Part shown: one piece after another, positions 1-64,000 of the stretch
How the letters are laid out: each line of letters starts with the position of its first letter
How positions within the stretch are numbered: position 1 is the stretch's first letter
NCBI GenBank assembly: GCA_015061945.1
Contig: SUVP01000001.1
Coordinates: 1-64,000 of the forward strand
Length of the DNA: 64,000 nt
Reading direction: 5' to 3'
Source of the DNA: Opitutales bacterium
Lineage (GTDB): Bacteria; Verrucomicrobiota; Verrucomicrobiia; Opitutales; Intestinicryptomonadaceae
Notes under the pieces: generated by a model
Seen by the model: the letters and a program-made list of their open reading frames with translations, nothing else
What the model was told of the DNA's origin: nothing
The model's database searches: none
Made by a program: the position numbers and the translations under genes

Positions 1-588
1 ACGACATTTTTTGCAATACTCAAGCGTGTTGATTATCCCAGAATGACAACACCCTTGCACCAACACTCCCGACGCAAATAACAAAGCTTGTTCGTCAGAA
101 ATGGAGTCGATAACATTGCCCTGCTCGTCCAAGAAAAATGGACCGCCCGTACTCTCGCCCGACTCGCGTGGGATTGTACCAGTCAAAAAAATCCCGTCAA
201 AAATTTTAGTAAAAGAATCAATTTTCTGCCAATTCATAGACTTCAATTTGTCGACAGAATTTGACGGCATCGAGATGTCTCGAATCGGAACATCAGCGTG
301 GATACTAAAGCGTCGCTTATCGATACTCGACGATGCGAAAACGGCACAATCGCCCGAAAAATGAGCGAGTCCACCAGTGTGGTCGTTGTGTCCATGCGAT
401 AACACCACCGCAGAAATTTCCGAAAAATCGATTCCTAACACTTCTGCATTTTTTGTTAAAATATCGCTTGCACCAGTGTCGAATAAAATTTTCTGTCCAG
501 CATACTCAAGAAGCATAGTCAAGCCATGCTCGGCAGTTAACGGCGTGGGCAAATTGTTTTCGACAATCAATTTTACAGACGGCATCAT
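1..588 (-). CDS. MBL-fold metallo-hydrolase (partial, 3' end outside window)
   Basis: Reading the minus strand from 588 gives an open frame that runs off the left edge of the window. The protein begins MMPSVKLIVENN and carries the metallo-beta-lactamase metal motif HGHNDH in the segment LSHGHNDHTGG, followed by a GCCHSG segment typical of the third metal ligand region. This resembles the MBL subfamily related to methanopterin/pterin-phosphate synthase-like hydrolases; the substrate cannot be told from sequence. The start codon follows the stop of the upstream phosphatase with no gap (TAA directly followed by ATG), so the two are probably co-transcribed. ATG at 588 or 585 are both possible starts. 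The family call is firm; the specific function is unknown. Confidence 0.8.
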   Translation of the reverse strand, partial: MMPSVKLIVENNLPTPLTAEHGLTMLLEYAGQKILFDTGASDILTKNAEVLGIDFSEISAVVLSHGHNDHTGGLAHFSGDCAVFASSSIDKRRFSIHADVPIRDISMPSNSVDKLKSMNWQKIDSFTKIFDGIFLTGTIPRESGESTGGPFFLDEQGNVIDSISDEQALLFASGVLVQGCCHSGIINTLEYCKKCR

Positions 589-1062
589 TTATAGTTTTCC
601 ATTTTTGTAAGCCTGTAAAATCGCTGAACAACCAGCTACAACATCATTCCAAGTTGCAGTGAAATCGCCCGAATACCATGGGTCAGCTACTTCGCCATTT
701 GGATTGCCTGTAAACGATTTCAACGAACGAATTTTTCCGTCAGAATCGCCCGAGCAAATGCGATACATACGCCTGATATTGTCATTATCCATACCGATGA
801 GAAGGTCGAAATTATCATAATCTTGTGGAGTCATTTTTCGAGCAAACTTGCCCTCGCAAGAAATACCGTTAGCCGACAAAAGTCGTTTTACAGGAGGATA
901 AACCGGATTACCGATTTCCTCAGAACTAACAGCCGACGATGCGATAATAAAGTTATCCGCTAAACCTTCTTTAGCGACCATATCTTTCATAACAAACTCC
1001 GCCATAGGACTGCGACAGATATTCCCATGGCAAACAAACAAAATAGCAACATTTTTAGCCAT
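589..1062 (-). CDS. Low-molecular-weight protein-tyrosine phosphatase family protein
   Basis: This 157-residue protein has the LMW-PTP P-loop near its N-terminus: FVCHGNICRSPMAE, with nucleophile Cys11 and Arg17 of the CX5R loop. The conserved general-acid Asp lies in the late ADPWYSGDF segment. Length and motif order fit the family. It would dephosphorylate phosphotyrosine on proteins, and relatives often act with bacterial tyrosine kinases in exopolysaccharide control; no kinase is visible here. I chose ATG at 1062 (MAKNVAILF) because the longer frame to 1110 would run into the tracrRNA terminator hairpin and adds non-conserved residues. It is probably the first gene of an operon with the MBL-fold gene. 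Confidence 0.88.
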   Translation of the reverse strand: MAKNVAILFVCHGNICRSPMAEFVMKDMVAKEGLADNFIIASSAVSSEEIGNPVYPPVKRLLSANGISCEGKFARKMTPQDYDNFDLLIGMDNDNIRRMYRICSGDSDGKIRSLKSFTGNPNGEVADPWYSGDFTATWNDVVAGCSAILQAYKNGKL

Positions 1063-1104
1063 ACCAAAACAAATACCAATATCCTCCAACACTACAATCC
1101 AAAA

Positions 1105-1136
1105 CAACAAAAAAATAGAGCCGACTAAGTCGGCTC
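1105..1136 (-). terminator. Intrinsic terminator of the tracrRNA
   Basis: On the minus strand an 8-bp perfect stem GAGCCGAC/GTCGGCTC (1118-1125 with 1129-1136, three-base loop) is followed by TATTTTTTT. It sits just upstream of the phosphatase gene and ends the predicted tracrRNA. Confidence 0.85.
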
Positions 1137-1240
1137 CTTATTTGGTGGATTAAAATCCTTGTTAACGGATATGTGCAAAAGCACAACAGAAATAAATTCC
1201 TGACCCGTTCTTTGATTTCTACATACTCTTTTTAAGAGTG
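1108..1240 (-). ncRNA. tracrRNA of the type II-C CRISPR system
   Basis: Read on the minus strand, 1224-1207 is ATGTAGAAATCAAAGAAC, an exact 18-nt copy of one side of the CRISPR repeat, so it can pair perfectly with the 3' half of a minus-strand crRNA repeat. A second segment, ATCCGTTAAC (1170-1161), can pair with the crRNA 5' end GTTGCGGAT, with one bulge and one G-U pair. Between them lies about 30 nt not present in the repeat, including a small hairpin TGTGC-TTTT-GCACA. Downstream are a GGAT-TTTA-ATCC hairpin (nexus-like) and the intrinsic terminator. A short hairpin ACTCTT-AAA-AAGAGT precedes the anti-repeat. The predicted transcript is about 130 nt, divergent from cas9. Anti-repeat and terminator are seen directly; the exact 5' end is inferred from the promoter. 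Confidence 0.82.
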
Positions 1241-1246
1241 AAAACA

Positions 1247-1275
1247 ATTAGATATGATTAAAAATTATTTGTCAA
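1247..1275 (-). promoter_or_regulatory. Sigma-70-type promoter of the tracrRNA
   Basis: On the minus strand a perfect -35 box TTGACA (1275-1270) is separated by 17 bp from TCTAAT (1252-1247), a 5/6 match to the -10 consensus. Transcription would start near 1240, about 16 nt before the anti-repeat. This is one of the clearest promoters in the window. Confidence 0.75.
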
Positions 1276-1320
1276 TATTTTATTGAATATTTTTTAATTT
1301 TAATTAACATAAATAGAAAG

Positions 1321-1329
1321 TGTTAAAAT
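1321..1329 (+). promoter_or_regulatory. Possible extended -10 element for cas9
   Basis: TGTTAAAAT has the extended -10 form (TG, one base, TAAAAT) and lies 17 bp before the cas9 ATG. The A/T-rich surroundings make chance matches likely, and the implied leader is very short, so this is tentative. Confidence 0.3.
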
Positions 1330-1346
1330 AAATAATTATTTATACA

Positions 1347-4300
1347 ATGAAAACAACAAAAGTATTCGCTTTCGATTTAGGTGCAAATTCAATCGGCTGG
1401 TGTGTCGTCTTGCTTGGCGAAGATGGTCTCCCAGTTGAAATAATTGACGCTGGTGTTAGAATTTTTGACAACTCTCGAGACCCCAAAACAAACACACCTC
1501 TATCTGTCGAGAAACGTATTATAAGCGGAGCATCGACTCGTCGCGATAGACAATTAATGCGTACAAGGTATCTTTGTAAATTACTCAAAGAATTCGGTTT
1601 GCTTTCAGATAAAAATCCGAGAAGCGAAGTATCGCGTAATCCATACAAGCTACGCTCTTTAGGTGCTACAAAAAAGTTAGACTTATATGGTCTTGGTAGA
1701 ACGATTCTTCATATAAATAAACGTCGTGGCTTTAAATCAAACCGAAAAGCTGATAAAAAATCAGATGAGAAAGAATCGCAAGGGATAAAAGCGGGTATCT
1801 CAAAATTAAGAGAACAGCTCGTAAATAAAACACTCGGACAATTCCTATATGAACGCCAAAAATCCGGCGACGGCACGCGTATGCGTGCAAAAATAATCAA
1901 AAATAAAAATGATTATGAAATCTACGCCGATAGAGAAATGTATGAAAACGAATTTTGGCAAATTTGGCATACTCAACAAAAATTCTACCCTTCACTCACA
2001 GATGAAAAGGGACAAAAAATTTTCGATACGTTGTTCTTCCAACGTCCATTGAAAACTCCAGAATTAGGTTGGTGTCAATTTGAAGATGAACGCCGTGCAT
2101 ATAAGGCATATCCAATCTCACAACGTTTCAGAATTTACCAAGAAGTAAACGCTCTGGAAATAGTTGATATTAGCGACAACAATAATCGCCTTACCGTTGA
2201 AGACAGACAAAAACTTATCAAAGCTCTTCTTGAAAACGATCCCAAAATCGTTGACAAAAAAGGGAAAGCAACATTTGCAAAGATTAAAAAATTCTTAAAT
2301 ATAAAAAATTTCTCGTTTAATTTTGAATCTGAAAAACGCAAAGATTTTGCATCGGATCTCACCGCATTTGTCCTCGCATCGCCCGATAATTTCGGCGAAA
2401 AATGGAGAACCCTTGATGACTCCATTTGCGAAGAAATTATTGATGCGATAATTCAAAACGAAGAAAATGTATTTATAAAATTAGTCGAGAAATATTTTGG
2501 ATTCGATTCAAACAAGGCAAAATCAATTCTCGATGACGCCATAATCAATTTACCCGAAGGCACAACAAACCTTTCAACAAAGGCAATGCAGAAAATTATG
2601 CCATATTTTGAATCAGGAATGCGCTACGACTTGGCATGCAAAGCCGCTGGATATAACTTCAATGCAAATTATCAAGGTGAAATATTTGATACACTTCCCT
2701 ACTATGGACAAATTTTGCGAAAACTCGCATTGGGCGGAGATAAACAAAAATATTCACCTGAAGAAAATCCAGAAAAATACTATGGAAAAATCAACAATCC
2801 AACTGTACACGTCGCATTAAATCAGTTGCGAAAAGTTGTAAACAAACTTATATCGGTTTATGGCAAACCAGATAGAATCGCAATCGAAACCGCAAGAGAT
2901 TTACCTCTGGGCGTAAAAGGACTCTCAGAACTCAAAAAAGAACAAAATAAAAATCAAACTAAAAACGAAGAAATAGCTGAAGAATTAAAGAAGCTTGGCG
3001 TGGCAAATAATGCCAGAAACAGAATGAAATATAAACTATGGGAAGATTTAAATCCTGACTTTATCAAAAGAATGTGTCCATTCTGCGGAAGACAAATTGA
3101 ACGCACCCAACTCTTTGAATCAGATTTTGAAATTGAACACTTGTTACCATTCTCAGATACATTTGATGATTCCCGAGCAAACAAAGTAATTTCTTGCAGA
3201 AGTTGTAATAGAATAAAAGCTAAACGCCCACCACACGAAGCATTTTTCAATAGAACTGGATACGATTGGGATGAAATCCTCGCAAGAGTTTCAGCATTGC
3301 CCAAAAGCAAACAATGGCGTTTTAAAGCCGACGCAATGGAACAATTCAAAGAAAAGTATGGTGACTTTATCGCAAGAATGCTAAACGACACTCGTTATAT
3401 GTCGAAAGTCTCACGAGAATATTTCACTGCGATTATTCCGACTGAAAATATAATTACGCTCACTGGTTCAACAACCGCAATGCTCCGTGGAACTTGGGGT
3501 CTCAACTCTATACTTGAGCCCGATCATAACGTTCCAGAAACACCAGCAGAAGCAGAACAAAATTCTCAATCGGACAATAGCGACAAAGATAAATCCGAAT
3601 CTGCACCGAAGAAGAATCGTGCAGATCATCGCCACCACGCTGTTGACGCATTTGTAATATCGACGGTTGGACGCAAACTGATTTCAATCATTTCTCAATG
3701 TGCAAAACGCAATGAACAAGCACTTCTTGAAAATATTTTGAAATCGATGCCGTCTCCTTTTACGCATATTCCATTTGATGTTTTAAAGGAAAAAATATTA
3801 AATATAAATGTATCGCACAAGCTCGATAGAGGCGATGTAAAAGGTGCAATAAAACAAGGGAAAACCGTTGCATCGTTACACAAAGATACAGCATACGGAC
3901 GTATTGGCGGAAACGATACCGACGAAAAAATAACATTGGTAAAACGTGTTCCTTTGGATTCTATTGAACTCAAAGAAGATAAAATTGAAGAGATTGCAAA
4001 TCTTAAAATCAGAAACGATTTGTTAAATATTTTCCACGAAATTCATTCAACACCTACAACTGAAAAAGCGAAACAAAATGAATGGCTTTCACGTTTACAA
4101 CAATACGCACAAGAAAATAAAGTACGTCGTTTACGCATCCATATAGCCAATAGAGAAATTAAAAAACTTATACCGATAAAAGATAAGAAATCTGGTAAAG
4201 TTTACAAATATATGGATAATGCAGAATCGTATTGCATTGATATTTACAAGCCATCTAATTCGGACAAATGGCAGTTTGAAGTTATAAATATGTTTGAAGC

Positions 4301-4586
4301 CCATAAAAATGAAATGCCACAATGGCGTAAAAATGACTCACACGCAAAATTAGTAATGCGTCTATTCAAACGTGATACAATTGCATACGAAGAAAATGGT
4401 GAATATAAAGTTGCGGTTATAACAAATATAGCTACACATGGACAATTAGGAATGTTAGGTTTAATGCAAGCAAATGTTGAAGGGAATCATCCTAAAAAAA
4501 TGCCTGGTGCATTGCAAAAACTCAATGCTCGAAAAGTATATGTTGATGAAATAGGTCGCATATTTGATCCCAAAAGAAATTCTTAA
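1347..4586 (+). CDS. cas9: Type II-C CRISPR-associated endonuclease Cas9
   Basis: This is a 1079-residue RNA-guided DNA endonuclease, a size typical of compact II-C Cas9s. RuvC-I is FAFDLGANSIGW with Asp10. RuvC-II is IAIETARD with Glu514. RuvC-III is HRHHAVDAF with His764 and Asp767. The HNH domain has EIEHLLPFSDTF with His598, and Asn612 and Asn621 keep the same spacing as His840/Asn854/Asn863 of S. pyogenes Cas9. The HNH core is flanked by CPFC and CRSC pairs, a likely zinc site. An Arg-rich bridge helix (HINKRRGFKSNRKA) follows RuvC-I. All nuclease residues are present, so it should be active. It starts the cas9-cas1-cas2 operon and its stop overlaps the cas1 start (TAATG). No csn2 or cas4 is present, fitting subtype II-C. 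Confidence 0.97.
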   Translation: MKTTKVFAFDLGANSIGWCVVLLGEDGLPVEIIDAGVRIFDNSRDPKTNTPLSVEKRIISGASTRRDRQLMRTRYLCKLLKEFGLLSDKNPRSEVSRNPYKLRSLGATKKLDLYGLGRTILHINKRRGFKSNRKADKKSDEKESQGIKAGISKLREQLVNKTLGQFLYERQKSGDGTRMRAKIIKNKNDYEIYADREMYENEFWQIWHTQQKFYPSLTDEKGQKIFDTLFFQRPLKTPELGWCQFEDERRAYKAYPISQRFRIYQEVNALEIVDISDNNNRLTVEDRQKLIKALLENDPKIVDKKGKATFAKIKKFLNIKNFSFNFESEKRKDFASDLTAFVLASPDNFGEKWRTLDDSICEEIIDAIIQNEENVFIKLVEKYFGFDSNKAKSILDDAIINLPEGTTNLSTKAMQKIMPYFESGMRYDLACKAAGYNFNANYQGEIFDTLPYYGQILRKLALGGDKQKYSPEENPEKYYGKINNPTVHVALNQLRKVVNKLISVYGKPDRIAIETARDLPLGVKGLSELKKEQNKNQTKNEEIAEELKKLGVANNARNRMKYKLWEDLNPDFIKRMCPFCGRQIERTQLFESDFEIEHLLPFSDTFDDSRANKVISCRSCNRIKAKRPPHEAFFNRTGYDWDEILARVSALPKSKQWRFKADAMEQFKEKYGDFIARMLNDTRYMSKVSREYFTAIIPTENIITLTGSTTAMLRGTWGLNSILEPDHNVPETPAEAEQNSQSDNSDKDKSESAPKKNRADHRHHAVDAFVISTVGRKLISIISQCAKRNEQALLENILKSMPSPFTHIPFDVLKEKILNINVSHKLDRGDVKGAIKQGKTVASLHKDTAYGRIGGNDTDEKITLVKRVPLDSIELKEDKIEEIANLKIRNDLLNIFHEIHSTPTTEKAKQNEWLSRLQQYAQENKVRRLRIHIANREIKKLIPIKDKKSGKVYKYMDNAESYCIDIYKPSNSDKWQFEVINMFEAHKNEMPQWRKNDSHAKLVMRLFKRDTIAYEENGEYKVAVITNIATHGQLGMLGLMQANVEGNHPKKMPGALQKLNARKVYVDEIGRIFDPKRNS

Positions 4587-5518
4587 TGAAAGAGTGTAGA
4601 ATCCTTGAAATATCGCAAGACGGCAGAACTCTTGCCGTCGAGCGAGGGTTTGTTGTAATCAAGGAAAAAGGCGAAGAATTAGGTCGAGTAGAACTTGACA
4701 CTTTAGCTGGCGTAATCTGTACTTCTAATTGGTCAATGCTTGGCTCGCCTACAATAAATAAACTTGCCGAATATAATATCCCACTGGTTGTATGCGATAA
4801 ACGAACAAAAGTTCCGTCGTCGGCATTGATTCCACTTGATGCAAACTGGCGTCAAGGCGATGTTTTAGAAGCACAAGCACGTTGTGCAATCCCAAAGAAT
4901 AAGTCAGCATGGCAAACAATCGTAAAAGCAAAACTTGCACAACAGGCACAAACATTAAAATTCTTTGGAAAAGATATTGGATATGAAATTTTATCAAATC
5001 TTGCCACAAAAGTAAAATCTGGTGATCCAGAAAATCTCGAGGGTCGAAGTGCAGCAATATACTGGCGGGAGCTTATGGGAAAATCTTTCAGGCGCAATCG
5101 AGATGCAGAAGACGAAAACGTTTTATTCAATTATGGATATACGATTTTACGGGCGTGTACAATTAGAGCGATATGCGTTGCAGGAATGCACCCAAGTTTA
5201 GGGATACACCACCGCTCTGCGACAAATACACATAGACTTTCAGATGATTTAATAGAACCATTTAGATGTTTTGTTGATTTGCGAGTCAAAGAAATTTCAA
5301 AAGATGGCGATACTCGTCTAACTGCTGAAAACAGAAAAAGGCTGTCAGCTGTTTTACTTGATAGATATTTCCGTAAAGACTGTATAACAACAGTTGCACA
5401 AATGATAACTGATACTGCGATAGGACTTGCGAAATATTATTTAGATGAAACAAAGAATTTTCAAATTGATATAGTCAAAGCTTCTTACTTAAATCGTATA
5501 ACATTAAATGGCGATTAG
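4586..5518 (+). CDS. cas1: CRISPR-associated integrase Cas1 (type II)
   Basis: This 310-residue protein is the catalytic subunit of the Cas1-Cas2 spacer integrase. The N-terminal beta-rich half begins with ECRILEISQDGRTLAVERGF, typical of type II Cas1. The C-terminal helical half contains YWRELMG with a likely metal-binding Glu, and GMHPSLGIHHRS followed by LSDDLIEPFRCFVD, which supply the conserved His and Asp. The start overlaps the cas9 stop by one base and the end overlaps cas2 by 11 bp, so the three genes are translationally coupled. Its size and neighbours match type II-C adaptation modules. Confidence 0.95.
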   Translation: MKECRILEISQDGRTLAVERGFVVIKEKGEELGRVELDTLAGVICTSNWSMLGSPTINKLAEYNIPLVVCDKRTKVPSSALIPLDANWRQGDVLEAQARCAIPKNKSAWQTIVKAKLAQQAQTLKFFGKDIGYEILSNLATKVKSGDPENLEGRSAAIYWRELMGKSFRRNRDAEDENVLFNYGYTILRACTIRAICVAGMHPSLGIHHRSATNTHRLSDDLIEPFRCFVDLRVKEISKDGDTRLTAENRKRLSAVLLDRYFRKDCITTVAQMITDTAIGLAKYYLDETKNFQIDIVKASYLNRITLNGD

Positions 5519-5837
5519 CGGATACAAACTTATGTGGATGATGGTTATGTTCGACCTGCCAACAGCCACGGCAGAAGAAAGAAAAAGATATTCTGACTTT
5601 AGAAACATCTTATTAAACAATGGCTTTAAGATGTCGCAATATTCAGTATATTTCCGATTTTGTGGAGAACGTGAATGTTGCAACAAATATGTTCGCATGG
5701 TAAAAGAAAACGCACCTCCCGAAGGAGATATTTCCATTTTATTTTTTACCGACAAACAATTTGGGCAGATAATAAATATAATTAAACGACGTTTTGAACG
5801 AATGCCCGGAGTCCCTGAACAACTTGTTTTGTTTTAA
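5508..5837 (+). CDS. cas2: CRISPR-associated protein Cas2
   Basis: This 109-residue protein is the structural partner of Cas1 in spacer integration. The ferredoxin-like fold begins MWMMVMFDLPTATAEERKRY, with the conserved Asp in FDLP after the first strand. The sequence SQYSVYFRFC and a final strand ending in EQLVLF are typical of type II Cas2. The frame opens at 5508, overlapping cas1 by 11 bp; an internal Met at 5532 (MWMMVMF) is an alternative start closer to the usual family N-terminus. It is the last gene of the cas operon and is followed directly by a strong bidirectional hairpin. Confidence 0.93.
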   Translation: MAISGYKLMWMMVMFDLPTATAEERKRYSDFRNILLNNGFKMSQYSVYFRFCGERECCNKYVRMVKENAPPEGDISILFFTDKQFGQIINIIKRRFERMPGVPEQLVLF

Positions 5838-5842
5838 AAAAA

Positions 5843-5888
5843 ATGAAAAATTGCGTATGTTTTTTTGAAAAACTACGCAATTTTTCAT
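5843..5888. terminator. Bidirectional terminator between cas2 and the CRISPR array
   Basis: A perfect 15-bp inverted repeat (ATGAAAAATTGCGTA at 5843-5857 with TACGCAATTTTTCAT at 5874-5888) lies six bases after the cas2 stop. On the minus strand it is followed by eight T residues, making it a stronger terminator for transcripts coming from the array than for the cas operon. Confidence 0.8.
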
Positions 5889-5938
5889 TTAAGATATAGC
5901 ATATAACTCGGTAGAACACACACAGTTATAAAAGCTAC
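5889..5938. other. Candidate adaptation leader next to first perfect repeat
   Basis: This A/T-rich 50-bp stretch separates the terminator from the first perfect repeat. The degenerate repeat is at the other end of the array, which by the usual rule puts the spacer-acquisition end here. It holds no ORF. The assignment is inferred from array polarity only. Confidence 0.4.
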
Positions 5939-7162
5939 AATGTAGAAATCAAAGAACGAAAGTCAATCCGCAACACAATCAAAGACAGAAGAAATAACGT
6001 ACTTAATGTAGAAATCAAAGAACGAAAGTCAATCCGCAACATTCTTCAATATGGTAATGCAAACGCCTTTAATGTAGAAATCAAAGAACGAAAGTCAATC
6101 CGCAACGAAAAGTTAAAAGAATACAAAAAAAATGCAAATGTAGAAATCAAAGAACGAAAGTCAATCCGCAACAAGGTATGTACGCCTGTTATTATTTGAA
6201 AAAATGTAGAAATCAAAGAACGAAAGTCAATCCGCAACATACTGATGATAGTTATAGAGACACAGACGAATGTAGAAATCAAAGAACGAAAGTCAATCCG
6301 CAACTTCGTAAGCACTCAACCCTTCTTCAAGTGGAATGTAGAAATCAAAGAACGAAAGTCAATCCGCAACAACAAGAACTTTATCAAAATCCTTGAATGC
6401 AATGTAGAAATCAAAGAACGAAAGTCAATCCGCAACTCACTTGACTTTTAAAAATCCTTTTAAATAAATGTAGAAATCAAAGAACGAAAGTCAATCCGCA
6501 ACAGCCATGCTTAATTATGGTAATTATAAACGAATGTAGAAATCAAAGAACGAAAGTCAATCCGCAACTCCGATAAGCGTTTCAACGTCCGCAAGGTCAA
6601 TGTAGAAATCAAAGAACGAAAGTCAATCCGCAACAACTTTATCGCTTACCCATTTTGTCGTTGCAATGTAGAAATCAAAGAACGAAAGTCAATCCGCAAC
6701 GTGGTTCATCGTCTTCAAGGTACTTATTACAATGTAGAAATCAAAGAACGAAAGTCAATCCGCAACATAAAAAACCTCCGTATTCTCTTAGTAAGGAATG
6801 TAGAAATCAAAGAACGAAAGTCAATCCGCAACACGTCGTCTTCATATAATATTTGCAAATCTAATGTAGAAATCAAAGAACGAAAGTCAATCCGCAACAG
6901 TTTGTTAAAAGTTCTTCAAATATTTTTAAATGTAGAAATCAAAGAACGAAAGTCAATCCGCAACAAGGTAAAATATCCTCCTGGATATGTCAACAATGTA
7001 GAAATCAAAGAACGAAAGTCAATCCGCAACAGAGAATCAAAAGGGGGTTCAAATAGGACAAATGTAGAAATCAAAGAACGAAAGTCAATCCGCAACGAGA
7101 AGGGAAAGGTATGCGTTGCCTTGTCAAATGTAGAAATCAAAGAACGAAAGTCAATCTGTGGC
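5939..7162 (-). CRISPR. Type II-C CRISPR array, 19 repeats and 18 spacers
   Basis: A 36-bp repeat recurs every 66 bp from 5939, with 18 spacers of exactly 30 bp. In the crRNA sense (minus strand) the repeat begins GTTGCGGATTGACTTTCG and ends TTTGATTTCTACATT. The first 18 copies look identical; the last (7127-7162) has a changed end (TCTGTGGC in place of TCCGCAAC, plus strand). Each repeat carries TTGACT and, 16 bp on, TACATT at its crRNA-sense 3' end, resembling the repeat-embedded promoters known from Neisseria and Campylobacter II-C arrays; transcription would start inside the next spacer and run toward cas2. The minus-strand sense is fixed by the tracrRNA anti-repeat. Reading frames that translate to repeated VEIKERKSIRN peptides here are artefacts. 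Confidence 0.97.
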
Positions 7163-7214
7163 GAGGGTGAATATTATTCTTTATTTTTCAGGGAAATTAG
7201 TCTATTTGTTTGTT

Positions 7215-10200
7215 ATGTTTAGAATATATTGTTTTTCTCTCGTTGTTCTTATGGCGTCGGCTGTTGCTGGGGCGAAAACTAAGTTCGCAGTGCCGAATGT
7301 AGATATCTCGCAAAAGCCGTTCGGTTCACACGACTTTAACTACTTCCAGAATCCACCAAAAAATAATTATCCGCAAACTTGGTTCCACTATATCGGCGGT
7401 AATGTCTCGCTCGAGGGTATCACTCGAGATTTAGAAGCTATTGCAAATGCAAATATTGCCGGTGTTCAACTCTTCCATGGTCAGTTGTCAAATAACTCTC
7501 AATGGTCGAAAGTTTCACCGAAAATTTATTGCATGAGCGAACTTTGGGAGTCGACTGTAAAACACACTGCTGACGAATGCAAAAGGCTCGGTATTGATTT
7601 CACTATGCAAAATTGTGCCGGCTGGGCAATGTCCGGCGGACCATGGATTACCCCAGAAAATGCTATGCGTGATATCACCTTTTCTCGCATAGAAGTTGAT
7701 GCTAAAAATCAATCTATCAAATTACCCCTCCCCCAAAAAACTTCTGAACCTTGGAGAGATTACAAAGAAATTTGCGTCTTGGCGTTCCCGTCAGTTGAAG
7801 GAGACCTTCAAAACCATATCAAAATATCGTACGTCAACGGTGATAATAATACAAAATGGCAAGATTTAATAAATCATAACAAGTCGATAAAATTGACATC
7901 AACAAAAGATTCGCCACATTTTGTAGAATTTAAAATCCCTCAAAATGAAGTATTGCGGACGCTCTGCATCCCCAACTTGCATCACTTAGCAAGATATTAT
8001 GATTACGACCCCGATATTTCGATATCGCTTGAAGCAATCTTAAAAGACGGAAAGTCTGTGAAAATCTTGAACACGCAAGTTCAACAAAGTAATTGGCAAG
8101 ATGCAGAATCGGTATCGTTCGCTTGTGATGAAGTTGAAAATGTCGAACGATTCCGTTTCTCGATAAGCCACCCCAGATACGACGTCAATTTGAAGTTTTT
8201 ACGATTCTATTCGGGTGCGTTCAAAAACTCGTGGCAATCGGAAGCCGGTTGGACACTCCGTTCAATCGACAGAAATTCGGATAATGTAAAACAAAATCCA
8301 AAATGCTATATCAAGTATTCTGATATTATCGACATTTCAGACAAGCTCGAAAAGGACGGCACGTTAAATTGGTCTGTACCCGATAATCGCAAGTGGACTA
8401 TTTTGCGTATTGGCCATATCAACAAGGGTCGAAAAAATCACCCTGCCCCCAAAGAAGCTACTGGTTGGGAATGCGATAAGCTTTCGCCAAATGGTGTGAA
8501 AACACACTTTAATGGATACATCGGTAAGCTCAACAATGGTGCGTTAAAAGGTGGATTATTAGGTGGTATGTTGTTAGATAGTTGGGAATGCATGACGCAA
8601 ACATGGACGTCTTCAATGCCTGAATATTTCAAGAGTTTCAATGGATACGATTTGACAAAATATCTGCCCGCTGTTTTTGGTTATGTGATTGATTCGCCCG
8701 AAAAAACTTCACGATTCCTCCTCGACTGGCGACAAAATATTAACCATCTATTTGTCGAAAATTTCTATGGGGAAATGTCGAAACTCGCAAAGAAAAATAA
8801 CATCAACATCTTTTATGAAACAGCTTCATGCGATATTTTCCCTGCGGATATGTTTGAATATTACAAGCACGCTGATGTCCCAATGTGCGAGTTTTGGACA
8901 CCATTTATGGAAAATTCGGTCGGCACGCTAAACTTCAAACCGATTAAACCGACAACATCGGCTGCGAGAATTTACGGCAAACAGAGAATTTCTGCCGAAG
9001 CGTTCACATCGTTCCAGCTGACGTGGGACGAACATTGGCAAATGTGGAAAGAAATTGCAAATGTCAATATGGTCGAGGGCGTAACGCACCTTGTTTTCCA
9101 CACTTACACACACAATCCACAAGTTGATTTTCTGCCACCTGGGACATCATTGAGTTCGTTTATAGGCTCGCCATTTTTGCGAGGTCAAACTTGGTGGAAG
9201 TATATGCCACATTGGACAAAGTATCTTGCAAGATGTTCGTATATGCTCGAGCGTGGCAAGCCTGTTTCAGATATTCTATGGTATATGGGCGATGAGTTGC
9301 GACACAAACCAGACCAAAATTTCAAACTTCCGTTTGGCTTCAAATATGACTACTGCAACTTCGACGGACTCATCAATAGAATTGAAGTTCGAAATGGATT
9401 ACTTTCTACGCCTGACGGTATTGAATACAAGGCTCTTTGGCTGACAGACAACAAGCGTATGCGTATTCAGACTCTTGAAAAAATCCGTAAGCTTCTCGAA
9501 AATGGAGCTGTTGTAATTGGCAATTCTCCCGACTACATAGCGACTCTCTCTGGTGGAAAATATGCTGAAGAAAAATTCGCAAATCTTGTTAAAGAAATTT
9601 GGGGCGACACTAAAAAAGGCATTCGCAATATAGGCAAAGGTAAGCTTATTGTCGGTATGAAAATTGATGAAGCAATCGCTGAGCTCGGCTTCAAACCGCA
9701 AGTAAAAAATGACGAAGTAAAACATCAAGAAAACGCTGGCAACACTGAAATAATGTGGTCGCACAGGCGTGTCGACGGTGCTGATATTTATTTTGTATGT
9801 GCACCAAAAGGAAATTCGTTCAGTGCTGGTGTGGAATTTTTCGGCAAAGGTTCGGCAGAAGTTTGGGATGCGACTACTGGAAAAATCGTCAACAAAATTT
9901 CGCAACAAAATGGCGATTATGTCAGAACTCATTTGAATCTCGCAAAAGGTGGAGCTAATTTTGTCATAGTTAAAAATGGCGAAAGCAATGTAGAACAAAC
10001 AAAATTGGCAAAGCAAAGGAACTACAAATTCGACTCACCTTGGACGATTGAATTCCCACAAGGCTGGGGTATCGATAAACCGATTACAACCGACAAACTC
10101 GTTGCGTGGAAAGATCTCGATGTCTCGCCTGAAGGCAAAGCATTCTCGGGAACTGCAAAGTATTCGACAACTTTTACTATCGATAAAATCGACAATTCAC

Positions 10201-10502
10201 ATAATTGGCGTATTGAATTTGATAAGGTAGATATGATTGCCGATGTCCGCATAAATGGAAAGCAGGTCGGCGTTATTTGGTGCGAACCATACGTTGTTGA
10301 AGATTTTTCAAAATATCTGAAAGTTGGGAAAAATACAATCGAAGTATATATCACAAGTACTTGGTTTAATCGCCTTGTATTCGACCAAAATCAGCCTGAA
10401 CAGAAACGTAAAACGTGGACATTATTTGCCCCAAAGAAAGATTCGCCTCTCCGTGAAAGCGGAATTATAGGCGATGTAAGGTTAATAAGCGACGCAATCT
10501 AA
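7215..10502 (+). CDS. Secreted GH106-like alpha-L-rhamnosidase
   Basis: This 1095-residue protein starts with a signal peptide (MFRIYCFSLVVLMASAVAGA). The early part matches the GH106 style, with WFHYIGGNVSLEGITRDLEAIANANIAGVQLFHG, then GGPWITPENAMRDI and GGMLLDSWECMTQTW. The C-terminal region has a galactose-binding-like beta-sandwich (RINGKQVGVIWCEPYVVEDFS, then VYITSTWFNRLV), also usual in this family. GH106 enzymes remove alpha-L-rhamnose from pectic and other plant glycans; the exact linkage cannot be told. I use ATG at 7215 rather than the in-frame GTG at 7158, which lies inside the last CRISPR repeat and would place residues before the signal peptide. It probably belongs with the GH2 gene and MFS permease that follow. 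Confidence 0.85.
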   Translation: MFRIYCFSLVVLMASAVAGAKTKFAVPNVDISQKPFGSHDFNYFQNPPKNNYPQTWFHYIGGNVSLEGITRDLEAIANANIAGVQLFHGQLSNNSQWSKVSPKIYCMSELWESTVKHTADECKRLGIDFTMQNCAGWAMSGGPWITPENAMRDITFSRIEVDAKNQSIKLPLPQKTSEPWRDYKEICVLAFPSVEGDLQNHIKISYVNGDNNTKWQDLINHNKSIKLTSTKDSPHFVEFKIPQNEVLRTLCIPNLHHLARYYDYDPDISISLEAILKDGKSVKILNTQVQQSNWQDAESVSFACDEVENVERFRFSISHPRYDVNLKFLRFYSGAFKNSWQSEAGWTLRSIDRNSDNVKQNPKCYIKYSDIIDISDKLEKDGTLNWSVPDNRKWTILRIGHINKGRKNHPAPKEATGWECDKLSPNGVKTHFNGYIGKLNNGALKGGLLGGMLLDSWECMTQTWTSSMPEYFKSFNGYDLTKYLPAVFGYVIDSPEKTSRFLLDWRQNINHLFVENFYGEMSKLAKKNNINIFYETASCDIFPADMFEYYKHADVPMCEFWTPFMENSVGTLNFKPIKPTTSAARIYGKQRISAEAFTSFQLTWDEHWQMWKEIANVNMVEGVTHLVFHTYTHNPQVDFLPPGTSLSSFIGSPFLRGQTWWKYMPHWTKYLARCSYMLERGKPVSDILWYMGDELRHKPDQNFKLPFGFKYDYCNFDGLINRIEVRNGLLSTPDGIEYKALWLTDNKRMRIQTLEKIRKLLENGAVVIGNSPDYIATLSGGKYAEEKFANLVKEIWGDTKKGIRNIGKGKLIVGMKIDEAIAELGFKPQVKNDEVKHQENAGNTEIMWSHRRVDGADIYFVCAPKGNSFSAGVEFFGKGSAEVWDATTGKIVNKISQQNGDYVRTHLNLAKGGANFVIVKNGESNVEQTKLAKQRNYKFDSPWTIEFPQGWGIDKPITTDKLVAWKDLDVSPEGKAFSGTAKYSTTFTIDKIDNSHNWRIEFDKVDMIADVRINGKQVGVIWCEPYVVEDFSKYLKVGKNTIEVYITSTWFNRLVFDQNQPEQKRKTWTLFAPKKDSPLRESGIIGDVRLISDAI

Positions 10503-10565
10503 ACTTTACCAAACTTACACATTTTGCTTGAAAGGAAATAAGCAATATTTAATTTTTTTAGCCAT

Positions 10566-12380
10566 ATGAAAAACTTACTTATTTTATCTATTCTAACAGC
10601 ATTGGCTCTGCCAACATTTGCCGATTGGAAACCAGTTGGCGATAAAATCAAAACTGTATGGGCAGACAAAGTTAATCCGGAATGTCCTCTTCCTGAATAT
10701 CCACGTCCGATTATGGAACGCCAAAAATGGAAGAATTTGAACGGACTTTGGAACTATGCTATCACAAAAAAAGATGCTGATTTGCCTACGACTTTTGACG
10801 GAAAAATTCTTGTTCCATTTGCGATAGAATCGTCGCTTTCGGGTGTCGGCAAAAGTATCACTGGCAAAAATTCGCTTTGGTATGAACGCAAGCTTGAAAT
10901 CCCAGCAGACTGGAAAGGTAAAGATATTCTCTTGCACTTTGGTGCTGTCGATTGGAAAGCCGAAGTATTTGTAAACGGCAACAAAGTGGGCGAACATACT
11001 GGCGGATATACTCCATTTAGTTTCAATATCACAAAGGAACTAAAAGACGGCGAAAACTCGCTTTCTGTTCGTGTATTTGACGACACAGGCTCTATCCCAA
11101 GAGGCAAACAAGTTGAAAAGCCACGTGGTATTTTCTACACATCGGTTAGCGGGATTTGGCAAACAGTGTGGATTGAACCTGTATCAAAATCGTACATTTC
11201 AAACCTAAAAATTACACCCGACCTCGACCATTCATCTTTCGACATCACAGTGGAATCGCCAAGTCGTAGAGCAATCGCTGAAATTTCAATTCTCGACGGC
11301 GACAAAGTTGTAGCATCGACAAGAACTGCAACAAATAAATCTACAAGTATATTAGTGGAAAACCCAAAGTTGTGGTCACCGAACTCGCCATTTCTTTACG
11401 ATTTGAAAATTACTCTCACAAGCAACGGCAAGAAAGTTGACGAAGTAAAAAGCTACTGTGCAATGCGAAAATTTTGGGTAAAAAAGAATTATTGGCAAGG
11501 CGCAACGCTTATGCTCAACAATAAGCCTTTCTTTACATTCGGTCCACTCGACCAAGGCTATTGGCCAGACGGTCTCTACACTGCCCCAACTGACGAAGCT
11601 TTAAAATTCGATATTCAACGTACAAAAGATATCGGATTTAATTCTATCAGAAAACACGCAAAAGTTGAACCAGCCCGTTGGTACACACATTGCGACAGAA
11701 TCGGTGTTGTCGTATGGCAAGATATGCCTGCGATGTATACATACAAGAACTGGAAACCTCGCAATTTTTATGAAGGCGAAGAACCTTTGCCAACGCCAGA
11801 AAATGAAGCTACTTTCAGAAAAGAATGGAAAGATATTTTAGACGCATTCCAACCATATCCATGCATTGTAATTTGGACTCCGTTCAACGAAAATTGGGGA
11901 CAATTTAAAACTGTGGAAATTACAAAATGGACAAAAGAATACGATCCATCACGCCTTGTAAATCCAGCAAGTGGCGGAAATTTCTTTATCTGTGGCGATA
12001 TTCTTGACACGCATAGCTACCCTGCACCACGTTTAGTTGTTTCTGATATATCCAGAATCAATGTCGTCGGAGAATACGGTGGTATCGGGTTCCCAATCAA
12101 AGAGCATCTTTGGAAAATTACAGATAAGAATTGGGGCTATATTAAGATTAAGTCGGCAGAAGACGCACTCGAAAAGTACACATCATACGTCGAAAGCTTA
12201 ATCGAAATGGCTAAAACAAAAACATCTGCAGTTTGCTACGGTGCTATCTATACACAAACGACTGACGTTGAAGTTGAGACAAACGGCTTATTCACATACG
12301 ACAGAAAAATCTTGAAGTTTGACGAAAAGAAGTTGACAGAAATAAACAAAAAACTCTCAAACGTATTTGACGAAAAATAA
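10566..12380 (+). CDS. Secreted GH2 family glycoside hydrolase (beta-galactosidase/beta-glucuronidase-like)
   Basis: This 604-residue protein has a signal peptide (MKNLLILSILTALALPTFA). The N-terminal sugar-binding sandwich includes WKNLNGLWNYAI and NSLWYERKLEIPADWKGK, followed by an Ig-like domain and a TIM barrel. The acid/base Glu is in PFNENWGQ (Glu442) and the nucleophile is in VVGEYGG (Glu503), so both catalytic residues are present. GH2 enzymes retain configuration and release beta-linked galactose, glucuronate, mannose or others; the specificity is not determined. It follows the GH106 gene by 63 bp on the same strand and is closed by a strong terminator. Confidence 0.88.
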   Translation: MKNLLILSILTALALPTFADWKPVGDKIKTVWADKVNPECPLPEYPRPIMERQKWKNLNGLWNYAITKKDADLPTTFDGKILVPFAIESSLSGVGKSITGKNSLWYERKLEIPADWKGKDILLHFGAVDWKAEVFVNGNKVGEHTGGYTPFSFNITKELKDGENSLSVRVFDDTGSIPRGKQVEKPRGIFYTSVSGIWQTVWIEPVSKSYISNLKITPDLDHSSFDITVESPSRRAIAEISILDGDKVVASTRTATNKSTSILVENPKLWSPNSPFLYDLKITLTSNGKKVDEVKSYCAMRKFWVKKNYWQGATLMLNNKPFFTFGPLDQGYWPDGLYTAPTDEALKFDIQRTKDIGFNSIRKHAKVEPARWYTHCDRIGVVVWQDMPAMYTYKNWKPRNFYEGEEPLPTPENEATFRKEWKDILDAFQPYPCIVIWTPFNENWGQFKTVEITKWTKEYDPSRLVNPASGGNFFICGDILDTHSYPAPRLVVSDISRINVVGEYGGIGFPIKEHLWKITDKNWGYIKIKSAEDALEKYTSYVESLIEMAKTKTSAVCYGAIYTQTTDVEVETNGLFTYDRKILKFDEKKLTEINKKLSNVFDEK

Positions 12381-12400
12381 AATTTATCGCAAATTCAAAT

Positions 12401-12435
12401 CACAAAGAGACTCCGTTTTTGGAGTCTTTTTTGTG
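12401..12435 (+). terminator. Intrinsic terminator after the GH2 gene
   Basis: The stem AGACTCC/GGAGTCT (12408-12414 with 12421-12427) is followed by a T run, and the outer CACAAA/TTTGTG extends the pairing. Confidence 0.8.
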
Positions 12436-12445
12436 TCTTTTTATG

Positions 12446-12490
12446 TTGACTTGCAAATACGAAAAATAAAAAATCAACTTAAACGTTTCA
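12446..12490 (+). promoter_or_regulatory. Promoter and LacI-type operator candidate of the MFS gene
   Basis: TTGACT (12446-12451) and TAAAAA (12468-12473) form a plausible promoter with 16-bp spacing. The palindromic TTAAACGTTTCA (12479-12490), similar to LacI/CcpA-family operators, falls at the expected start site, 9 bp before the ATG. A repressor bound there would block transcription. It resembles but is not identical to the TAAACTGTTTA boxes of the GH10 region. Confidence 0.45.
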
Positions 12491-12499
12491 CTAAAAATT

Positions 12500-13648
12500 A
12501 TGAAAAAATTTAGCATTGCAAAATTTATCCCTGTGATATTCGCATTTATGACGATGGCTTATGTCGATCTCGTGGGGATTTCTGTAAACTATATCAAAAG
12601 CGATTTTGGGCTTTCCGACACAATGACAAATGCATTCGGTTCGCTTTTATTCTTTTGGTTTTTAGTCGTTTCTGTCCCGACAGGTATGATTATGAACGCA
12701 CTCGGTAGACGCATTACTGTTGCGATAAGCACTGCAATTACTTGCTTGGCAGTCGCTGTGCCGATTATCAATTACTCGCTCCCGACGATGATGATTTCTT
12801 TCGCATTGCTTGGTATCGGCAACACGATGCTTCAGGTTTCGATAAATCCACTTGTTGCTGATATGGTACCGTCTGACAAGCTCGCAACAGGTATCACATT
12901 TGGTCAATTCATAAAATCGATTATCTCGTTTTTGATTCCGATTATTGTAATTGCGTTTGCTAAAGATTTTGAAAATTGGCGATTGGTTTACCCAGTCTTT
13001 ACAGTACTCGCACTTGTGCCAACTTTCCTATTGGCTTTCACAAAAATCGAAGAAAGTGCCTCTGCACAGAATTCTGGGTTTATAGATTGTTTGGCTCTTT
13101 TGAAGAATCCGATTGTTGCGATTTTCTTCTCGGGAATTTTAATTCACGTTGGTATCGACGTTGGTATAAATATTACTGCACCAAAAATTCTTATTGAGCG
13201 TCTTGGTTTTGCTCTCGAACAAGCTGGCTATGCTACAAGCATATACTTCTTCTTTAGAATAGCGACATCGTTTGCGGGAGCCTTAATTTTAGCGAGAATG
13301 TCGGCAAAAATCTTCTTCTTGATTAGCGTTGTAATTATGCTCGTTGCAACATCACTACTCTTCTTCGCAAATAACGAGTACGCAATTTATACAGCAATAG
13401 CAATGCTCGGTATTGGCAATGCAAATATATTCTCGATTATATTTACAAAAGCGTTGCAAGCCTTGCCAGAACGCAAAAACGAAGTATCGGGGCTTATGGT
13501 TATGGGTATTGCAGGTGGTGCGGTGTTCCCATTCTTTATGGGCGTTGCGTCTGACGTATCGGGGTCGCAACTCGGTGCAGTTGCAATTATATCGGTATGT
13601 ATTGTTTATCTCCTATTTGTAGGAGCAAAACTCGAAGCAAAGAAATAA
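12500..13648 (+). CDS. MFS sugar permease (FucP-like, FHS group)
   Basis: This 382-residue, strongly hydrophobic protein has about twelve predicted membrane segments. The A-motif-like segment PTGMIMNALGRRITVAIST lies between helices 2 and 3, and a Pro-rich segment MLQVSINPLVADMVPSDKLATGITFGQFIK resembles the fucose/glucose:H+ symporter group. It would import a monosaccharide with protons across the inner membrane. The neighbouring rhamnosidase and GH2 enzyme suggest uptake of their products, but the substrate is inferred from position only. It has its own promoter/operator and terminator, so it is probably a single-gene transcript. Confidence 0.85.
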   Translation: MKKFSIAKFIPVIFAFMTMAYVDLVGISVNYIKSDFGLSDTMTNAFGSLLFFWFLVVSVPTGMIMNALGRRITVAISTAITCLAVAVPIINYSLPTMMISFALLGIGNTMLQVSINPLVADMVPSDKLATGITFGQFIKSIISFLIPIIVIAFAKDFENWRLVYPVFTVLALVPTFLLAFTKIEESASAQNSGFIDCLALLKNPIVAIFFSGILIHVGIDVGINITAPKILIERLGFALEQAGYATSIYFFFRIATSFAGALILARMSAKIFFLISVVIMLVATSLLFFANNEYAIYTAIAMLGIGNANIFSIIFTKALQALPERKNEVSGLMVMGIAGGAVFPFFMGVASDVSGSQLGAVAIISVCIVYLLFVGAKLEAKK

Positions 13649-13669
13649 TCAACTACAAAATCTTTCAGA

Positions 13670-13698
13670 AAACGGCGACATAAAATCGCCGTTTTTTT
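13670..13698 (+). terminator. Intrinsic terminator after the MFS gene
   Basis: AAACGGCGA (13670-13678) pairs with TCGCCGTTT (13686-13694), followed by a T run. Confidence 0.85.
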
Positions 13699-13817
13699 AT
13701 GAAAAAATGAAAAATATTATCTAATACGTTTGACAAGTTAGAAAAAATCTAAAATATCAAGTAAATGTATACCCATAACATTAGAACAAAACTACCAAAA
13801 CAGATTACCATACCGAT

Positions 13818-14144
13818 ATGAAAAAAGCACACATCATAAAAAACCTCGAAGAGAATCTTGGTTTAGATACTGCCGATGCAGTCGAAATTTTTGAATCTTA
13901 TAGATGTGCTTTAAAAGATAATATTCGTATTATGCAACAAGGGTTGTCGCCCGAAAATATCGAAATAGTCGCAAGAGCGTCGCATTCGATAAAAGGCTGT
14001 GCATTAAATTGTGGAGATGAAGAAATGGCGACAACCGCAAAGCTCGCCCAACTGGCAGCCCTCTCAAAAGACTTCAATTCGTTTGATGACGCTTTTGAAA
14101 AGATAAAAAATATGGCACTCGAAGTATTCTCGGATAAAGTTTAA
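13818..14144 (+). CDS. Stand-alone histidine phosphotransfer (HPt) domain protein
   Basis: This 108-residue, all-helical protein has the HPt phosphorylation motif RASHSIKGCALNCG with His56. HPt proteins pass phosphoryl groups between hybrid histidine kinases and response regulators in the cytoplasm. No kinase, receiver or CheA-like gene is nearby, so its partners are elsewhere. A TTGACA box lies at 13730-13735, but no convincing -10 sits at standard spacing. It converges on the DUF456 gene, with stop codons a few bases apart. Confidence 0.85.
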   Translation: MKKAHIIKNLEENLGLDTADAVEIFESYRCALKDNIRIMQQGLSPENIEIVARASHSIKGCALNCGDEEMATTAKLAQLAALSKDFNSFDDAFEKIKNMALEVFSDKV

Positions 14145-14147
14145 AAC

Positions 14148-14657
14148 TTATTTTAAAAGTGGCATAACAATCTCAAAAGAGAACCAAACTGCCAAGAATA
14201 CAACCATTAAAAATTTTATTACCGACGCTAAAACTGTCCCAATAAGTGCCCCTATACCCGCATTTGTAGCTTTGCGGAGACCTGCCCCGCCAAGTAATTC
14301 AAAAAGTAATGCACAGAAAAGCGGAGCGATAAATACCCATATCAAAGGTGGTGGCATAAATATCCCGATAAAAACGCCTAAAAATGCACCAAGCGTACCA
14401 CGCCATGTTGCACCAAATTTTTTTGCACCAAGCCACGTTGCGAGAATATCAATAATCTGAGAAAATACAGCAATTACAATCCCTGCAATTACAAGCCCCC
14501 ACGATATCGACATCGGGAATATCAGCTTAAATCCTAATAAGCCCAAACCTGCAATAAGCGGACCAGGGATAACTGGCAAGAACGATCCCAACGCTCCCAA
14601 AAACATCAAGATATAAATCGCAAATGCTCCGCAAATAATATAAATATTTTGTTCCAT
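14148..14657 (-). CDS. DUF456 family membrane protein
   Basis: This 169-residue protein is mostly hydrophobic, with about five to six membrane segments. The N-terminal GSFLPVIPGPLIAGLGLLGF segment matches the Pro/Gly-rich signature of DUF456, and the central region has Gly-rich helices (GAFLGVFIGIFMPPPLIWVFIAP). The family has no established function. It is convergent with the HPt gene and divergent from the next gene, so it is probably transcribed alone. Confidence 0.75.
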   Translation of the reverse strand: MEQNIYIICGAFAIYILMFLGALGSFLPVIPGPLIAGLGLLGFKLIFPMSISWGLVIAGIVIAVFSQIIDILATWLGAKKFGATWRGTLGAFLGVFIGIFMPPPLIWVFIAPLFCALLFELLGGAGLRKATNAGIGALIGTVLASVIKFLMVVFLAVWFSFEIVMPLLK

Positions 14658-14722
14658 TTTTAATGCTTGAAAATAGTACGATTTTTATATTTTATAAATA
14701 AAGAAATTTTACTTTTTACTTT

Positions 14723-15244
14723 ATGGAAAACCAAGACAACAAATTATTAGAGATTCTTCAACAAGAAAAGTTCCTCGCTTTTTTCGATTTCTGCAAAATT
14801 GGCGACAATGGCACAAGTGAAATTGACGGACTTTGTAAAGTCGCTATTCCACAGAATATTGATAATATCGACTATATGTGCTTAACCTTTATTTTTGATA
14901 CTCCAACAGAAGCATCGAAAAATATGGCGAAACGCATTATGGCAACACTCACTGCCGACGCTTTCAAAAAATCGGAAGCATCGGTCTACGCAGTTACGAG
15001 CGTACCTGCAATTATGCGTCAGTCGGAAAACTACATTCATCAACTCGACGTTATTTTCAGAAATAAAGTTGAAGCCGATTATAAATCGATAATCAATAGA
15101 ATAGTGTTCACAATCCGCAACGCCGCTGGTCTCCATACCGAAGTTCCACAATGGTGGGAAGAATCGGACGCACCTGCCCCAACAGAAGCCGAAAAAGCAA
15201 ATTGGACAGCTCGCATCAAGGCGTTTCTCGGAATTAAAAAATAA
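14723..15244 (+). CDS. Hypothetical protein (173 aa)
   Basis: I do not recognise this protein. It has no signal peptide or membrane segment and looks cytoplasmic. It is rich in acidic residues, with a mixed alpha/beta pattern (KFLAFFDFCKIGDNG, then YMCLTFIFDTPTEASKNMAKRIMATL) and a Trp-containing tail (QWWEESDAPAPTEAEKANW). The frame is clean and the codon use resembles neighbouring genes, so it is probably real. It stands between the divergent DUF456 gene and argS, followed by a weak terminator. Confidence 0.65.
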   Translation: MENQDNKLLEILQQEKFLAFFDFCKIGDNGTSEIDGLCKVAIPQNIDNIDYMCLTFIFDTPTEASKNMAKRIMATLTADAFKKSEASVYAVTSVPAIMRQSENYIHQLDVIFRNKVEADYKSIINRIVFTIRNAAGLHTEVPQWWEESDAPAPTEAEKANWTARIKAFLGIKK

Positions 15245-15264
15245 CATCAATTTATCAGAGTATT

Positions 15265-15294
15265 CGCCGTTTCAAGAAATTGGAGCGGCGTTTT
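15265..15294 (+). terminator. Weak intrinsic terminator before argS
   Basis: CGCCG (15265-15269) pairs with CGGCG (15286-15290) across a partly paired loop, followed by TTTT. Confidence 0.45.
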
Positions 15295-15325
15295 AATTAA
15301 AACTAAAATTTATAAGAAAATAAAA

Positions 15326-17089
15326 ATGGATATTTGGTTTCATCCCTCAAAAGAACTCGATTTAATATTAAAAAAAGTCGCAAAAACCGCTGGTATTGAC
15401 GGCGATTTTCAACCACAAATTCGCACTGCCGATCCACGCTTTGGAGACTTCCAAGCAAATGGCGTTCTACCCTACGCAAAACAAGCAAAAACGAATCCGC
15501 GTGCGATTGCTGAAAAAATCGTCGAAGCACTCAAAAACTCGCCTGAATACGATAGTGAACTTATTGAAGCGTCGATTGCTGGACCTGGGTTTATCAATTT
15601 TTCGCTCAAGCCAAAATTTTTGAATGCGTGGCTTGCAAAATATAAAGGCGAAGCTGAATTGAAGTCGGCATCGAGCCAATTCTTCAACGGCAAAAAAATG
15701 ATTATCGACTACCCTTCGCCAAACACTGCAAAACAAATGCACGTCGGACACCTTCGTCCAATGGTCATCGGTGAAGCCGTAAAACGCTTGCTCAAATTCT
15801 GTGGAGCTAACATCGAAACAGATAATCACGTTGGCGATTGGGGGACAAATTTTGGTATTCTTATTTACGGAATCAAAAGCGAAAATTACAAGCTCGACGC
15901 CTCGAACGAAAACTCGCTCGAAGAACTCGAGCAAATGTATAAGCGTGGCAGTGCATTGGCAAAAGCTTCTGAAGAAGCCGCAAATGCAGCTCGCGAAGAA
16001 CTCGTAAAGCTCCAAAATGGCGATCCTGAAAACGTCGCACTCTGGAACGAAATCAACAAAGTTAGCGTTTCGGCATTCGACAGAATGTACGAACGTATGA
16101 GCATTACAATCGACCATACTCTCGGAGAATCTTTCTATCGAGACAAAGTCGGTAGAATTTACGACGAACTTACTGAAACTAAAATTGCTGAAGAAGACCA
16201 AGGTGCACTTGTCGTTTTCCACCGCGACCACGAACGTTTCAACAAGCAACCATTTATCGTACGCAAAAGCGACGGAGCATCGAACTACGCTTCGACCGAT
16301 TTGGCGACACTCTTGTACCGTGTTGAAAATTTCAAAGCAGAAGAAGTTGTTTATGTTACAGACGGACGCCAACAAGACCACTTCCAACAACTTTTCTTAA
16401 CCGCAAAAAAATGGTTTGATGCAAAAGGATACAAACTTCCAGATTTGCGACACGTTTGGTTTGGCACAATCCTTGGCGAAGACGGTAAAGCTATCAAAAC
16501 TAAAAGTGGCGAACCTGTCCGCTTGAAAGCACTTTTAGACGAAGCTGTCGCACGAGCAAAGGCAGTCGTCAAAGAAAAAAATCCTGATATTGACGAAGTA
16601 GAAGCTGACAAAATAGCCGAAACTGTCGGGGTGTCGGCAATCAAATATGCAGACCTTTCACAAAATCGCACTGGCGACTATATGTTCTCGTGGGATAAAC
16701 TCCTTGCGTTTGACGGCAACACCGCACCATATCTGCTCTACGCTATTGCACGTATGCACTCGATTTTCCGCAAGGCTTCGATTTCACCCGATGCCGATTT
16801 CGCAAGCGATGCGTCAATTCTCGAAACCGAACAAGAAATTGCACTCGCACGCAAATTGCTATCGCTCCCATACATTTTTGAACTGACACTCTCGGAATTG
16901 CGTCCACACTTCCTCTGCACATATCTGTTCGAATTGGCTGGAATTTTCTCGGGCTTCTACAACGCAAACAAAGTTATTGTCGACGATAAAGCTGTTATGG
17001 CACGTCGCCTTATGCTCTGCTCTCGCACAATGCGTGTTCTCGAAGCAGGTTTGAGACTCTTGGGAATTGAGCCGTTGGAAAAAATGTAA
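15326..17089 (+). CDS. argS: Arginine--tRNA ligase
   Basis: This 587-residue class I aminoacyl-tRNA synthetase charges tRNA-Arg. The N-terminal region (about 1-110) matches the Add-1 domain. The HIGH motif appears as HVGH in PSPNTAKQMHVGHLRPMVIGEA, followed by the conserved DNHVGDWGTNFG. A KMSKS-like loop is degenerate (KAIKTKSGEPVRL), as is common in ArgRS. The anticodon-binding DALR domain is at the C-terminus, with SQNRTGDYMFSWDKLLAFDGNTAPYLLYAIARMHSI. Length is normal. It is followed after one base by the adenosyltransferase gene, so the two are coupled. Confidence 0.96.
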   Translation: MDIWFHPSKELDLILKKVAKTAGIDGDFQPQIRTADPRFGDFQANGVLPYAKQAKTNPRAIAEKIVEALKNSPEYDSELIEASIAGPGFINFSLKPKFLNAWLAKYKGEAELKSASSQFFNGKKMIIDYPSPNTAKQMHVGHLRPMVIGEAVKRLLKFCGANIETDNHVGDWGTNFGILIYGIKSENYKLDASNENSLEELEQMYKRGSALAKASEEAANAAREELVKLQNGDPENVALWNEINKVSVSAFDRMYERMSITIDHTLGESFYRDKVGRIYDELTETKIAEEDQGALVVFHRDHERFNKQPFIVRKSDGASNYASTDLATLLYRVENFKAEEVVYVTDGRQQDHFQQLFLTAKKWFDAKGYKLPDLRHVWFGTILGEDGKAIKTKSGEPVRLKALLDEAVARAKAVVKEKNPDIDEVEADKIAETVGVSAIKYADLSQNRTGDYMFSWDKLLAFDGNTAPYLLYAIARMHSIFRKASISPDADFASDASILETEQEIALARKLLSLPYIFELTLSELRPHFLCTYLFELAGIFSGFYNANKVIVDDKAVMARRLMLCSRTMRVLEAGLRLLGIEPLEKM

Positions 17090-17090
17090 T

Positions 17091-17612
17091 ATGAAAATCT
17101 CCACAAAAACAGGCGACAAAGGTAAAACACGACTCGTATTTATGCGTGAAGTTTCAAAGGCTTCGCAAAGAGTCTGTGCGTACGGGGCTCTCGACGACTG
17201 CTCTGCAACAATCGGATTGGCTCGCTCATTTGCCGATAAAGAACTCGCCTCAAAACTTCTCAACATTCAAAAGAAACTCGTTTTCTTGATGACTGAACTC
17301 GCCACTGCAAAAGAAGATTTCGACAAGCTTATCGAAAAAAATATGCGTATCCTTTCCGACGAAGATTTGTCCGAACTCGAATCGCAAATTGATGAGCTTG
17401 AAAGAGACGGTTCGGTCTTCCAAGGTTGGACTCATTCAGGTGAGAACAGTTTGCAAGCATCGCTCGATATGGCTCGTGCACGTTGTCGCAATGCCGAACG
17501 CGAGATTGTACGACTCGCCGAAAATGACGATTTAGCAAGAGATTTCCCAATTATATACGTTAACAGACTATCTGATTTACTATATCTTTTGGCTCAAAAA
17601 TCTGCAAAATAA
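17091..17612 (+). CDS. PduO-type cob(I)yrinic acid a,c-diamide adenosyltransferase
   Basis: This 173-residue protein has the PduO/EutT-type signature: the ATP-binding N-terminus KISTKTGDKGKTRL, then RVCAYGALDDCSATIG, and the basic helix MARARCRNAEREI. It converts cob(I)alamin and ATP to adenosylcobalamin in the cytoplasm, implying use of B12 cofactors. I chose ATG at 17091 over an upstream in-frame Met because the conserved N-terminus starts there and it lies one base after the argS stop. No other B12 gene is nearby. Confidence 0.88.
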   Translation: MKISTKTGDKGKTRLVFMREVSKASQRVCAYGALDDCSATIGLARSFADKELASKLLNIQKKLVFLMTELATAKEDFDKLIEKNMRILSDEDLSELESQIDELERDGSVFQGWTHSGENSLQASLDMARARCRNAEREIVRLAENDDLARDFPIIYVNRLSDLLYLLAQKSAK

Positions 17613-17699
17613 AAGTGTACTAAAAAATCTAAAGGTTGAAAGCTCACCTGCCCCTCAATAAATTTTGTTCAAAAAAATTTTTCAAATAACAAAAATTAA

Positions 17700-18302
17700 A
17701 TGAACCCAGCAAAAAAAATTATAACTGGAATTTTGGGTGGTAGTTTCGATCCTGTCCATCTCGGGCATCTTCAGTTGGCACAGTCTGCGATTGAATCAGG
17801 AAAAATCGATGAGATATTTTTTATCCCCGCATCGCAAGCACCTCTGCGTGATGCTCCAGTGCGAGTGTCGCCTTCGCAAAGATTAGATATGCTGAAGATA
17901 GCGTTGGAAAATTTTGCCTACCCGTTCACAATCGAAGAATGCGAAATTCAACGTGGAGAAATCAGCTATGCAATAGACACAGCAAAATTTTTGTCAGCAA
18001 AATATCCAAATAGACAATTCAAATGGATTATCGGTGCCGACCATATCGAAAAACTTAGTAAATGGAAAGATATTGACGATTTGTCAAAAATAGTCTCTTT
18101 TATCTGTGCAAAAAGAATTGAATTTAATGAAGATATTTCCGCTTTGCCACCTTGTGTAAATTTAGAATTTTTCAACTTCACACCAATACCGCATAGCTCC
18201 ACTAAAATAAGAGAAAATCTTGCCGATGGAAAAAGAAATCTCTTTATGCTCGACCAAAACGTAGAAAAATTTATATTAAAAAATAAATTATATAATACAT
18301 AA
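17700..18302 (+). CDS. nadD: Nicotinate-nucleotide adenylyltransferase
   Basis: This 200-residue protein joins nicotinate mononucleotide and ATP to form deamido-NAD in NAD synthesis. The nucleotidyltransferase signature GGSFDPVHLGHLQLA is at the N-terminus, and a C-terminal PHSSTKIRENL matches the ISSTxIR motif. KWIIGADHIEKLSKWKD is the conserved substrate-binding segment. It directly precedes rsfS with a 3-bp gap, the nadD-rsfS order seen in many bacteria. Confidence 0.95.
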   Translation: MNPAKKIITGILGGSFDPVHLGHLQLAQSAIESGKIDEIFFIPASQAPLRDAPVRVSPSQRLDMLKIALENFAYPFTIEECEIQRGEISYAIDTAKFLSAKYPNRQFKWIIGADHIEKLSKWKDIDDLSKIVSFICAKRIEFNEDISALPPCVNLEFFNFTPIPHSSTKIRENLADGKRNLFMLDQNVEKFILKNKLYNT

Positions 18303-18305
18303 GTT

Positions 18306-18848
18306 ATGGAAAAATCAGCAAAGAAATCAGCTACCAAAAAGACGTCAGTAAAAAAAGTCGCAAAAAAAACTGCTACTAAAAAAACTGCTGTCAAAAAAAC
18401 AACAACAAAGAAAACTGCTACTAAAAAAACTGTAGCAAAAAAATCGGCTGTTAAGAAAACAACAAAGAAAACAGCTTCAAAAAAAATCGTAAAAAAAGAA
18501 GAACTCGACCCTACTCTCGAAGTCGTAAAAATCTGCGTCAAGGCTCTTGATGATAAGAAAGCAGATGAGTTGAAAGTTCTCGACGTTCGAGGAAAATCGC
18601 CAATCACAAATTATTTCATCATTGCAACGGCGACATCTGAACCACATTTGCGTGCACTTGCTGGCGAACTCGAAAAAACCGTAAAAGAACTCGGTATAAA
18701 AGCAGTCGGACGCGATTACAACACATCGAGTGGTTGGGTTGTTGTTGATGCGTTCGATTTTATGGCACATATTTTCCTCCCAGAACAACGCAATATGTAC
18801 GGTATTGAATCGCTCTGGAAAGATGCTGAAGAATTGAAACTTCTTTAA
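18306..18848 (+). CDS. rsfS: Ribosomal silencing factor RsfS with a lysine-rich N-terminal tail
   Basis: Residues from about 63 onward match RsfS (DUF143/Iojap): DPTLEVVKICVKALDDKKADELKVLDVRG, then NYFIIATATSEPHLRALAGEL and WVVVDAFDFMAHIFLPEQRNMYGIE. RsfS binds uL14 and blocks 30S/50S joining under starvation. The first 62 or so residues are a low-complexity chain of KKT, AKK and TKK units similar to the tails of histone H1-like or HU-like proteins, roughly doubling the usual protein. The ATG at 18306 is 3 bp after nadD and the tail is in frame without interruption, so it appears genuine. Its likely role is RNA or ribosome binding, an inference only. Confidence 0.92.
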   Translation: MEKSAKKSATKKTSVKKVAKKTATKKTAVKKTTTKKTATKKTVAKKSAVKKTTKKTASKKIVKKEELDPTLEVVKICVKALDDKKADELKVLDVRGKSPITNYFIIATATSEPHLRALAGELEKTVKELGIKAVGRDYNTSSGWVVVDAFDFMAHIFLPEQRNMYGIESLWKDAEELKLL

Positions 18849-18866
18849 TTTTCATTTTATACCACA

Positions 18867-18900
18867 AAAAAAAGCTTACGGGTTTCCGTAAGCTTTTTTT
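18867..18900. terminator. Bidirectional terminator between rsfS and prs
   Basis: AAAAAAAGCTTACGG (18867-18881) pairs with CCGTAAGCTTTTTTT (18886-18900) around a four-base loop. The A and T runs make it work on both strands for the convergent genes. Confidence 0.9.
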
Positions 18901-18919
18901 GGTTTCAAGATTTTCTTAA

Positions 18920-19873
18920 TTAAAATCCTTTTACTTTGAAAAGCGATGTTACCGACATATTGTTGTGGATTCGCAAAATCGCTTCCGAAAGGAGATTTGC
19001 TACGCTCAAAACAGTAATCGGATAATCAGCATAACGTGGGTCCGGTGGTGTCGAGTCAGTTACGATGAGTTCGTCGAGCCACTTTTCGTTGAGGCGATCG
19101 TATGCAGTATCGGTAAGAATACCGTGTGTTACCGCTGCCTTAACTGTTTTTGCACCCTTATCTTTCAAGATTTTTGCTGCGGCTGTGAGTGTACCAGCAG
19201 TTTCTGTCATATCGTCAACGATAAGAATATCTCTGCCTTCAACTTCACCTACCAAACTTGTTGCTTCAACAACTTCAGCACTAATTCTGCGTTTTGCGAT
19301 AAAGCCTAACTGGCAGTTGAACAATGTTGCGTATGCTTGTGCACGCTTCAATCCACCAACGTCTGGCGAGAAAATTGTGAGATTGTCAACAGGCTGATTC
19401 TTCAAATAATCGTAAATAACTGGCGAGCCATAGAGGTGATCGCATGGGATATCGAAGAAACCTTGGATTTGTGTTGCGTGGAGGTCGAGAGTAAGGACTC
19501 TGTCAGCACCTGCTGCAACCACAAGATTTGCAACAAGCTTTGCTGTAATCGGCACACGAGGTTGGTCTTTTCTATCTTGACGTGCATATCCAAAGAATGG
19601 GAGAACTGCTGTGATACGCTTTGCCGATGCTCTTCTTGCAGCGTCAATCATAATCAAGAGTTCCATTAAGCTATCGTTTGAAGGACGGCTTGTTGGTTGG
19701 ATAATAAACACGTCATCACCACGGATATGGTCGATAATTTTAACGAAAGTTTCGCTGTCTGGGAATGACTGCACAAGTGCATTTCCGAGCGGCAGCGAGA
19801 GCTGTTTGCAGATTGCTTCGGCGAGCGCTGGGTGCGTTCTGCCTGTAAAGATTTTCAGATTGTCGATTTTCAT
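18920..19873 (-). CDS. prs: Ribose-phosphate pyrophosphokinase
   Basis: This 317-residue enzyme makes PRPP from ribose 5-phosphate and ATP for nucleotide, His, Trp and NAD synthesis. Visible motifs are the flexible-loop GYARQDRKDQPRVPITAK, the Mg site LTLDLHATQIQGFFDIP, and the PRPP-binding ILIVDDMTETAGTL. Length is exactly that of class I PRPP synthases. It is convergent with rsfS and preceded by an AraC regulator gene on the same strand, 82 bp away. Confidence 0.96.
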   Translation of the reverse strand: MKIDNLKIFTGRTHPALAEAICKQLSLPLGNALVQSFPDSETFVKIIDHIRGDDVFIIQPTSRPSNDSLMELLIMIDAARRASAKRITAVLPFFGYARQDRKDQPRVPITAKLVANLVVAAGADRVLTLDLHATQIQGFFDIPCDHLYGSPVIYDYLKNQPVDNLTIFSPDVGGLKRAQAYATLFNCQLGFIAKRRISAEVVEATSLVGEVEGRDILIVDDMTETAGTLTAAAKILKDKGAKTVKAAVTHGILTDTAYDRLNEKWLDELIVTDSTPPDPRYADYPITVLSVANLLSEAILRIHNNMSVTSLFKVKGF

Positions 19874-19955
19874 AAATCGGATAGACTACTTTGGTTTAAT
19901 TTGAAAACAACAAAGCTACTTGAATTTATATAAAAGTCAATAGCATTTGAATTTC

Positions 19956-20900
19956 TTATCGTTTTATGTTCATTTTTGTGTATTCTGACGGCGAATATCC
20001 AAAATATTTTTTGAAAGAACGCGAGAAAACGTATGGATTTGCATATGACAGTGTACTCGAAACTAACGCAACGCTCATTCCCTTCTCTAACATTTTCAAT
20101 GCCGACAACATTCTGCCACGCAACATAAATTTTGCATAGCTCATTGAATATTTCGACACACAAAAAGAATTGAGTTCCTTAGAATCCATTGAAAGCTTTT
20201 TTGCCATATCGATTGTAGATATTAAGAAGTTTTTGCGTTTGATATTTTGCATCAAAATTTTTTCGATAAGTTCAGATTTTTTTGATGTGCTTACATCAAG
20301 ATTCCTTTTCAAAATTTCAGCTATCGATTGTGCAATGTTCTCAAGAATTGTAAGCGATGGATTTTGCGAGTACACTTCAAATTCGTACGAATGAGCAAGA
20401 TTAAATAGCAATGGTGCATCAGCCAATTTTGTTATAATTTTCACATCGCTGGATTTCTTCATATCAACGCACCATGTTAAATCAAAGTGAGCCCAAAAAA
20501 TCGAAGCAAAACCACACTCAACTTGGATAGTCAAACCTTCGGATTTTGGAGGGATTAATATAACATCTCCTTTTTTCAACAGTTTATTTTTTCCCTTGTA
20601 TTTTACAGGCAAAATACCGTCTTCGACAATAAACAATGTAGAAAAATTATTCTTCCCGATAACCTGATAATAGTCTTTTGTCTTTTTTGAAAAACCTACA
20701 CGAATAATACCTAAACGCTCAAATATTTTTGGAAGACTCTTTGGCAAACCACGAATTTTCTCACGCTGTGTGTGTCCTATAAGATGCTTTGGCATAAGCA
20801 GTGCCTGATTTGTCAAATAGCGATTGGTTGATGATTTCGACCAAAAGAACATCTCGTTATCATCACTATAAATCCACGCATATTTATCGGTTTTCTTCAT
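19956..20900 (-). CDS. AraC-family transcriptional regulator
   Basis: This 314-residue protein has an N-terminal cupin-like sensing half (DGILPVKYKGKNKLLKKGDVILIPP, typical of an AraC ligand-binding beta barrel) and a C-terminal double helix-turn-helix ending MSVALVSSTLSYANPYVFSRSFKKYFGYSPSEYTKMN, a clear AraC signature. It is divergent from manA with a 106-bp shared upstream region, suggesting control of manA or of sugar use. The effector is unknown. Confidence 0.9.
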   Translation of the reverse strand: MKKTDKYAWIYSDDNEMFFWSKSSTNRYLTNQALLMPKHLIGHTQREKIRGLPKSLPKIFERLGIIRVGFSKKTKDYYQVIGKNNFSTLFIVEDGILPVKYKGKNKLLKKGDVILIPPKSEGLTIQVECGFASIFWAHFDLTWCVDMKKSSDVKIITKLADAPLLFNLAHSYEFEVYSQNPSLTILENIAQSIAEILKRNLDVSTSKKSELIEKILMQNIKRKNFLISTIDMAKKLSMDSKELNSFCVSKYSMSYAKFMLRGRMLSALKMLEKGMSVALVSSTLSYANPYVFSRSFKKYFGYSPSEYTKMNIKR

Positions 20901-21006
20901 ATCATTTTTATCACATAAATATCACTTTTTTTCAATATATATTTTCCAAAAGTTCAGATACAATCAAAATGTAAAAAAATAATTTTGAAAAACGAAAGGT
21001 ACTTCA

Positions 21007-22074
21007 ATGGATATAGATAAAATTGTACACGCACCTATATTTTTTAAGCGTAATAGAGTTTACAGAATTTACACTGGCGGTAAGCTTTTTCACGATTTTT
21101 TCGGTGATGCCAACGAAGACACTCTCTTCCCTGAAGAATGGATTGCATCAACCGTAAAAACTATCAAAAAAAATCGCCCTGCAAACGAAGGATTGTCGAT
21201 TGTAGATGGTACCGACATAATTTTTGCAGACCTTGTAAAAGAAAAGAAAAACGAAATTCTCGGTAAAGACAGAGACTCTTTTGGAATTTTAGTCAAAGCG
21301 TTGGACAGCGCAATCCGTCTGCCAATTCAAGTTCACCCCGATAAGCCATTCTCGCGAAAATATTTTAATAGCGACTATGGCAAGACAGAATCATGGGTAA
21401 TTTTGGCTGTTCGCGAAAATCCAAAAATCTACTTTGGGTTCAAAGACAAGATTTCGCACGAAGATTTCCTAAAGCTAATTGACGAAAGCGAAAAAAATCC
21501 AGAAGCATTTACGCCTTATTTAAATGCAGTAACGCCAAAAGTTGGCGATGTATTCCTAATCCACGCAAAAATGATTCACGCAATCGGTGCTGGATGTATG
21601 ATTTTAGAAGTTCAAGAACCTTCCGATTTCACTATCCAAGTAGAAGCTTGGTGTGTAAATTATAAGGTTAGCGATGCTGAAAAATATCTTGGTCTCGAAA
21701 AAGAAACTGCTCTGGAATGTTTCGATTTTGATACTTATGGCGACGATGCTACTGCAAAAAGTAGAATTACCCCAAAAGTAATTTTTGACAAAAATGGTGT
21801 AAAAAAAGAATCGCTTATAAGCTACGAAAATACACCTTGTTTTGCAGTTAATAGATACACGTTGACCAACGCAAAAATCACACTCGAAGAAGCTCCTGCA
21901 ATTTATTTGGTGACACAAGGTAGTGGGCAAATTGAGTGGAATTCAGGCGAAAGCAAACGCAATATTTCAAAGGGCGATTATTTTCTTGTTCCACATTGCA
22001 TAAAAGGTCAAGTATCGGTATCGGGAAACATCGAAATTGCCGAATGCTTGCCTCCACAAGAAGCAAAAAAATAA
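21007..22074 (+). CDS. manA: Type I mannose-6-phosphate isomerase
   Basis: This 355-residue cupin enzyme interconverts mannose 6-phosphate and fructose 6-phosphate. Zinc-ligand segments are visible: PIQVHPDKPFSRK, GKTESWVILA, and the later FLIHAKMIHAIGAGCMILEVQEPSD. The C-terminal beta barrel contains YLVTQGSGQIEWNSG and KGDYFLVPHC. An AAAGGT ribosome-binding site lies just before the ATG. It would feed mannose from hemicellulose into glycolysis and is paired with the divergent AraC gene. Confidence 0.9.
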   Translation: MDIDKIVHAPIFFKRNRVYRIYTGGKLFHDFFGDANEDTLFPEEWIASTVKTIKKNRPANEGLSIVDGTDIIFADLVKEKKNEILGKDRDSFGILVKALDSAIRLPIQVHPDKPFSRKYFNSDYGKTESWVILAVRENPKIYFGFKDKISHEDFLKLIDESEKNPEAFTPYLNAVTPKVGDVFLIHAKMIHAIGAGCMILEVQEPSDFTIQVEAWCVNYKVSDAEKYLGLEKETALECFDFDTYGDDATAKSRITPKVIFDKNGVKKESLISYENTPCFAVNRYTLTNAKITLEEAPAIYLVTQGSGQIEWNSGESKRNISKGDYFLVPHCIKGQVSVSGNIEIAECLPPQEAKK

Positions 22075-22172
22075 AACAACTTTGCCATTTATTTCCTTAT
22101 TCAAAGACAGAAGTTATAAATGCTTGAAAAGTGCTTATAAATTTACAGGATAAAAGAAAAAAGAAAAAATAT

Positions 22173-22427
22173 ATGACAGAAGATACAGAAAAAAAGTCGA
22201 AATATGTTCCGAGTTTGGCTCAACTGCGTGGAGTCGTCGGCAAGTTGCCAGACCCCGCAACTACGCTCGATAACACGACGAAAATCCCAGTAAATAACGG
22301 CGAAAATGAGTTGGAATTTGAACGCATTATTGTAAAAAAATCAGATGGTTCAAAATCTGCAAAATGGTCTTACAAAGGTAGAATTTTTATCGATTCAAAA
22401 TATATCGGTAAATCAGAAAGCAAGTAA
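22173..22427 (+). CDS. Small hypothetical protein (84 aa)
   Basis: I do not recognise this protein. It begins MTEDTEKKSKYVPSLAQLRGVV and ends in a basic KYIGKSESK, is hydrophilic, and has no signal peptide. I chose ATG at 22173 over the upstream in-frame start because it follows an A-rich leader and omits a run of lysines. Its stop overlaps the next start (TAATG), so it is co-translated with the small lipoprotein gene and probably with rlmN. Confidence 0.6.
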   Translation: MTEDTEKKSKYVPSLAQLRGVVGKLPDPATTLDNTTKIPVNNGENELEFERIIVKKSDGSKSAKWSYKGRIFIDSKYIGKSESK

Positions 22428-22636
22428 TGAAACTTTTTAAATTCGCCATTGCATCAATGATATTATTAGCTTTTGTCGGTTGCGAAAGCGTTAGAGAAGA
22501 TGCACGCAATACACCGATTGGCTCTGTGATGTCGGGCGAAACAAAGTCTACCGATTCATATATTGAACGCATAACAAAAACAAATAGAAGCCTCGATAAA
22601 GACACTTGGCGACCTGAATCAAGAGAACGTTTTTAG
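22427..22636 (+). CDS. Small predicted lipoprotein (69 aa)
   Basis: A signal sequence with a lipobox, MKLFKFAIASMILLAFVGCES, predicts cleavage before Cys19 and lipid anchoring. The mature part is about 50 residues, polar and without a known domain. The start overlaps the upstream stop (TAATG) and the end is a few bases before rlmN. The function is unknown. Confidence 0.65.
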   Translation: MKLFKFAIASMILLAFVGCESVREDARNTPIGSVMSGETKSTDSYIERITKTNRSLDKDTWRPESRERF

Positions 22637-22639
22637 TTT

Positions 22640-23722
22640 GTGAAAGCTCCATTTTATTCATATTCACTTGAAGAACTCTGTAATACTCTTCTATCTGCAG
22701 GGTTTGAAAAATTCAGGGCAAAACAGATTTTTGATGCCGTCTATAAAAACAAAATCTTTTCGCCCGATTTAATTCCAGCTCTGCCTAAAAAATTAAAAGC
22801 ATATCTTTTAGAAAATTTTGAATTTTCAGCGGGTAAGTTAGTTGGTAATCGCGAAGCATTCGACGAAACACGTAAATATTTATTCGAGCTTGAAGACGGC
22901 AAATTTGTTGAATGCGTTTTACTTGAAGCACCATCGGATGACGATGGGAAAATAAGAAAAACGCTCTGTATAAGTACTCAGGTCGGATGTGCGAGCGGTT
23001 GCAAATTCTGTGCATCGGGCTTGCGTGGATTTTTCCGAAACCTCACTTGCGACGAAATAATCTCGCAAGCATTGCCTTTCATAAAAGAAGAAAATCGCAA
23101 CGGAAAAATCGAGAGAAAATTTGAATTTGAAAATATCGTCGTAATGGGAATGGGCGAACCATTGGCAAATTATGACAATCTTTTGAAAGCGTTGTCCGTC
23201 TTCAATTCGCCCGATAAATTCGCATTTGGAGCAAGAAGAATAACCGTATCAACTTGCGGTATAGCCGATAAACTCGAGCTTATGGCTGAAACCGGATTCC
23301 CTTTCAGATTGGCAATTAGTTTGCATGGTGCAACAAATCAAGTTCGAGAAAAAATTATGCCGATTAACAAAAAATTCCCGCTCGAACGACTCATTCCAGC
23401 TTCAGAAAAATTTGCGAAGACAAACGGCAGAATGATTACCCTTGAGTATATCTTGATAAAAGAAGTTAACGATTCCTTTGCCGATGCACGCGAACTTGTG
23501 AAAATTGCAAAACGTCTGCACGCCCATATAAATTTAATTCCGTACAACAAAGTAGAATCGCTCGACTGGGAACGCCCACAAGCATCGAGAAGAACAGCCT
23601 TCGCAAAGATTTTGAAAGACGCTGGCGTTTCGCATACATTGCGTCGTGAAAAGGGATCAGATATTGACGCTGCGTGTGGTCAGCTTGTTTTAAGAACAGA
23701 AAAAACAAAAGAGACGGAATAA
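22640..23722 (+). CDS. rlmN: 23S rRNA (adenine(2503)-C(2))-methyltransferase, dual-specificity RlmN
   Basis: This 360-residue radical-SAM enzyme methylates A2503 of 23S rRNA and A37 of some tRNAs. The Fe-S motif is CASGCKFC in STQVGCASGCKFCASGLRGFFRNL. The conserved GMGEPLANYDN and RITVSTCGI segments follow, and the second catalytic Cys is in DIDAACGQL near the C-terminus. Length is normal. The start appears to be GTG at 22640, three bases after the lipoprotein stop. It is the end of a three-gene operon and converges on clpB. Confidence 0.95.
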   Translation: MKAPFYSYSLEELCNTLLSAGFEKFRAKQIFDAVYKNKIFSPDLIPALPKKLKAYLLENFEFSAGKLVGNREAFDETRKYLFELEDGKFVECVLLEAPSDDDGKIRKTLCISTQVGCASGCKFCASGLRGFFRNLTCDEIISQALPFIKEENRNGKIERKFEFENIVVMGMGEPLANYDNLLKALSVFNSPDKFAFGARRITVSTCGIADKLELMAETGFPFRLAISLHGATNQVREKIMPINKKFPLERLIPASEKFAKTNGRMITLEYILIKEVNDSFADARELVKIAKRLHAHINLIPYNKVESLDWERPQASRRTAFAKILKDAGVSHTLRREKGSDIDAACGQLVLRTEKTKETE

Positions 23723-23736
23723 AATTTCCGCCTCTT
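23709..23736. terminator. Possible shared terminator between rlmN and clpB
   Basis: AAGAG and CGGAA (23709-23719, split by one unpaired A) pair with TTCCG and CTCTT (23726-23736, split by one C). The hairpin overlaps the rlmN stop codon and lacks a long T run, so it is only moderately convincing. Confidence 0.4.
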
Positions 23737-23753
23737 GTTAAATTTAGATTGTT

Positions 23754-26333
23754 TTATGCGAGCTCTTTCTCGCTGAATTTCATCGTTCCTCCCGCCTTTA
23801 TTTCTCCCGCAATTATCGCACGAGCAAGTGGATTTTCGATTTTCATATTTATCACACGCTTGAGTGGTCGAGCTCCATAAGTTGGGTCGTACGCTTTTTC
23901 CGCAAGATATTCATAAGCTTTCTTGGTTAACTCCACCTTGATATTTTGCGATTCCAAACGTTTGTTGAGCATATCAATTTGCAACTTCACAATCTTGACG
24001 ATTTCGCCAAGTTGCAACGCCTTAAACAAAACGATATCATCTATTCGATTTATAAATTCAGGTTTAAAGTATGTGCGAACTTCGCTCATAACAGCTTCGC
24101 GGGCGGAAGTAGATAATTCGCCATCTGCACCGATTGCCGAGTCGCTGATGAATCTTGCCCCGACATTTGATGTCATTATGATTACCGTATTGCGAAAATC
24201 AACTTTGCGTCCTTGCGAGTCTGTCAAAACGCCGTCGTCCATAACTTGCAAAAGTGTATTTAAAACTTCTGGATGTGCTTTTTCAACTTCGTCAAAAAGC
24301 ACGACGCTATATGGACGTCTACGCACTGCCTCTGTTAGTTGCCCACCTTGTTCGTAGCCGACATATCCTGGAGGAGCCCCTATCAAACGTGCAACAGAAT
24401 GCTTTTCCATATACTCCGACATATCGATTCTCACGATATTTTCTTCGCTGTTAAAAAGTGCTTCTGTGAGAGTTTTTGCGAGTTCAGTTTTCCCTACACC
24501 AGTTGGACCCAAGAACATAAAACTTGCGATTGGTCGCTTGGGGTCTTGTATTCCAGCACGCGAACGCAACACTGCATTTGCAACGCTATCGACAGCTTCG
24601 TCTTGACCTATCACACGTTTGTGCAAAATATCGGCAAGCTTGAGAAGACGCTCACGTTCAGTTTCGAGAAGTTTGCTAACTGGAATGCCCGTCCAATCGG
24701 CGACAATCGACGCAATTTCATCTGCACCGACACTTTCTTTTATCAGCGGAGAATCTTTCTTTTCCTCGCTCATTGCTTTTGCGAGTTCTGCTTCCAACTT
24801 TGGCAATTCGCCGTATTTTATTTCGGCAGCTTGTTGCAAATTATACTCACGTTCGGCTCGCTCCATTTTGATTTTCGCTTGCTCGATTTGCTCGCGTAAT
24901 TTCACAGCTTTATTTGTGGCTTCCTTTTCATCTTCCCAACGTGCTTTCAATGCGGACGATTGCTCACGCATTTCTGCAAGCTCTTTGCGAACTTCCGTAA
25001 GACGCTTTTCATCGTGCTTTTCTTTGACAAGTGCTGTCTCCTCGATTTCGAGACGACGCAATTTTCGCAAAAGCATATCGAGTTCAGTCGGCATAGAATC
25101 GAGTTGAGTTTTGATACGTGCACACGCTTCGTCGACAAGGTCAATCGCCTTATCTGGAAGTTGTCGCCCAGTGATATATCGGTTGCTCAACACCGACGCT
25201 TCAACAAGTGCTTTGTCCTGAATATGCACGCCATGGTAAGTTTCAAAACGTTCTTTCAGACCTCGTAAAATTGCGATACTTGTTTCAACATCCGGCTCGG
25301 CGACATAAACACTTTGGAATCGACGCTCTAAAGCTGGATCTTTCTCGATATATTGTCGGTACTCGTCGAGTGTTGTCGCACCTACGCAACGCAATTCTCC
25401 ACGTGCGAGCATAGGTTTTAGCATATTCGACGCATCCATTGAACCTTCGGTTTTTCCAGCTCCGACAATCGTATGCAACTCGTCGATAAACAAAATAATT
25501 TTGCCGTCCGATTCTTTAATTTTGTTCAAAACAGCTTTGAGCCTTTCTTCAAATTCGCCACGATATTTTGCACCAGCAATGAGTGCTCCCATATCGAGTG
25601 CAAAAACTGTCTTGTCTTTCAACCCTTCTGGGACATCACGACGAACAATTCTTTGTGCCAGTCCTTCGGCGATTGCAGTCTTACCAACACCAGGTTCGCC
25701 AATGAGAACCGGATTATTTTTTGTCTTTCGAGAAAGAATACGGATGACTCTATTTATCTCGTCATCACGACCAATAACGGGATCGAGTTTGCCGTCTCGT
25801 GCGAGTCTGACAAGGTCGGCACCATATTTTTCCAAAACTTCGTAAGTAGCTTCTGGCGTCTTTGTCGTTATACGAGATGTACCACGCATCTTCAAAATTT
25901 CTTCCTCAACAGATGCACGGACAATCTGCAAACTACGCAAAAGATTCGCTATTTCTGCAGGCTCAGCATTCTCGAGAATTGCCAAAAACAAATGCTCGGT
26001 AGAAACAAAATCATCGCCCATTTCTTTGATAATCGATATCGCACGTTCGAGTGTTTTCGACAAACCTGTGCTGATGTATGGCTCTGAAGTTGCACCGTTA
26101 ACTTTCGATAAATTTTCGAGAACTCTGCGTACACCTAATTCAAGGGCTGAACGTTTGTCGGCACCAAGCCTATTCAAAAGCGATGCGACAATTCCACCGT
26201 CTTGTGCAATCAATGACGAAAGCAAATGCACTTGCAATATTTCAGGATTACCACGCGACTTTGCTATTTCTCTCGCACCATTTATTGCTTCAATACTTTT
26301 TTCTGTAAATTTTTCTATATCTATATTGTTCAT
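23754..26333 (-). CDS. clpB: ATP-dependent chaperone ClpB
   Basis: This 859-residue Hsp100 disaggregase works with DnaK to rescue aggregated protein. The N-terminal double-Clp domain covers about 1-145. The first AAA module has Walker A GEPGVGKT and Walker [10 protein letters not shown]; a long coiled-coil middle domain (about 400-530) is typical of ClpB rather than ClpA; the second module has [14 protein letters not shown] and [14 protein letters not shown]. No ClpP-binding IGF loop is obvious. It is transcribed toward rlmN. The 238-bp region upstream separates it from the phage-like cluster; no heat-shock operator was recognised there. Confidence 0.96.
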
Positions 26334-26571
26334 ACTATCATTTATTTAGCATATATTATTCCAGTTTGTAAGATTCTAAATATCAATATCGTCAGTTTCT
26401 CAAAAATTTAAAGAGTGAGACATTTTTTCACGCTCCATACATTTTTGACACACTTTAGATAAAAAATCCAAATATCATTTTTTAATATTCCAAAATTACA
26501 AAATGTTTTGTTTTATCAAAACTTCCCAAAGTAAATTTGCGTAATTTTTAGATTTATTATATTGTGGGCGT

Positions 26572-27783
26572 ATGAACACAAAAGCATTCACCTCCACAAT
26601 AAATCCGCGTGTTTCAAGAACACGATTCAACCCAATCAAAAATTTGCGTCCAGATACTCTCGCACGAGCTCTCGACGAGTTCGAAGCTGGCAGGCTCGGT
26701 ACTGCTACAAGAATTTTTGAATCTATATTGAAACGAGATGACACAATATGCGGATTAAACCTTAAACGAAAAAAATCAATATCACGTCTCGAAAGCGAGA
26801 TTGTAATAAAAGAAGAATCGCCCCGTGCGTTTGAACACAAAAAGGTTCTCGCCGATTTTTACGATTCACTCGAAACAACAAACTTTGTCGACAGAAACCA
26901 AACAGGCGGATTACGTATGTTGATTTCGCAAATGATGGACTCGGTCGCTATGAAATATGCCGTTCATAAAATCGAGTTTTTGCAAGACAAAGATAAGATA
27001 CGTGGACACTTCCAACAATATCCTCTTTGGATGTTTGAAAATACTTCGGGCAAACTTCGTTTACTTGAACACGAAGGTCAGTTGACAAACGGAACTCCGC
27101 TACAAGACGGACAATGGCTTATCACCTGTGGCGACGGGCTTATGACAGCCTCGGCAATCGCCCATTTATTCAAGATTCTACCGTTAAAAGATTGGCTGAT
27201 ATATTGCGAACGCAACGGTATGCCAGGGATAAAAGCTACAACAGATGCATTCCCAAATTCTCCACAATGGGAAGCGACTTGCGAGGCTGTCGCCGATTTT
27301 GGTGCAGAATTTCACGCAGTACTTTCTAAAGGTACAGACATAGAAGCTATCGACGTTTCCACAAGCGGAGAACTCCCTTACCCCGCAATTATCGAGCGTG
27401 CCGATAGAATCCTTTGTGCCCTCTGGCGTGGTAGCGATTTAAGTACCATTAGCGGAAATAATCAGGTTGGTGCGAGTGCCCAGTGGTATGAAAGCACACT
27501 TATTGAAGAAGCAGATGCGTCGGCAATAAGCGACACGCTACATAGAATTGTTGATAGACAAGTCATAAAGCTCGCATTGGGCGACGATGTCGCACTTGCA
27601 AAATTTACTTTAAAACTCCCCGACTACGAAGAACACAAATGCGAACTTGAGATAATCGAGCGTCTTTGTGCACTCGGGCTGAAGCCAGATATCACAGAAT
27701 TGTCGAGACGCTTTGCAGTACCGATGATGGCAACAAAAAATCCTGACGAAAATGTGGAAAGCAAAAAAGATGAAATTCGATAA
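26572..27783 (+). CDS. Mu gp29-like phage portal protein (DUF935)
   Basis: This 403-residue protein is the first gene of a phage-structural cluster. The central segment WLIYCERNGMPGIKATTDA is typical of Mu-type portals (DUF935), as is the later LCALWRGSDLSTISG followed by a long helical stem. Portals form the dodecameric ring through which DNA enters the head. The frame is intact, without frameshifts, and overlaps the protease gene by 14 bp. Length is a little shorter than the roughly 500 residues of Mu gp29. There is no terminase gene upstream, unlike in Mu; clpB lies there instead. Confidence 0.78.
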   Translation: MNTKAFTSTINPRVSRTRFNPIKNLRPDTLARALDEFEAGRLGTATRIFESILKRDDTICGLNLKRKKSISRLESEIVIKEESPRAFEHKKVLADFYDSLETTNFVDRNQTGGLRMLISQMMDSVAMKYAVHKIEFLQDKDKIRGHFQQYPLWMFENTSGKLRLLEHEGQLTNGTPLQDGQWLITCGDGLMTASAIAHLFKILPLKDWLIYCERNGMPGIKATTDAFPNSPQWEATCEAVADFGAEFHAVLSKGTDIEAIDVSTSGELPYPAIIERADRILCALWRGSDLSTISGNNQVGASAQWYESTLIEEADASAISDTLHRIVDRQVIKLALGDDVALAKFTLKLPDYEEHKCELEIIERLCALGLKPDITELSRRFAVPMMATKNPDENVESKKDEIR

Positions 27784-28489
27784 AGAACTTCTGCAAGTGC
27801 TTTGCCCTTTCGGAGAGTGGGAACATCCCAAAGGTATGCAAGTTGTCGACGAAGAATCGGCACGACGTATGAGACGTTCGGCAGGCTGGTCGGCGATGTC
27901 TCCAATCCCAATCTATATCGGGCATCCAGACGACATTCCATCAAAACGCAAACCCAAAGTTGTCGGCAAAATAAAACGGATTTGTCGATCGCACGACGGC
28001 ATTGCGGTTGTCGCACAGTACCCTAAAGAAATTTACAAAGATGTTATATCTGGGAAATTTTCGGCAATGTCTCCACGCTGGCAAATGGAACATATCGAAG
28101 GCGAAAAATATCGCCCCGTAAAACTCATTTCTGTGGGACTGACAAACAATCCAAACATCGCAGATAGCGGAAAAATTCTATCGATGAGAACCAACTCAAC
28201 GCTGTTTGAGACTGCAATATTTGAAAGTCGGAAAATCGCACAACGTATATCTCAACTTGGCAATTCTATTTCGCAAATTACCTCAAAAACAGAATCGCTA
28301 AAAAAACAACTCAACGCTGAAAGACTCTCAAACCGCCTAAAAGAAAGAGAATCGAGCTCGCCAAGTAAAAATATATCTGAACGAAAAATGAACGTATCGA
28401 AACTTGTAGATGCAGCACGCAACCGGAGTCGGATGTTAGGCGAACCATATACCAAAAGTTTTTCAATCGTAAAAAAACAAAACATTTAA
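27770..28489 (+). CDS. Mu gpI-like prohead protease/scaffold protein
   Basis: This 239-residue protein resembles the Mu-like I protein. The protease part has PIYIGHPDDIPSKRKPKVVGKI and the segment GKFSAMSPRWQMEHIEG followed by KLISVGLTNNPNI, the usual substrate-proximal motif. The C-terminal 80 or so residues are helical and charged, as expected of a fused scaffold. I chose the internal Met at 27770 (MKFDKELL), which overlaps the portal end. It would process the prohead during assembly. The placement portal-protease-cement-capsid matches phage head operons. Confidence 0.72.
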   Translation: MKFDKELLQVLCPFGEWEHPKGMQVVDEESARRMRRSAGWSAMSPIPIYIGHPDDIPSKRKPKVVGKIKRICRSHDGIAVVAQYPKEIYKDVISGKFSAMSPRWQMEHIEGEKYRPVKLISVGLTNNPNIADSGKILSMRTNSTLFETAIFESRKIAQRISQLGNSISQITSKTESLKKQLNAERLSNRLKERESSSPSKNISERKMNVSKLVDAARNRSRMLGEPYTKSFSIVKKQNI

Positions 28490-28491
28490 CC

Positions 28492-28511
28492 ACAGAACAA
28501 TGACGTTCTGT
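28492..28511 (+). other. Stem-loop upstream of the cement gene
   Basis: ACAGAAC (28492-28498) pairs with GTTCTGT (28505-28511) in the 45-bp gap before the cement gene. No T run follows, so it is more likely an mRNA-stability or translation element than a terminator. A good ribosome-binding site (AAAAGGA) comes between it and the ATG. Confidence 0.45.
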
Positions 28512-28534
28512 AAACAAACAAGAAAAGGACAAAA

Positions 28535-29230
28535 ATGAAGAATAAAATCAAATATGCCGTCTATGCGTTGTTTAACTTCGCATCGGCTTTAACAACACGC
28601 AAGCGTGCGTTCTGCAACATCGCCGAAGGAACTCACGCTGGCTCTATAACAATGACTGCTGGCGAAAATATCGATATGCAAAATTTGCTCGTATCGGCAG
28701 GCGAAAATGAAGGCGAAATTATCGTCGCACAAACAACATCAAAACCGCTGGGTGTGTGTATCGACGAAGGAATCAAAGGCGAAAAGTTGGCAGTAGTTTT
28801 GGGTGGCTCAACCGACTCAACTTTCATTTGCCGTACATCGAGTGATATCACTGAAGGCGATTCTGTGTACTCTGCACCAAATGGTAAAGTTAGTGCGTTT
28901 GCATCAAATGGATGCTACAAAATTGGTGTCGCACTTTGCTCTGCAACGACAGGTGGAGTCGTTGAAATCGACCCACAAGGCTTTGGCGAAAGTGCATGGC
29001 AATTCTATTCGTGCGGGATATATCAATGGCAAAGCTCTACATCAACTGAAAAACTCTCGTGTGCTGGTCTCAACGAAAACGATGTTGTAATAGCTTCAAT
29101 CTACGCAAAAGGCGGTAGCGAAAAATCGGTAAACGCAACCGCAAATAGCACTGGCATTCAATTCCAACTCGACGCAAATGGTACTGCTGGCTCAACAAAA
29201 ATCGCATGGATTGCAATTAGAAAGAACTAA
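28535..29230 (+). CDS. Capsid cement/decoration-like protein
   Basis: This 231-residue protein has an N-terminal half typical of DUF2190-like cement proteins: NIAEGTHAGSITMTAGENIDMQNLLVSAG, then KPLGVCIDEGIKGEKLAVVLGGSTDSTF and DITEGDSVYSAPNGKV. These small beta-tulip proteins stabilise the head. The C-terminal 80 residues (after EIDPQGFGESAW) look like an added beta-rich domain, perhaps a surface extension. It stands directly before the capsid gene, as expected, with a 2-bp gap. Confidence 0.62.
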   Translation: MKNKIKYAVYALFNFASALTTRKRAFCNIAEGTHAGSITMTAGENIDMQNLLVSAGENEGEIIVAQTTSKPLGVCIDEGIKGEKLAVVLGGSTDSTFICRTSSDITEGDSVYSAPNGKVSAFASNGCYKIGVALCSATTGGVVEIDPQGFGESAWQFYSCGIYQWQSSTSTEKLSCAGLNENDVVIASIYAKGGSEKSVNATANSTGIQFQLDANGTAGSTKIAWIAIRKN

Positions 29231-29232
29231 TA

Positions 29233-30150
29233 ATGGAGAACAAAAATATTATTACAGCAAACGAAAATAGATTCACTGCAACTAACTATTCCGAAGCTCT
29301 CACAGCGTTCACTGTCGGTTGGGTAGACCCTGATAATATCGCAAAATTGCTCGATTTCATCGCCCCACCTATCCCTGTCGGCAGACGTTTTGAATTTAAA
29401 CGTAGCGATAATGCACAAGCGTTTTACTCGGAAAACGATGACGTTCGCTCTATCGGTGCAGAATTCAAAAGAGTTAAGTATGACGGTGAATCGGTAAACG
29501 AAAAAACGCTCAATAAGGGCTTAACTATTCGAGTTGATCACGACGAAGTTGCTGGCGACGATTGGCAAGAACGTTATGTGCAAATGCTCCTTCAACGCCT
29601 CTTGAGAAATGAGTTGCGTCGTGCAGTTTCAGCACTCGAAACAATCGCAACAGAACACGCAAGTGTGGATTGGATAGACGCCGATAATCCTGACGCTGAT
29701 ATTAGAGATATGTTGGCTTCGGCAACAAACGAAAGTGGTATCCGACCAAACAGACTTCTCTTTGGTGAATCGGCGTGGGACAAAAGAATGACTTGCCTTG
29801 AATCGCAAAATTCTGCTGTTGCATTCAAAGGTGCATCGATGTTGCAAAGCGAACTTGCTGGTAAGTTCTTACTCGATGGTTGCGAAGTATTGTCATCAAG
29901 ATATCAATCGGCATCTACACAGAAATCGCAAATTCTCGGCGATACAGTCTTCGCATTCTTCGGGCAAAACACTGTATCAAAAGACGAACCATCAAACCTC
30001 AAGCGATTCTACACGCCAACAGAAGAAGGCTCTGCGTTCCGCGTATATTGCGACGAACACGCAAAGTACACTGACATCACAGTCGAACACTACTCGAGTA
30101 TTGTTGCAACAAGCAAACTCGGTGTTCGCAAACTCTCAATTAACGTATAA
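29233..30150 (+). CDS. Major capsid protein candidate (HK97-fold type)
   Basis: This 305-residue protein fits a major capsid protein by position and pattern: an N-arm-like start, an E-loop-like stretch (FEFKRSDNAQAFYSENDDVRSIG), a long spine-like helix (DDWQERYVQMLLQRLLRNELRRAVSALETIATEHA), and an A-domain with PNRLLFGESAWDKR and GDTVFAFFG. The lack of an N-terminal propeptide is consistent with a separate scaffold. It follows the protease and cement genes and is closed by a hairpin. The family call rests on pattern and order, not on a database hit. Confidence 0.68.
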   Translation: MENKNIITANENRFTATNYSEALTAFTVGWVDPDNIAKLLDFIAPPIPVGRRFEFKRSDNAQAFYSENDDVRSIGAEFKRVKYDGESVNEKTLNKGLTIRVDHDEVAGDDWQERYVQMLLQRLLRNELRRAVSALETIATEHASVDWIDADNPDADIRDMLASATNESGIRPNRLLFGESAWDKRMTCLESQNSAVAFKGASMLQSELAGKFLLDGCEVLSSRYQSASTQKSQILGDTVFAFFGQNTVSKDEPSNLKRFYTPTEEGSAFRVYCDEHAKYTDITVEHYSSIVATSKLGVRKLSINV

Positions 30151-30165
30151 GGAGCGTTGAAACTT

Positions 30166-30202
30166 GTGCGGTGTATCGCCATACACCGCACATCATTTTT
30201 TA
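30166..30202 (+). terminator. Terminator-like hairpin after the capsid gene
   Basis: A perfect 11-bp stem GTGCGGTGTAT/ATACACCGCAC (30166-30176 with 30181-30191) with a four-base loop is followed by ATCATTTTTT. It lies inside the cluster, 3 bp before the ATG of the next gene, so partial termination would raise capsid output over the downstream neck and tail genes. Confidence 0.65.
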
Positions 30203-30204
30203 TT

Positions 30205-30654
30205 ATGGATTGGATAAAATTAACAACAAAAGATTTGGAATGTGTTTTAAACAAACCTCAACTCGACATACTAAAAGCACAAGCTTTGCGTTCTCCCGAT
30301 ATGGATATCGCCTTTGAAGTAATATCAAATATTGTTGCGAGAATCCGTGCAGAAATAGCTGTAAGTGGGCTAAATTCCCTTGATGCCGACCATTCGAGAA
30401 TCCCACTTGAGCTGAAAGATTGTGCGTTGCGTCTTTGTGTGGAATCACTACAAGCTCGCTTGCCTTCGATGGAATTGTCGAAACTCCAAATAAAATATGC
30501 GGACGATGCAAGAGAAACACTTGTTCGTGTAGCGAGTGGTGAATTGCCCGTTAGCAGACCTCTTTTCTCGATTAGTACTGCAACAGCAAAGAAAGGAATT
30601 TCAAGCTCTGCATCAAAAAAAATATCAACACGCAAAACAATGAAAGAGCTTTAA
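30205..30654 (+). CDS. Head-tail connector candidate (gp36/DUF1320-like position)
   Basis: This 149-residue, mainly helical protein begins MDWIKLTTKDLECVLNKPQLDIL and contains KDCALRLCVESLQARLPSMELS, a pattern like adaptor/connector proteins that bind the portal. Mu places gp36 (DUF1320) directly after the capsid gene, so order supports the call. The C-terminal 35 residues are Ser/Lys-rich and probably disordered. I chose ATG at 30205, since the longer frame starts inside the hairpin region. The identity is inferred. Confidence 0.5.
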   Translation: MDWIKLTTKDLECVLNKPQLDILKAQALRSPDMDIAFEVISNIVARIRAEIAVSGLNSLDADHSRIPLELKDCALRLCVESLQARLPSMELSKLQIKYADDARETLVRVASGELPVSRPLFSISTATAKKGISSSASKKISTRKTMKEL

Positions 30655-30655
30655 T

Positions 30656-31069
30656 ATGGGAACTTTGGAACGCTTACAAAAATCAATAGCAGAATATTTA
30701 CGCAGTTTATCAGACTTGAGATTTGCAGATGTATACGCCCAGTTGCTCGATTTTGAAGAAGCTGGGAAAGCCGAAGGAATGAAGATTCGCGTACTTTTGC
30801 CAATGCCATTGAAAGCATCAAAATATGCGATAGGTCCGACATTTTCAGACGTTGAAATCACGATTGAAATCACTCGAGACACCTACATTGCGATGAATCA
30901 ACCAAGTATTCTCACTGCTTCAGAAATTGTTTCACGAGCATTGCATCGCTGGTCGCCACCGATTGAGTCGGGGTTCAGTACACTTGTTCTCGCAGAAAAC
31001 AAACCGTGGCAAAAGATTGATTCAAACAACATCCACATAATATTTAAAACGCAATCTGTTCTACAATGA
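30656..31069 (+). CDS. Phage neck/tail-completion candidate (137 aa)
   Basis: The order (after the connector) and the composition, with an alpha/beta pattern ADVYAQLLDF, MKIRVLLPMPLKASKYAIGPTFSDVEITIEITRDTY and a final IHIIFKTQSVLQ strand, resemble Mu gp37-like or tail-terminator proteins. I cannot assign a family with confidence. It starts 1 bp after the previous stop and overlaps the next gene by 4 bp (ATGA). Confidence 0.5.
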   Translation: MGTLERLQKSIAEYLRSLSDLRFADVYAQLLDFEEAGKAEGMKIRVLLPMPLKASKYAIGPTFSDVEITIEITRDTYIAMNQPSILTASEIVSRALHRWSPPIESGFSTLVLAENKPWQKIDSNNIHIIFKTQSVLQ

Positions 31070-31458
31070 AAATAAAATTCTCAAACATAGTTTTGAACGA
31101 AAATTCTGAACTTCCCAAAGACATCGCAATTCTAACACGCCGTTTGACACAAACAGAATTTCCGATTGAAGCCGACAACGCAAAAATTTTCGATAGAAAA
31201 AATCTACGCATAAACATTTCATTTGTTATCGAACGAAGCCATTGCGACGAAGAATCGGCGAGAATTTTTGCACTTGAACACGCTATAAATTTGTCGGCAG
31301 TTTCATCGGCAATCCTTGAATTTATCGACGATAACAAACATCTTTGCACTCGGTTTAAATCTGCACTGCCGATAAAAATCAAGAGCGAAAATAATGCACT
31401 TATAACATCAACAAAATATGAATTTGTAGCAGAACAATTAGAAAGAATCACATTATGA
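31066..31458 (+). CDS. Unassigned phage-cluster protein (130 aa)
   Basis: I do not recognise this protein. It is mixed alpha/beta, begins MKIKFSNIVLNENSEL, and has a helix ESARIFALEHAINLSAVSSAILEF. Its position between neck-like and hub-like genes suggests a tail-tube-adjacent or assembly role. It overlaps both neighbours by 4 bp (ATGA), showing tight translational coupling. Confidence 0.55.
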   Translation: MKIKFSNIVLNENSELPKDIAILTRRLTQTEFPIEADNAKIFDRKNLRINISFVIERSHCDEESARIFALEHAINLSAVSSAILEFIDDNKHLCTRFKSALPIKIKSENNALITSTKYEFVAEQLERITL

Positions 31459-31604
31459 CAAACGAAGAATTTGAACGAGAAATAAGAGATGAACTCGACG
31501 CAATACAAAGTAAACTCGACCAAATTGAACACGAGCTTGAAAACCTCAACAACACTGTTTCCGAAAACGCACAATCGGCAAACAATATAAAATCTGACAT
31601 CTAA
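31455..31604 (+). CDS. Small coiled-coil protein in the phage-like cluster (49 aa)
   Basis: A 49-residue ORF begins MTNEEFEREIRDELDAIQSK and continues with heptad-like spacing of Leu and Ile (LDQIEHELENLNNTV), giving a strong coiled-coil prediction by eye. It overlaps the previous gene through ATGA and ends 1 bp before the next ATG, so it is almost certainly translated. The acidic helical nature could suit a chaperone, scaffold or trimer adaptor. No homolog is known to me. Confidence 0.6.
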   Translation: MTNEEFEREIRDELDAIQSKLDQIEHELENLNNTVSENAQSANNIKSDI

Positions 31605-31605
31605 T

Positions 31606-33333
31606 ATGAATGCAATTTTTTCAATAGGCGGAGTCAAAAGCTCCGCTTCTCAGCTCGGAATTGTCGATGCAAAAATCATTAGGCGATGTTCTGGTTTAGA
31701 TGAATTGAAGTTATCTCTCGCATCGCCAGAATTTCTCGAAAAATTTTCTATCGACAACACGATAGAAGTATTTGTCGATTCCGTAAAAAAATTCAGCGGG
31801 AAAATTATTAAAACTCCAATTACGCTCGCTGGCAAAACGCAGAATGCGTCAATAATTGCATACAACGCTTGGAACGATCTCGAGCAAATTGTTTACCAAC
31901 AAAAGTGGGTCAGATTTGCAAACAATACTGTCGGCAATTTTTACAGAAGTAAAGTTGTTTTAGGTCAAAATAATAATTCTGAAAAAATAAATGTTGGCGA
32001 ACAAATAAGAGACATCGCTGAGTATGCGATAATGTGTGGTGCAAATTTCAAAATTGGCAACATAGATGTAGATGCACCTATGCTACTTGATGAAACCCGA
32101 GACTTATCTTGTAGTCAGGCAATTTTGCGTGTGTTAAAATGGGCTCCAAACGCCTTTGCTTTCTTTGATTATTCAAGCGATTCTATCCCAACTTTGAATG
32201 TACAGAAATGTACATCGCTTGAGAAAATCATTCTCGATAATTCGATAGATTCAATTCTAAAAGTTTCTATTACGCCACGCCCAGATTTATCCCTTGACGG
32301 CGTATCGATAAAATATGAGCAAGAAAATATTATCAATTCAAAATCGACTCTAACAATTTTTGAGGACAACTATCCGACCGACATTTCCTCGAGTTCTCAA
32401 AAAATACTTGTGATGAGCGTTGACCTTGACGGTAAAAAAGCATCGTGCCACACATACAAAATTGTCTGCGAAAATATCGACTTAGATAGCACACATTGGT
32501 GGGCAAAGCACATTCCATCACTCCCCGAAGCAGATATTGAAATTCTCGAAACATCGATAACCGACGGCAGTTATTTGCGAGAACTTATCGACGGCACGAT
32601 ACCGTCTTCGCTCAACTTCAAAAAGCAAAGTGCAATAGCAAAAGCAAAAATTAAATACATAAAAGATGACGGCACAATTTGCATAAAAAACGTCGCAACA
32701 CGTATTTTAACAACGACTGCACAAACTGGCACATACTCCGTTTGGCGAACATCACAGTATGCAGAACCAAAACCAAATGGACTCGCAAAAGCAATCTACG
32801 AAGCGTCGGCACGTCTACTCCACGAAGGTTCGGTAGAACTTGCTAACGCACTCGAACAAGATTTTATCGGCAAAACAATATCAATAAGCATCCCCGACCA
32901 CAGCGATTTGCTCACGATAAATTCGCCCGTAATTTTTGTGGAAGAAAATATCGCAAAAGAAAAAACTTCTATAAAAATCGGCACGCCAAACCATCTGTAT
33001 CCAGACAAAATTGCCGAGCTTTTCAGAATATCGAGAAATAGAAAAATTACAGAATCATCATTTCTACGAACGTCTGCCCAAAACGATTCTACCATAAGCG
33101 ATATGACAGCCCAACAGCCTCTCGATAACGGTTCAGAAGGCGACACAAATTATCAGCGTTTGTTGATTTCAAAAATCGAAAGTGAAGATTCTGCGAAGAA
33201 AATTGATATCAATTCTGACGATATCGGAGAAAACGAAACCGCACAAATGACCCAAATTTATTTGTGCCACAATGGATATTTAGCATCTGCAAAAATCTTA
33301 ATGACCGAACCGATTATCGAAGATGAATTCTGA
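31606..33333 (+). CDS. Baseplate-hub/tail protein D-like candidate
   Basis: This 575-residue protein starts with a beta-rich region resembling hub proteins of the gpD/gp27 type: FSIDNTIEVFVDSVKKFSGKIIKTPITLAGK followed by NASIIAYNAWNDLEQIVYQQKW. The middle holds more beta segments, and the C-terminal 100 residues are polar. Such proteins form the ring at the tail tip or, in tailless forms, part of the injection apparatus. There is no tape-measure or tube gene between it and the neck genes, which is unusual. It overlaps the next gene by 11 bp. Confidence 0.5.
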   Translation: MNAIFSIGGVKSSASQLGIVDAKIIRRCSGLDELKLSLASPEFLEKFSIDNTIEVFVDSVKKFSGKIIKTPITLAGKTQNASIIAYNAWNDLEQIVYQQKWVRFANNTVGNFYRSKVVLGQNNNSEKINVGEQIRDIAEYAIMCGANFKIGNIDVDAPMLLDETRDLSCSQAILRVLKWAPNAFAFFDYSSDSIPTLNVQKCTSLEKIILDNSIDSILKVSITPRPDLSLDGVSIKYEQENIINSKSTLTIFEDNYPTDISSSSQKILVMSVDLDGKKASCHTYKIVCENIDLDSTHWWAKHIPSLPEADIEILETSITDGSYLRELIDGTIPSSLNFKKQSAIAKAKIKYIKDDGTICIKNVATRILTTTAQTGTYSVWRTSQYAEPKPNGLAKAIYEASARLLHEGSVELANALEQDFIGKTISISIPDHSDLLTINSPVIFVEENIAKEKTSIKIGTPNHLYPDKIAELFRISRNRKITESSFLRTSAQNDSTISDMTAQQPLDNGSEGDTNYQRLLISKIESEDSAKKIDINSDDIGENETAQMTQIYLCHNGYLASAKILMTEPIIEDEF

Positions 33334-33946
33334 CCAAAATTTTACATTCATATCGCCGATTCCGTATCCGATTGAATCCGCTGAACTGCTCGATGGGAAG
33401 TTGCGTTTAGACAACTTTTCTGCCCAAGAATGCGTACAATTTTTTTGGAGAGTAAAGCGTGTTTATCTAAATGCGGAACTTTCTATTTTCTACCAAAGTG
33501 AAAATTGGGATGAGCCACTTTACGACGAAACAGTTTCGACGAGTTTCGACTCTACAAATACCGACTGCATCTTTGGTGTCTCAATGCGTGAGCGTGTCAA
33601 TTACACAAACCCATGTAACATCACTAACGAACACGGCTTATTAGAAATAACTGGTCCGTACCTCTCAAATGGCTACGAGACAAATGATATCGATTTTTCA
33701 CAGAAAAAATTTGAGTATCATTTGCGATTTTATTTTGGCGTTGGCAATATCGTTATGTCGTCTGAATACATTGCAAATACGAGCAACCCAGACGCAATGA
33801 TAACTGCTCAACGTTTCCCGTTTGAAATTTTTGGACGCACTTATCACTTGAATTTAAACGTACCTAATGCACTTTTGACACCCGAAAAATACGGAATAAT
33901 TACATCATTTTCAGGTAATGCAGAATTGCTGTTTGAATTTCTGTAA
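33323..33946 (+). CDS. Last gene of phage-like cluster, unknown (207 aa)
   Basis: I do not recognise this protein. It looks beta-rich and aromatic (FFWRVKRVYLNAELSIFYQSENW, then YHLRFYFGVGNIVM), without signal peptide or membrane segments. By position it could be a tail-tip, fibre or receptor-contact protein. It overlaps the hub-like gene by 11 bp and ends 8 bp from the convergent LysM gene stop, marking the right end of the cluster. Confidence 0.5.
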   Translation: MNSDQNFTFISPIPYPIESAELLDGKLRLDNFSAQECVQFFWRVKRVYLNAELSIFYQSENWDEPLYDETVSTSFDSTNTDCIFGVSMRERVNYTNPCNITNEHGLLEITGPYLSNGYETNDIDFSQKKFEYHLRFYFGVGNIVMSSEYIANTSNPDAMITAQRFPFEIFGRTYHLNLNVPNALLTPEKYGIITSFSGNAELLFEFL

Positions 33947-33954
33947 AATGAAAA

Positions 33955-34764
33955 TTAACGCGGAATCCTCAAAGTCTGACCAGGCTTGAGTGATTCTGGC
34001 GTTGCCATTCTGTCGCGATTTGCTTTGTAGATATCACGCCAACGATTTTTTTTGCCGTAAACTTTTCGGCTAATATTAGAAAGTGTATCGCCTGGTTGAA
34101 CAGTATATGTTGGCGGAACATCACGTTTAACTTCAATCTTCTGCGGAGTTGATTGAGTTTGTTTTTTATCTGCACGCGAAGTTTGTCTTACTTCTTTTTG
34201 TGCTGGAGCAACGCTAACTCTTTGCGACGCCTTCAACGAATCTGCAAGTTTAATTGCGTCGTCCAAGCGTTGCTTAAGTTCTACATTTTCTTTTTGTAAT
34301 TTTGGCAAAAGCTCCTCAAGCTCCATTCTGCGAGCATCATTATCAAAAGGAGATTGTGGTAATGTTGCAGCAAACCTTTTCTTTGCCGTATCAATCATTT
34401 GGCGAACCATTGGCGATCTATCCGATTTCGGCATCAACTCGAGGTACTTTTTGAAGTGATGAATTGCTTCGATATGGTCATTTATTTCATCAAGATAAAT
34501 TCTTCCCAATTCGAGATGCGATTCTGGTGCATCGGTACGTTTATCCACCACTTTCAAAAATGCACTCATTGCTTCTGAAATATTTCCGCGTTGTAATTCG
34601 CTTTTAGCACGAACAAAATGAGGTTCATCTTCTTCTTTTACAACTTGTGCCTTACCGAAATCGCACCCACCTGCCGACATTACATACAGCACCGCAACCG
34701 TCGCCGATATCAACGCAACTACGGCCTTTCCTTTTAGATTGAGAATGTCGAAAGGTGGGAACAT
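33955..34764 (-). CDS. TPR and LysM domain lipoprotein candidate
   Basis: This 269-residue envelope protein has an N-terminal hydrophobic segment ending MSAGGCDFG (possible lipobox, Cys34), TPR-like repeats (about 50-120: SELQRGNISEAMSAFLKVV, YLDEINDHIEAIHHFKKYLEL), a coiled coil (about 150-180), a Lys/Gln/Thr-rich linker, and a C-terminal LysM (YTVQPGDTLSNISRKVYGKKNRWRDIYKANRD). LysM binds peptidoglycan, so it probably links to the cell wall. It follows purH by 5 bp and is probably co-transcribed with it. Confidence 0.85.
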   Translation of the reverse strand: MFPPFDILNLKGKAVVALISATVAVLYVMSAGGCDFGKAQVVKEEDEPHFVRAKSELQRGNISEAMSAFLKVVDKRTDAPESHLELGRIYLDEINDHIEAIHHFKKYLELMPKSDRSPMVRQMIDTAKKRFAATLPQSPFDNDARRMELEELLPKLQKENVELKQRLDDAIKLADSLKASQRVSVAPAQKEVRQTSRADKKQTQSTPQKIEVKRDVPPTYTVQPGDTLSNISRKVYGKKNRWRDIYKANRDRMATPESLKPGQTLRIPR

Positions 34765-34769
34765 ATCGA

Positions 34770-36299
34770 TTAGTGTCTAAAGTGGCGAACTTTTGTGAAC
34801 ACCATTGCCATATTATTTTCGTTTGCCGCTTCGATTACTTCAGCATCGCGAACAGATCCACCAGGTTGGATAGCAGCCGTTGCACCTGCTTTTGCTGCAG
34901 CAACCAAACCATCTGCGAATGGGAAGAATGCGTCTGAAGCAACGACTGACCCCTTGAGGCTCAATCCAGCTTGTTCTGCTTTCCACACTGCGATTTGCGA
35001 GCTATCTACACGAGACATTTGCCCTGCACCGATACCAAGAGTACGTTCGCAACCAGCATATACAATAGCGTTGCTCTTAACGTGTTTTACGACCTTCCAA
35101 CCGAAAAGCATAGCACGCCATTCTTCTTCAGTTGGCTGACGTTTTGTTACAACTTCCATATTGTCTTTCAACTCTTCGATTGCGTCAGCCGATTGAGCTA
35201 ACAAACCACCGATAACACTCTTGAATTGGAGTGCGTCTGACTTTTTGTAAGTTGAAATCATCAATCGTAAATTCTTTTTCTTTGCTAAAATTTCGAGAGC
35301 TTCGTCCGAGAAATCTGGAGCAATAATCACTTCTGAGAAAATACCAGCAATGATTTGAGCCAAGTCGGCTTCGAGCTTTCTATTCATAACGATAATACCA
35401 CCAAATGGTGCTTGCTTATCTGTTTCAAAAGCTTGATTCCATGCGTCGACAAGATTATCGCACGACGCAACGCCACATGGGTTTGTATGTTTGAGAATTG
35501 CCAATGTTGGCTTTTCAAACTCTGCGATAAGCCAAGTTGCCGCACTAATATCGATAATATTATTATAAGAAAGTTCTTTACCTTGAAGTTGACGGAAGAA
35601 TTTGCCGAAGTCGCCATAAAGAGCTGCACTTTGGTGTGGATTTTCGCCATAACGCATTTTTTGAACCATACCCATCCCGATATTGAGAGTTTCAGGAAGA
35701 GTACCTTCGCCGTTGTACTTTGCGTTCAAATAAGTCGAGATAGCGGCGTCGTACGCACTTGTGCGTTGATAAACTTTCAAGGCGAGTTTTTTACGAAGGT
35801 CTTGGAGAACTTCACCGCCTTGACGCATTGCGTCGAGAACTTTTGGGAAATCGTTATTATCGCAAACAACAGTTACGCTTGCGTGGTTTTTCGCTGCCGA
35901 ACGGAGCATAGATGGACCGCCAATATCGATATTTTCGATAGCATCTTCAAGCGTGCAATTTGGCTTTGCCACAGTTGCTTCAAAAGGATAGAGGTTGACG
36001 ACAACTAAATCAATCATACCAATACCATGTTCTTTTGCTTGTGCCATATGTTGTTCGTTTGAACGCAACGAAAGCAATCCGCCGTGAATTTTTGGGTGGA
36101 GCGTTTTTACACGTCCGTCCATCATTTCAGGGAAGCCAGTATAATCGCTGACCTCGGTTACTGGGATGCCCTTTTCTGCGAGGAGCTTTGCAGTTCCACC
36201 TGTTGAAAGAATTGTGTAGCCGAAGTGAGCTGTCAATTCTTTCGCAAATTCTACGATACCTGTTTTGTCGCTAACTGATATTAATGCACGTTTTTCCAT
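34770..36299 (-). CDS. purH: Bifunctional AICAR transformylase/IMP cyclohydrolase
   Basis: This 509-residue enzyme does the last two steps of IMP synthesis. The N-terminal MGS-like IMP cyclohydrolase domain (about 1-190) has [27 protein letters not shown] and [17 protein letters not shown]. The C-terminal AICAR transformylase domain has LRYGENPHQ in the form [27 protein letters not shown], and [18 protein letters not shown] near the end. Length is normal. It is the first gene of an operon with the LysM protein and divergent from the prenyl synthase gene. Confidence 0.96.
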
Positions 36300-36448
36300 A
36301 TAAATGGAAAATCAAATATTTTGATTGCCGTCTGACAAGTATATTTTGCAATTTTTTGAAAAAATTTTAAATTTAACATTTTTTAATTGCGAAAAATTTA
36401 GTTTTTAGAAAGTATGAACGTTTGTTAAATAAATTTGAACGTATATTG

Positions 36449-37405
36449 ATGAACCAATTTTCTGAAGTTGCAGACGGATTGAAGTCCGAATTAAAAGCAT
36501 TCAAGTCGTATTTGCTTAAGCAAGCGACTTCGTTTGAACGTGAAGTTCGCACCGCCGCAAAAGAGGCAATATCGCCGAAAGGAAAATATATACGCCCAAT
36601 GCTTGTATTTTCGTCAGCAGTTGAATCTGCCGAAAAAACATCACTTGTCCGACGTGCAACTATCGCCGAACTCGTCCATCTTTCTACGTTGATACACGAT
36701 GATGTTATCGATAACGCACAAATGCGTCGCAACAACGAAACAGCTTTCAAAAAATATGGTTCAAAAACAGCAATTCTCTTGGGCGATTCAATCTTTGCCC
36801 ATATGATGACGTTGGCGTTTGAAGAAAATAGTATGGACGTTTTGCGAAAGACTGCAGAATGCGTAAAAACAATCTGCGAAGGCGAAATCAAACAAACACT
36901 TGCAGACAAAACTAAATTTGTATCTCGTAAACAATATTACGATGTTGCATACGGCAAAACAGCAGCTCTGTTTGAGCTTGCGTGTAATCTCGGTGCAACA
37001 GCGAGCAAAGCTACAAAAGGCTGGGTGAAATCGGCTGAAGAATGCGGAAAACAACTCGGCATTGCATACCAAATTTACGACGATATTTGCGACTGGTTTA
37101 TGTCTGAAAAGGATGCTGGCAAAACTTTGGGAACAGACTTAATTTCCGGAAAACAAACTTATCCATTAATTGTTTTGTTGGAAAAATTGCCTTCAAAAAA
37201 ATCAGTCGCATTGGCAAAGAATTTATCTACTCAAAATCCGAAAGAAATTGTCGATATGATGCTTTCAAACGACATTCTTGCCGATTGTAAAAAAGAATTT
37301 CTAAGAAGAGTAAATCTCGCAGAAAAAGCCATATCAAAGTTCCCAAAAGAAAATCAAAAACTAATGAAATTCTGTGAAGTAATGCGTAAATTGAATTTCT
37401 GCTAA
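36449..37405 (+). CDS. Trans-isoprenyl diphosphate synthase (polyprenyl synthetase)
   Basis: This 318-residue protein has both Asp-rich motifs: LIHDDVIDNAQMRRN (first DDxxD) and YQIYDDICDWFMSEKDAGKTLGTDL (second). KGKYIRPMLVF and GDSIFAHMM are also conserved. It elongates prenyl diphosphates, probably for a quinone side chain or other long-chain product; product length cannot be told. I use ATG at 36449 rather than the in-frame TTG at 36422. It precedes hemA by 23 bp, perhaps as an operon. Confidence 0.9.
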   Translation: MNQFSEVADGLKSELKAFKSYLLKQATSFEREVRTAAKEAISPKGKYIRPMLVFSSAVESAEKTSLVRRATIAELVHLSTLIHDDVIDNAQMRRNNETAFKKYGSKTAILLGDSIFAHMMTLAFEENSMDVLRKTAECVKTICEGEIKQTLADKTKFVSRKQYYDVAYGKTAALFELACNLGATASKATKGWVKSAEECGKQLGIAYQIYDDICDWFMSEKDAGKTLGTDLISGKQTYPLIVLLEKLPSKKSVALAKNLSTQNPKEIVDMMLSNDILADCKKEFLRRVNLAEKAISKFPKENQKLMKFCEVMRKLNFC

Positions 37406-37428
37406 ATTTAGTTATTGAATTGTTGCGT

Positions 37429-38465
37429 ATGGAAGAAAATCGCAAAAATCTGTACCTTGCGGGAATATCGCACCAGTGTGCCGATTCCCAAATGCTCGGT
37501 CAGTGTGGCGTGTCAAAAGATTTTACGCAAATATCGGAAGACGCAATTTTGAAGATTCCCGAAGTATCCGAAACTCTCGTTTTGAGCACTTGCAATAGAG
37601 TTGAAATTTATCTCGTCGCAACGTCGCAAGACGCAATTTCAAAAGCAATCGACGTATTTTGTAAATCGCCTCCGCGTGATTGCAACGCACAAGAATTTGA
37701 AAAATCGCCTACAAAAAAACAGGTAAAGATGTTATAGAACATATCTTTGAAGTAGCGTCAGGATTACAATCGCAAATGACTGGTGAAACCGAAATTCTCG
37801 GGCAAGTCAAGTCGGCATACGCAAATGCGTCGAGTGCAGGACACTGCTCTGCTATATTAAATACTGTGTTCCAAAAAGCAAATCAGTGTGCAAAATGGGT
37901 TCGCACAAATACAGATATCGGACACGGAAAAATTAGCTTGGGTTCGGTAGCGTCAGAACTTGCCGACAGAATTTTTAACGATATCACAAAAGCGAAAATC
38001 CTTCTGCTCGGCTCTGGAGAGGCGGGGAAACTCGTTGCAGAAGCACTTTTTGTTAGAGGTGCAAATAATATAACAGTAGCGAGCCGACGTTTTGAAAACG
38101 CACAAAAGCTCGCAACCGAAATTGGCGTGTCGGCAGACGAAATGAAAAATGCAATCGGTAACCTTTTTCAATTCGATATAGTAATTACCGCAAGCTTTTC
38201 GCCAACTCCGCTAATCGACGTACAATCGGCAAAAAACGCTCTCAAAAAAAGAAACGACAAGCCTATTTTCTTGATAGATTTAGCTGTGCCAAACAATATT
38301 GTTGCAGAATGCGAAAATCTCGACGACATCTATTTATATAATCTTGATGACCTTTCAAAAATCGCAAACGAAAATATCTCGATGCGAAAGTCAGAAATTG
38401 AAATTGCCCGACGCACAATCCTTGAAAAATCGGCATATACAGCCAATAAGTTGGGTATTATCTAA
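37429..38465 (+). pseudogene. hemA: Glutamyl-tRNA reductase, frameshifted and C-terminally short
   Basis: Two frames together encode GluTR, which makes glutamate-1-semialdehyde for tetrapyrrole synthesis. The first (37429-37737) has LAGISHQCADSQML and the catalytic LSTCNRVEIYLV. The second (open from just after 37700) has GKDVIEHIFEVASGLQSQMTGETEILGQVKSAY and the Rossmann segment ILLLGSGEAGKLVAEAL. The frames join within 37700-37719, either by one missing A in GAAAAATCG (restoring EKIAYKKTGKDV) or by a -1 slip on A-AAA-AAA at 37713-37719. The joined product is about 345 residues and stops before the usual dimerisation domain. Sequencing error, recoding and decay are all possible; the early stop favours decay. 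Confidence 0.8.
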
Positions 38466-38495
38466 AAAATTTTCAATTTAACAGTTTAACAAAAA

Positions 38496-38525
38496 TTGAC
38501 AGATAAATGGTTGAAAAGGTATCGT
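38496..38525 (+). promoter_or_regulatory. Candidate promoter of the CxxCH/beta-propeller gene
   Basis: A perfect TTGACA (38496-38501) and TATCGT (38520-38525) are 18 bp apart, placing the start site about 15 bp before the ATG at 38548. The -10 match is moderate. Confidence 0.4.
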
Positions 38526-38547
38526 TGTTTGTTAATACTATCTTCGT

Positions 38548-41500
38548 ATGAAAATGAAAACGTGGAACCTTTTTAAGTATCTTGTATTTGCATCTTCGAT
38601 AATTACAAGTATCGAAACAACGTGTTTAGGTGAGGAAATTTTTAGAATCGGCACACCAGATGCACGCTCAGATGAATTTAAAATTTTTCGCAATCTTGAA
38701 GACTCGCGTTATACATATCAACGTGTCCCAAATTTAGACACACCACGAGCCCGTCCATTCCGCGATGTCGATAATATCGCAAAGTTCTTTGAAAAACCGA
38801 TTGTTTTTGAAGTCGGCAAGTCGACAGAAAAAGACTTCCCTTTTATACACGCAATTAAATCTTGCGTTTGGAAAGCACACACACGCTCTCTCTCGATAAA
38901 ATTCAAAAATCCAAACACGACAAAAAAAGAACTATTTTTCAGAATCGGTTTTTCGGATATGTCCGATTTAGCTCCGATATCGTTAGAAATTCTCTTGAAT
39001 GGAAAATCAATCGGCAAGGCTGAAATGATAAATAAAGACAAGGGTTTTGGAGCGACGCTCGCATATAATCCACAATCGCAAGGCATACCCTACTCGCTCA
39101 CCTTTAAAATAGACACATCACTGCTTGCCGAAAATAATGTCATTCAAATAAAGCCATTTTCAAAAGGTAAAGCATGGTTTACTTACGACTATATTGAACT
39201 TTCAAATTCTCCCTACCCTCCCGAAGTCCACGATTGTCGCGACGATATTTTGGACAACGCCATAAAAGCAATGGGTACAGAGTTAGTCGTGTTCTCGCAA
39301 CGTGGCGAAGGTCGCGATTACCACTGGTACTCAACTATCGGTAGAACGTGCTGGGTAAAAACTGGCGTCAAGCAAATCGACGACCGATTTGATTGCGAAA
39401 TGTTCAGCCGTCTCGGTGGCAGACTTTGTGTATATAATCTTAAAACTGGCGAGTTAAAAAAACTTATCGACGACCCCGACGGATGCGTACGAGATCATAC
39501 AATTTCTTACGACGGCAAAAAAATTCTCTTCTCGTGGAGAAAAGGAAAATCAGACGATTTCCATTTGTACGAAATTGATATCGACGGAAAAAATCTCACA
39601 AAATTGCCAATCGCAAGAAAAGGTATAAATGATATTGAACCTTGCTACTTGCCAAACGGCGACATCGTATTCTCATCATCGAGAATGGGTAAGGTTGTAC
39701 AATGTTTCTTTATGCCTGTTACCGACATTCACAGATGGTACAAGCAAGAAAACAAAATCGCTGTGATATCGCAAAATCCAGATGTTGACAGTACTGCGAG
39801 CGTACTGCCCGACGGACGCCTAATCTATATGCGTTGGGATTATAATCAACGCAATCAACTTGCCTTCCACCACCTCTGGACAATGAATCCAGACGGCAGT
39901 AATGACACTGTTTATTTTGGCAACAATAAACCAGGACACTTATTCATATCGCCACAACCAATTCCCGACGAAAATGGAGCAGTCTTTACTTTCGGCTACG
40001 GACACGGAACTCGTGATAGTTTCGGGCATATCGCAAAAGTTTTGCAACCATGCGACCCAAGCAATCCATACGCATCAAAATTTATCACTGGCGATATCAG
40101 TTTAAAATTCAATCGTCCACAACCATTGGGCAACGGCTACACAATGGCGACAGACGGCAGAGAAATTTATATCTTCAACAAAAGTGGGCAGTACAAAAAA
40201 GTTTCAAATCTGCCTGAAGAAATTTTCAAGACCGATAGAGTCGTGCGTATGAGCGTTGTCGGCTGGAAAAACGGCAAAGATAAAATTCCTGCTCAATGCA
40301 AAATTATCGCCCAAGGAGCAATGCCTTTGAAAGGCAGAGCTATGCCAATCGCACGCCCCGATATGTCCGATTTATCGCAAAAGAAAGCAACAGTATTTTT
40401 GCAAGATGTCTATCACGGACGCAATATGAAAGGTGTCGAACGTGGATCAATCGACAAGCTTTTGATTCTACAAGTTCTCCCGACCCCTGCTCACTACAAT
40501 GGCGGTTCAAACCAACTCAATAGACAGGGAGGTTTCGCTCTCGAAAGAATACTTGGCACAGTTCCAGTTGAAAAAGATGGCTCGGCAAATTTTGAAGTTC
40601 CCACACAACGAGCCCTCGCCTTTGTCGCACTCGACAAAAATGGCAATGCCGTAAAGAGAATGCAAAGTTTTGTCAGCTTTGCTCCAGCGACAAATACAAG
40701 TTGCATAGGTTGCCACGAAAACCGTACCGAAGCACCTCTCCCTAAAAAGAAACTTCCGTTGGCGTACTCTCGTATATCGAAAATCAAGCCATACACACAA
40801 ACTCATCCGATTGAATATCGCACACAAATTCAACCACTGCTCGACAAGTATTGTATGGAATGCCACAACGAAAGAAGTCGTGCCAGCGGTGTTGTTCTCG
40901 ATGGCGGGCTTGGTGCAAACTTCATCCACTCGTACATCGTACTCGATGAACGTGGACAACTCATCACAGGTAGAAATCAATATGGCGATATGCCTCCGTA
41001 CACATTCGGCTCAGGCTCAAGCCCGATACTCGACAAATTTACCGACGCTCACTGCGGAGCCACTCCGACAAAAGAAGAACTCGATATTCTCAAGCGTTGG
41101 CTCGATACAGGTGCAATGCAAATTGGCACATATGCGGCACTCAACACTGGTTTCTTGCACTCGTATTTGCAAGGTGGAGTTGTACGCCACGAAGACGAAA
41201 ACCCCGAAAATGTCGACGCATACAAAGCAATCGAAAATGCGTGCTTCAAGTGCCACTCTGGCGAAGCAGAAATTGCAAGACGTCCATTTGAGCCAAAACA
41301 AAACTATGGCGAAACAGTCTTTGATTATCGTGCATCATTTGAAAGTGCTTGCGTTGAAAAAGTCAAATTCAAGAAAAAAGACGGCAAAATACGTGAGTCT
41401 AAACTCATCGCCGATTTGCTCTACAATTTCACTGACCCAGAAGATTCGCTCGCACTGATAATTCCACTCTCAAAAGAACACGGTGGAACTGCAACCGATA

Positions 41501-41781
41501 GCGACGACACCCACCCGATTGTCTTCAAAGATAAGTCAGACCCAAATTATCAAGCGATACTTTCGGCAATCACTGCGGCAAAAAAGAGTCTTGAAAAGAA
41601 ATCGCCATTCTGCGATTCTCCAGACTTCCGCCCAACTGCAGGTTATATCAAAAAGCTTAAAGATTTAAAAATTCTACCAAGCGACTTCTCGTTAGACGGA
41701 AAAATCAACCCACAAAAATCCGACTCAATGTATTTTGATTGGCTCGATAAAAACGCTGTAATCGACGCAATAGAAAAATAA
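38548..41781 (+). CDS. Secreted TolB-propeller protein with three CxxCH haem-binding motifs (HZS-alpha-like)
   Basis: This 1077-residue protein begins with a signal sequence. The first 230 or so residues form a beta-sandwich like polysaccharide-lyase 4 domain III (EEIFRIGTPDARSDEFKIF, a carbohydrate-binding-like pattern). Residues 240-560 hold TolB-type propeller repeats (ISYDGKKILFSWRKGKSDDFHLYEIDIDG, YLPNGDIVFSSSRMGK, LPDGRLIYMRWDYNQ). The C-terminal half carries CIGCH (719), CMECH (769) and CFKCH (899), classic c-type haem motifs. The order resembles proteins related to hydrazine synthase alpha that are common in Planctomycetes and Verrucomicrobia and not evidence of anammox. The natural role is unknown; a redox or sugar-oxidation function is possible. 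No cytochrome maturation gene is seen. Confidence 0.72.
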   Translation: MKMKTWNLFKYLVFASSIITSIETTCLGEEIFRIGTPDARSDEFKIFRNLEDSRYTYQRVPNLDTPRARPFRDVDNIAKFFEKPIVFEVGKSTEKDFPFIHAIKSCVWKAHTRSLSIKFKNPNTTKKELFFRIGFSDMSDLAPISLEILLNGKSIGKAEMINKDKGFGATLAYNPQSQGIPYSLTFKIDTSLLAENNVIQIKPFSKGKAWFTYDYIELSNSPYPPEVHDCRDDILDNAIKAMGTELVVFSQRGEGRDYHWYSTIGRTCWVKTGVKQIDDRFDCEMFSRLGGRLCVYNLKTGELKKLIDDPDGCVRDHTISYDGKKILFSWRKGKSDDFHLYEIDIDGKNLTKLPIARKGINDIEPCYLPNGDIVFSSSRMGKVVQCFFMPVTDIHRWYKQENKIAVISQNPDVDSTASVLPDGRLIYMRWDYNQRNQLAFHHLWTMNPDGSNDTVYFGNNKPGHLFISPQPIPDENGAVFTFGYGHGTRDSFGHIAKVLQPCDPSNPYASKFITGDISLKFNRPQPLGNGYTMATDGREIYIFNKSGQYKKVSNLPEEIFKTDRVVRMSVVGWKNGKDKIPAQCKIIAQGAMPLKGRAMPIARPDMSDLSQKKATVFLQDVYHGRNMKGVERGSIDKLLILQVLPTPAHYNGGSNQLNRQGGFALERILGTVPVEKDGSANFEVPTQRALAFVALDKNGNAVKRMQSFVSFAPATNTSCIGCHENRTEAPLPKKKLPLAYSRISKIKPYTQTHPIEYRTQIQPLLDKYCMECHNERSRASGVVLDGGLGANFIHSYIVLDERGQLITGRNQYGDMPPYTFGSGSSPILDKFTDAHCGATPTKEELDILKRWLDTGAMQIGTYAALNTGFLHSYLQGGVVRHEDENPENVDAYKAIENACFKCHSGEAEIARRPFEPKQNYGETVFDYRASFESACVEKVKFKKKDGKIRESKLIADLLYNFTDPEDSLALIIPLSKEHGGTATDSDDTHPIVFKDKSDPNYQAILSAITAAKKSLEKKSPFCDSPDFRPTAGYIKKLKDLKILPSDFSLDGKINPQKSDSMYFDWLDKNAVIDAIEK

Positions 41782-41785
41782 AATT

Positions 41786-42643
41786 ATGAAAAAGACAATT
41801 CTATCAATACTGCTTGCAAGCTCAATATTCTCGTACGGAGCCGAAATTATCGCACATAGAGGCGACCAACGCTACGCTCCCGAAAATTCAGCCGAAGCCG
41901 TATCCTCTGCTCTTCGCAACGGAGCCGATTACGTTGAATTCGATATTTGGCAGACTAAGTCAGGCGAGCAAATTTCACTTCATTGCGAAAGTCAACTGCG
42001 TCGACTTTCTGGCGTCTTCAAAAAGGTCGAGGATATTACTCCTGAAGACAGAAAGAAAATAAACTTGGCTGAACGTGAGTATAAACATTTGAAGACAGTG
42101 AGAATACCTTTGCTTGTCGACGTTTTGAAAGCGTTGCCTAAAAATGCGAAAATCGTTTTTGACGCAAAAAATGGTAGATCGCCCGACTACTACAAAAAAG
42201 CATCGCAAGCATACGCCGAAGCAAAAATGGATGCGTCGAACACTCTCTTTTACACACACTCTCCAGCCGAAGTAAAAAAGTATTTCCCCAACTCAAAATG
42301 TATTAAATTTCTCCTCCCAAAACAAGAAGGCGATACTTTCCAGCAATCGAATAAATATTTTGCGACAAACACGCCCAAAAATAAATATATCTTAAAACCA
42401 CTCGACGCAAAAAAGTTTGCAAAACGTGCTAAAAAAGAAGGCTACGAGGCACTCGGAATTATGTCGTTGCACGTCAAGCCAAGTAGCCAAGCGTTCAAAA
42501 AACTTTGCGAAGACCTAAAAAGCGAAGGACTGTACCTTATCGTTTGGACAGTAAATAACCCCGAAGAAGCAAAAGCATATTCTAAAATTGTAGACGCTAT
42601 CACTACCGATGATATAAGAAAAATTAAAGAAGCGCTAAAATAG
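41786..42643 (+). CDS. Secreted glycerophosphodiester phosphodiesterase
   Basis: This 285-residue protein has a signal peptide (MKKTILSILLASSIFSYG) followed by the GDPD signature: AEIIAHRGDQRYAPENSAEAV with the conserved HRG and PENS, then YVEFDIWQTKSGEQISLHCE with metal and catalytic residues. A later SLYLIVWTVN-like segment (GLYLIVWTVNNPEEAKAY) and a final DAITTDD are conserved. It would release glycerol 3-phosphate from phospholipid head groups outside the cytoplasm. It lies 4 bp after the CxxCH gene and is probably co-transcribed with it. Confidence 0.9.
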   Translation: MKKTILSILLASSIFSYGAEIIAHRGDQRYAPENSAEAVSSALRNGADYVEFDIWQTKSGEQISLHCESQLRRLSGVFKKVEDITPEDRKKINLAEREYKHLKTVRIPLLVDVLKALPKNAKIVFDAKNGRSPDYYKKASQAYAEAKMDASNTLFYTHSPAEVKKYFPNSKCIKFLLPKQEGDTFQQSNKYFATNTPKNKYILKPLDAKKFAKRAKKEGYEALGIMSLHVKPSSQAFKKLCEDLKSEGLYLIVWTVNNPEEAKAYSKIVDAITTDDIRKIKEALK

Positions 42644-42736
42644 TCAAAATATTTCAATAAAAAGCCAAATAAATTAAAATATGGTGTAAAATTTTACTTG
42701 TTTTTAAAAACCGTCGATGTTTAAATAATAGACGGA

Positions 42737-43855
42737 ATGAAAACATTATTTGTATGTTCAGAAAGTGATGTGCGTGAAACGCGTGTCGCAGTAATTCCAT
42801 CCGATGCTCAAAAACTCTCGAAAATCGGATGGGCAGTAAAAATTGAATCGGGCGCAGGCGTAAAAGCAGGCTTCTCAGACGAAGACTATAAAAACGCCGG
42901 TGCAGAAATAGTCGGTGCCGACTTTGTCAAAGAAGCCGACTTTATCGTGGCAGTCAGAAAGCCATCAGAAGAAAAAGTAAAAACGTTCAAACGTGGAGCG
43001 TTCTACTTGAGCCTTCTCGATCCTTTCAATGAAAAATCTTTGATTAAAGCCTTTGCTGATGCAGGTATAACAGCTGCAAGCTTCGAGATGATTCCACGAA
43101 GCACAATCGCACAAAAAATGGACGTGTTGAGCTCGCAAGCAAATTTGGCTGGATACGTCGGAGTTCTAAAATCGGCAAACACACTCAAAAAGATTTTGCC
43201 AATGATGATGACTCCAGCTGGAACAATTTCCCCGCTCAAATTCTTTATTGTTGGCGTTGGCGTTGCAGGTTTGCAAGCAATAGCAACAGCAAAGCGTCTT
43301 GGAGCAAGAGTTGAAGCGTACGACACTCGTCCAGTTGTCGAAGAACAAGTAAAGAGTTTGGGTGCAAAGTTCGTAAAAATCGATGTTGGCGAAACGGGTC
43401 AAACAGAACAAGGCTACGCAAAAGCTCTCACCGAAGAACAACTTGAACTTCAACGCAAAGGAATGGCAAAAGTTTGTGCCCAATCTGATGTGATTATCAC
43501 AACTGCAAAACTTTTCGGACGCAAAGCACCTCGCATTATCTCGGCAGAAATGGTATCTGGGATGAAGTCGGGTAGCGTAATTGTCGATATGGCTGCCGGC
43601 AGTGGCGGTAATGTAGAAGGCTCAAAACCAGATGAAATTGTAATCACACCAAACGGAGTTACAATTATTGGCGACACTTGCCTTGAAGCGTCAGTTCCAG
43701 CGACAGCGTCGCAAATGTATAGTGCAAACGTTTACAACTATATTGCACACTTCTCTCCAGAAGGCGAGTTCGTACAAAACTTTGACGACCAAATTATGAA
43801 GATGTCGGTAGTAGCCCATAACGGCGAAATCACCGATGACCGTTTCAAACAATAA
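42737..43855 (+). CDS. pntAA: NAD(P) transhydrogenase subunit alpha, part 1 (NAD-binding)
   Basis: This 372-residue soluble subunit binds NAD(H). Conserved stretches include FVCSESDVRETRVAVIPSDAQKL, LDPFNEKSLIKAFADAGITAASFEMIPR, the Rossmann FFIVGVGVAGLQAIATAKRLGARVEAYD, and VDMAAGSGGNVEGSKPDE. It is alanine-dehydrogenase-like, but its neighbours fix the identity. With the next two genes it forms the three-subunit proton-driven enzyme that transfers hydride from NADH to NADP+, supplying NADPH. Confidence 0.93.
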   Translation: MKTLFVCSESDVRETRVAVIPSDAQKLSKIGWAVKIESGAGVKAGFSDEDYKNAGAEIVGADFVKEADFIVAVRKPSEEKVKTFKRGAFYLSLLDPFNEKSLIKAFADAGITAASFEMIPRSTIAQKMDVLSSQANLAGYVGVLKSANTLKKILPMMMTPAGTISPLKFFIVGVGVAGLQAIATAKRLGARVEAYDTRPVVEEQVKSLGAKFVKIDVGETGQTEQGYAKALTEEQLELQRKGMAKVCAQSDVIITTAKLFGRKAPRIISAEMVSGMKSGSVIVDMAAGSGGNVEGSKPDEIVITPNGVTIIGDTCLEASVPATASQMYSANVYNYIAHFSPEGEFVQNFDDQIMKMSVVAHNGEITDDRFKQ

Positions 43856-43873
43856 TTTCAAATAGATAATATT

Positions 43874-44161
43874 ATGACACTAATCCTGTTATTATTTATA
43901 TTCACCCTCTCGGCATTCTTGGGGTTTGAACTTATCTCGAAAGTCCCAAGCCAGTTGCACACTCCGCTAATGAGTGGTTCAAACGCAATTAGTGGTATTA
44001 CAATCGTTGGTGCGATTATCGCAACTGCTGGAACAGAAGGTAGCACAACGGCAACAATTATCGGATTTGTCGCATTGGTACTTGCAACAATCAACGTTGT
44101 CGGTGGCTATATGGTAACCGATAGAATGCTTGCAATGTTCAAAAAGAAGGGAGACAAATAA
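43874..44161 (+). CDS. pntAB: NAD(P) transhydrogenase subunit alpha, part 2 (membrane)
   Basis: This 95-residue protein has three to four membrane helices, with the conserved SKVPSQLHTPLMSGSNAISGI in the first loop and VVGGYMVTDRMLAMF at the end, the split-alpha membrane segment of the transhydrogenase. It lies between pntAA and pntB with short gaps. Confidence 0.93.
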   Translation: MTLILLLFIFTLSAFLGFELISKVPSQLHTPLMSGSNAISGITIVGAIIATAGTEGSTTATIIGFVALVLATINVVGGYMVTDRMLAMFKKKGDK

Positions 44162-44162
44162 G

Positions 44163-45569
44163 ATGAATCCCGCACTAATCAATTTTGTATATATTATCGC
44201 ATCGATTCTGTTTATTCTCGGAATCAAGATGCTCGGCAAAGCAGAAACTGCACGCAAGGGAAATATGCTCTCGTCCGTGGGTATGCTTATTGCCGTTGTT
44301 ATAACTCTTTTCGATAAAAAAATTCTCGATTGTACCGACCCTATGTCGTGGGGCTTGCTCGTTGGTGGTCTCGTGTTGGGGGCAGTTATCGGTGTAGTTG
44401 TGGCAAAAGTCGTTAAGATGACTTCGATGCCAGAAATGGTCGCATTGCTCAATGGTTTCGGTGGTTTGGCAAGTTTGCTCGTGGCAGTTGGTGAATACCA
44501 TTATGATATGGTCTTGAACAAAATGCCTGATGATTTCTCGAAGTTCGCAATTATTGCGACAATCCTCATTGGTGGAATCACTTTCACTGGTTCGGTTTAT
44601 GCGTGGGGTAAGCTTTCGGGTAAAATTTCAGGCAAAGCAAAAGTTTATGTCGGGCAAAAGGCAGTCAACGCGATTGTCGCATTGCTCTCGCTCATATCGG
44701 CTGGTGCGTTCATCTGGGCTGGACAATTCGACTTGGGCTACCAGTTGATGATTGGTGCAGTCGTGTTCTCACTCTTGTTGGGTATCGTCGCAGTTATGCC
44801 GATTGGTGGCGGTGATATGCCTGTTGTTATCTCGCTCTTGAATTCGTTGTCAGGTATGGCAGCATCGGCGGCGGGTTTTGTAATTCAAAATAACGTACTT
44901 ATCGTTGCGGGCTGTTTGGTCGGAGCAAGTGGACTCATTCTCACAGTGATTATGTGTAAATCGATGAACAGAACGCTCTCAAACGTATTGTTCTCGGGCT
45001 TTGGTTCAGCTGGTTCAAAATCGCAAAAAGTAGAAGGCGAAATGAAACCAATTTCTACCGACGACGCATATTATGTTCTCGAAGCCGCACAAAATGTCGT
45101 ATTCATTCCAGGGTATGGTATGGCAGTTGCACAAGCACAACACGCTGTAAAAGAACTTTCTGAAATCCTCGAAAACAATGGTGCTGAAGTATCATTTGCA
45201 ATCCATCCAGTTGCCGGACGTATGCCAGGGCATATGAACGTTCTCTTGGCAGAAGCAGATGTTCCATACGAACAACTCAAGGAAATGGAAGAAGCAAATA
45301 GAATTCTTGAAATGGCTGACGTTGCAATCGTCATCGGCGCGAATGACGTTGTAAATCCTGCGGCAGCCGAAGATAAGTCGAGCCCGATTTATGGTATGCC
45401 GATTATCGAAGCATATAAGGCAAAGACAGTATTTGCCCTCAAACGTGGTAAGGGAGCAGGTTTCTCTGGTCTTGAAAACGGACTATTCTTCCGCCCAAAT
45501 ACTCGTATGATTTACGGCGACGCAAAAGCAACAATTAACGACCTTGTCGCAAAATTCAAAGATAAATAA
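44163..45569 (+). CDS. pntB: NAD(P) transhydrogenase subunit beta
   Basis: This 468-residue subunit combines about nine membrane helices with a C-terminal NADP(H)-binding domain (VVFIPGYGMAVAQAQHAVKEL, FAIHPVAGRMPGHMNVLLAEA, VAIVIGANDVVNPAA). EMVALLNGFGGLASLLVA is the conserved proton-channel helix region. I chose ATG at 44163, one base after the pntAB stop, instead of an upstream in-frame start. The set is intact and ends the pnt operon, with the EEP gene right behind. Confidence 0.95.
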   Translation: MNPALINFVYIIASILFILGIKMLGKAETARKGNMLSSVGMLIAVVITLFDKKILDCTDPMSWGLLVGGLVLGAVIGVVVAKVVKMTSMPEMVALLNGFGGLASLLVAVGEYHYDMVLNKMPDDFSKFAIIATILIGGITFTGSVYAWGKLSGKISGKAKVYVGQKAVNAIVALLSLISAGAFIWAGQFDLGYQLMIGAVVFSLLLGIVAVMPIGGGDMPVVISLLNSLSGMAASAAGFVIQNNVLIVAGCLVGASGLILTVIMCKSMNRTLSNVLFSGFGSAGSKSQKVEGEMKPISTDDAYYVLEAAQNVVFIPGYGMAVAQAQHAVKELSEILENNGAEVSFAIHPVAGRMPGHMNVLLAEADVPYEQLKEMEEANRILEMADVAIVIGANDVVNPAAAEDKSSPIYGMPIIEAYKAKTVFALKRGKGAGFSGLENGLFFRPNTRMIYGDAKATINDLVAKFKDK

Positions 45570-45571
45570 TT

Positions 45572-46441
45572 GTGAAAAGAAAAATCTTTATTTTAGCGAT
45601 TTTATCGTCTCTGATTCTTTTTCCTTTTGGGTGTACTCAAGAGGAAAAAGATATTCAGTTGCGTGCTTGTTCGTTTAATTTGCGTGGGGTTATATCCGGT
45701 GATAAGAATGAGCGAAGCTGGGAAGTACGCAAAAGTATTGTGGCAAATTTTTTGAAGAAACACGATATTGATATTTGTGGAACGCAAGAATCGGCGTACA
45801 AACAATTCCCTGCCCTAAACGAACTTTTGTCGGAATATGGGTTCTTTGGTAAGAGCTCTGTTGGTGAACATAATGGTCGAGTTTTGAATTTGGTAATGTA
45901 CAAAAAATCGAGATTCAAAATGTTGAAAGCCGAAACACTTTGGTTGACCTCAACGCCAAATGTCGTTTCAAAAGAGTTCGACTCGTCGGAACCTCGTACC
46001 GTTACGTACGGACACTTTTTTGACAACAAAAGTGGTCGCGATTTCTTTTTGTTCTCTACACATTTCGACCACAGGGGTAAATTGGCACGCAAGGCACAAT
46101 CAAAAGTCTTAATGCAACTAATCGAAAAAATTGCAAAAGATAAGCCATTTATTCTCGTTGGCGATTTCAATTCGAAAGAAGAATCTGAAGTGATAACATA
46201 TATCAAGTCGAAACCATATATCAGCGATTCTCGTACAATATCAAAAGCAAAGCCAATCGATATGCCAGGAACATATCATGGATTTAAAGGACATAATAAC
46301 AGAGAGTTTAAAAATCGTATCGACTATCTTTGGGTCTCGAAACCTTCCGAAGTTCTCACTTACGAAGTTTCAAACTACTCCGAGAATGGTATTTATCCGT
46401 CAGACCACTACCCAATCGTCTGCGACCTAATTTTGAAATAA
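45572..46441 (+). CDS. Endonuclease/exonuclease/phosphatase family lipoprotein
   Basis: This 289-residue protein has a lipoprotein signal (MKRKIFILAILSSLILFPFGCTQ, Cys21). The EEP fold is clear: CSFNLRG, ICGTQES, FFLFSTHFDHRG, FILVGDFNSKEES, and the final YPSDHYPIVCDL with the catalytic Asp-His. Relatives cleave phosphodiesters, and some act on sugar phosphates, lipids or DNA; the substrate is unknown. The GTG start at 45572 follows the pntB stop by 2 bp. A bidirectional terminator closes it. Confidence 0.88.
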   Translation: MKRKIFILAILSSLILFPFGCTQEEKDIQLRACSFNLRGVISGDKNERSWEVRKSIVANFLKKHDIDICGTQESAYKQFPALNELLSEYGFFGKSSVGEHNGRVLNLVMYKKSRFKMLKAETLWLTSTPNVVSKEFDSSEPRTVTYGHFFDNKSGRDFFLFSTHFDHRGKLARKAQSKVLMQLIEKIAKDKPFILVGDFNSKEESEVITYIKSKPYISDSRTISKAKPIDMPGTYHGFKGHNNREFKNRIDYLWVSKPSEVLTYEVSNYSENGIYPSDHYPIVCDLILK

Positions 46442-46444
46442 AAC

Positions 46445-46482
46445 AAAAAGCTTGTTCAGAATATTCCGAACAAGCTTTTTTT
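46445..46482. terminator. Bidirectional terminator between EEP gene and GH10 cluster
   Basis: AAAAAGCTTGTTC (46445-46457) pairs with GAACAAGCTTTTT (46468-46480), with A and T runs suiting both convergent transcripts. Confidence 0.9.
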
Positions 46483-46496
46483 TCGCACAATATATT

Positions 46497-48089
46497 TTAC
46501 TTTACATAAATATATTTGAATTTTTCGTTGCCGTTTGCATCTGTCCATGCGAGACGATACTTACCTTTGAATCCACGGAATTTGATTTCTCCGTTAGTGT
46601 TAGGTGTCGTTTTTAGATTCGTTTTCCACTGGTTATTTATCAAGTCTTGCAAGACCTCACCAGCTGGTTTTGGTTGCATCGTACGTGTGAATAAGCCCGA
46701 GTGCGACGGCTCGCCGATAACCCCGCAATCGTCAACAACGTTCCACCAAGTTATGCCCATTACATTTTTTAGCGAGAACCACAAGCGATACATATTGCGA
46801 GTTATCACTGCTTGAATTGCCCATCCTTTCGGCGTTGCATCGGGAGCAGTAATTGTAATTTCGCTCATATGAATTGGCGTATTTGTGTCGATAATATCCA
46901 TCATTTTCCAAACTTCTTTAGGCTGAAGTTTTTTCTCATCAATCTTAAACCACTTGTTGTCATCGCTCGTACCAGAGGCGATTTTTGCGATGTATGCGGG
47001 CTTAAAGATGTGCATTTGCACGCCCACAATATCTATTTTGCAACCACGTTGTTTTAGGTCGATAATCTGCGGAGCGTAATGTTCCACCCACCGATATGGC
47101 GAGTCGTTGATATTTAATTTCACACTTTTCGGGAAGACTGCTGTTGCAGTTTTAAAGGCTTCAAAAGTATAATCGGCTGGCATAATTTTGTAGCGTTGGC
47201 TCTTGGTAATTTTACCACCGATATTTTTCGTATCGCCGATTGAATCAGGTACACTCTCGTTCACAACATCCCAACTATCGACCTTATCGCCATAATGTTG
47301 AGCCAACTCGATTATACGTTTGTTGTGAAGTTCTTTGAATTTATCAGCAAAGTTCGGGAACATTTCATCGAGTTGTTTTACCGACAATTTTTTGAAAGAA
47401 CTTTTGTATTTTTCTTCAACACACTTTTGTCCGTCTTTAAATGGAGATGCGATTATATCGTCAAAACGCTTTCTTTCTTCGCCTTGCAAGCACTTGTCAA
47501 ATAGCCATTGTGGGACACTGTACGCCCTGCTCCCCCAAACGATAGCATGACCATGCACACGCACGCCACGGCTCTTGCAGTAATCAATTACTTCGTCAGT
47601 TGGTGGACGTCTCCAATGGAACTCTGCTTTGGGATTTTCTGAATTTTCCCAATACTCTTGGCTATCCCAATATTCCGATTTAAAGCGTGGGCGATTAGCT
47701 TGAATCTCAAATTTGTTCCAGTAAAATGCGACAGTCGCCGAGTTAAACAAAGTGCCGTAAAGGCTTTTATACTTTGCGTTCAAGGTTTTGTCGCCAAGCT
47801 GATTGTAGTTAAAAATATGAGCACCAAATTTGAAATCGTGCGAGATTTGTTCAACCGAAACCTGCGTTCCATCCTTGATTTTCCCGACCTGCACACACGC
47901 ATCTGCTTTGCGATATTTTTCAATATCGGCGTCGATTTTCTTTTGTATATCATCATTCCAAAGTTCCCAATATTTTGGCGACATCACACCATTGACATCT
48001 TCAGAAAGTCGAGTAGGAACGTCTATACAAAAAACTGGCAATGCCGAAAACGACATTACCAGTGTTGCGATTAAAGAAATATTTTTCAT
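46497..48089 (-). CDS. GH10 family endo-beta-1,4-xylanase-like protein (copy 1)
   Basis: This 530-residue secreted protein has a signal peptide, a short N-terminal beta-rich region (about 60-105, including QISHDFKFGAHIFNYNQLGD), and a GH10 TIM barrel: VRVHGHAIVWG, the acid/base WDVVNES (Glu278), and the nucleophile in IHMSEITITAPD. Both catalytic residues are present. The C-terminal 60 residues (about 470-530, ending EKFKYIYVK) form a small beta domain shared by all paralogs here. It is the last gene of a four-gene minus-strand tandem, directly behind the previous stop (TAAATG). Xylan is the probable target, by family. Confidence 0.88.
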   Translation of the reverse strand: MKNISLIATLVMSFSALPVFCIDVPTRLSEDVNGVMSPKYWELWNDDIQKKIDADIEKYRKADACVQVGKIKDGTQVSVEQISHDFKFGAHIFNYNQLGDKTLNAKYKSLYGTLFNSATVAFYWNKFEIQANRPRFKSEYWDSQEYWENSENPKAEFHWRRPPTDEVIDYCKSRGVRVHGHAIVWGSRAYSVPQWLFDKCLQGEERKRFDDIIASPFKDGQKCVEEKYKSSFKKLSVKQLDEMFPNFADKFKELHNKRIIELAQHYGDKVDSWDVVNESVPDSIGDTKNIGGKITKSQRYKIMPADYTFEAFKTATAVFPKSVKLNINDSPYRWVEHYAPQIIDLKQRGCKIDIVGVQMHIFKPAYIAKIASGTSDDNKWFKIDEKKLQPKEVWKMMDIIDTNTPIHMSEITITAPDATPKGWAIQAVITRNMYRLWFSLKNVMGITWWNVVDDCGVIGEPSHSGLFTRTMQPKPAGEVLQDLINNQWKTNLKTTPNTNGEIKFRGFKGKYRLAWTDANGNEKFKYIYVK

Positions 48090-49664
48090 TTACTTAACTT
48101 CGACAATTTTAAATTGTTCGTTGCCGTCAGCATCATACCATGAGAAACGATACTTTCCTTTGAAGCCTCTGAATTTGATGTTTCCGTCGGCATCAGGCGT
48201 TGCGTTAAAGTTTGTTTTCCATTCCTTGTTGATGAGTTCATTCAACGCATAGTATGCTGGCTTTGGATTCATTCCGCGTGTGAACAAACCTGAAAGTGAT
48301 GGCTCACCTGGAGCTCCACAATCGTCAACAACGTTCCACCAAGTGATACCCATCATTGGCTTAATCGAGAACCACAAGCGATACAAATTGCGTGCCAAAA
48401 TTGCTTGGAGCATTCTGCCTCTCGGGGTTGTGTCGCCTGCTGTGATTGTAATTTCGCTCAAGTGGATTGGCTTGCCGACATCGAGAATTTTCATCATCTT
48501 CCAAATGCCTTCTGGCGATGCCTTTCTTGGAATTTTACCTTTAGCCATTGCCCAACTTTCCTTTGGATTGAACAAGTGCATTTGCGAACCTACAATATCG
48601 ATTTTGCAACCTCGAGCTATCATCTCTTGAATTTGATTGCGATACGCTTCGCCTTCCCAGTAGTCGTTAATATTGAGCTTTACATTAGCTGGCAAATTCT
48701 TTTGAGCTGTTTGGAACGACTTAAATGTGAAGTCGGCTGGCATAAAGCCCCAACCAGTTTTCATCAAAGTACAACCTTCTGCTGCTTTGAAGCGTCCACT
48801 ATTATATGCTCCAGCACTTTCGTTGACAATATCCCAACTATCGACTTTATCGCCATAATATTTTGAAAGCTCAACAATTCGTTTTTCAAAAGCCTTATTG
48901 AGATTTTCTGCAAAGATTGGCAATTCCTTTGAAAGCTGTTGTGGTGTCGTTTCTTTCCAGAACTTCTTTGAATATTGCTCACGGATACTCTTGTTGGCAG
49001 CAACTTGAGGTTTTATGAGATATTCTTTCATCTTTTCACGTTCTGCTGGATCAGTTAAGCAACTATCGAAAAGCCATGCTGGGTGGTGCCATGAACGATT
49101 ATCCCAAATCATTGGGTGTCCATGTATACGGATTCCCATTTGTTTGCAATAGTCGATTACCTTTTCAGGTGCTGGACGTCGCCAGTGTGATTCTGTTTTT
49201 GGAGACAAACTCTTGTTCCAATACGATGCTTCGTCCCAATATTCGCTTTCAAAACGTGGGCGGTTTGGTTCTATTTCAAACTTTGCCCAGTAGAATGCAA
49301 CTGTTGCAGAATTAAACAATGTACCATACAATGCCTTATATTTTGCGTTAATTGCGTCATCGCCGAGTTGATCGAAATTGAAAATGTGAGCACCAAAGAT
49401 AAAATCATGCGAGATTTGTTCTACGACTACCTCTGTCCCTTCTTTAATCTTCCCGATTTTTACACACGCATCTGCTTTGCGGTTTGCTTCAATATCGGCG
49501 TCGATTTTCTTTTGGACATCATCGTTCCAAATGTCCCAATATTTTTGGGTCATAACCTTGTCGGTATCCTCCGAAGCATTTCTTGGAATCTTGATATCGA
49601 CAGCCGAAGCCAACGACGCAACTGAAAGCGTCAATGCACCTATTAATAGATTTTTTTTCATCAT
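48090..49664 (-). CDS. GH10 family endo-beta-1,4-xylanase-like protein (copy 2)
   Basis: This 524-residue protein has a signal peptide (MMKKNLLIGALTLSVASLASA). GH10 motifs are intact: IRIHGHPMIWD, acid/base WDIVNESAGAY, nucleophile HLSEITITAGD. It is nearly identical to copy 3 in most of its length, differing mainly in two short patches around residues 225-250 and 285-305, close to the acid/base loop. The shared A-rich leader (GGGAAAATAT before the ATG) is duplicated too. It is probably a recent tandem duplicate. Confidence 0.88.
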   Translation of the reverse strand: MMKKNLLIGALTLSVASLASAVDIKIPRNASEDTDKVMTQKYWDIWNDDVQKKIDADIEANRKADACVKIGKIKEGTEVVVEQISHDFIFGAHIFNFDQLGDDAINAKYKALYGTLFNSATVAFYWAKFEIEPNRPRFESEYWDEASYWNKSLSPKTESHWRRPAPEKVIDYCKQMGIRIHGHPMIWDNRSWHHPAWLFDSCLTDPAEREKMKEYLIKPQVAANKSIREQYSKKFWKETTPQQLSKELPIFAENLNKAFEKRIVELSKYYGDKVDSWDIVNESAGAYNSGRFKAAEGCTLMKTGWGFMPADFTFKSFQTAQKNLPANVKLNINDYWEGEAYRNQIQEMIARGCKIDIVGSQMHLFNPKESWAMAKGKIPRKASPEGIWKMMKILDVGKPIHLSEITITAGDTTPRGRMLQAILARNLYRLWFSIKPMMGITWWNVVDDCGAPGEPSLSGLFTRGMNPKPAYYALNELINKEWKTNFNATPDADGNIKFRGFKGKYRFSWYDADGNEQFKIVEVK

Positions 49665-49674
49665 ATATTTTCCC

Positions 49675-51252
49675 TTATTTTACTTCAATAATTTTAAATT
49701 GCTCGTTGCCGTCAGCATCATACCAAGAGAAACGATACTTTCCTTTGAAGCCTCTAAACTTGATATTTCCGTCTGCATCAGGCGTTGCGTTGAAGTTTGT
49801 TTTCCATTCCTTGTTAATGAGTTCATTCAACGCATAGTATGCTGGCTTTGGATTCATTCCACGTGTGAACAAACCTGAAAGTGATGGTTCACCTGGAGCT
49901 CCACAATCGTCAACAACGTTCCACCAAGTGATACCCATCATTGGCTTAATCGAGAACCACAAGCGATACAAATTGCGTGTCAAAATTGCTTGGAGCATTC
50001 TACCTCTCGGGGTTGTGTCGCCTGCTGTGATTGTAATTTCGCTCAAGTGAATTGGCTTGCCGACATCGAGAATTTTCATCATCTTCCAAATGCCTTCTGG
50101 CGATGCCTTTCTTGGAATTTTACCTTTAGCCATTGCCCAACTTTGCTTTGGATTAAACAAGTGCATTTGCGAACCAACAATGTCGATTTTGCAACCTCGA
50201 GCCATTAACTCTTGCATTTGATCTCGATACGCTTGACCTTCCCAGTAGTCGTTAATATTGAGCTTTACATTAGCTGGCAAATTCTTTTGTGCTGTTTGAA
50301 ATGCCTTAAATGTGAAGTCGGCTGGCATAATACCAGGAGTTGTTTTCATAAGCGTGCAACCTTCTGCTTCTTTAAAATATCCATGATAGTATGCGGCTGC
50401 ACTTTCATTGACAATATCCCAACTATCGACTTTATCGCCATAATATTTTGAAAGCTCAACAATTCGTTTTTCAAAAGCCTTATTGAGATTTTCTGCAAAG
50501 ATTGGCAATTCCTTTGAAAGCTCTTGTGGAGTAATTTCTTTCTTGAAGTTTGGCACATATTCTTCTCGAGTACCCTTATTGACAATCATCTCTTGTGGTT
50601 TTACAAGATAGTTCTTCATCTTTTCACGTTCTGCTGGATCAGTTAAGCAACTGTCAAAAAGCCATGTTGGGTTATGCCATGAACGATTATCCCAAATCAT
50701 TGGGTGTCCATGTATGCGGATTCCCATTTGTTTGCAGTAGTCGATTACCTTTTCAGGTGCTGGGCGTCGCCAGTGTAATTCTGTTTTTGGAGACAAACTC
50801 TTGTTCCAATACGATGCTTCGTCCCAATATTCGTTTTCAAAACGTGGGCGGTTTGGTTCCATTTCAAACTTTGCCCAGTAGAATGCAACCGTTGCAGAAT
50901 TAAACAATGTACCATACAATGCCTTATATTTTGCGTTAATTGCGTCATCACCGAGTTGGTCGAAGTTGAAAATGTGAGCACCAAAGATAAAGTCGTGCGA
51001 GATTTGTTCTACGACTACCTCTGTACCTTCTTTAATCTTCCCGATTTTTACACACGCATCTGCTTTGCGGTTTGCTTCAATATCGGCGTCGATTTTCTTT
51101 TGGACATCATCGTTCCAAATGTCCCAATATTTTTGGGTCATAATCTTGTCGGTATCCTCCGAAGCATTTCTTGGAATCTTGATATCGACTGCCGAAGCCA
51201 ACGACGCAACTGAAAGCGTCAATGCACCTATTAATAGATTTTTTTTCATCAT
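49675..51252 (-). CDS. GH10 family endo-beta-1,4-xylanase-like protein (copy 3)
   Basis: This 525-residue protein has the same signal peptide and motif set as copy 2 (WDIVNESAAAYYHG, HLSEITITAGD). Its last 57 residues are identical to those of copy 4 although the catalytic domains differ, a sign of gene conversion or shared recent origin of the C-terminal domain. A 10-bp gap separates it from copy 4 upstream and from copy 2 downstream, so all four are likely on one mRNA. Confidence 0.88.
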   Translation of the reverse strand: MMKKNLLIGALTLSVASLASAVDIKIPRNASEDTDKIMTQKYWDIWNDDVQKKIDADIEANRKADACVKIGKIKEGTEVVVEQISHDFIFGAHIFNFDQLGDDAINAKYKALYGTLFNSATVAFYWAKFEMEPNRPRFENEYWDEASYWNKSLSPKTELHWRRPAPEKVIDYCKQMGIRIHGHPMIWDNRSWHNPTWLFDSCLTDPAEREKMKNYLVKPQEMIVNKGTREEYVPNFKKEITPQELSKELPIFAENLNKAFEKRIVELSKYYGDKVDSWDIVNESAAAYYHGYFKEAEGCTLMKTTPGIMPADFTFKAFQTAQKNLPANVKLNINDYWEGQAYRDQMQELMARGCKIDIVGSQMHLFNPKQSWAMAKGKIPRKASPEGIWKMMKILDVGKPIHLSEITITAGDTTPRGRMLQAILTRNLYRLWFSIKPMMGITWWNVVDDCGAPGEPSLSGLFTRGMNPKPAYYALNELINKEWKTNFNATPDADGNIKFRGFKGKYRFSWYDADGNEQFKIIEVK

Positions 51253-51262
51253 ATATTTTCCC

Positions 51263-52825
51263 TTATTTTACTTCAATAATTTTGAATTGCTCGTTGCCGT
51301 CAGCATCATACCATGAGAAACGATACTTACCTTTGAAACCTCTGAATTTGATATTTCCGTCTGCATCAGGCGTTGCGTTAAAGTTTGTTTTCCATTCTTT
51401 GTTGATGAGTTCATTCAACGCATAGTACGCAGGCTTTGGATTTGCCGAACGTGTCAAGATACCAGAGATTGTCGGCTCTTTCGCCATTCCGCAACCATCC
51501 ACAGCATTCCACCAAGTTATACCCATCATATGTTCAATCGAAAACCAAATTCTATACATATTGCGTGCGACAATCGCTTGAATCATTTTTCCACGATGCG
51601 TTGTATCGGGAGCACCGATTGTAATTTCGCTCAAATGAATTGGTCTGCCTGAATAAATACGTTTCATAATTGCACGCACACCGTCAGGTGTTGTGCGTTC
51701 GGAAAGTTTACCATTTGCCACTCTCAACATCGACTTTCCGCCCAAGTGCATTTGTGCACCTTGAATATCAATCTTGCAACCTCTATCAATCAATTCTGTT
51801 GTGAGTTGGCGATACTCATCTTTCATTTTAAAATCGTTGATATTAAGTTTCACCGATGCTGGAAAATATTTTTGAGCAGTTTGGAAAGCCTTGAAAACAT
51901 AATCTGCTGGCATAATAACGTCTTTGCGTGATTTCATCAAAACGTCGCCATCTTTGAATCTACCGAGTTCATACGCACTGACAGCTTCGTTCACAACGTC
52001 CCAACTATCGACAGTATCTCCATAATATTGGGCGATTCGCTTGACGTGATTATTCAAATAATCTTGATAATTTTTAGCAAAGATTGGGAACATTTTTGAG
52101 AGATCTTTGCCCGTAAGTTTTTTGTAATTTTTTGTGTATGCCTCGTACTCGCAACGATTGCCATGTACTGGGAATGCCGAGATAATATCTTTTAAAAATA
52201 CTTCACGTTCCTTGGGATCGGTAAGGCACTTATCTAACAACCATGTTGGAGTGTGGAAAATACGGTGATCCCAAACAAGCGGATGCCCGTGTATACGCAA
52301 TCCCATTTGCTTACACCATTTGATTGCATTTTCTGGAGCAGGACGACGCCAGTGCATTTCGTTTGTAGGATCTTTCGAGTTATTCCAATATTCTTTTGTA
52401 TCCCAATACTCGCTATTAAAACGTGGACGGTTTGGTTCGAGTTCAAATTTGTACCAATAGAATGCGACAGTCGCCGAGTTAAATAACGCACCATACATCG
52501 CCTTGTAGCGAGCATTTATTGCGTCATCGCCAAGCTGGTCAAAATTAAAAATATGAGCACCAAATTTAAAATCGTGCGAGATTTGTTCTACGACAACTTC
52601 TGTACCGTCTTTGATTTTCCCGATTTTCACACACGCATCTGCCTTGCGATATTTTTCGATATCGGCATCAATCCTCGCTTGAGCTTCATCATTCCAAACA
52701 GCCCAATATTTAGGCGACATAATTTTGTCGACATCCTCTGCTTCGTTTCGTGGAATCTTTACTTGTTCCGCAAAAGAAAAACTTATTGATGCAAATAAAA
52801 CTGATAAAATAATAACGCGTTTCAT
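51263..52825 (-). CDS. GH10 family endo-beta-1,4-xylanase-like protein (copy 4, first in operon)
   Basis: This 520-residue protein has its own signal peptide (MKRVIILSVLFASISFSFA). Motifs are LRIHGHPLVWD, acid/base WDVVNEAVSAYELG and nucleophile HLSEITIGAPD. It is the first gene of the minus-strand GH10 operon and is divergent from the six-hairpin glycosidase gene. The catalytic domain diverges more from copies 2 and 3 than those do from each other, but the C-terminus is the same, with FRGFKGKYRFSWYDADGN. Confidence 0.88.
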   Translation of the reverse strand: MKRVIILSVLFASISFSFAEQVKIPRNEAEDVDKIMSPKYWAVWNDEAQARIDADIEKYRKADACVKIGKIKDGTEVVVEQISHDFKFGAHIFNFDQLGDDAINARYKAMYGALFNSATVAFYWYKFELEPNRPRFNSEYWDTKEYWNNSKDPTNEMHWRRPAPENAIKWCKQMGLRIHGHPLVWDHRIFHTPTWLLDKCLTDPKEREVFLKDIISAFPVHGNRCEYEAYTKNYKKLTGKDLSKMFPIFAKNYQDYLNNHVKRIAQYYGDTVDSWDVVNEAVSAYELGRFKDGDVLMKSRKDVIMPADYVFKAFQTAQKYFPASVKLNINDFKMKDEYRQLTTELIDRGCKIDIQGAQMHLGGKSMLRVANGKLSERTTPDGVRAIMKRIYSGRPIHLSEITIGAPDTTHRGKMIQAIVARNMYRIWFSIEHMMGITWWNAVDGCGMAKEPTISGILTRSANPKPAYYALNELINKEWKTNFNATPDADGNIKFRGFKGKYRFSWYDADGNEQFKIIEVK

Positions 52826-52882
52826 AAGAATAAACCTAAATAAAATTTCCTATATTTCAAACCTTTATCCTACATTATTTGT

Positions 52883-52893
52883 TAAACTGTTTA
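52883..52893. promoter_or_regulatory. LacI-type operator candidate TAAACTGTTTA
   Basis: This is a perfect 11-bp palindrome in the 134-bp divergent region between the GH10 operon and the six-hairpin genes. The same sequence with the same flanks (T before, CC after) stands upstream of the GH2/GH10 operon at 62102. It could repress both directions; the regulator gene is not in the window. Confidence 0.5.
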
Positions 52894-52959
52894 CCGAAAA
52901 AAAAGCTTTTAAAGATTGGCTCCATAAAGTATGCTTTATTCTTTTAACACACAACTATT

Positions 52960-55182
52960 ATGAAATTATACAAAACACTCGCAACATTTGCACTACTTGC
53001 CCCATTGACGCTATTAGCCCACTGGGTAAACACAACATCAGGTGAAGGTGCAAAACCAAATAAAGACAAATACGCATGTGCGTTGATTTCAAACGGAAGT
53101 CTATCGACGCAAATCGACAATTTAGGTGTACAAAAACAAGAAAGATATGTATCGTTTAAACCATCTGTTGCATGGCAAGGCAGAACATACGCTTACCCGA
53201 ACGCAACGCTCATTTCTTTCGGATATTTTGATACCGAACTTTCTGTCGCTGGCAAAAAACAAGACAAGCCAATCAAATGGGAACAATCGCTCAATAACAA
53301 AGAAGCTTTCACTTCAAACAAAGTTGAATATCCCGACGCTACTATCGAAACAATCGCATTTGTGCCTATGCAATGCGATATGCTTGTTGTGAAGAAAATT
53401 ATCACGCCAAAAACAGAAAGTGATGTAGACTTCAACTTTATATATACATTCTCGCCCAGCACAAAAAATAAGCCTCGCGATTATGTTCAAACAATCGCAA
53501 ACGATATTTCTGCAAATTGTGCGACATTCTCGTACATCGCACTCGGACACATCGTTTACAAAGGCAAGATTTCAATTTTGACCGACGCTCCCTCTGCTCC
53601 AATTTTCAAAAATAAAGATGTTGCCGTTCTATCTTCAAAAGCAAAAGCATCGCCGACAAATCCATTAGAAATTACATATTTCATCACTTTTAGCGACGAC
53701 TTCAAACTTGCAAAAAAACAACTCGGCAACGATAAAATTTTAGCACTCGCAAAAGAAAAAGGTTTCGACGGACTCATCGCCGATCACAAAGATGCGTGGG
53801 CAAAATATTGGGAAGGCTCGCATATCAACATTCCTAATAAAGAAATTGAAAAGACCTACTACACTGGTCTTTATCATCAACGTTGCAATTCAACGCAATG
53901 GTCGTTGCCTGTTGGTATCTTTGCCGACTCGCACTGGAACGGCAGATACTTTGCTTGGGACGAAGCTTTCAACGCAATGGCACTTGCTACAAGTGGCAAA
54001 TTTGACCACTCTTGCAAGCCATCAAACTTCAGAACTAAAACAATCCGACAAGCACTTTTCCGTGCAAACAAACCAAATAATATGAAACGTGCACACGGGG
54101 CTCGTTTCGTGTGGCAATCGCTTGAAGACGGCTTTGAAGGCGGTCGCGACGGCTTCTGGATTGACCACATCTTCCATATGTCGAACATAGTAATGGAAAC
54201 GTGGGGACACTATCTCTATTCAAATGACCTCGACTTCCTCAAGCACAATTACGAACTTATGGTTGAATGCTCCCTCTACTATACAAAAAATTATGTTTAT
54301 GAATTTGACGGAAAATTTATCGTCGGCAAATGTACAGACCTTGAACGTATGGGGCCTGCAAAAGAAAATCCATTTATGACAGCTTGCGGTGTTATTTACG
54401 CACTCGAAAAAACTGCCCAAGCATCGAAAATATTGGGAGTTGACGAAGACCTCGCAAAAGAATTTTTACGCATTGCTGAAGGTTTGCGTAAAAACTTGCC
54501 AAACGATGGCGAAAAATACGTTCCATACCCGACAAGCAAAGACTACTCTATCGGTAGTGTCGGTGGATACTATCCATATTTGACAATCAAAGAAGGCGAT
54601 AAACTCGGCGAAAAAGCTGTTTACGACTTCCACAAAAATATCCATAAGGGTGGCAATATGTACGCAATGGGTAAAGGCGTAAATGCATGGTACGCTGGCT
54701 GGATGTCCTCTGCACTCGTACAATTCAACGACAAAGAAAATCCAGCAAAACTCCTCGATGGTGCCGCAAAAGAAACTGGTGCTTTCTACGACACATACGA
54801 AATTAACGAACCACAAAACAAAGCTCAACGTTGCCCATGGTTCTCAACTGGCTCTGGCAACTACGTCTATGCCGTAAACCAAATGCTCCTCCGACCAAAA
54901 GAAAATGGCGAAATTATGGTCTGCACATCAATTCCAGACTCGTGGAATGACCTCGATTTCAACTTGCCGTCTCATGCGGGATTGTGGGTAAATTGCAATA
55001 TCAAAAACGGCAAGCTTGTTTCGATTTCTCTCGACGCTAAAGGATTCGGCAAAGATGGCGACAAACGCACACTCGTTATCCCAGAACGCTTTGTTGAGAA
55101 AGATAAAATTATCGGCAAGTGGACACAAGCAAACGGCTATTATTACATCGAAGCTCAAGCTGGCAAAAAATTCTACAAATAA
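52960..55182 (+). CDS. Secreted six-hairpin glycosidase superfamily protein (copy 1)
   Basis: This 740-residue protein has a signal peptide (MKLYKTLATFALLAPLTLLA). An N-terminal beta-sandwich (about 25-270) is followed by an (alpha/alpha)6 barrel with YYTGLYHQRCNSTQWSLPVG, then HWNGRYFAWDEAFNAMALATSG and WYAGWMSSALVQFND, and a C-terminal beta cap. This is the architecture of inverting GH15/63/65/95-type clans, but I cannot assign a family. Acidic residues in WDEAFN and EINEPQNK are catalytic candidates. It is highly similar to the next gene and divergent from the GH10 operon, so a role in hemicellulose use is likely by context. Confidence 0.72.
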   Translation: MKLYKTLATFALLAPLTLLAHWVNTTSGEGAKPNKDKYACALISNGSLSTQIDNLGVQKQERYVSFKPSVAWQGRTYAYPNATLISFGYFDTELSVAGKKQDKPIKWEQSLNNKEAFTSNKVEYPDATIETIAFVPMQCDMLVVKKIITPKTESDVDFNFIYTFSPSTKNKPRDYVQTIANDISANCATFSYIALGHIVYKGKISILTDAPSAPIFKNKDVAVLSSKAKASPTNPLEITYFITFSDDFKLAKKQLGNDKILALAKEKGFDGLIADHKDAWAKYWEGSHINIPNKEIEKTYYTGLYHQRCNSTQWSLPVGIFADSHWNGRYFAWDEAFNAMALATSGKFDHSCKPSNFRTKTIRQALFRANKPNNMKRAHGARFVWQSLEDGFEGGRDGFWIDHIFHMSNIVMETWGHYLYSNDLDFLKHNYELMVECSLYYTKNYVYEFDGKFIVGKCTDLERMGPAKENPFMTACGVIYALEKTAQASKILGVDEDLAKEFLRIAEGLRKNLPNDGEKYVPYPTSKDYSIGSVGGYYPYLTIKEGDKLGEKAVYDFHKNIHKGGNMYAMGKGVNAWYAGWMSSALVQFNDKENPAKLLDGAAKETGAFYDTYEINEPQNKAQRCPWFSTGSGNYVYAVNQMLLRPKENGEIMVCTSIPDSWNDLDFNLPSHAGLWVNCNIKNGKLVSISLDAKGFGKDGDKRTLVIPERFVEKDKIIGKWTQANGYYYIEAQAGKKFYK

Positions 55183-55198
55183 AAAAATCATACAATAC

Positions 55199-55235
55199 AA
55201 AACGCCGAAGAATAAAATTTTTTCGGCGTTTTTTT
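55199..55235 (+). terminator. Intrinsic terminator between the two six-hairpin genes
   Basis: AAAACGCCGAA (55199-55209) pairs with TTCGGCGTTTT (55222-55232) and is followed by more T, so the second copy probably has its own promoter. Confidence 0.85.
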
Positions 55236-55307
55236 GTGGTTGCAATGATATATGAGTGTGTGCTATTTTTTTTGCTTAACACACAACTAATATACAAAGG
55301 ATTAATT

Positions 55308-57524
55308 ATGAAAAAATATCTGATGATAGTAGCATTATTTGCAGTGTCGCCATTGTTCGCACACTGGGTTAATACTACTGGTGGCGAGGGCGATAATTAC
55401 GATAGAGGCAAATACGCATGTGCATTGATATCAAACGGAAGTATATCGACAACTATTGATAATCTCGGTGTACAAAAACCAAAACATTATGTATCTATAA
55501 GACCTTGCGTTGCTTGGGAAGGTCGCCGATATGGTGTGCCGACAGACACTCTTATCCCTTTCGGCAACTTTGATACAGAACTTACAGTTGCGGGCAAAAA
55601 ACAAGACAAACCTATCAAATGGGAGCAATCTCTCAACAATAAAGAAGCTTTCACTTCAAATAAAGTTGAGTACGCAGACGCAACTATCGAAACTATCGCA
55701 TTTGTGCCAATGCAACACGATATGCTTGTTGTAAAGAAAATCATCACTCCAAAAACAGAAGCAGTTGTTGATTTCAATTTTGTTTACAATTTCTACAACT
55801 ATTCGAGACAAAAGAAAACAGACAGAGTATTCATAAAAGATAAAATCATTGCTCCAAACAAAGCAACTTTTGAATACTTTGCAATCGGACACAAAGACTA
55901 CAATGGTATGGTAAGTATTTCATCTGATACTCCATCGGCTCCGATTTTCACTGATGAAAAAATCGCAAAACTCGCATCGAGTGCAAAAGCATCGCCCGCA
56001 AAACCCCTTGAAATCACATATTTCATAACCTTTGCCGACGACTTTGGCAAACGCAACTACAAGAAAGTAGACGCTAAATTGCAAGACGTTGTTAAGTCAA
56101 AAGGCTTTGATGGTCTCATCGCTGACCACAAAGAAGGTTGGGCAAAATATTGGGAAGGCTCGCATATCAATATTCCGAACAAGGAAATTGAAAAGACTTA
56201 CTACACTGGGCTTTATCATCAACGTTGCAATACTACACAATGGTCGTTGCCTGTTGGCGTTTTTGCCGACTCACACTGGAATGGTCGATTCTTTGGTTGG
56301 GACGAAGCTTTCAACGCAATGGCACTCGCTACAAGTGGTAAGTTTGAACAATCGCGAAAGCCATCAGACTATCGTCTGAGAACGCTCAATGGTGCAATCT
56401 GGCGTGCAAACAAAGGCAACGACAACAAACGCAAATGTGGTTGCCGTTATTCATGGGAAGCTCTCGAAGACGGACACGAAGGCTCACCTCTTGGCTACTG
56501 GATTGAACACATCTTCCATATGTCAAATATGGTAATGGAAACGTGGGGACACTATCTCTACACTAACGACAAAAAATTCCTCAAAGATTGCTACGAACTC
56601 TTTGTTGAATCGTCGCTCTATTACATCAAAAATCACGTTTACGAAAACAATGGCAAGTACACAATTGGCAAATGTACTGACCTTGAACGTATGGGACCTG
56701 CAAAAGAAAATCCTTTTATGACATCGTGTGGTGTTATCTACACTCTCGAAAAAACTGCCGATGCATCTGATATTTTAGGCGTTGAACAAGACTTCGCAAA
56801 AGAATGCCGTCGTATCGCAAGCGAACTTCGTAAGACACTTCCAAACGATGGCGAAAAATATGTTCCATATCCGACAAGCAAAGACTACTCTATCGGTAGT
56901 GTCGGTGGATATTACCCATATTTGACAATCAAAGAAGGCGATAAGCTCGGCGAAAAAGCTGTTTACGACTTCCACAAAAACATCCACTTGGGTGGAAATA
57001 TGTATAATGAAGGTAAAGGCGTAAACGCATGGTACGCTGGCTGGATGTCCTCTGCACTCGTACAATTCAACGACAAAGAAAATCCAGCAAAACTCCTCGA
57101 CGGTGCCGCAAAAGAAACTGGATCTTTCTACGACACATATGAAATCAACGAACCACAAAACAAAGTACAACGTTGCCCATGGTTCTCAACTGGCTCTGGC
57201 AATTATGTCTATGCTGTAAACCAAATGCTTCTCCGACCAAAAGAAAATGGCGAAATTATGGTTTGCTCGTCTATCCCTGACTCGTGGAATGATGTCGACT
57301 TCAATTTGCCATCATTTGGTGGATTATGGGTAAATGCTAACATCAAAAATGGTAAGCTTGTTTCGATTTCTCTCGATGCAAAAGGATTTGGCAAAGATGG
57401 CGACAAACGCACAGTTGTCATCCCAGAACGCTTTGTTGAGAAAGACAAAATCATCGGCAAATGGTCTCAAGCTAACGGATATTATCGCATTGAAGCCGAA
57501 GCTGGTAAAAAGTTCTACAAATAG
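55308..57524 (+). CDS. Secreted six-hairpin glycosidase superfamily protein (copy 2)
   Basis: This 738-residue paralog of the preceding gene has the signal peptide MKKYLMIVALFAVSPLFA and the same domain order and key segments (YYTGLYHQRCNTTQWSLPVG, WDEAFNAMALATSG, EINEPQNK). I chose ATG at 55308 because it has a good ribosome-binding site (AAAGGA) and directly starts the signal peptide; the open frame upstream runs through the terminator. A TTAACACACAACTA box lies upstream of both copies, so the leader was duplicated as well. The region after KPSDYRLRTLNGAIWRANKG differs most from copy 1 and may set specificity. Confidence 0.72.
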   Translation: MKKYLMIVALFAVSPLFAHWVNTTGGEGDNYDRGKYACALISNGSISTTIDNLGVQKPKHYVSIRPCVAWEGRRYGVPTDTLIPFGNFDTELTVAGKKQDKPIKWEQSLNNKEAFTSNKVEYADATIETIAFVPMQHDMLVVKKIITPKTEAVVDFNFVYNFYNYSRQKKTDRVFIKDKIIAPNKATFEYFAIGHKDYNGMVSISSDTPSAPIFTDEKIAKLASSAKASPAKPLEITYFITFADDFGKRNYKKVDAKLQDVVKSKGFDGLIADHKEGWAKYWEGSHINIPNKEIEKTYYTGLYHQRCNTTQWSLPVGVFADSHWNGRFFGWDEAFNAMALATSGKFEQSRKPSDYRLRTLNGAIWRANKGNDNKRKCGCRYSWEALEDGHEGSPLGYWIEHIFHMSNMVMETWGHYLYTNDKKFLKDCYELFVESSLYYIKNHVYENNGKYTIGKCTDLERMGPAKENPFMTSCGVIYTLEKTADASDILGVEQDFAKECRRIASELRKTLPNDGEKYVPYPTSKDYSIGSVGGYYPYLTIKEGDKLGEKAVYDFHKNIHLGGNMYNEGKGVNAWYAGWMSSALVQFNDKENPAKLLDGAAKETGSFYDTYEINEPQNKVQRCPWFSTGSGNYVYAVNQMLLRPKENGEIMVCSSIPDSWNDVDFNLPSFGGLWVNANIKNGKLVSISLDAKGFGKDGDKRTVVIPERFVEKDKIIGKWSQANGYYRIEAEAGKKFYK

Positions 57525-57541
57525 AATTACGTCGTAAAAAC

Positions 57542-57578
57542 AAAAACGCCAACGGACAAAATCCATTGGCGTTTTTTT
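57542..57578. terminator. Bidirectional terminator between six-hairpin copy 2 and GH10 copy 5
   Basis: AAAAACGCCAA (57542-57552) pairs with TTGGCGTTTTT (57566-57576), with inner GGA/TCC pairing and T runs on both strands. Confidence 0.88.
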
Positions 57579-57592
57579 GTGCAAAATAAAAA

Positions 57593-59197
57593 CTATTTTA
57601 CATAAATGAATTTGAATTGCTCTTTGCCTTGAGCGTCTGTCCAAGCGATGCGATATTTACCCTTGAAGCCTCTGAATTTAATATTTCCGTCGGCGTCAGG
57701 GAGTAATTCCAAATTAGTTTTCCATTCTTTGTTGATAAGATTATTCAACGCATAATAAGCTGGCTTGGGATTCATCGAACGGCTGAAAAGCCCAGAAATA
57801 GAGGGTTCGCCCAGTGCGCCACAATCATCAACAACGTTCCACCAAGTTACGCCCATTACGAGTTTTTGACTAAACCACATTCTGTAAAGATTGCGAGTTA
57901 TCACAGCTTGAATCATCTTACCTTTTGGAGTGTCGTCTGGTGCAGAAATTGTAATTTCGCTCATATGGATTGGTTTGTTGACACGTTCCATAATCTTAAA
58001 ATCTTTCCACATTTGCTCGGGCAAAAGCTTGTTGTAGTGGATTGCTTTGCGAGGGTTTTCGTTTACAATACCATTTGCAATTTCAAACGTTGTCTGCGGA
58101 TAGAATAAGTGCATCTGCCAACCGACAATATCGATTTTGCAACCACGGTTGAGCAAGTCTTCAACTTGGTCATCGTATTTATCCATAAATGGAGGTCCAT
58201 ATGGATTGTCGTTGATATTTAATTTTACACTTTTTGGAAAAACCTTTTGTGCCTTTTGGAAACTTTTGAAAGTGTAATCGGCTGGCATCAATCGATAGCG
58301 ACGGTAGTGCTTGCAGAACTTACCATCTGGGTTCATCGCACCATCAACATATTCTTCCAAGCTTTCGTTTACAACGTCCCAACTATCAACTTTATCGCCG
58401 TAATAATTTCCCAAATACTCGATACGCTTTTCAAACAACTTCAACATATTGTCGCCAAGTTTTGGGAACTCTTTATCGAGTTGTTCGACTGGCATTTTAT
58501 CGAATTTGCGAGTGAATTTTTCGGCTTTATGCTTCACACCTTTTTTGAGATTTTCAGAGACAATCTCGCTAAAGCGTGCTTTTTCGTCTCCCTCAAGGCA
58601 AACATCGTAAAGCCAATCGGGGACACTATACGAGCGATTTCCCCAAATGATAGCATGCCCGTGAACACGGATACCCTGACTTTTGCAATAGTCGATTATA
58701 TCGTCAGTTGGTGGTCGGCGATAATGCATTTGTTCTTTTGGATTTTTACAATTATTCCAAAATTCTTGAGTGTCCCAATACTCAGTATTATGGCGTGGGC
58801 GATTTGGTTGCATCTCAAATTTGTTCCAATAGAATGCAACCGTTGCCGAGTTAAATAAAGTGCCATAAAGGCTCTTATATCTTGCGTTCAACGAGTAATC
58901 GCCAAGTTGATTATAATTGAATATGTGCGCACCAAAGATGAAGTCGTGCGTGATTTGCGAGACTTTAACTCTTGAATCTTTTGCAACACTACCAATATTG
59001 ATAACAGCATCTGCTTTACGATTTGCTTCGATATCGGCATCGATTTTCTTTTGGACGTCATCGTTCCAAATGTCCCAATACGCTTTCGACATCACAGCGT
59101 CTTTGTCTTCGCTGGCATTTCGAGGGATTTGCATATCGGCAAACAATGGCGACACAAATGATGTCGCCATAAGAAGTATTATATTAGATTTCTTCAT
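57593..59197 (-). CDS. GH10 family endo-beta-1,4-xylanase-like protein (copy 5)
   Basis: This 534-residue protein has the signal peptide MKKSNIILLMATSFVSPLFA. GH10 motifs are intact: IRVHGHAIIWG, acid/base WDVVNESLEEYVDG and nucleophile HMSEITISAPD. It resembles copy 1 more than copies 2-4 (same YNQLGD, PTDDIIDYCKSQG region). The start at 59197 lies 5 bp after the large GH2 stop; the longer frame would overlap that gene. It is the last gene of the minus-strand operon with GH2. Confidence 0.88.
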   Translation of the reverse strand: MKKSNIILLMATSFVSPLFADMQIPRNASEDKDAVMSKAYWDIWNDDVQKKIDADIEANRKADAVINIGSVAKDSRVKVSQITHDFIFGAHIFNYNQLGDYSLNARYKSLYGTLFNSATVAFYWNKFEMQPNRPRHNTEYWDTQEFWNNCKNPKEQMHYRRPPTDDIIDYCKSQGIRVHGHAIIWGNRSYSVPDWLYDVCLEGDEKARFSEIVSENLKKGVKHKAEKFTRKFDKMPVEQLDKEFPKLGDNMLKLFEKRIEYLGNYYGDKVDSWDVVNESLEEYVDGAMNPDGKFCKHYRRYRLMPADYTFKSFQKAQKVFPKSVKLNINDNPYGPPFMDKYDDQVEDLLNRGCKIDIVGWQMHLFYPQTTFEIANGIVNENPRKAIHYNKLLPEQMWKDFKIMERVNKPIHMSEITISAPDDTPKGKMIQAVITRNLYRMWFSQKLVMGVTWWNVVDDCGALGEPSISGLFSRSMNPKPAYYALNNLINKEWKTNLELLPDADGNIKFRGFKGKYRIAWTDAQGKEQFKFIYVK

Positions 59198-59202
59198 AAG
59201 AT

Positions 59203-62043
59203 TTATTTTTTCGAGTTCCAAGCTTCGACTTTAATTTCGCAAGGTGCATTACCCTTCTTCCAATACACGTTAAAGGACTTTGTAGTATTTGGCGGGAACC
59301 AGAAGAAGTTGTCGTCAGAATAATATTTTTCTGCACCATCAACTTTGATTTGAGTCATAAATGCAGGCACGTTTGAATTGTTTTTAATTTCTACAACCGC
59401 CTTACAATTTTCGCCATCGCAACTTTGCGAAACAATCTTTCTTTCAAGCTCTGCCTTTGGTGCCGACTTAACTGTCGGCTTAAGCCATGGACCAGCTTTG
59501 AGTGTCCACCAAGGATAGAAATGCTTGTATGGAATTGGGAAGTGTTCCAATTCTTTGTGAGACTTTGCCGACAATGCTCTTTTCAAACTACGCAAATTGT
59601 AAACCGAACTCGAGATTGTCTTGCCGTCCTCGTCGAAAAGGATTGCTTCGACAAAGAAGAAACGATCGATATAATCGGCTGGGATTGCATATTCGCCTGC
59701 TGAAATCTTTTTCAACGATGAACCTTCTGGGAATGATCCGACTTTAAAGTTGCGTGTTGATAGTTTTTCAAACTTGTCGTTATAGATATTTAGCACTGCA
59801 GTTGTCTTCGAGTCAATCTTACCAAAGTTTGTGATAGAAAGCTCAAATGGAACGTTGTCGCCACCGCTCCAAATTATGCGAGGCATAAGAACTGCGATGT
59901 GTGTGTTTTCGTATGTTCTCTTGAGGAAGTAGTAAGGTGCAGTTGGTTGACCAAAGCCGTCAATCATCATAATTGCAGAGAAAGATGGCCACGAGCGTGT
60001 GAATACCCAAGGCAACAAACCAGCTGTAAACGGACTATTTGCCTGCATCTGTTCAGAGAAGATTTGGTAAAATTCGCCAGAGCCAACTTGTGTTGCTTCT
60101 GCAATAGAATCGAGCGTTGGCGAATTCATATCATCAATATGCGATGCACGGCTGAGCATTCTTGGAATACGGCTTGGGTTGTATTCCACAAAGTGATTCA
60201 TCAGTTGTGGATGTTTTGATGCGAACCATTTTTCGTACATTTTGCCAAGCTCGTTCAGCTCGTTTTTATCGGTAATAACCTTGCGAACATTGTCAGCGTT
60301 CATCACGCTATGAATACCAGTTTCAGAAATGAATGGAACATATTTGAATACTCGACCATACCAGCAAGGGTCCATATCAGGATAATTGTGAACATTGCCA
60401 GCGTCGGACGAGCTTCTTACAAATGGACGTGTATTATCGAAGAAATGGAGTGAACGTTCGAGAATGCCCATATATTGAGTATTGCCAGCTGACATTGGGT
60501 TGAAACCATTGCCACCACACCAAATTGCCATTGCTGGATTATTACGCAAACGGAAGATGTTAAGCATTACCTGTTCTTCCCATTTATTGTATGGGCGAAG
60601 TGGAAGGTCTTGGTGCCAAAGGGTGAAGTCTTGCCAAACCATAATACCATATTCGGCACAGATATCGTAGAACGAATCTTTTTCAAAAGGTCCGCCACCC
60701 CATACACGCAACATTTGGATATTACTATTTTTTGCCATATCCAAAAGCCAACGATATTTTTCTTCGTCAAGGTCTGCAAGACAGTCTGGAACCATCCAGT
60801 TTGCACCTTTAATGAAGAGGTCTTTACCATTTACAGAATATTGCCAATCGTCCCAACGTTCAAGCACACGTGGACCCATTGTTGGGCGACGTTCTATCTT
60901 ACGAATACCTGTCTTAAATTTTACAGTGTCTTCAACTGCACCATTCTTCAAGAGTGTGAGAGTTGCGTCGTATAAGTGAGCCTCGCCCATTCCAACTGGC
61001 CACCACAATTTTGCATTTTCAACTTCAAAATCGGTCTTAAACCAGTTGCGATTTTCGTAAAGTTGCAATGCCATACGCTTTTTAAATGCTACGCCCGATT
61101 TATCAGCCAAAGCAATTTCAACTTCGTATCTATCCGACAACGCTTTCATATCACGTTCAGATGTTCCACGATATGTGATTGTATTTTTCCATAGATGAGT
61201 CTTTGTTTTTGCCGAGCTTGTATTTGCCATAATCTCAAGCTCAAGAGTCATCGTAGCATTATTGCCATTGAGTTTCTTTGTGTAAAGGAATGGTCTTTCA
61301 AGGTGTACGTCAGGGAGAATTTCTAATCTGACATCATCCCACATACCGAGTGTAAAGTATGGTTCTGTACCCAAACCTGCACCCATTGCCGCTGGACGAA
61401 TAATCTTATTGGGCTTTTGGTAATCAAAATTTTTTCTATCTCCTTTGTGAGCACATTGCACTTCAACAACAAGTTCATTTTCCCCAGCTTTGAGAACATT
61501 GCCAACATCAAAGAGTGGACCACCATTCATACCTTGGTGTTCGCCCAAAAGCTTTCCATTGAGCCATACACGAGTGAAATAGTCGACTGCTTCAAAATAA
61601 AGAGTTGAATTTTTTGTTGGTGCAACAGCTGGTGTAAACTTCTTTTTATAGTACCAAATTTTCTTTTCGAGAGGTTCGTAAAGTTTTGAATTCATCCCGA
61701 CGTATGGATTAGGGAGCTTTCCTGCCTTGAAGTGTGCCATTTGCACAGATGTTGGCTTGCGAACTAAAATCCAATCAGCCGAAGTTGGAATTTCAGCAGG
61801 TGAATCAAATTTTTTGTCGAAGCCAGCTAACTGCCAATCGTCAGAAAGATTAGCACACGATACTTTGGCGTGTTTTACTGGATAATATCCGTTGTAATCA
61901 CCTTTTTCCAAATATATATCAGCAATAGCCGATGACCCCGCCTTTGAGACTGCGTTTTCTATATCTGTATATGGTTTTTTATTTTTCCCAGCACATGAAA
62001 GTGCTACAATCAATGATAGTAAGCATATATATGTTCGTTTCAT
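59203..62043 (-). CDS. Large secreted GH2 family protein (beta-mannosidase-like) lacking the usual acid/base Glu
   Basis: This 946-residue protein has a signal peptide with a possible lipobox (LIVALSCAGK). Domains are a jelly-roll (about 70-230: TLYFEAVDYFTRVWLNGKLLGEHQG), an Ig-like domain, and a TIM barrel with LRVWGGGPFEKDSFYDICAEYGIMVWQDF, as in beta-mannosidases and CsxA-type exo-glucosaminidases. At the acid/base position the usual WCGNNE (or GSD) reads WCGGNG (Gly513). The nucleophile Glu574 is kept in FISETGIHSV. The catalytic competence is therefore uncertain. The C-terminal beta domains are complete. It is the upstream partner of GH10 copy 5. Confidence 0.82.
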   Translation of the reverse strand: MKRTYICLLSLIVALSCAGKNKKPYTDIENAVSKAGSSAIADIYLEKGDYNGYYPVKHAKVSCANLSDDWQLAGFDKKFDSPAEIPTSADWILVRKPTSVQMAHFKAGKLPNPYVGMNSKLYEPLEKKIWYYKKKFTPAVAPTKNSTLYFEAVDYFTRVWLNGKLLGEHQGMNGGPLFDVGNVLKAGENELVVEVQCAHKGDRKNFDYQKPNKIIRPAAMGAGLGTEPYFTLGMWDDVRLEILPDVHLERPFLYTKKLNGNNATMTLELEIMANTSSAKTKTHLWKNTITYRGTSERDMKALSDRYEVEIALADKSGVAFKKRMALQLYENRNWFKTDFEVENAKLWWPVGMGEAHLYDATLTLLKNGAVEDTVKFKTGIRKIERRPTMGPRVLERWDDWQYSVNGKDLFIKGANWMVPDCLADLDEEKYRWLLDMAKNSNIQMLRVWGGGPFEKDSFYDICAEYGIMVWQDFTLWHQDLPLRPYNKWEEQVMLNIFRLRNNPAMAIWCGGNGFNPMSAGNTQYMGILERSLHFFDNTRPFVRSSSDAGNVHNYPDMDPCWYGRVFKYVPFISETGIHSVMNADNVRKVITDKNELNELGKMYEKWFASKHPQLMNHFVEYNPSRIPRMLSRASHIDDMNSPTLDSIAEATQVGSGEFYQIFSEQMQANSPFTAGLLPWVFTRSWPSFSAIMMIDGFGQPTAPYYFLKRTYENTHIAVLMPRIIWSGGDNVPFELSITNFGKIDSKTTAVLNIYNDKFEKLSTRNFKVGSFPEGSSLKKISAGEYAIPADYIDRFFFVEAILFDEDGKTISSSVYNLRSLKRALSAKSHKELEHFPIPYKHFYPWWTLKAGPWLKPTVKSAPKAELERKIVSQSCDGENCKAVVEIKNNSNVPAFMTQIKVDGAEKYYSDDNFFWFPPNTTKSFNVYWKKGNAPCEIKVEAWNSKK

Positions 62044-62101
62044 AATAGGAAATTATCTTCCAAATACAAAACGTACTCAACAAAAAAATCACATAAAAAA
62101 T

Positions 62102-62112
62102 TAAACTGTTTA
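62102..62112. promoter_or_regulatory. LacI-type operator candidate TAAACTGTTTA (second copy)
   Basis: This perfect palindrome is identical to the one at 52883-52893, including the flanking T and CC. It is located 59 bp upstream of the large GH2 start, in the gap after the ThuA-like gene. Confidence 0.5.
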
Positions 62113-62116
62113 CCAA

Positions 62117-63052
62117 TTATTTTTCAGCTCGACACTTTGTATCAAAATCACGCCAATCTTTGATATAATATTCATAATCGCCTCGTTTATCTTTTGTAAT
62201 TTTTGAAGCGATAGAATCAAAATCAGCAAAACTTGCATCGAGTCCATTTGGCGAAATATCGAGTTTTGCAAGCCATGCAATCATATTCAAAACAAGTTTG
62301 CGATAGTCTTTGTGTGCGAGAGTCCAAACGACATGCCCGCCCATTATGCCAAAACCACGAGTCCCATTTTGGTTTTCGACAAGCCATGCGATAGTTTCCA
62401 ACTTATCTTTGCCGAACTCGGCTCTCACACTTTCGGGAGCACTTCTACGGCGACGGATTTTGTCGGGCACTTTTGTTTTAATCAGTGGAATAAATTTTTT
62501 ATTTTTGTCGTCAGAAAATGCGATGTTAAAGTGCCACTCATCATAGTAGCCAAAACTCTTTACGCCATTGAGGACTTCGTGATTATTTTCAATCTCAAAT
62601 TTTGCCTCATAAAACGGATTGTACGAAAAACCTTTTTGATAGTGCCCACCGATAAGGTCGTCGAGAGCCTTGTTATCTTCGGGTTTATTGAACATTAACG
62701 CATAGTGAAATGCTCCGATATTTACGCCCTTCGCATTAAGTTTACGAAGGACATTTGTCTTGGAATCGAGTGGATGATTATTTTCACCTTCGCTGATTAA
62801 GATGACAGCGTCGGCATCGTCGAGTGTCGACCAATCCGATGTTTTCTGCGTATCCAAATGTACTGCATACGCCTTGCCTTTCATAGATTCGCCTACCATT
62901 TTGACAAGCTCATCGCACATAATAACGTGTTCGTGATCGCCCCAAAGGTGTACGGAATTACCCGACACAAAAACAATCTTTTTCTGTTTACCACAGCCCG
63001 ACATCAACATCCCGACTGCCAACAAAAACGCAAATAAAATTCGATTCAACAT
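62117..63052 (-). CDS. ThuA-like (trehalose-utilisation type) lipoprotein
   Basis: This 311-residue protein has a lipoprotein signal (MLNRILFAFLLAVGMLMSGCGK, Cys20). The body is a class I glutamine-amidotransferase-like fold of the ThuA type: IVFVSGNSVHLWGDHEHVIMCDELV, ADAVILISEGENNHPLD, GGHYQKGFSYNPFYEAKFEIENNHEVLNGV, and HVVWTLAHKDYRKLVLNMIAWLA. The biochemical function of the family is poorly known, but it is frequent in PVC and Bacteroidota sugar loci. The operon relation to GH2 is likely, although an operator candidate separates them. Confidence 0.8.
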   Translation of the reverse strand: MLNRILFAFLLAVGMLMSGCGKQKKIVFVSGNSVHLWGDHEHVIMCDELVKMVGESMKGKAYAVHLDTQKTSDWSTLDDADAVILISEGENNHPLDSKTNVLRKLNAKGVNIGAFHYALMFNKPEDNKALDDLIGGHYQKGFSYNPFYEAKFEIENNHEVLNGVKSFGYYDEWHFNIAFSDDKNKKFIPLIKTKVPDKIRRRRSAPESVRAEFGKDKLETIAWLVENQNGTRGFGIMGGHVVWTLAHKDYRKLVLNMIAWLAKLDISPNGLDASFADFDSIASKITKDKRGDYEYYIKDWRDFDTKCRAEK

Positions 63053-63134
63053 AATTTTTATTTTTCATTTACACTCTATCGGGTCAACAGAAATTTGTCT
63101 TGTTTTATTTTAATAGTGTTAATAATATTTGCTT

Positions 63135-64000
63135 ATGAAAAGGAAATTTGCTGTTTTATTCTTATCGCTATTAACATTTACGTTCGCACACGCAATAGAA
63201 ATTGCAAAAGACGGCGTTGCAATCACACCTATTGTGATAGCAGACAACGCTCCTGAAATAGATACAATTTCTGCAAATGAATTGAAGTATCACCTCGACA
63301 AAATTACAGGTGGACAATTTGAAATCAAAAAAGAGTCGGAAATATCGTCAACGCAAAGTACCATACACATCGGCAACACAAAACAATCTAAAAAAGATTT
63401 AAAAAATTTTGACGACAAAAAAGCACCTTACGACTCTCTTGTCATCAAAACAATCGGAAAAAATCTTTACTTAAACGGACACTACAAACGTGGTTCTTAC
63501 TATGCTGTATGCGAGTTTCTCGAACGCAATCTCGGCGTAAGGTGGTGGACAGATACTGAATCGTACATCCCAAACTTGCCAACTATCAACGTAGAAAACA
63601 TCGACTACACGTTTGCACCAAAATTTATTTCAAGAACATCGACATACATCAATGTTCGCTCTACCGCATTCAGTGCGAGACAAAAAAATAGCGTGTTTGC
63701 ACCACGTCTTTACGATTTTAAACATGGCGATATGTATTCGATTGGGTGCCACTCATATTATAAATTATTACCGCCTGAAAAATATTTTAAAGAGCATCCT
63801 GAATGGTACTCGTATTCAATCAAAAGAAAAAAACGTTTTCACGAGCATGGACAACTCTGTCTTTCAAATGATGAAATGGCAAAAGAATATCTGAAGAATG
63901 CAATCGAACATATAAATAAAAAACCATATGCAAAATATGTTCACGTTTCGCAAAACGATTGGGGTGGCGATTGCGAGTGCGAAAAGTGTCTTAAAATAAA
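63135..64000 (+). CDS. DUF4838-type alpha-glucuronidase-like protein (partial, cut by right edge)
   Basis: The frame opens at 63135 and is still open at the window end (about 289 residues). It has a signal peptide (MKRKFAVLFLSLLTFTFAHA), an N-terminal alpha-glucuronidase-like alpha/beta domain (NELKYHLDKITGGQFEIKKE, TIHIGNT, GHYKRGSYYAVCEFLERNLGVRWW), and then a DUF4838-like barrel start (HVSQNDWGGDCECEKC). Such proteins often accompany xylan and glucuronoxylan enzymes, consistent with the GH10 genes. It is divergent from the ThuA-like gene with 82 bp between them. Confidence 0.75.
   Translation, partial: MKRKFAVLFLSLLTFTFAHAIEIAKDGVAITPIVIADNAPEIDTISANELKYHLDKITGGQFEIKKESEISSTQSTIHIGNTKQSKKDLKNFDDKKAPYDSLVIKTIGKNLYLNGHYKRGSYYAVCEFLERNLGVRWWTDTESYIPNLPTINVENIDYTFAPKFISRTSTYINVRSTAFSARQKNSVFAPRLYDFKHGDMYSIGCHSYYKLLPPEKYFKEHPEWYSYSIKRKKRFHEHGQLCLSNDEMAKEYLKNAIEHINKKPYAKYVHVSQNDWGGDCECEKCLKI

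Follow-up and report, generated by a model that had tools for sequence, protein, structure and literature searches.

A dispersed Mu/B3-type phage module, very probably domesticated, that may work like a gene transfer agent in Opitutales

Introduction

Gene transfer agents (GTAs) are defined by six features, and those formally recognized derive from three independent phage captures (PMC9662315). RcGTA, BaGTA, and BhGTA (Rhodo-, Barto-, and Brachygtaviriformidae) have phage-derived head and tail genes at several chromosomal loci, have diversified together with their hosts, and keep an intact terminase while lacking replication and integration genes. The Opitutales module described here is like them in all these respects. 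Unlike them, it has a Mu/B3-type head, a verrucomicrobial host, no tape measure, and an apparently very short tail, and its DNA packaging and transfer are predicted from genes alone. We found no earlier report in the literature linking the Opitutales, or their phylum, with GTAs.

The module also resembles transposable phages of the Mu-like kind, among them Pseudomonas phage B3. Its terminase large subunit (TerL) is 55% identical to that of B3 and its portal and cement proteins match those of B3, and we therefore take the ancestor to have been a Mu/B3-type phage. The gene order is likewise that of B3 (gp26-gp27-gp28-portal ... protease-scaffold-capsid-gp36). Unlike these phages, the module has no transposase, repressor, lysis cassette, MuF, major tail protein, or tape measure, and its genes are dispersed and not mobile. 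A third likeness, in the fold of the hub protein, is to contractile injection systems and the VgrG of T6SS; Afp, PVC, and AlgoCIS have a sheath and tube but no capsid, whereas the module cluster has a capsid but no sheath. Finally, in Ca. Marcellius, another verrucomicrobium, two Mu-like proteins and a terL have been called a degraded prophage (PMC6920513), and that set may be the same thing as the module.

Results

The window is the whole stretch of DNA that we analyzed, 64,000 nucleotides at the start of contig SUVP01000001.1 from a gut-dwelling Opitutales bacterium (Verrucomicrobiota). Ten forward ORFs, closely packed and unbroken, occupy positions 26572 to 33946, and their GC content resembles that of the flanking genes; on both points the ORF map agrees with the first-pass annotation, as it does on the position of the module between clpB and a LysM gene. 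The clpB gene (23754..26333, reverse strand) is the 5′ host flank and lies outside the element. On the 3′ side, a TPR-LysM host gene (33955..34764, reverse strand), recognized by family search and by a shared junction, is followed by purH (34770-36299), which together with the LysM gene marks that junction. An endolysin role for the LysM gene was considered and dropped: its combination of TPR and LysM domains, its location on the other strand, and its synteny of the housekeeping type suggest a host gene. A tRNA search of the window found none, and no att-like repeats were evident around the module.

The ten genes encode a Mu/B3-type phage head, connectors, a hub, and a tip of no recognized fold. 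The head functions claimed from the sequence alone were borne out by Pfam and PHROG matches to Mu-type head proteins. The first gene (26572..27783, forward strand like all that follow) encodes a 403-aa portal protein of the Mu gp29/DUF935 type (Pfam Portal_Mu, 1.9e-50; PHROG portal, 5.4e-14) that matches the B3 portal at 1.9e-37. Next comes a 245-aa head maturation protease resembling Mu protein I (27752..28489; PHROG head maturation protease, 1.2e-4), for which the Pfam Mu-like_Pro match (0.0035) fell below the cut-off and whose position is conserved in the orthologs. The 231-aa cement or head decoration protein (28535..29230; Phage_cement_2, 1.6e-5; PHROG head scaffolding, 2.4e-10) matches ORF37 of B3 at 2.5e-6. 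The 305-aa major capsid protein (29233..30150; PHROG major head protein, 1.2e-8) has a profile that matches the solved phage-related protein 3bjq at 2.6e-4, and its identity within the host family is 66-83%.

Behind the capsid gene, g5 (30157..30654) is a candidate head-tail connector of the DUF1320/Mu gp36-like type; it occupies the slot of gp36 in B3 and gave a weak profile match to the solved DUF1320 head-tail protein 8rka (E = 0.02). Direct comparisons with B3 were not convincing for the capsid, for g5 (set against gp36), or for g6. From its position and conservation, g6 (30656..31069) is a candidate neck or tail-terminator protein, with no family match in Pfam or PHROG and no PDB sequence match, and g7 (31066..31458), which found nothing in a PDB sequence search, is by position a short-tail or tube candidate. 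The reading frame g8 (31455..31604) would encode a 49-aa coiled-coil protein, and a small gene stands at the equivalent place in relatives.

The 575-aa product of the next gene (31606..33333) had been called hub-like, and structure prediction upheld this. A PDB sequence search gave nothing useful, but in Foldseek the AlphaFold model (pLDDT 81) matched Mu gp44 at 3.4e-12 and the hub of a contractile injection system at 2e-16, so that a tail or baseplate hub of the gp44/gp27/VgrG fold is confirmed at the level of the predicted structure. The last gene, g9 (33323..33946), follows the hub in the orthologs and encodes a fast-evolving 207-aa tip or receptor-binding candidate. Its homologs have a mean column identity of 19%, with W42 and R91 invariant, and its confident structure model (pLDDT 91) had no match at E ≤ 0.001 in the PDB or viral libraries.

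The locus had been described as a head-plus-hub set without terminase. This is right for the locus itself and wrong for the genome, which has terL at another locus, as well as genes for a fibre and a holin-like protein. Our search for terL and the fibre gene was guided by the gene order of homologous clusters in termite-gut relatives. A TerL profile search found one intact terminase large subunit in the genome, on contig C4 (E = 5e-227), with Pfam Terminase_6N (1.4e-12) and 6C (3.5e-17) domains; a Walker-B-like DE and three nuclease Asp positions are invariant across 13 homologs. Upstream of it lie genes for a single-membrane-span coiled coil of 135 aa, a winged-helix-like protein of 86 aa, and a protein of 141 aa. 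By position and character, without a significant sequence match, this conserved trio before terL reproduces the Mu gp25-gp26-gp27-gp28 order, as in B3. Downstream of terL in the same genome there is a gene for an HU-like DNA-binding protein (L199:8836-9108); antisense ORFs related to it at L200 and L206 suggest that this neighbor is shared.

The fibre N-terminal domain was found on contig C2 (7.7e-28) beside an 83-aa gene, the two sitting between glycosyltransferase and reductase genes. A holin-like membrane protein gene stands alone at 245 kb on contig C14, the contig of the window (9e-59), with the same def/coaE-side neighbors as in G004. In UBA1116 and other relatives the holin-like gene is linked to the cluster, and in G001, G003, G009, and G011 to the fibre gene; its assignment is the weakest of all because G001 has three copies. 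The parts thus occupy four loci, each amid housekeeping genes: head, connectors, hub, and tip in the window; gp25/26/27-like small genes with TerL on C4; the fibre gene and its neighbor on C2; and the holin-like gene on C14. We identified no endolysin or regulator.

Each of the 18 readable genomes of the family, 13 from the same genus and five from others, yielded both a capsid and a hub. The only genus member to give no matches, G010, was left out of the readable set and rejected as a case of module loss, since its sequence is masked as N where checked and RpoB is missing too. All module genes present in the 18 genomes are single ORFs, with one exception: the portal of G008 (L040) is split into two ORFs, either by a real break or by an assembly error. 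A TerL assigned to the module was found in 15 of the 18, mostly unlinked to it, although in G004 and G008 terL lies a few kilobases away on the opposite strand. The fibre N-terminal domain was also present in 15 of the 18.

Synteny had been proposed as a check across the whole clpB-module-purH interval, and it held on one side. The lysM-purH flank is common to 10 genus members; on the 5′ side, nine members have galactose genes (galK-galE-uridylyltransferase) where the window has clpB.

Homologous contigs came from uncultured Opitutales, Puniceicoccaceae Marseille-Q1082, Puniceicoccales that we call termite-gut from their isolate names, and Cerasicoccus. The termite-gut relatives, with genomes of 0.9-1.1 Mb, have the cluster in one piece with terL in place, in the order gp26/27-like - terL - portal - ... 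- g7 - fibre - small coil - hub - tip. B3 carries in cis the genes for a tape measure, for a major tail protein, and for lysis; all of these are absent from both the window and these clusters. In the phage contig L176, g7 homologs are followed by a weak tape-measure match and then by the hub, and this slot between g7 and hub is the one taken by the fibre in the termite-gut clusters. A very short tail is thus probable. By inspection, the orthologous clusters hold no integrase, replication, or tape-measure genes, and in the gene maps no transposase, integrase, or replication control is linked to the structural genes of the orthologous loci. The first-pass annotation had likewise noted the lack of tape measure, lysis, integrase, and replication genes at the locus.

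Module and host histories agree. Distances correlate with those of RpoB in Mantel tests (capsid, 0.90; portal, 0.87; TerL, 0.90; hub, 0.72; permutation p = 0.0005). The concatenated module tree has 9 of 13 splits in common with the RpoB tree, against a mean of 0.25 and a maximum of 3 in 500 relabelled trees, and the tree of the unlinked TerL has 6 of 10. dN/dS, which had been suggested as a further check, was 0.02-0.36 in all measured genes, indicative of purifying selection; the values were taken from close pairs of relatives because dS was saturated against the window's own nearest relatives. The most variable parts are the tip and fibre, as expected for receptor-binding proteins. With capsid and hub in every readable genome, host-congruent trees, purifying selection, shared junctions, and no integrase or replication genes, domestication of these phage genes in the host lineage, which the first reading had also proposed, is very strongly supported.

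Discussion

Set against the six features of GTAs (PMC9662315), and as far as genes can tell, three were found here and one is implied by dispersal. The proteins derive from a tailed phage (portal, cement, capsid, hub, and terminase matches); the element is fully endogenized at multiple loci, the four described above; and inheritance is mostly vertical with co-diversification with the host, as the Mantel correlations and shared splits show. The parts in the window's own genome are spread over three contigs, which would imply that the element cannot be fully packaged. The other two features, particles filled mostly with random host DNA and delivery of DNA to other cells, are predictions here, and the intact TerL with its invariant catalytic positions bears on the first of them only indirectly. 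We favor, as the probable reading, a domesticated, dispersed, tape-measure-less particle that works like a GTA. The original suggestion of a domesticated, GTA-like particle is supported, but its assumption that the head-plus-hub set has no terminase is wrong for the genome.

The course of events set out next, from assembly of the particle to the transfer of its DNA, is what we infer from the genes. The loci would be expressed in some cells, where portal, protease, cement, and capsid would form a small head. TerL and the gp27-like protein would together fill this head with host DNA, and g5-g7 would close it. Packaging of DNA is indicated by an intact, conserved TerL inherited with portal, protease, and capsid; without replication and integration genes, and with parts on several contigs, the element's own genome could hardly be packaged, which makes host DNA the likely cargo. 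Hub, tip, and fibre would build a very short tail, which would attach to kin cells and let the DNA out, and the holin-like protein may aid particle release by lysis.

The alternative that survives best, although we consider it considerably less probable, is a domesticated head kept for a role other than DNA transfer, such as delivery of a protein or toxin at the tip, or interference with infecting phages. It draws on a tip homolog in UBA1116 (L108:14275-15804, the same as L052 of genome G027) that has a PT-TG pre-toxin domain fused at its C-terminus (PF14449, 2.9e-13) and behind it an 88-aa gene (L108:15808-16074) that could encode an immunity protein. It would also suit the head-only clusters of Cerasicoccus frondis, C. 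maritimus, and OFTM35 (L083, L084, and L143), in which small genes, terL, portal, protease, cement, and capsid are followed directly by housekeeping genes, and one sister genus, of which three genomes (G015, G017, and G018) have the capsid and gave no module terL in fragmented assemblies, through either that fragmentation or true loss. Against it, the window's own tip showed no toxin domain in a Pfam family search, portal and protease are retained, and TerL keeps its catalytic residues and tracks the host in 13 of 13 readable genomes of the genus. A terL at G018:C96 was rejected as a candidate for the module's, as the portal fragment there is only 32-44% like those of the family and belongs to a different element.

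Some observations touch the same clusters. OFTM35 (G048) has g5-, g6-, and fibre-like genes on a separate contig, L266, and the hub was not found in the genomes of some free-living Opitutales with head-only clusters, OFTM35 included. Other clusters (L085, L098, L140, and L056) have the head, g5, and a long fibre without a hub, the last of them from a nearly closed 3.8 Mb genome.

The main alternative to domestication had been named as a remnant prophage, the other genes of which were lost recently. The genes are phage-derived, no complete phage is present, and the similar set in Ca. Marcellius was read in this way, yet we now regard such a remnant as very unlikely. A decaying element should show broken genes and relaxed selection, and we found single ORFs in 18 genomes, bar the one split portal, with low dN/dS; trees and distances follow the host, and junctions are common across species. 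The genus also supplies an internal control, since Mu-like prophages occur in G001, G003, G005, G007, and G008 (L028, L030, L036, L038, and L039). These have distant portal, terL, and capsid homologs (portal identity about 30-34%) but differ from the module in carrying the terminase in cis and extra genes such as a D12 methyltransferase, and their portals form a separate clade with a conflicting pattern of recent transfer: between G001 and G007 the prophage portals are 93% identical and the module portals 65%.

Those same prophages could in principle lend tail or lysis functions to a satellite, a helper-dependent element of the kind the earlier reading had allowed for. We hold this to be still more improbable, because a search of the window's own genome for Mu-type portals returned a single one, the module's own, and the module has no mobility genes. 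It has its own hub, tip, and TerL and is inherited vertically, and the integration and replication genes and helper dependence that mark PICI/P4-like satellites were not found. Least credible is a complete phage scattered by genome rearrangement and still infectious: taken together, the loci supply most structural functions, but pieces that lie on different contigs cannot be packaged as one, replication, integration, and tape-measure genes were not seen, and no similar phage DNA was found in 50,697 phage records.

If the GTA-like reading is right, the module would be a GTA in the Verrucomicrobiota and a fourth GTA type, Mu/B3-derived, from a different phylum and retained by symbionts with strongly reduced genomes; capture of phages as GTAs would be recurrent, and useful even under genome shrinkage. 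More tentatively, it could extend as an independent Mu/B3-derived GTA across the Opitutales, including the termite-gut symbionts of about 0.9-1.1 Mb, tape-measure-less and dispersed and with a toxin tip in some lineages, so that one particle may combine DNA transfer and killing. Viral and mobile phage contigs are interspersed among the order-level portals in the tree, so domestication may have been more than one event and a single order-wide origin is unproven. Versions of the module in culturable hosts, the dispersed form in the Marseille-Q1082 isolate and the head-only form in Cerasicoccus strains, offer a cultured route to the system, and the members without a tape measure offer a test of the minimum length of a DNA-delivering tail. 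The IMG/VR contig L184, and probably L147, L149, and L181, are catalogued as viral and look like chromosomal pieces of the element; L184 runs on into an aminotransferase gene.
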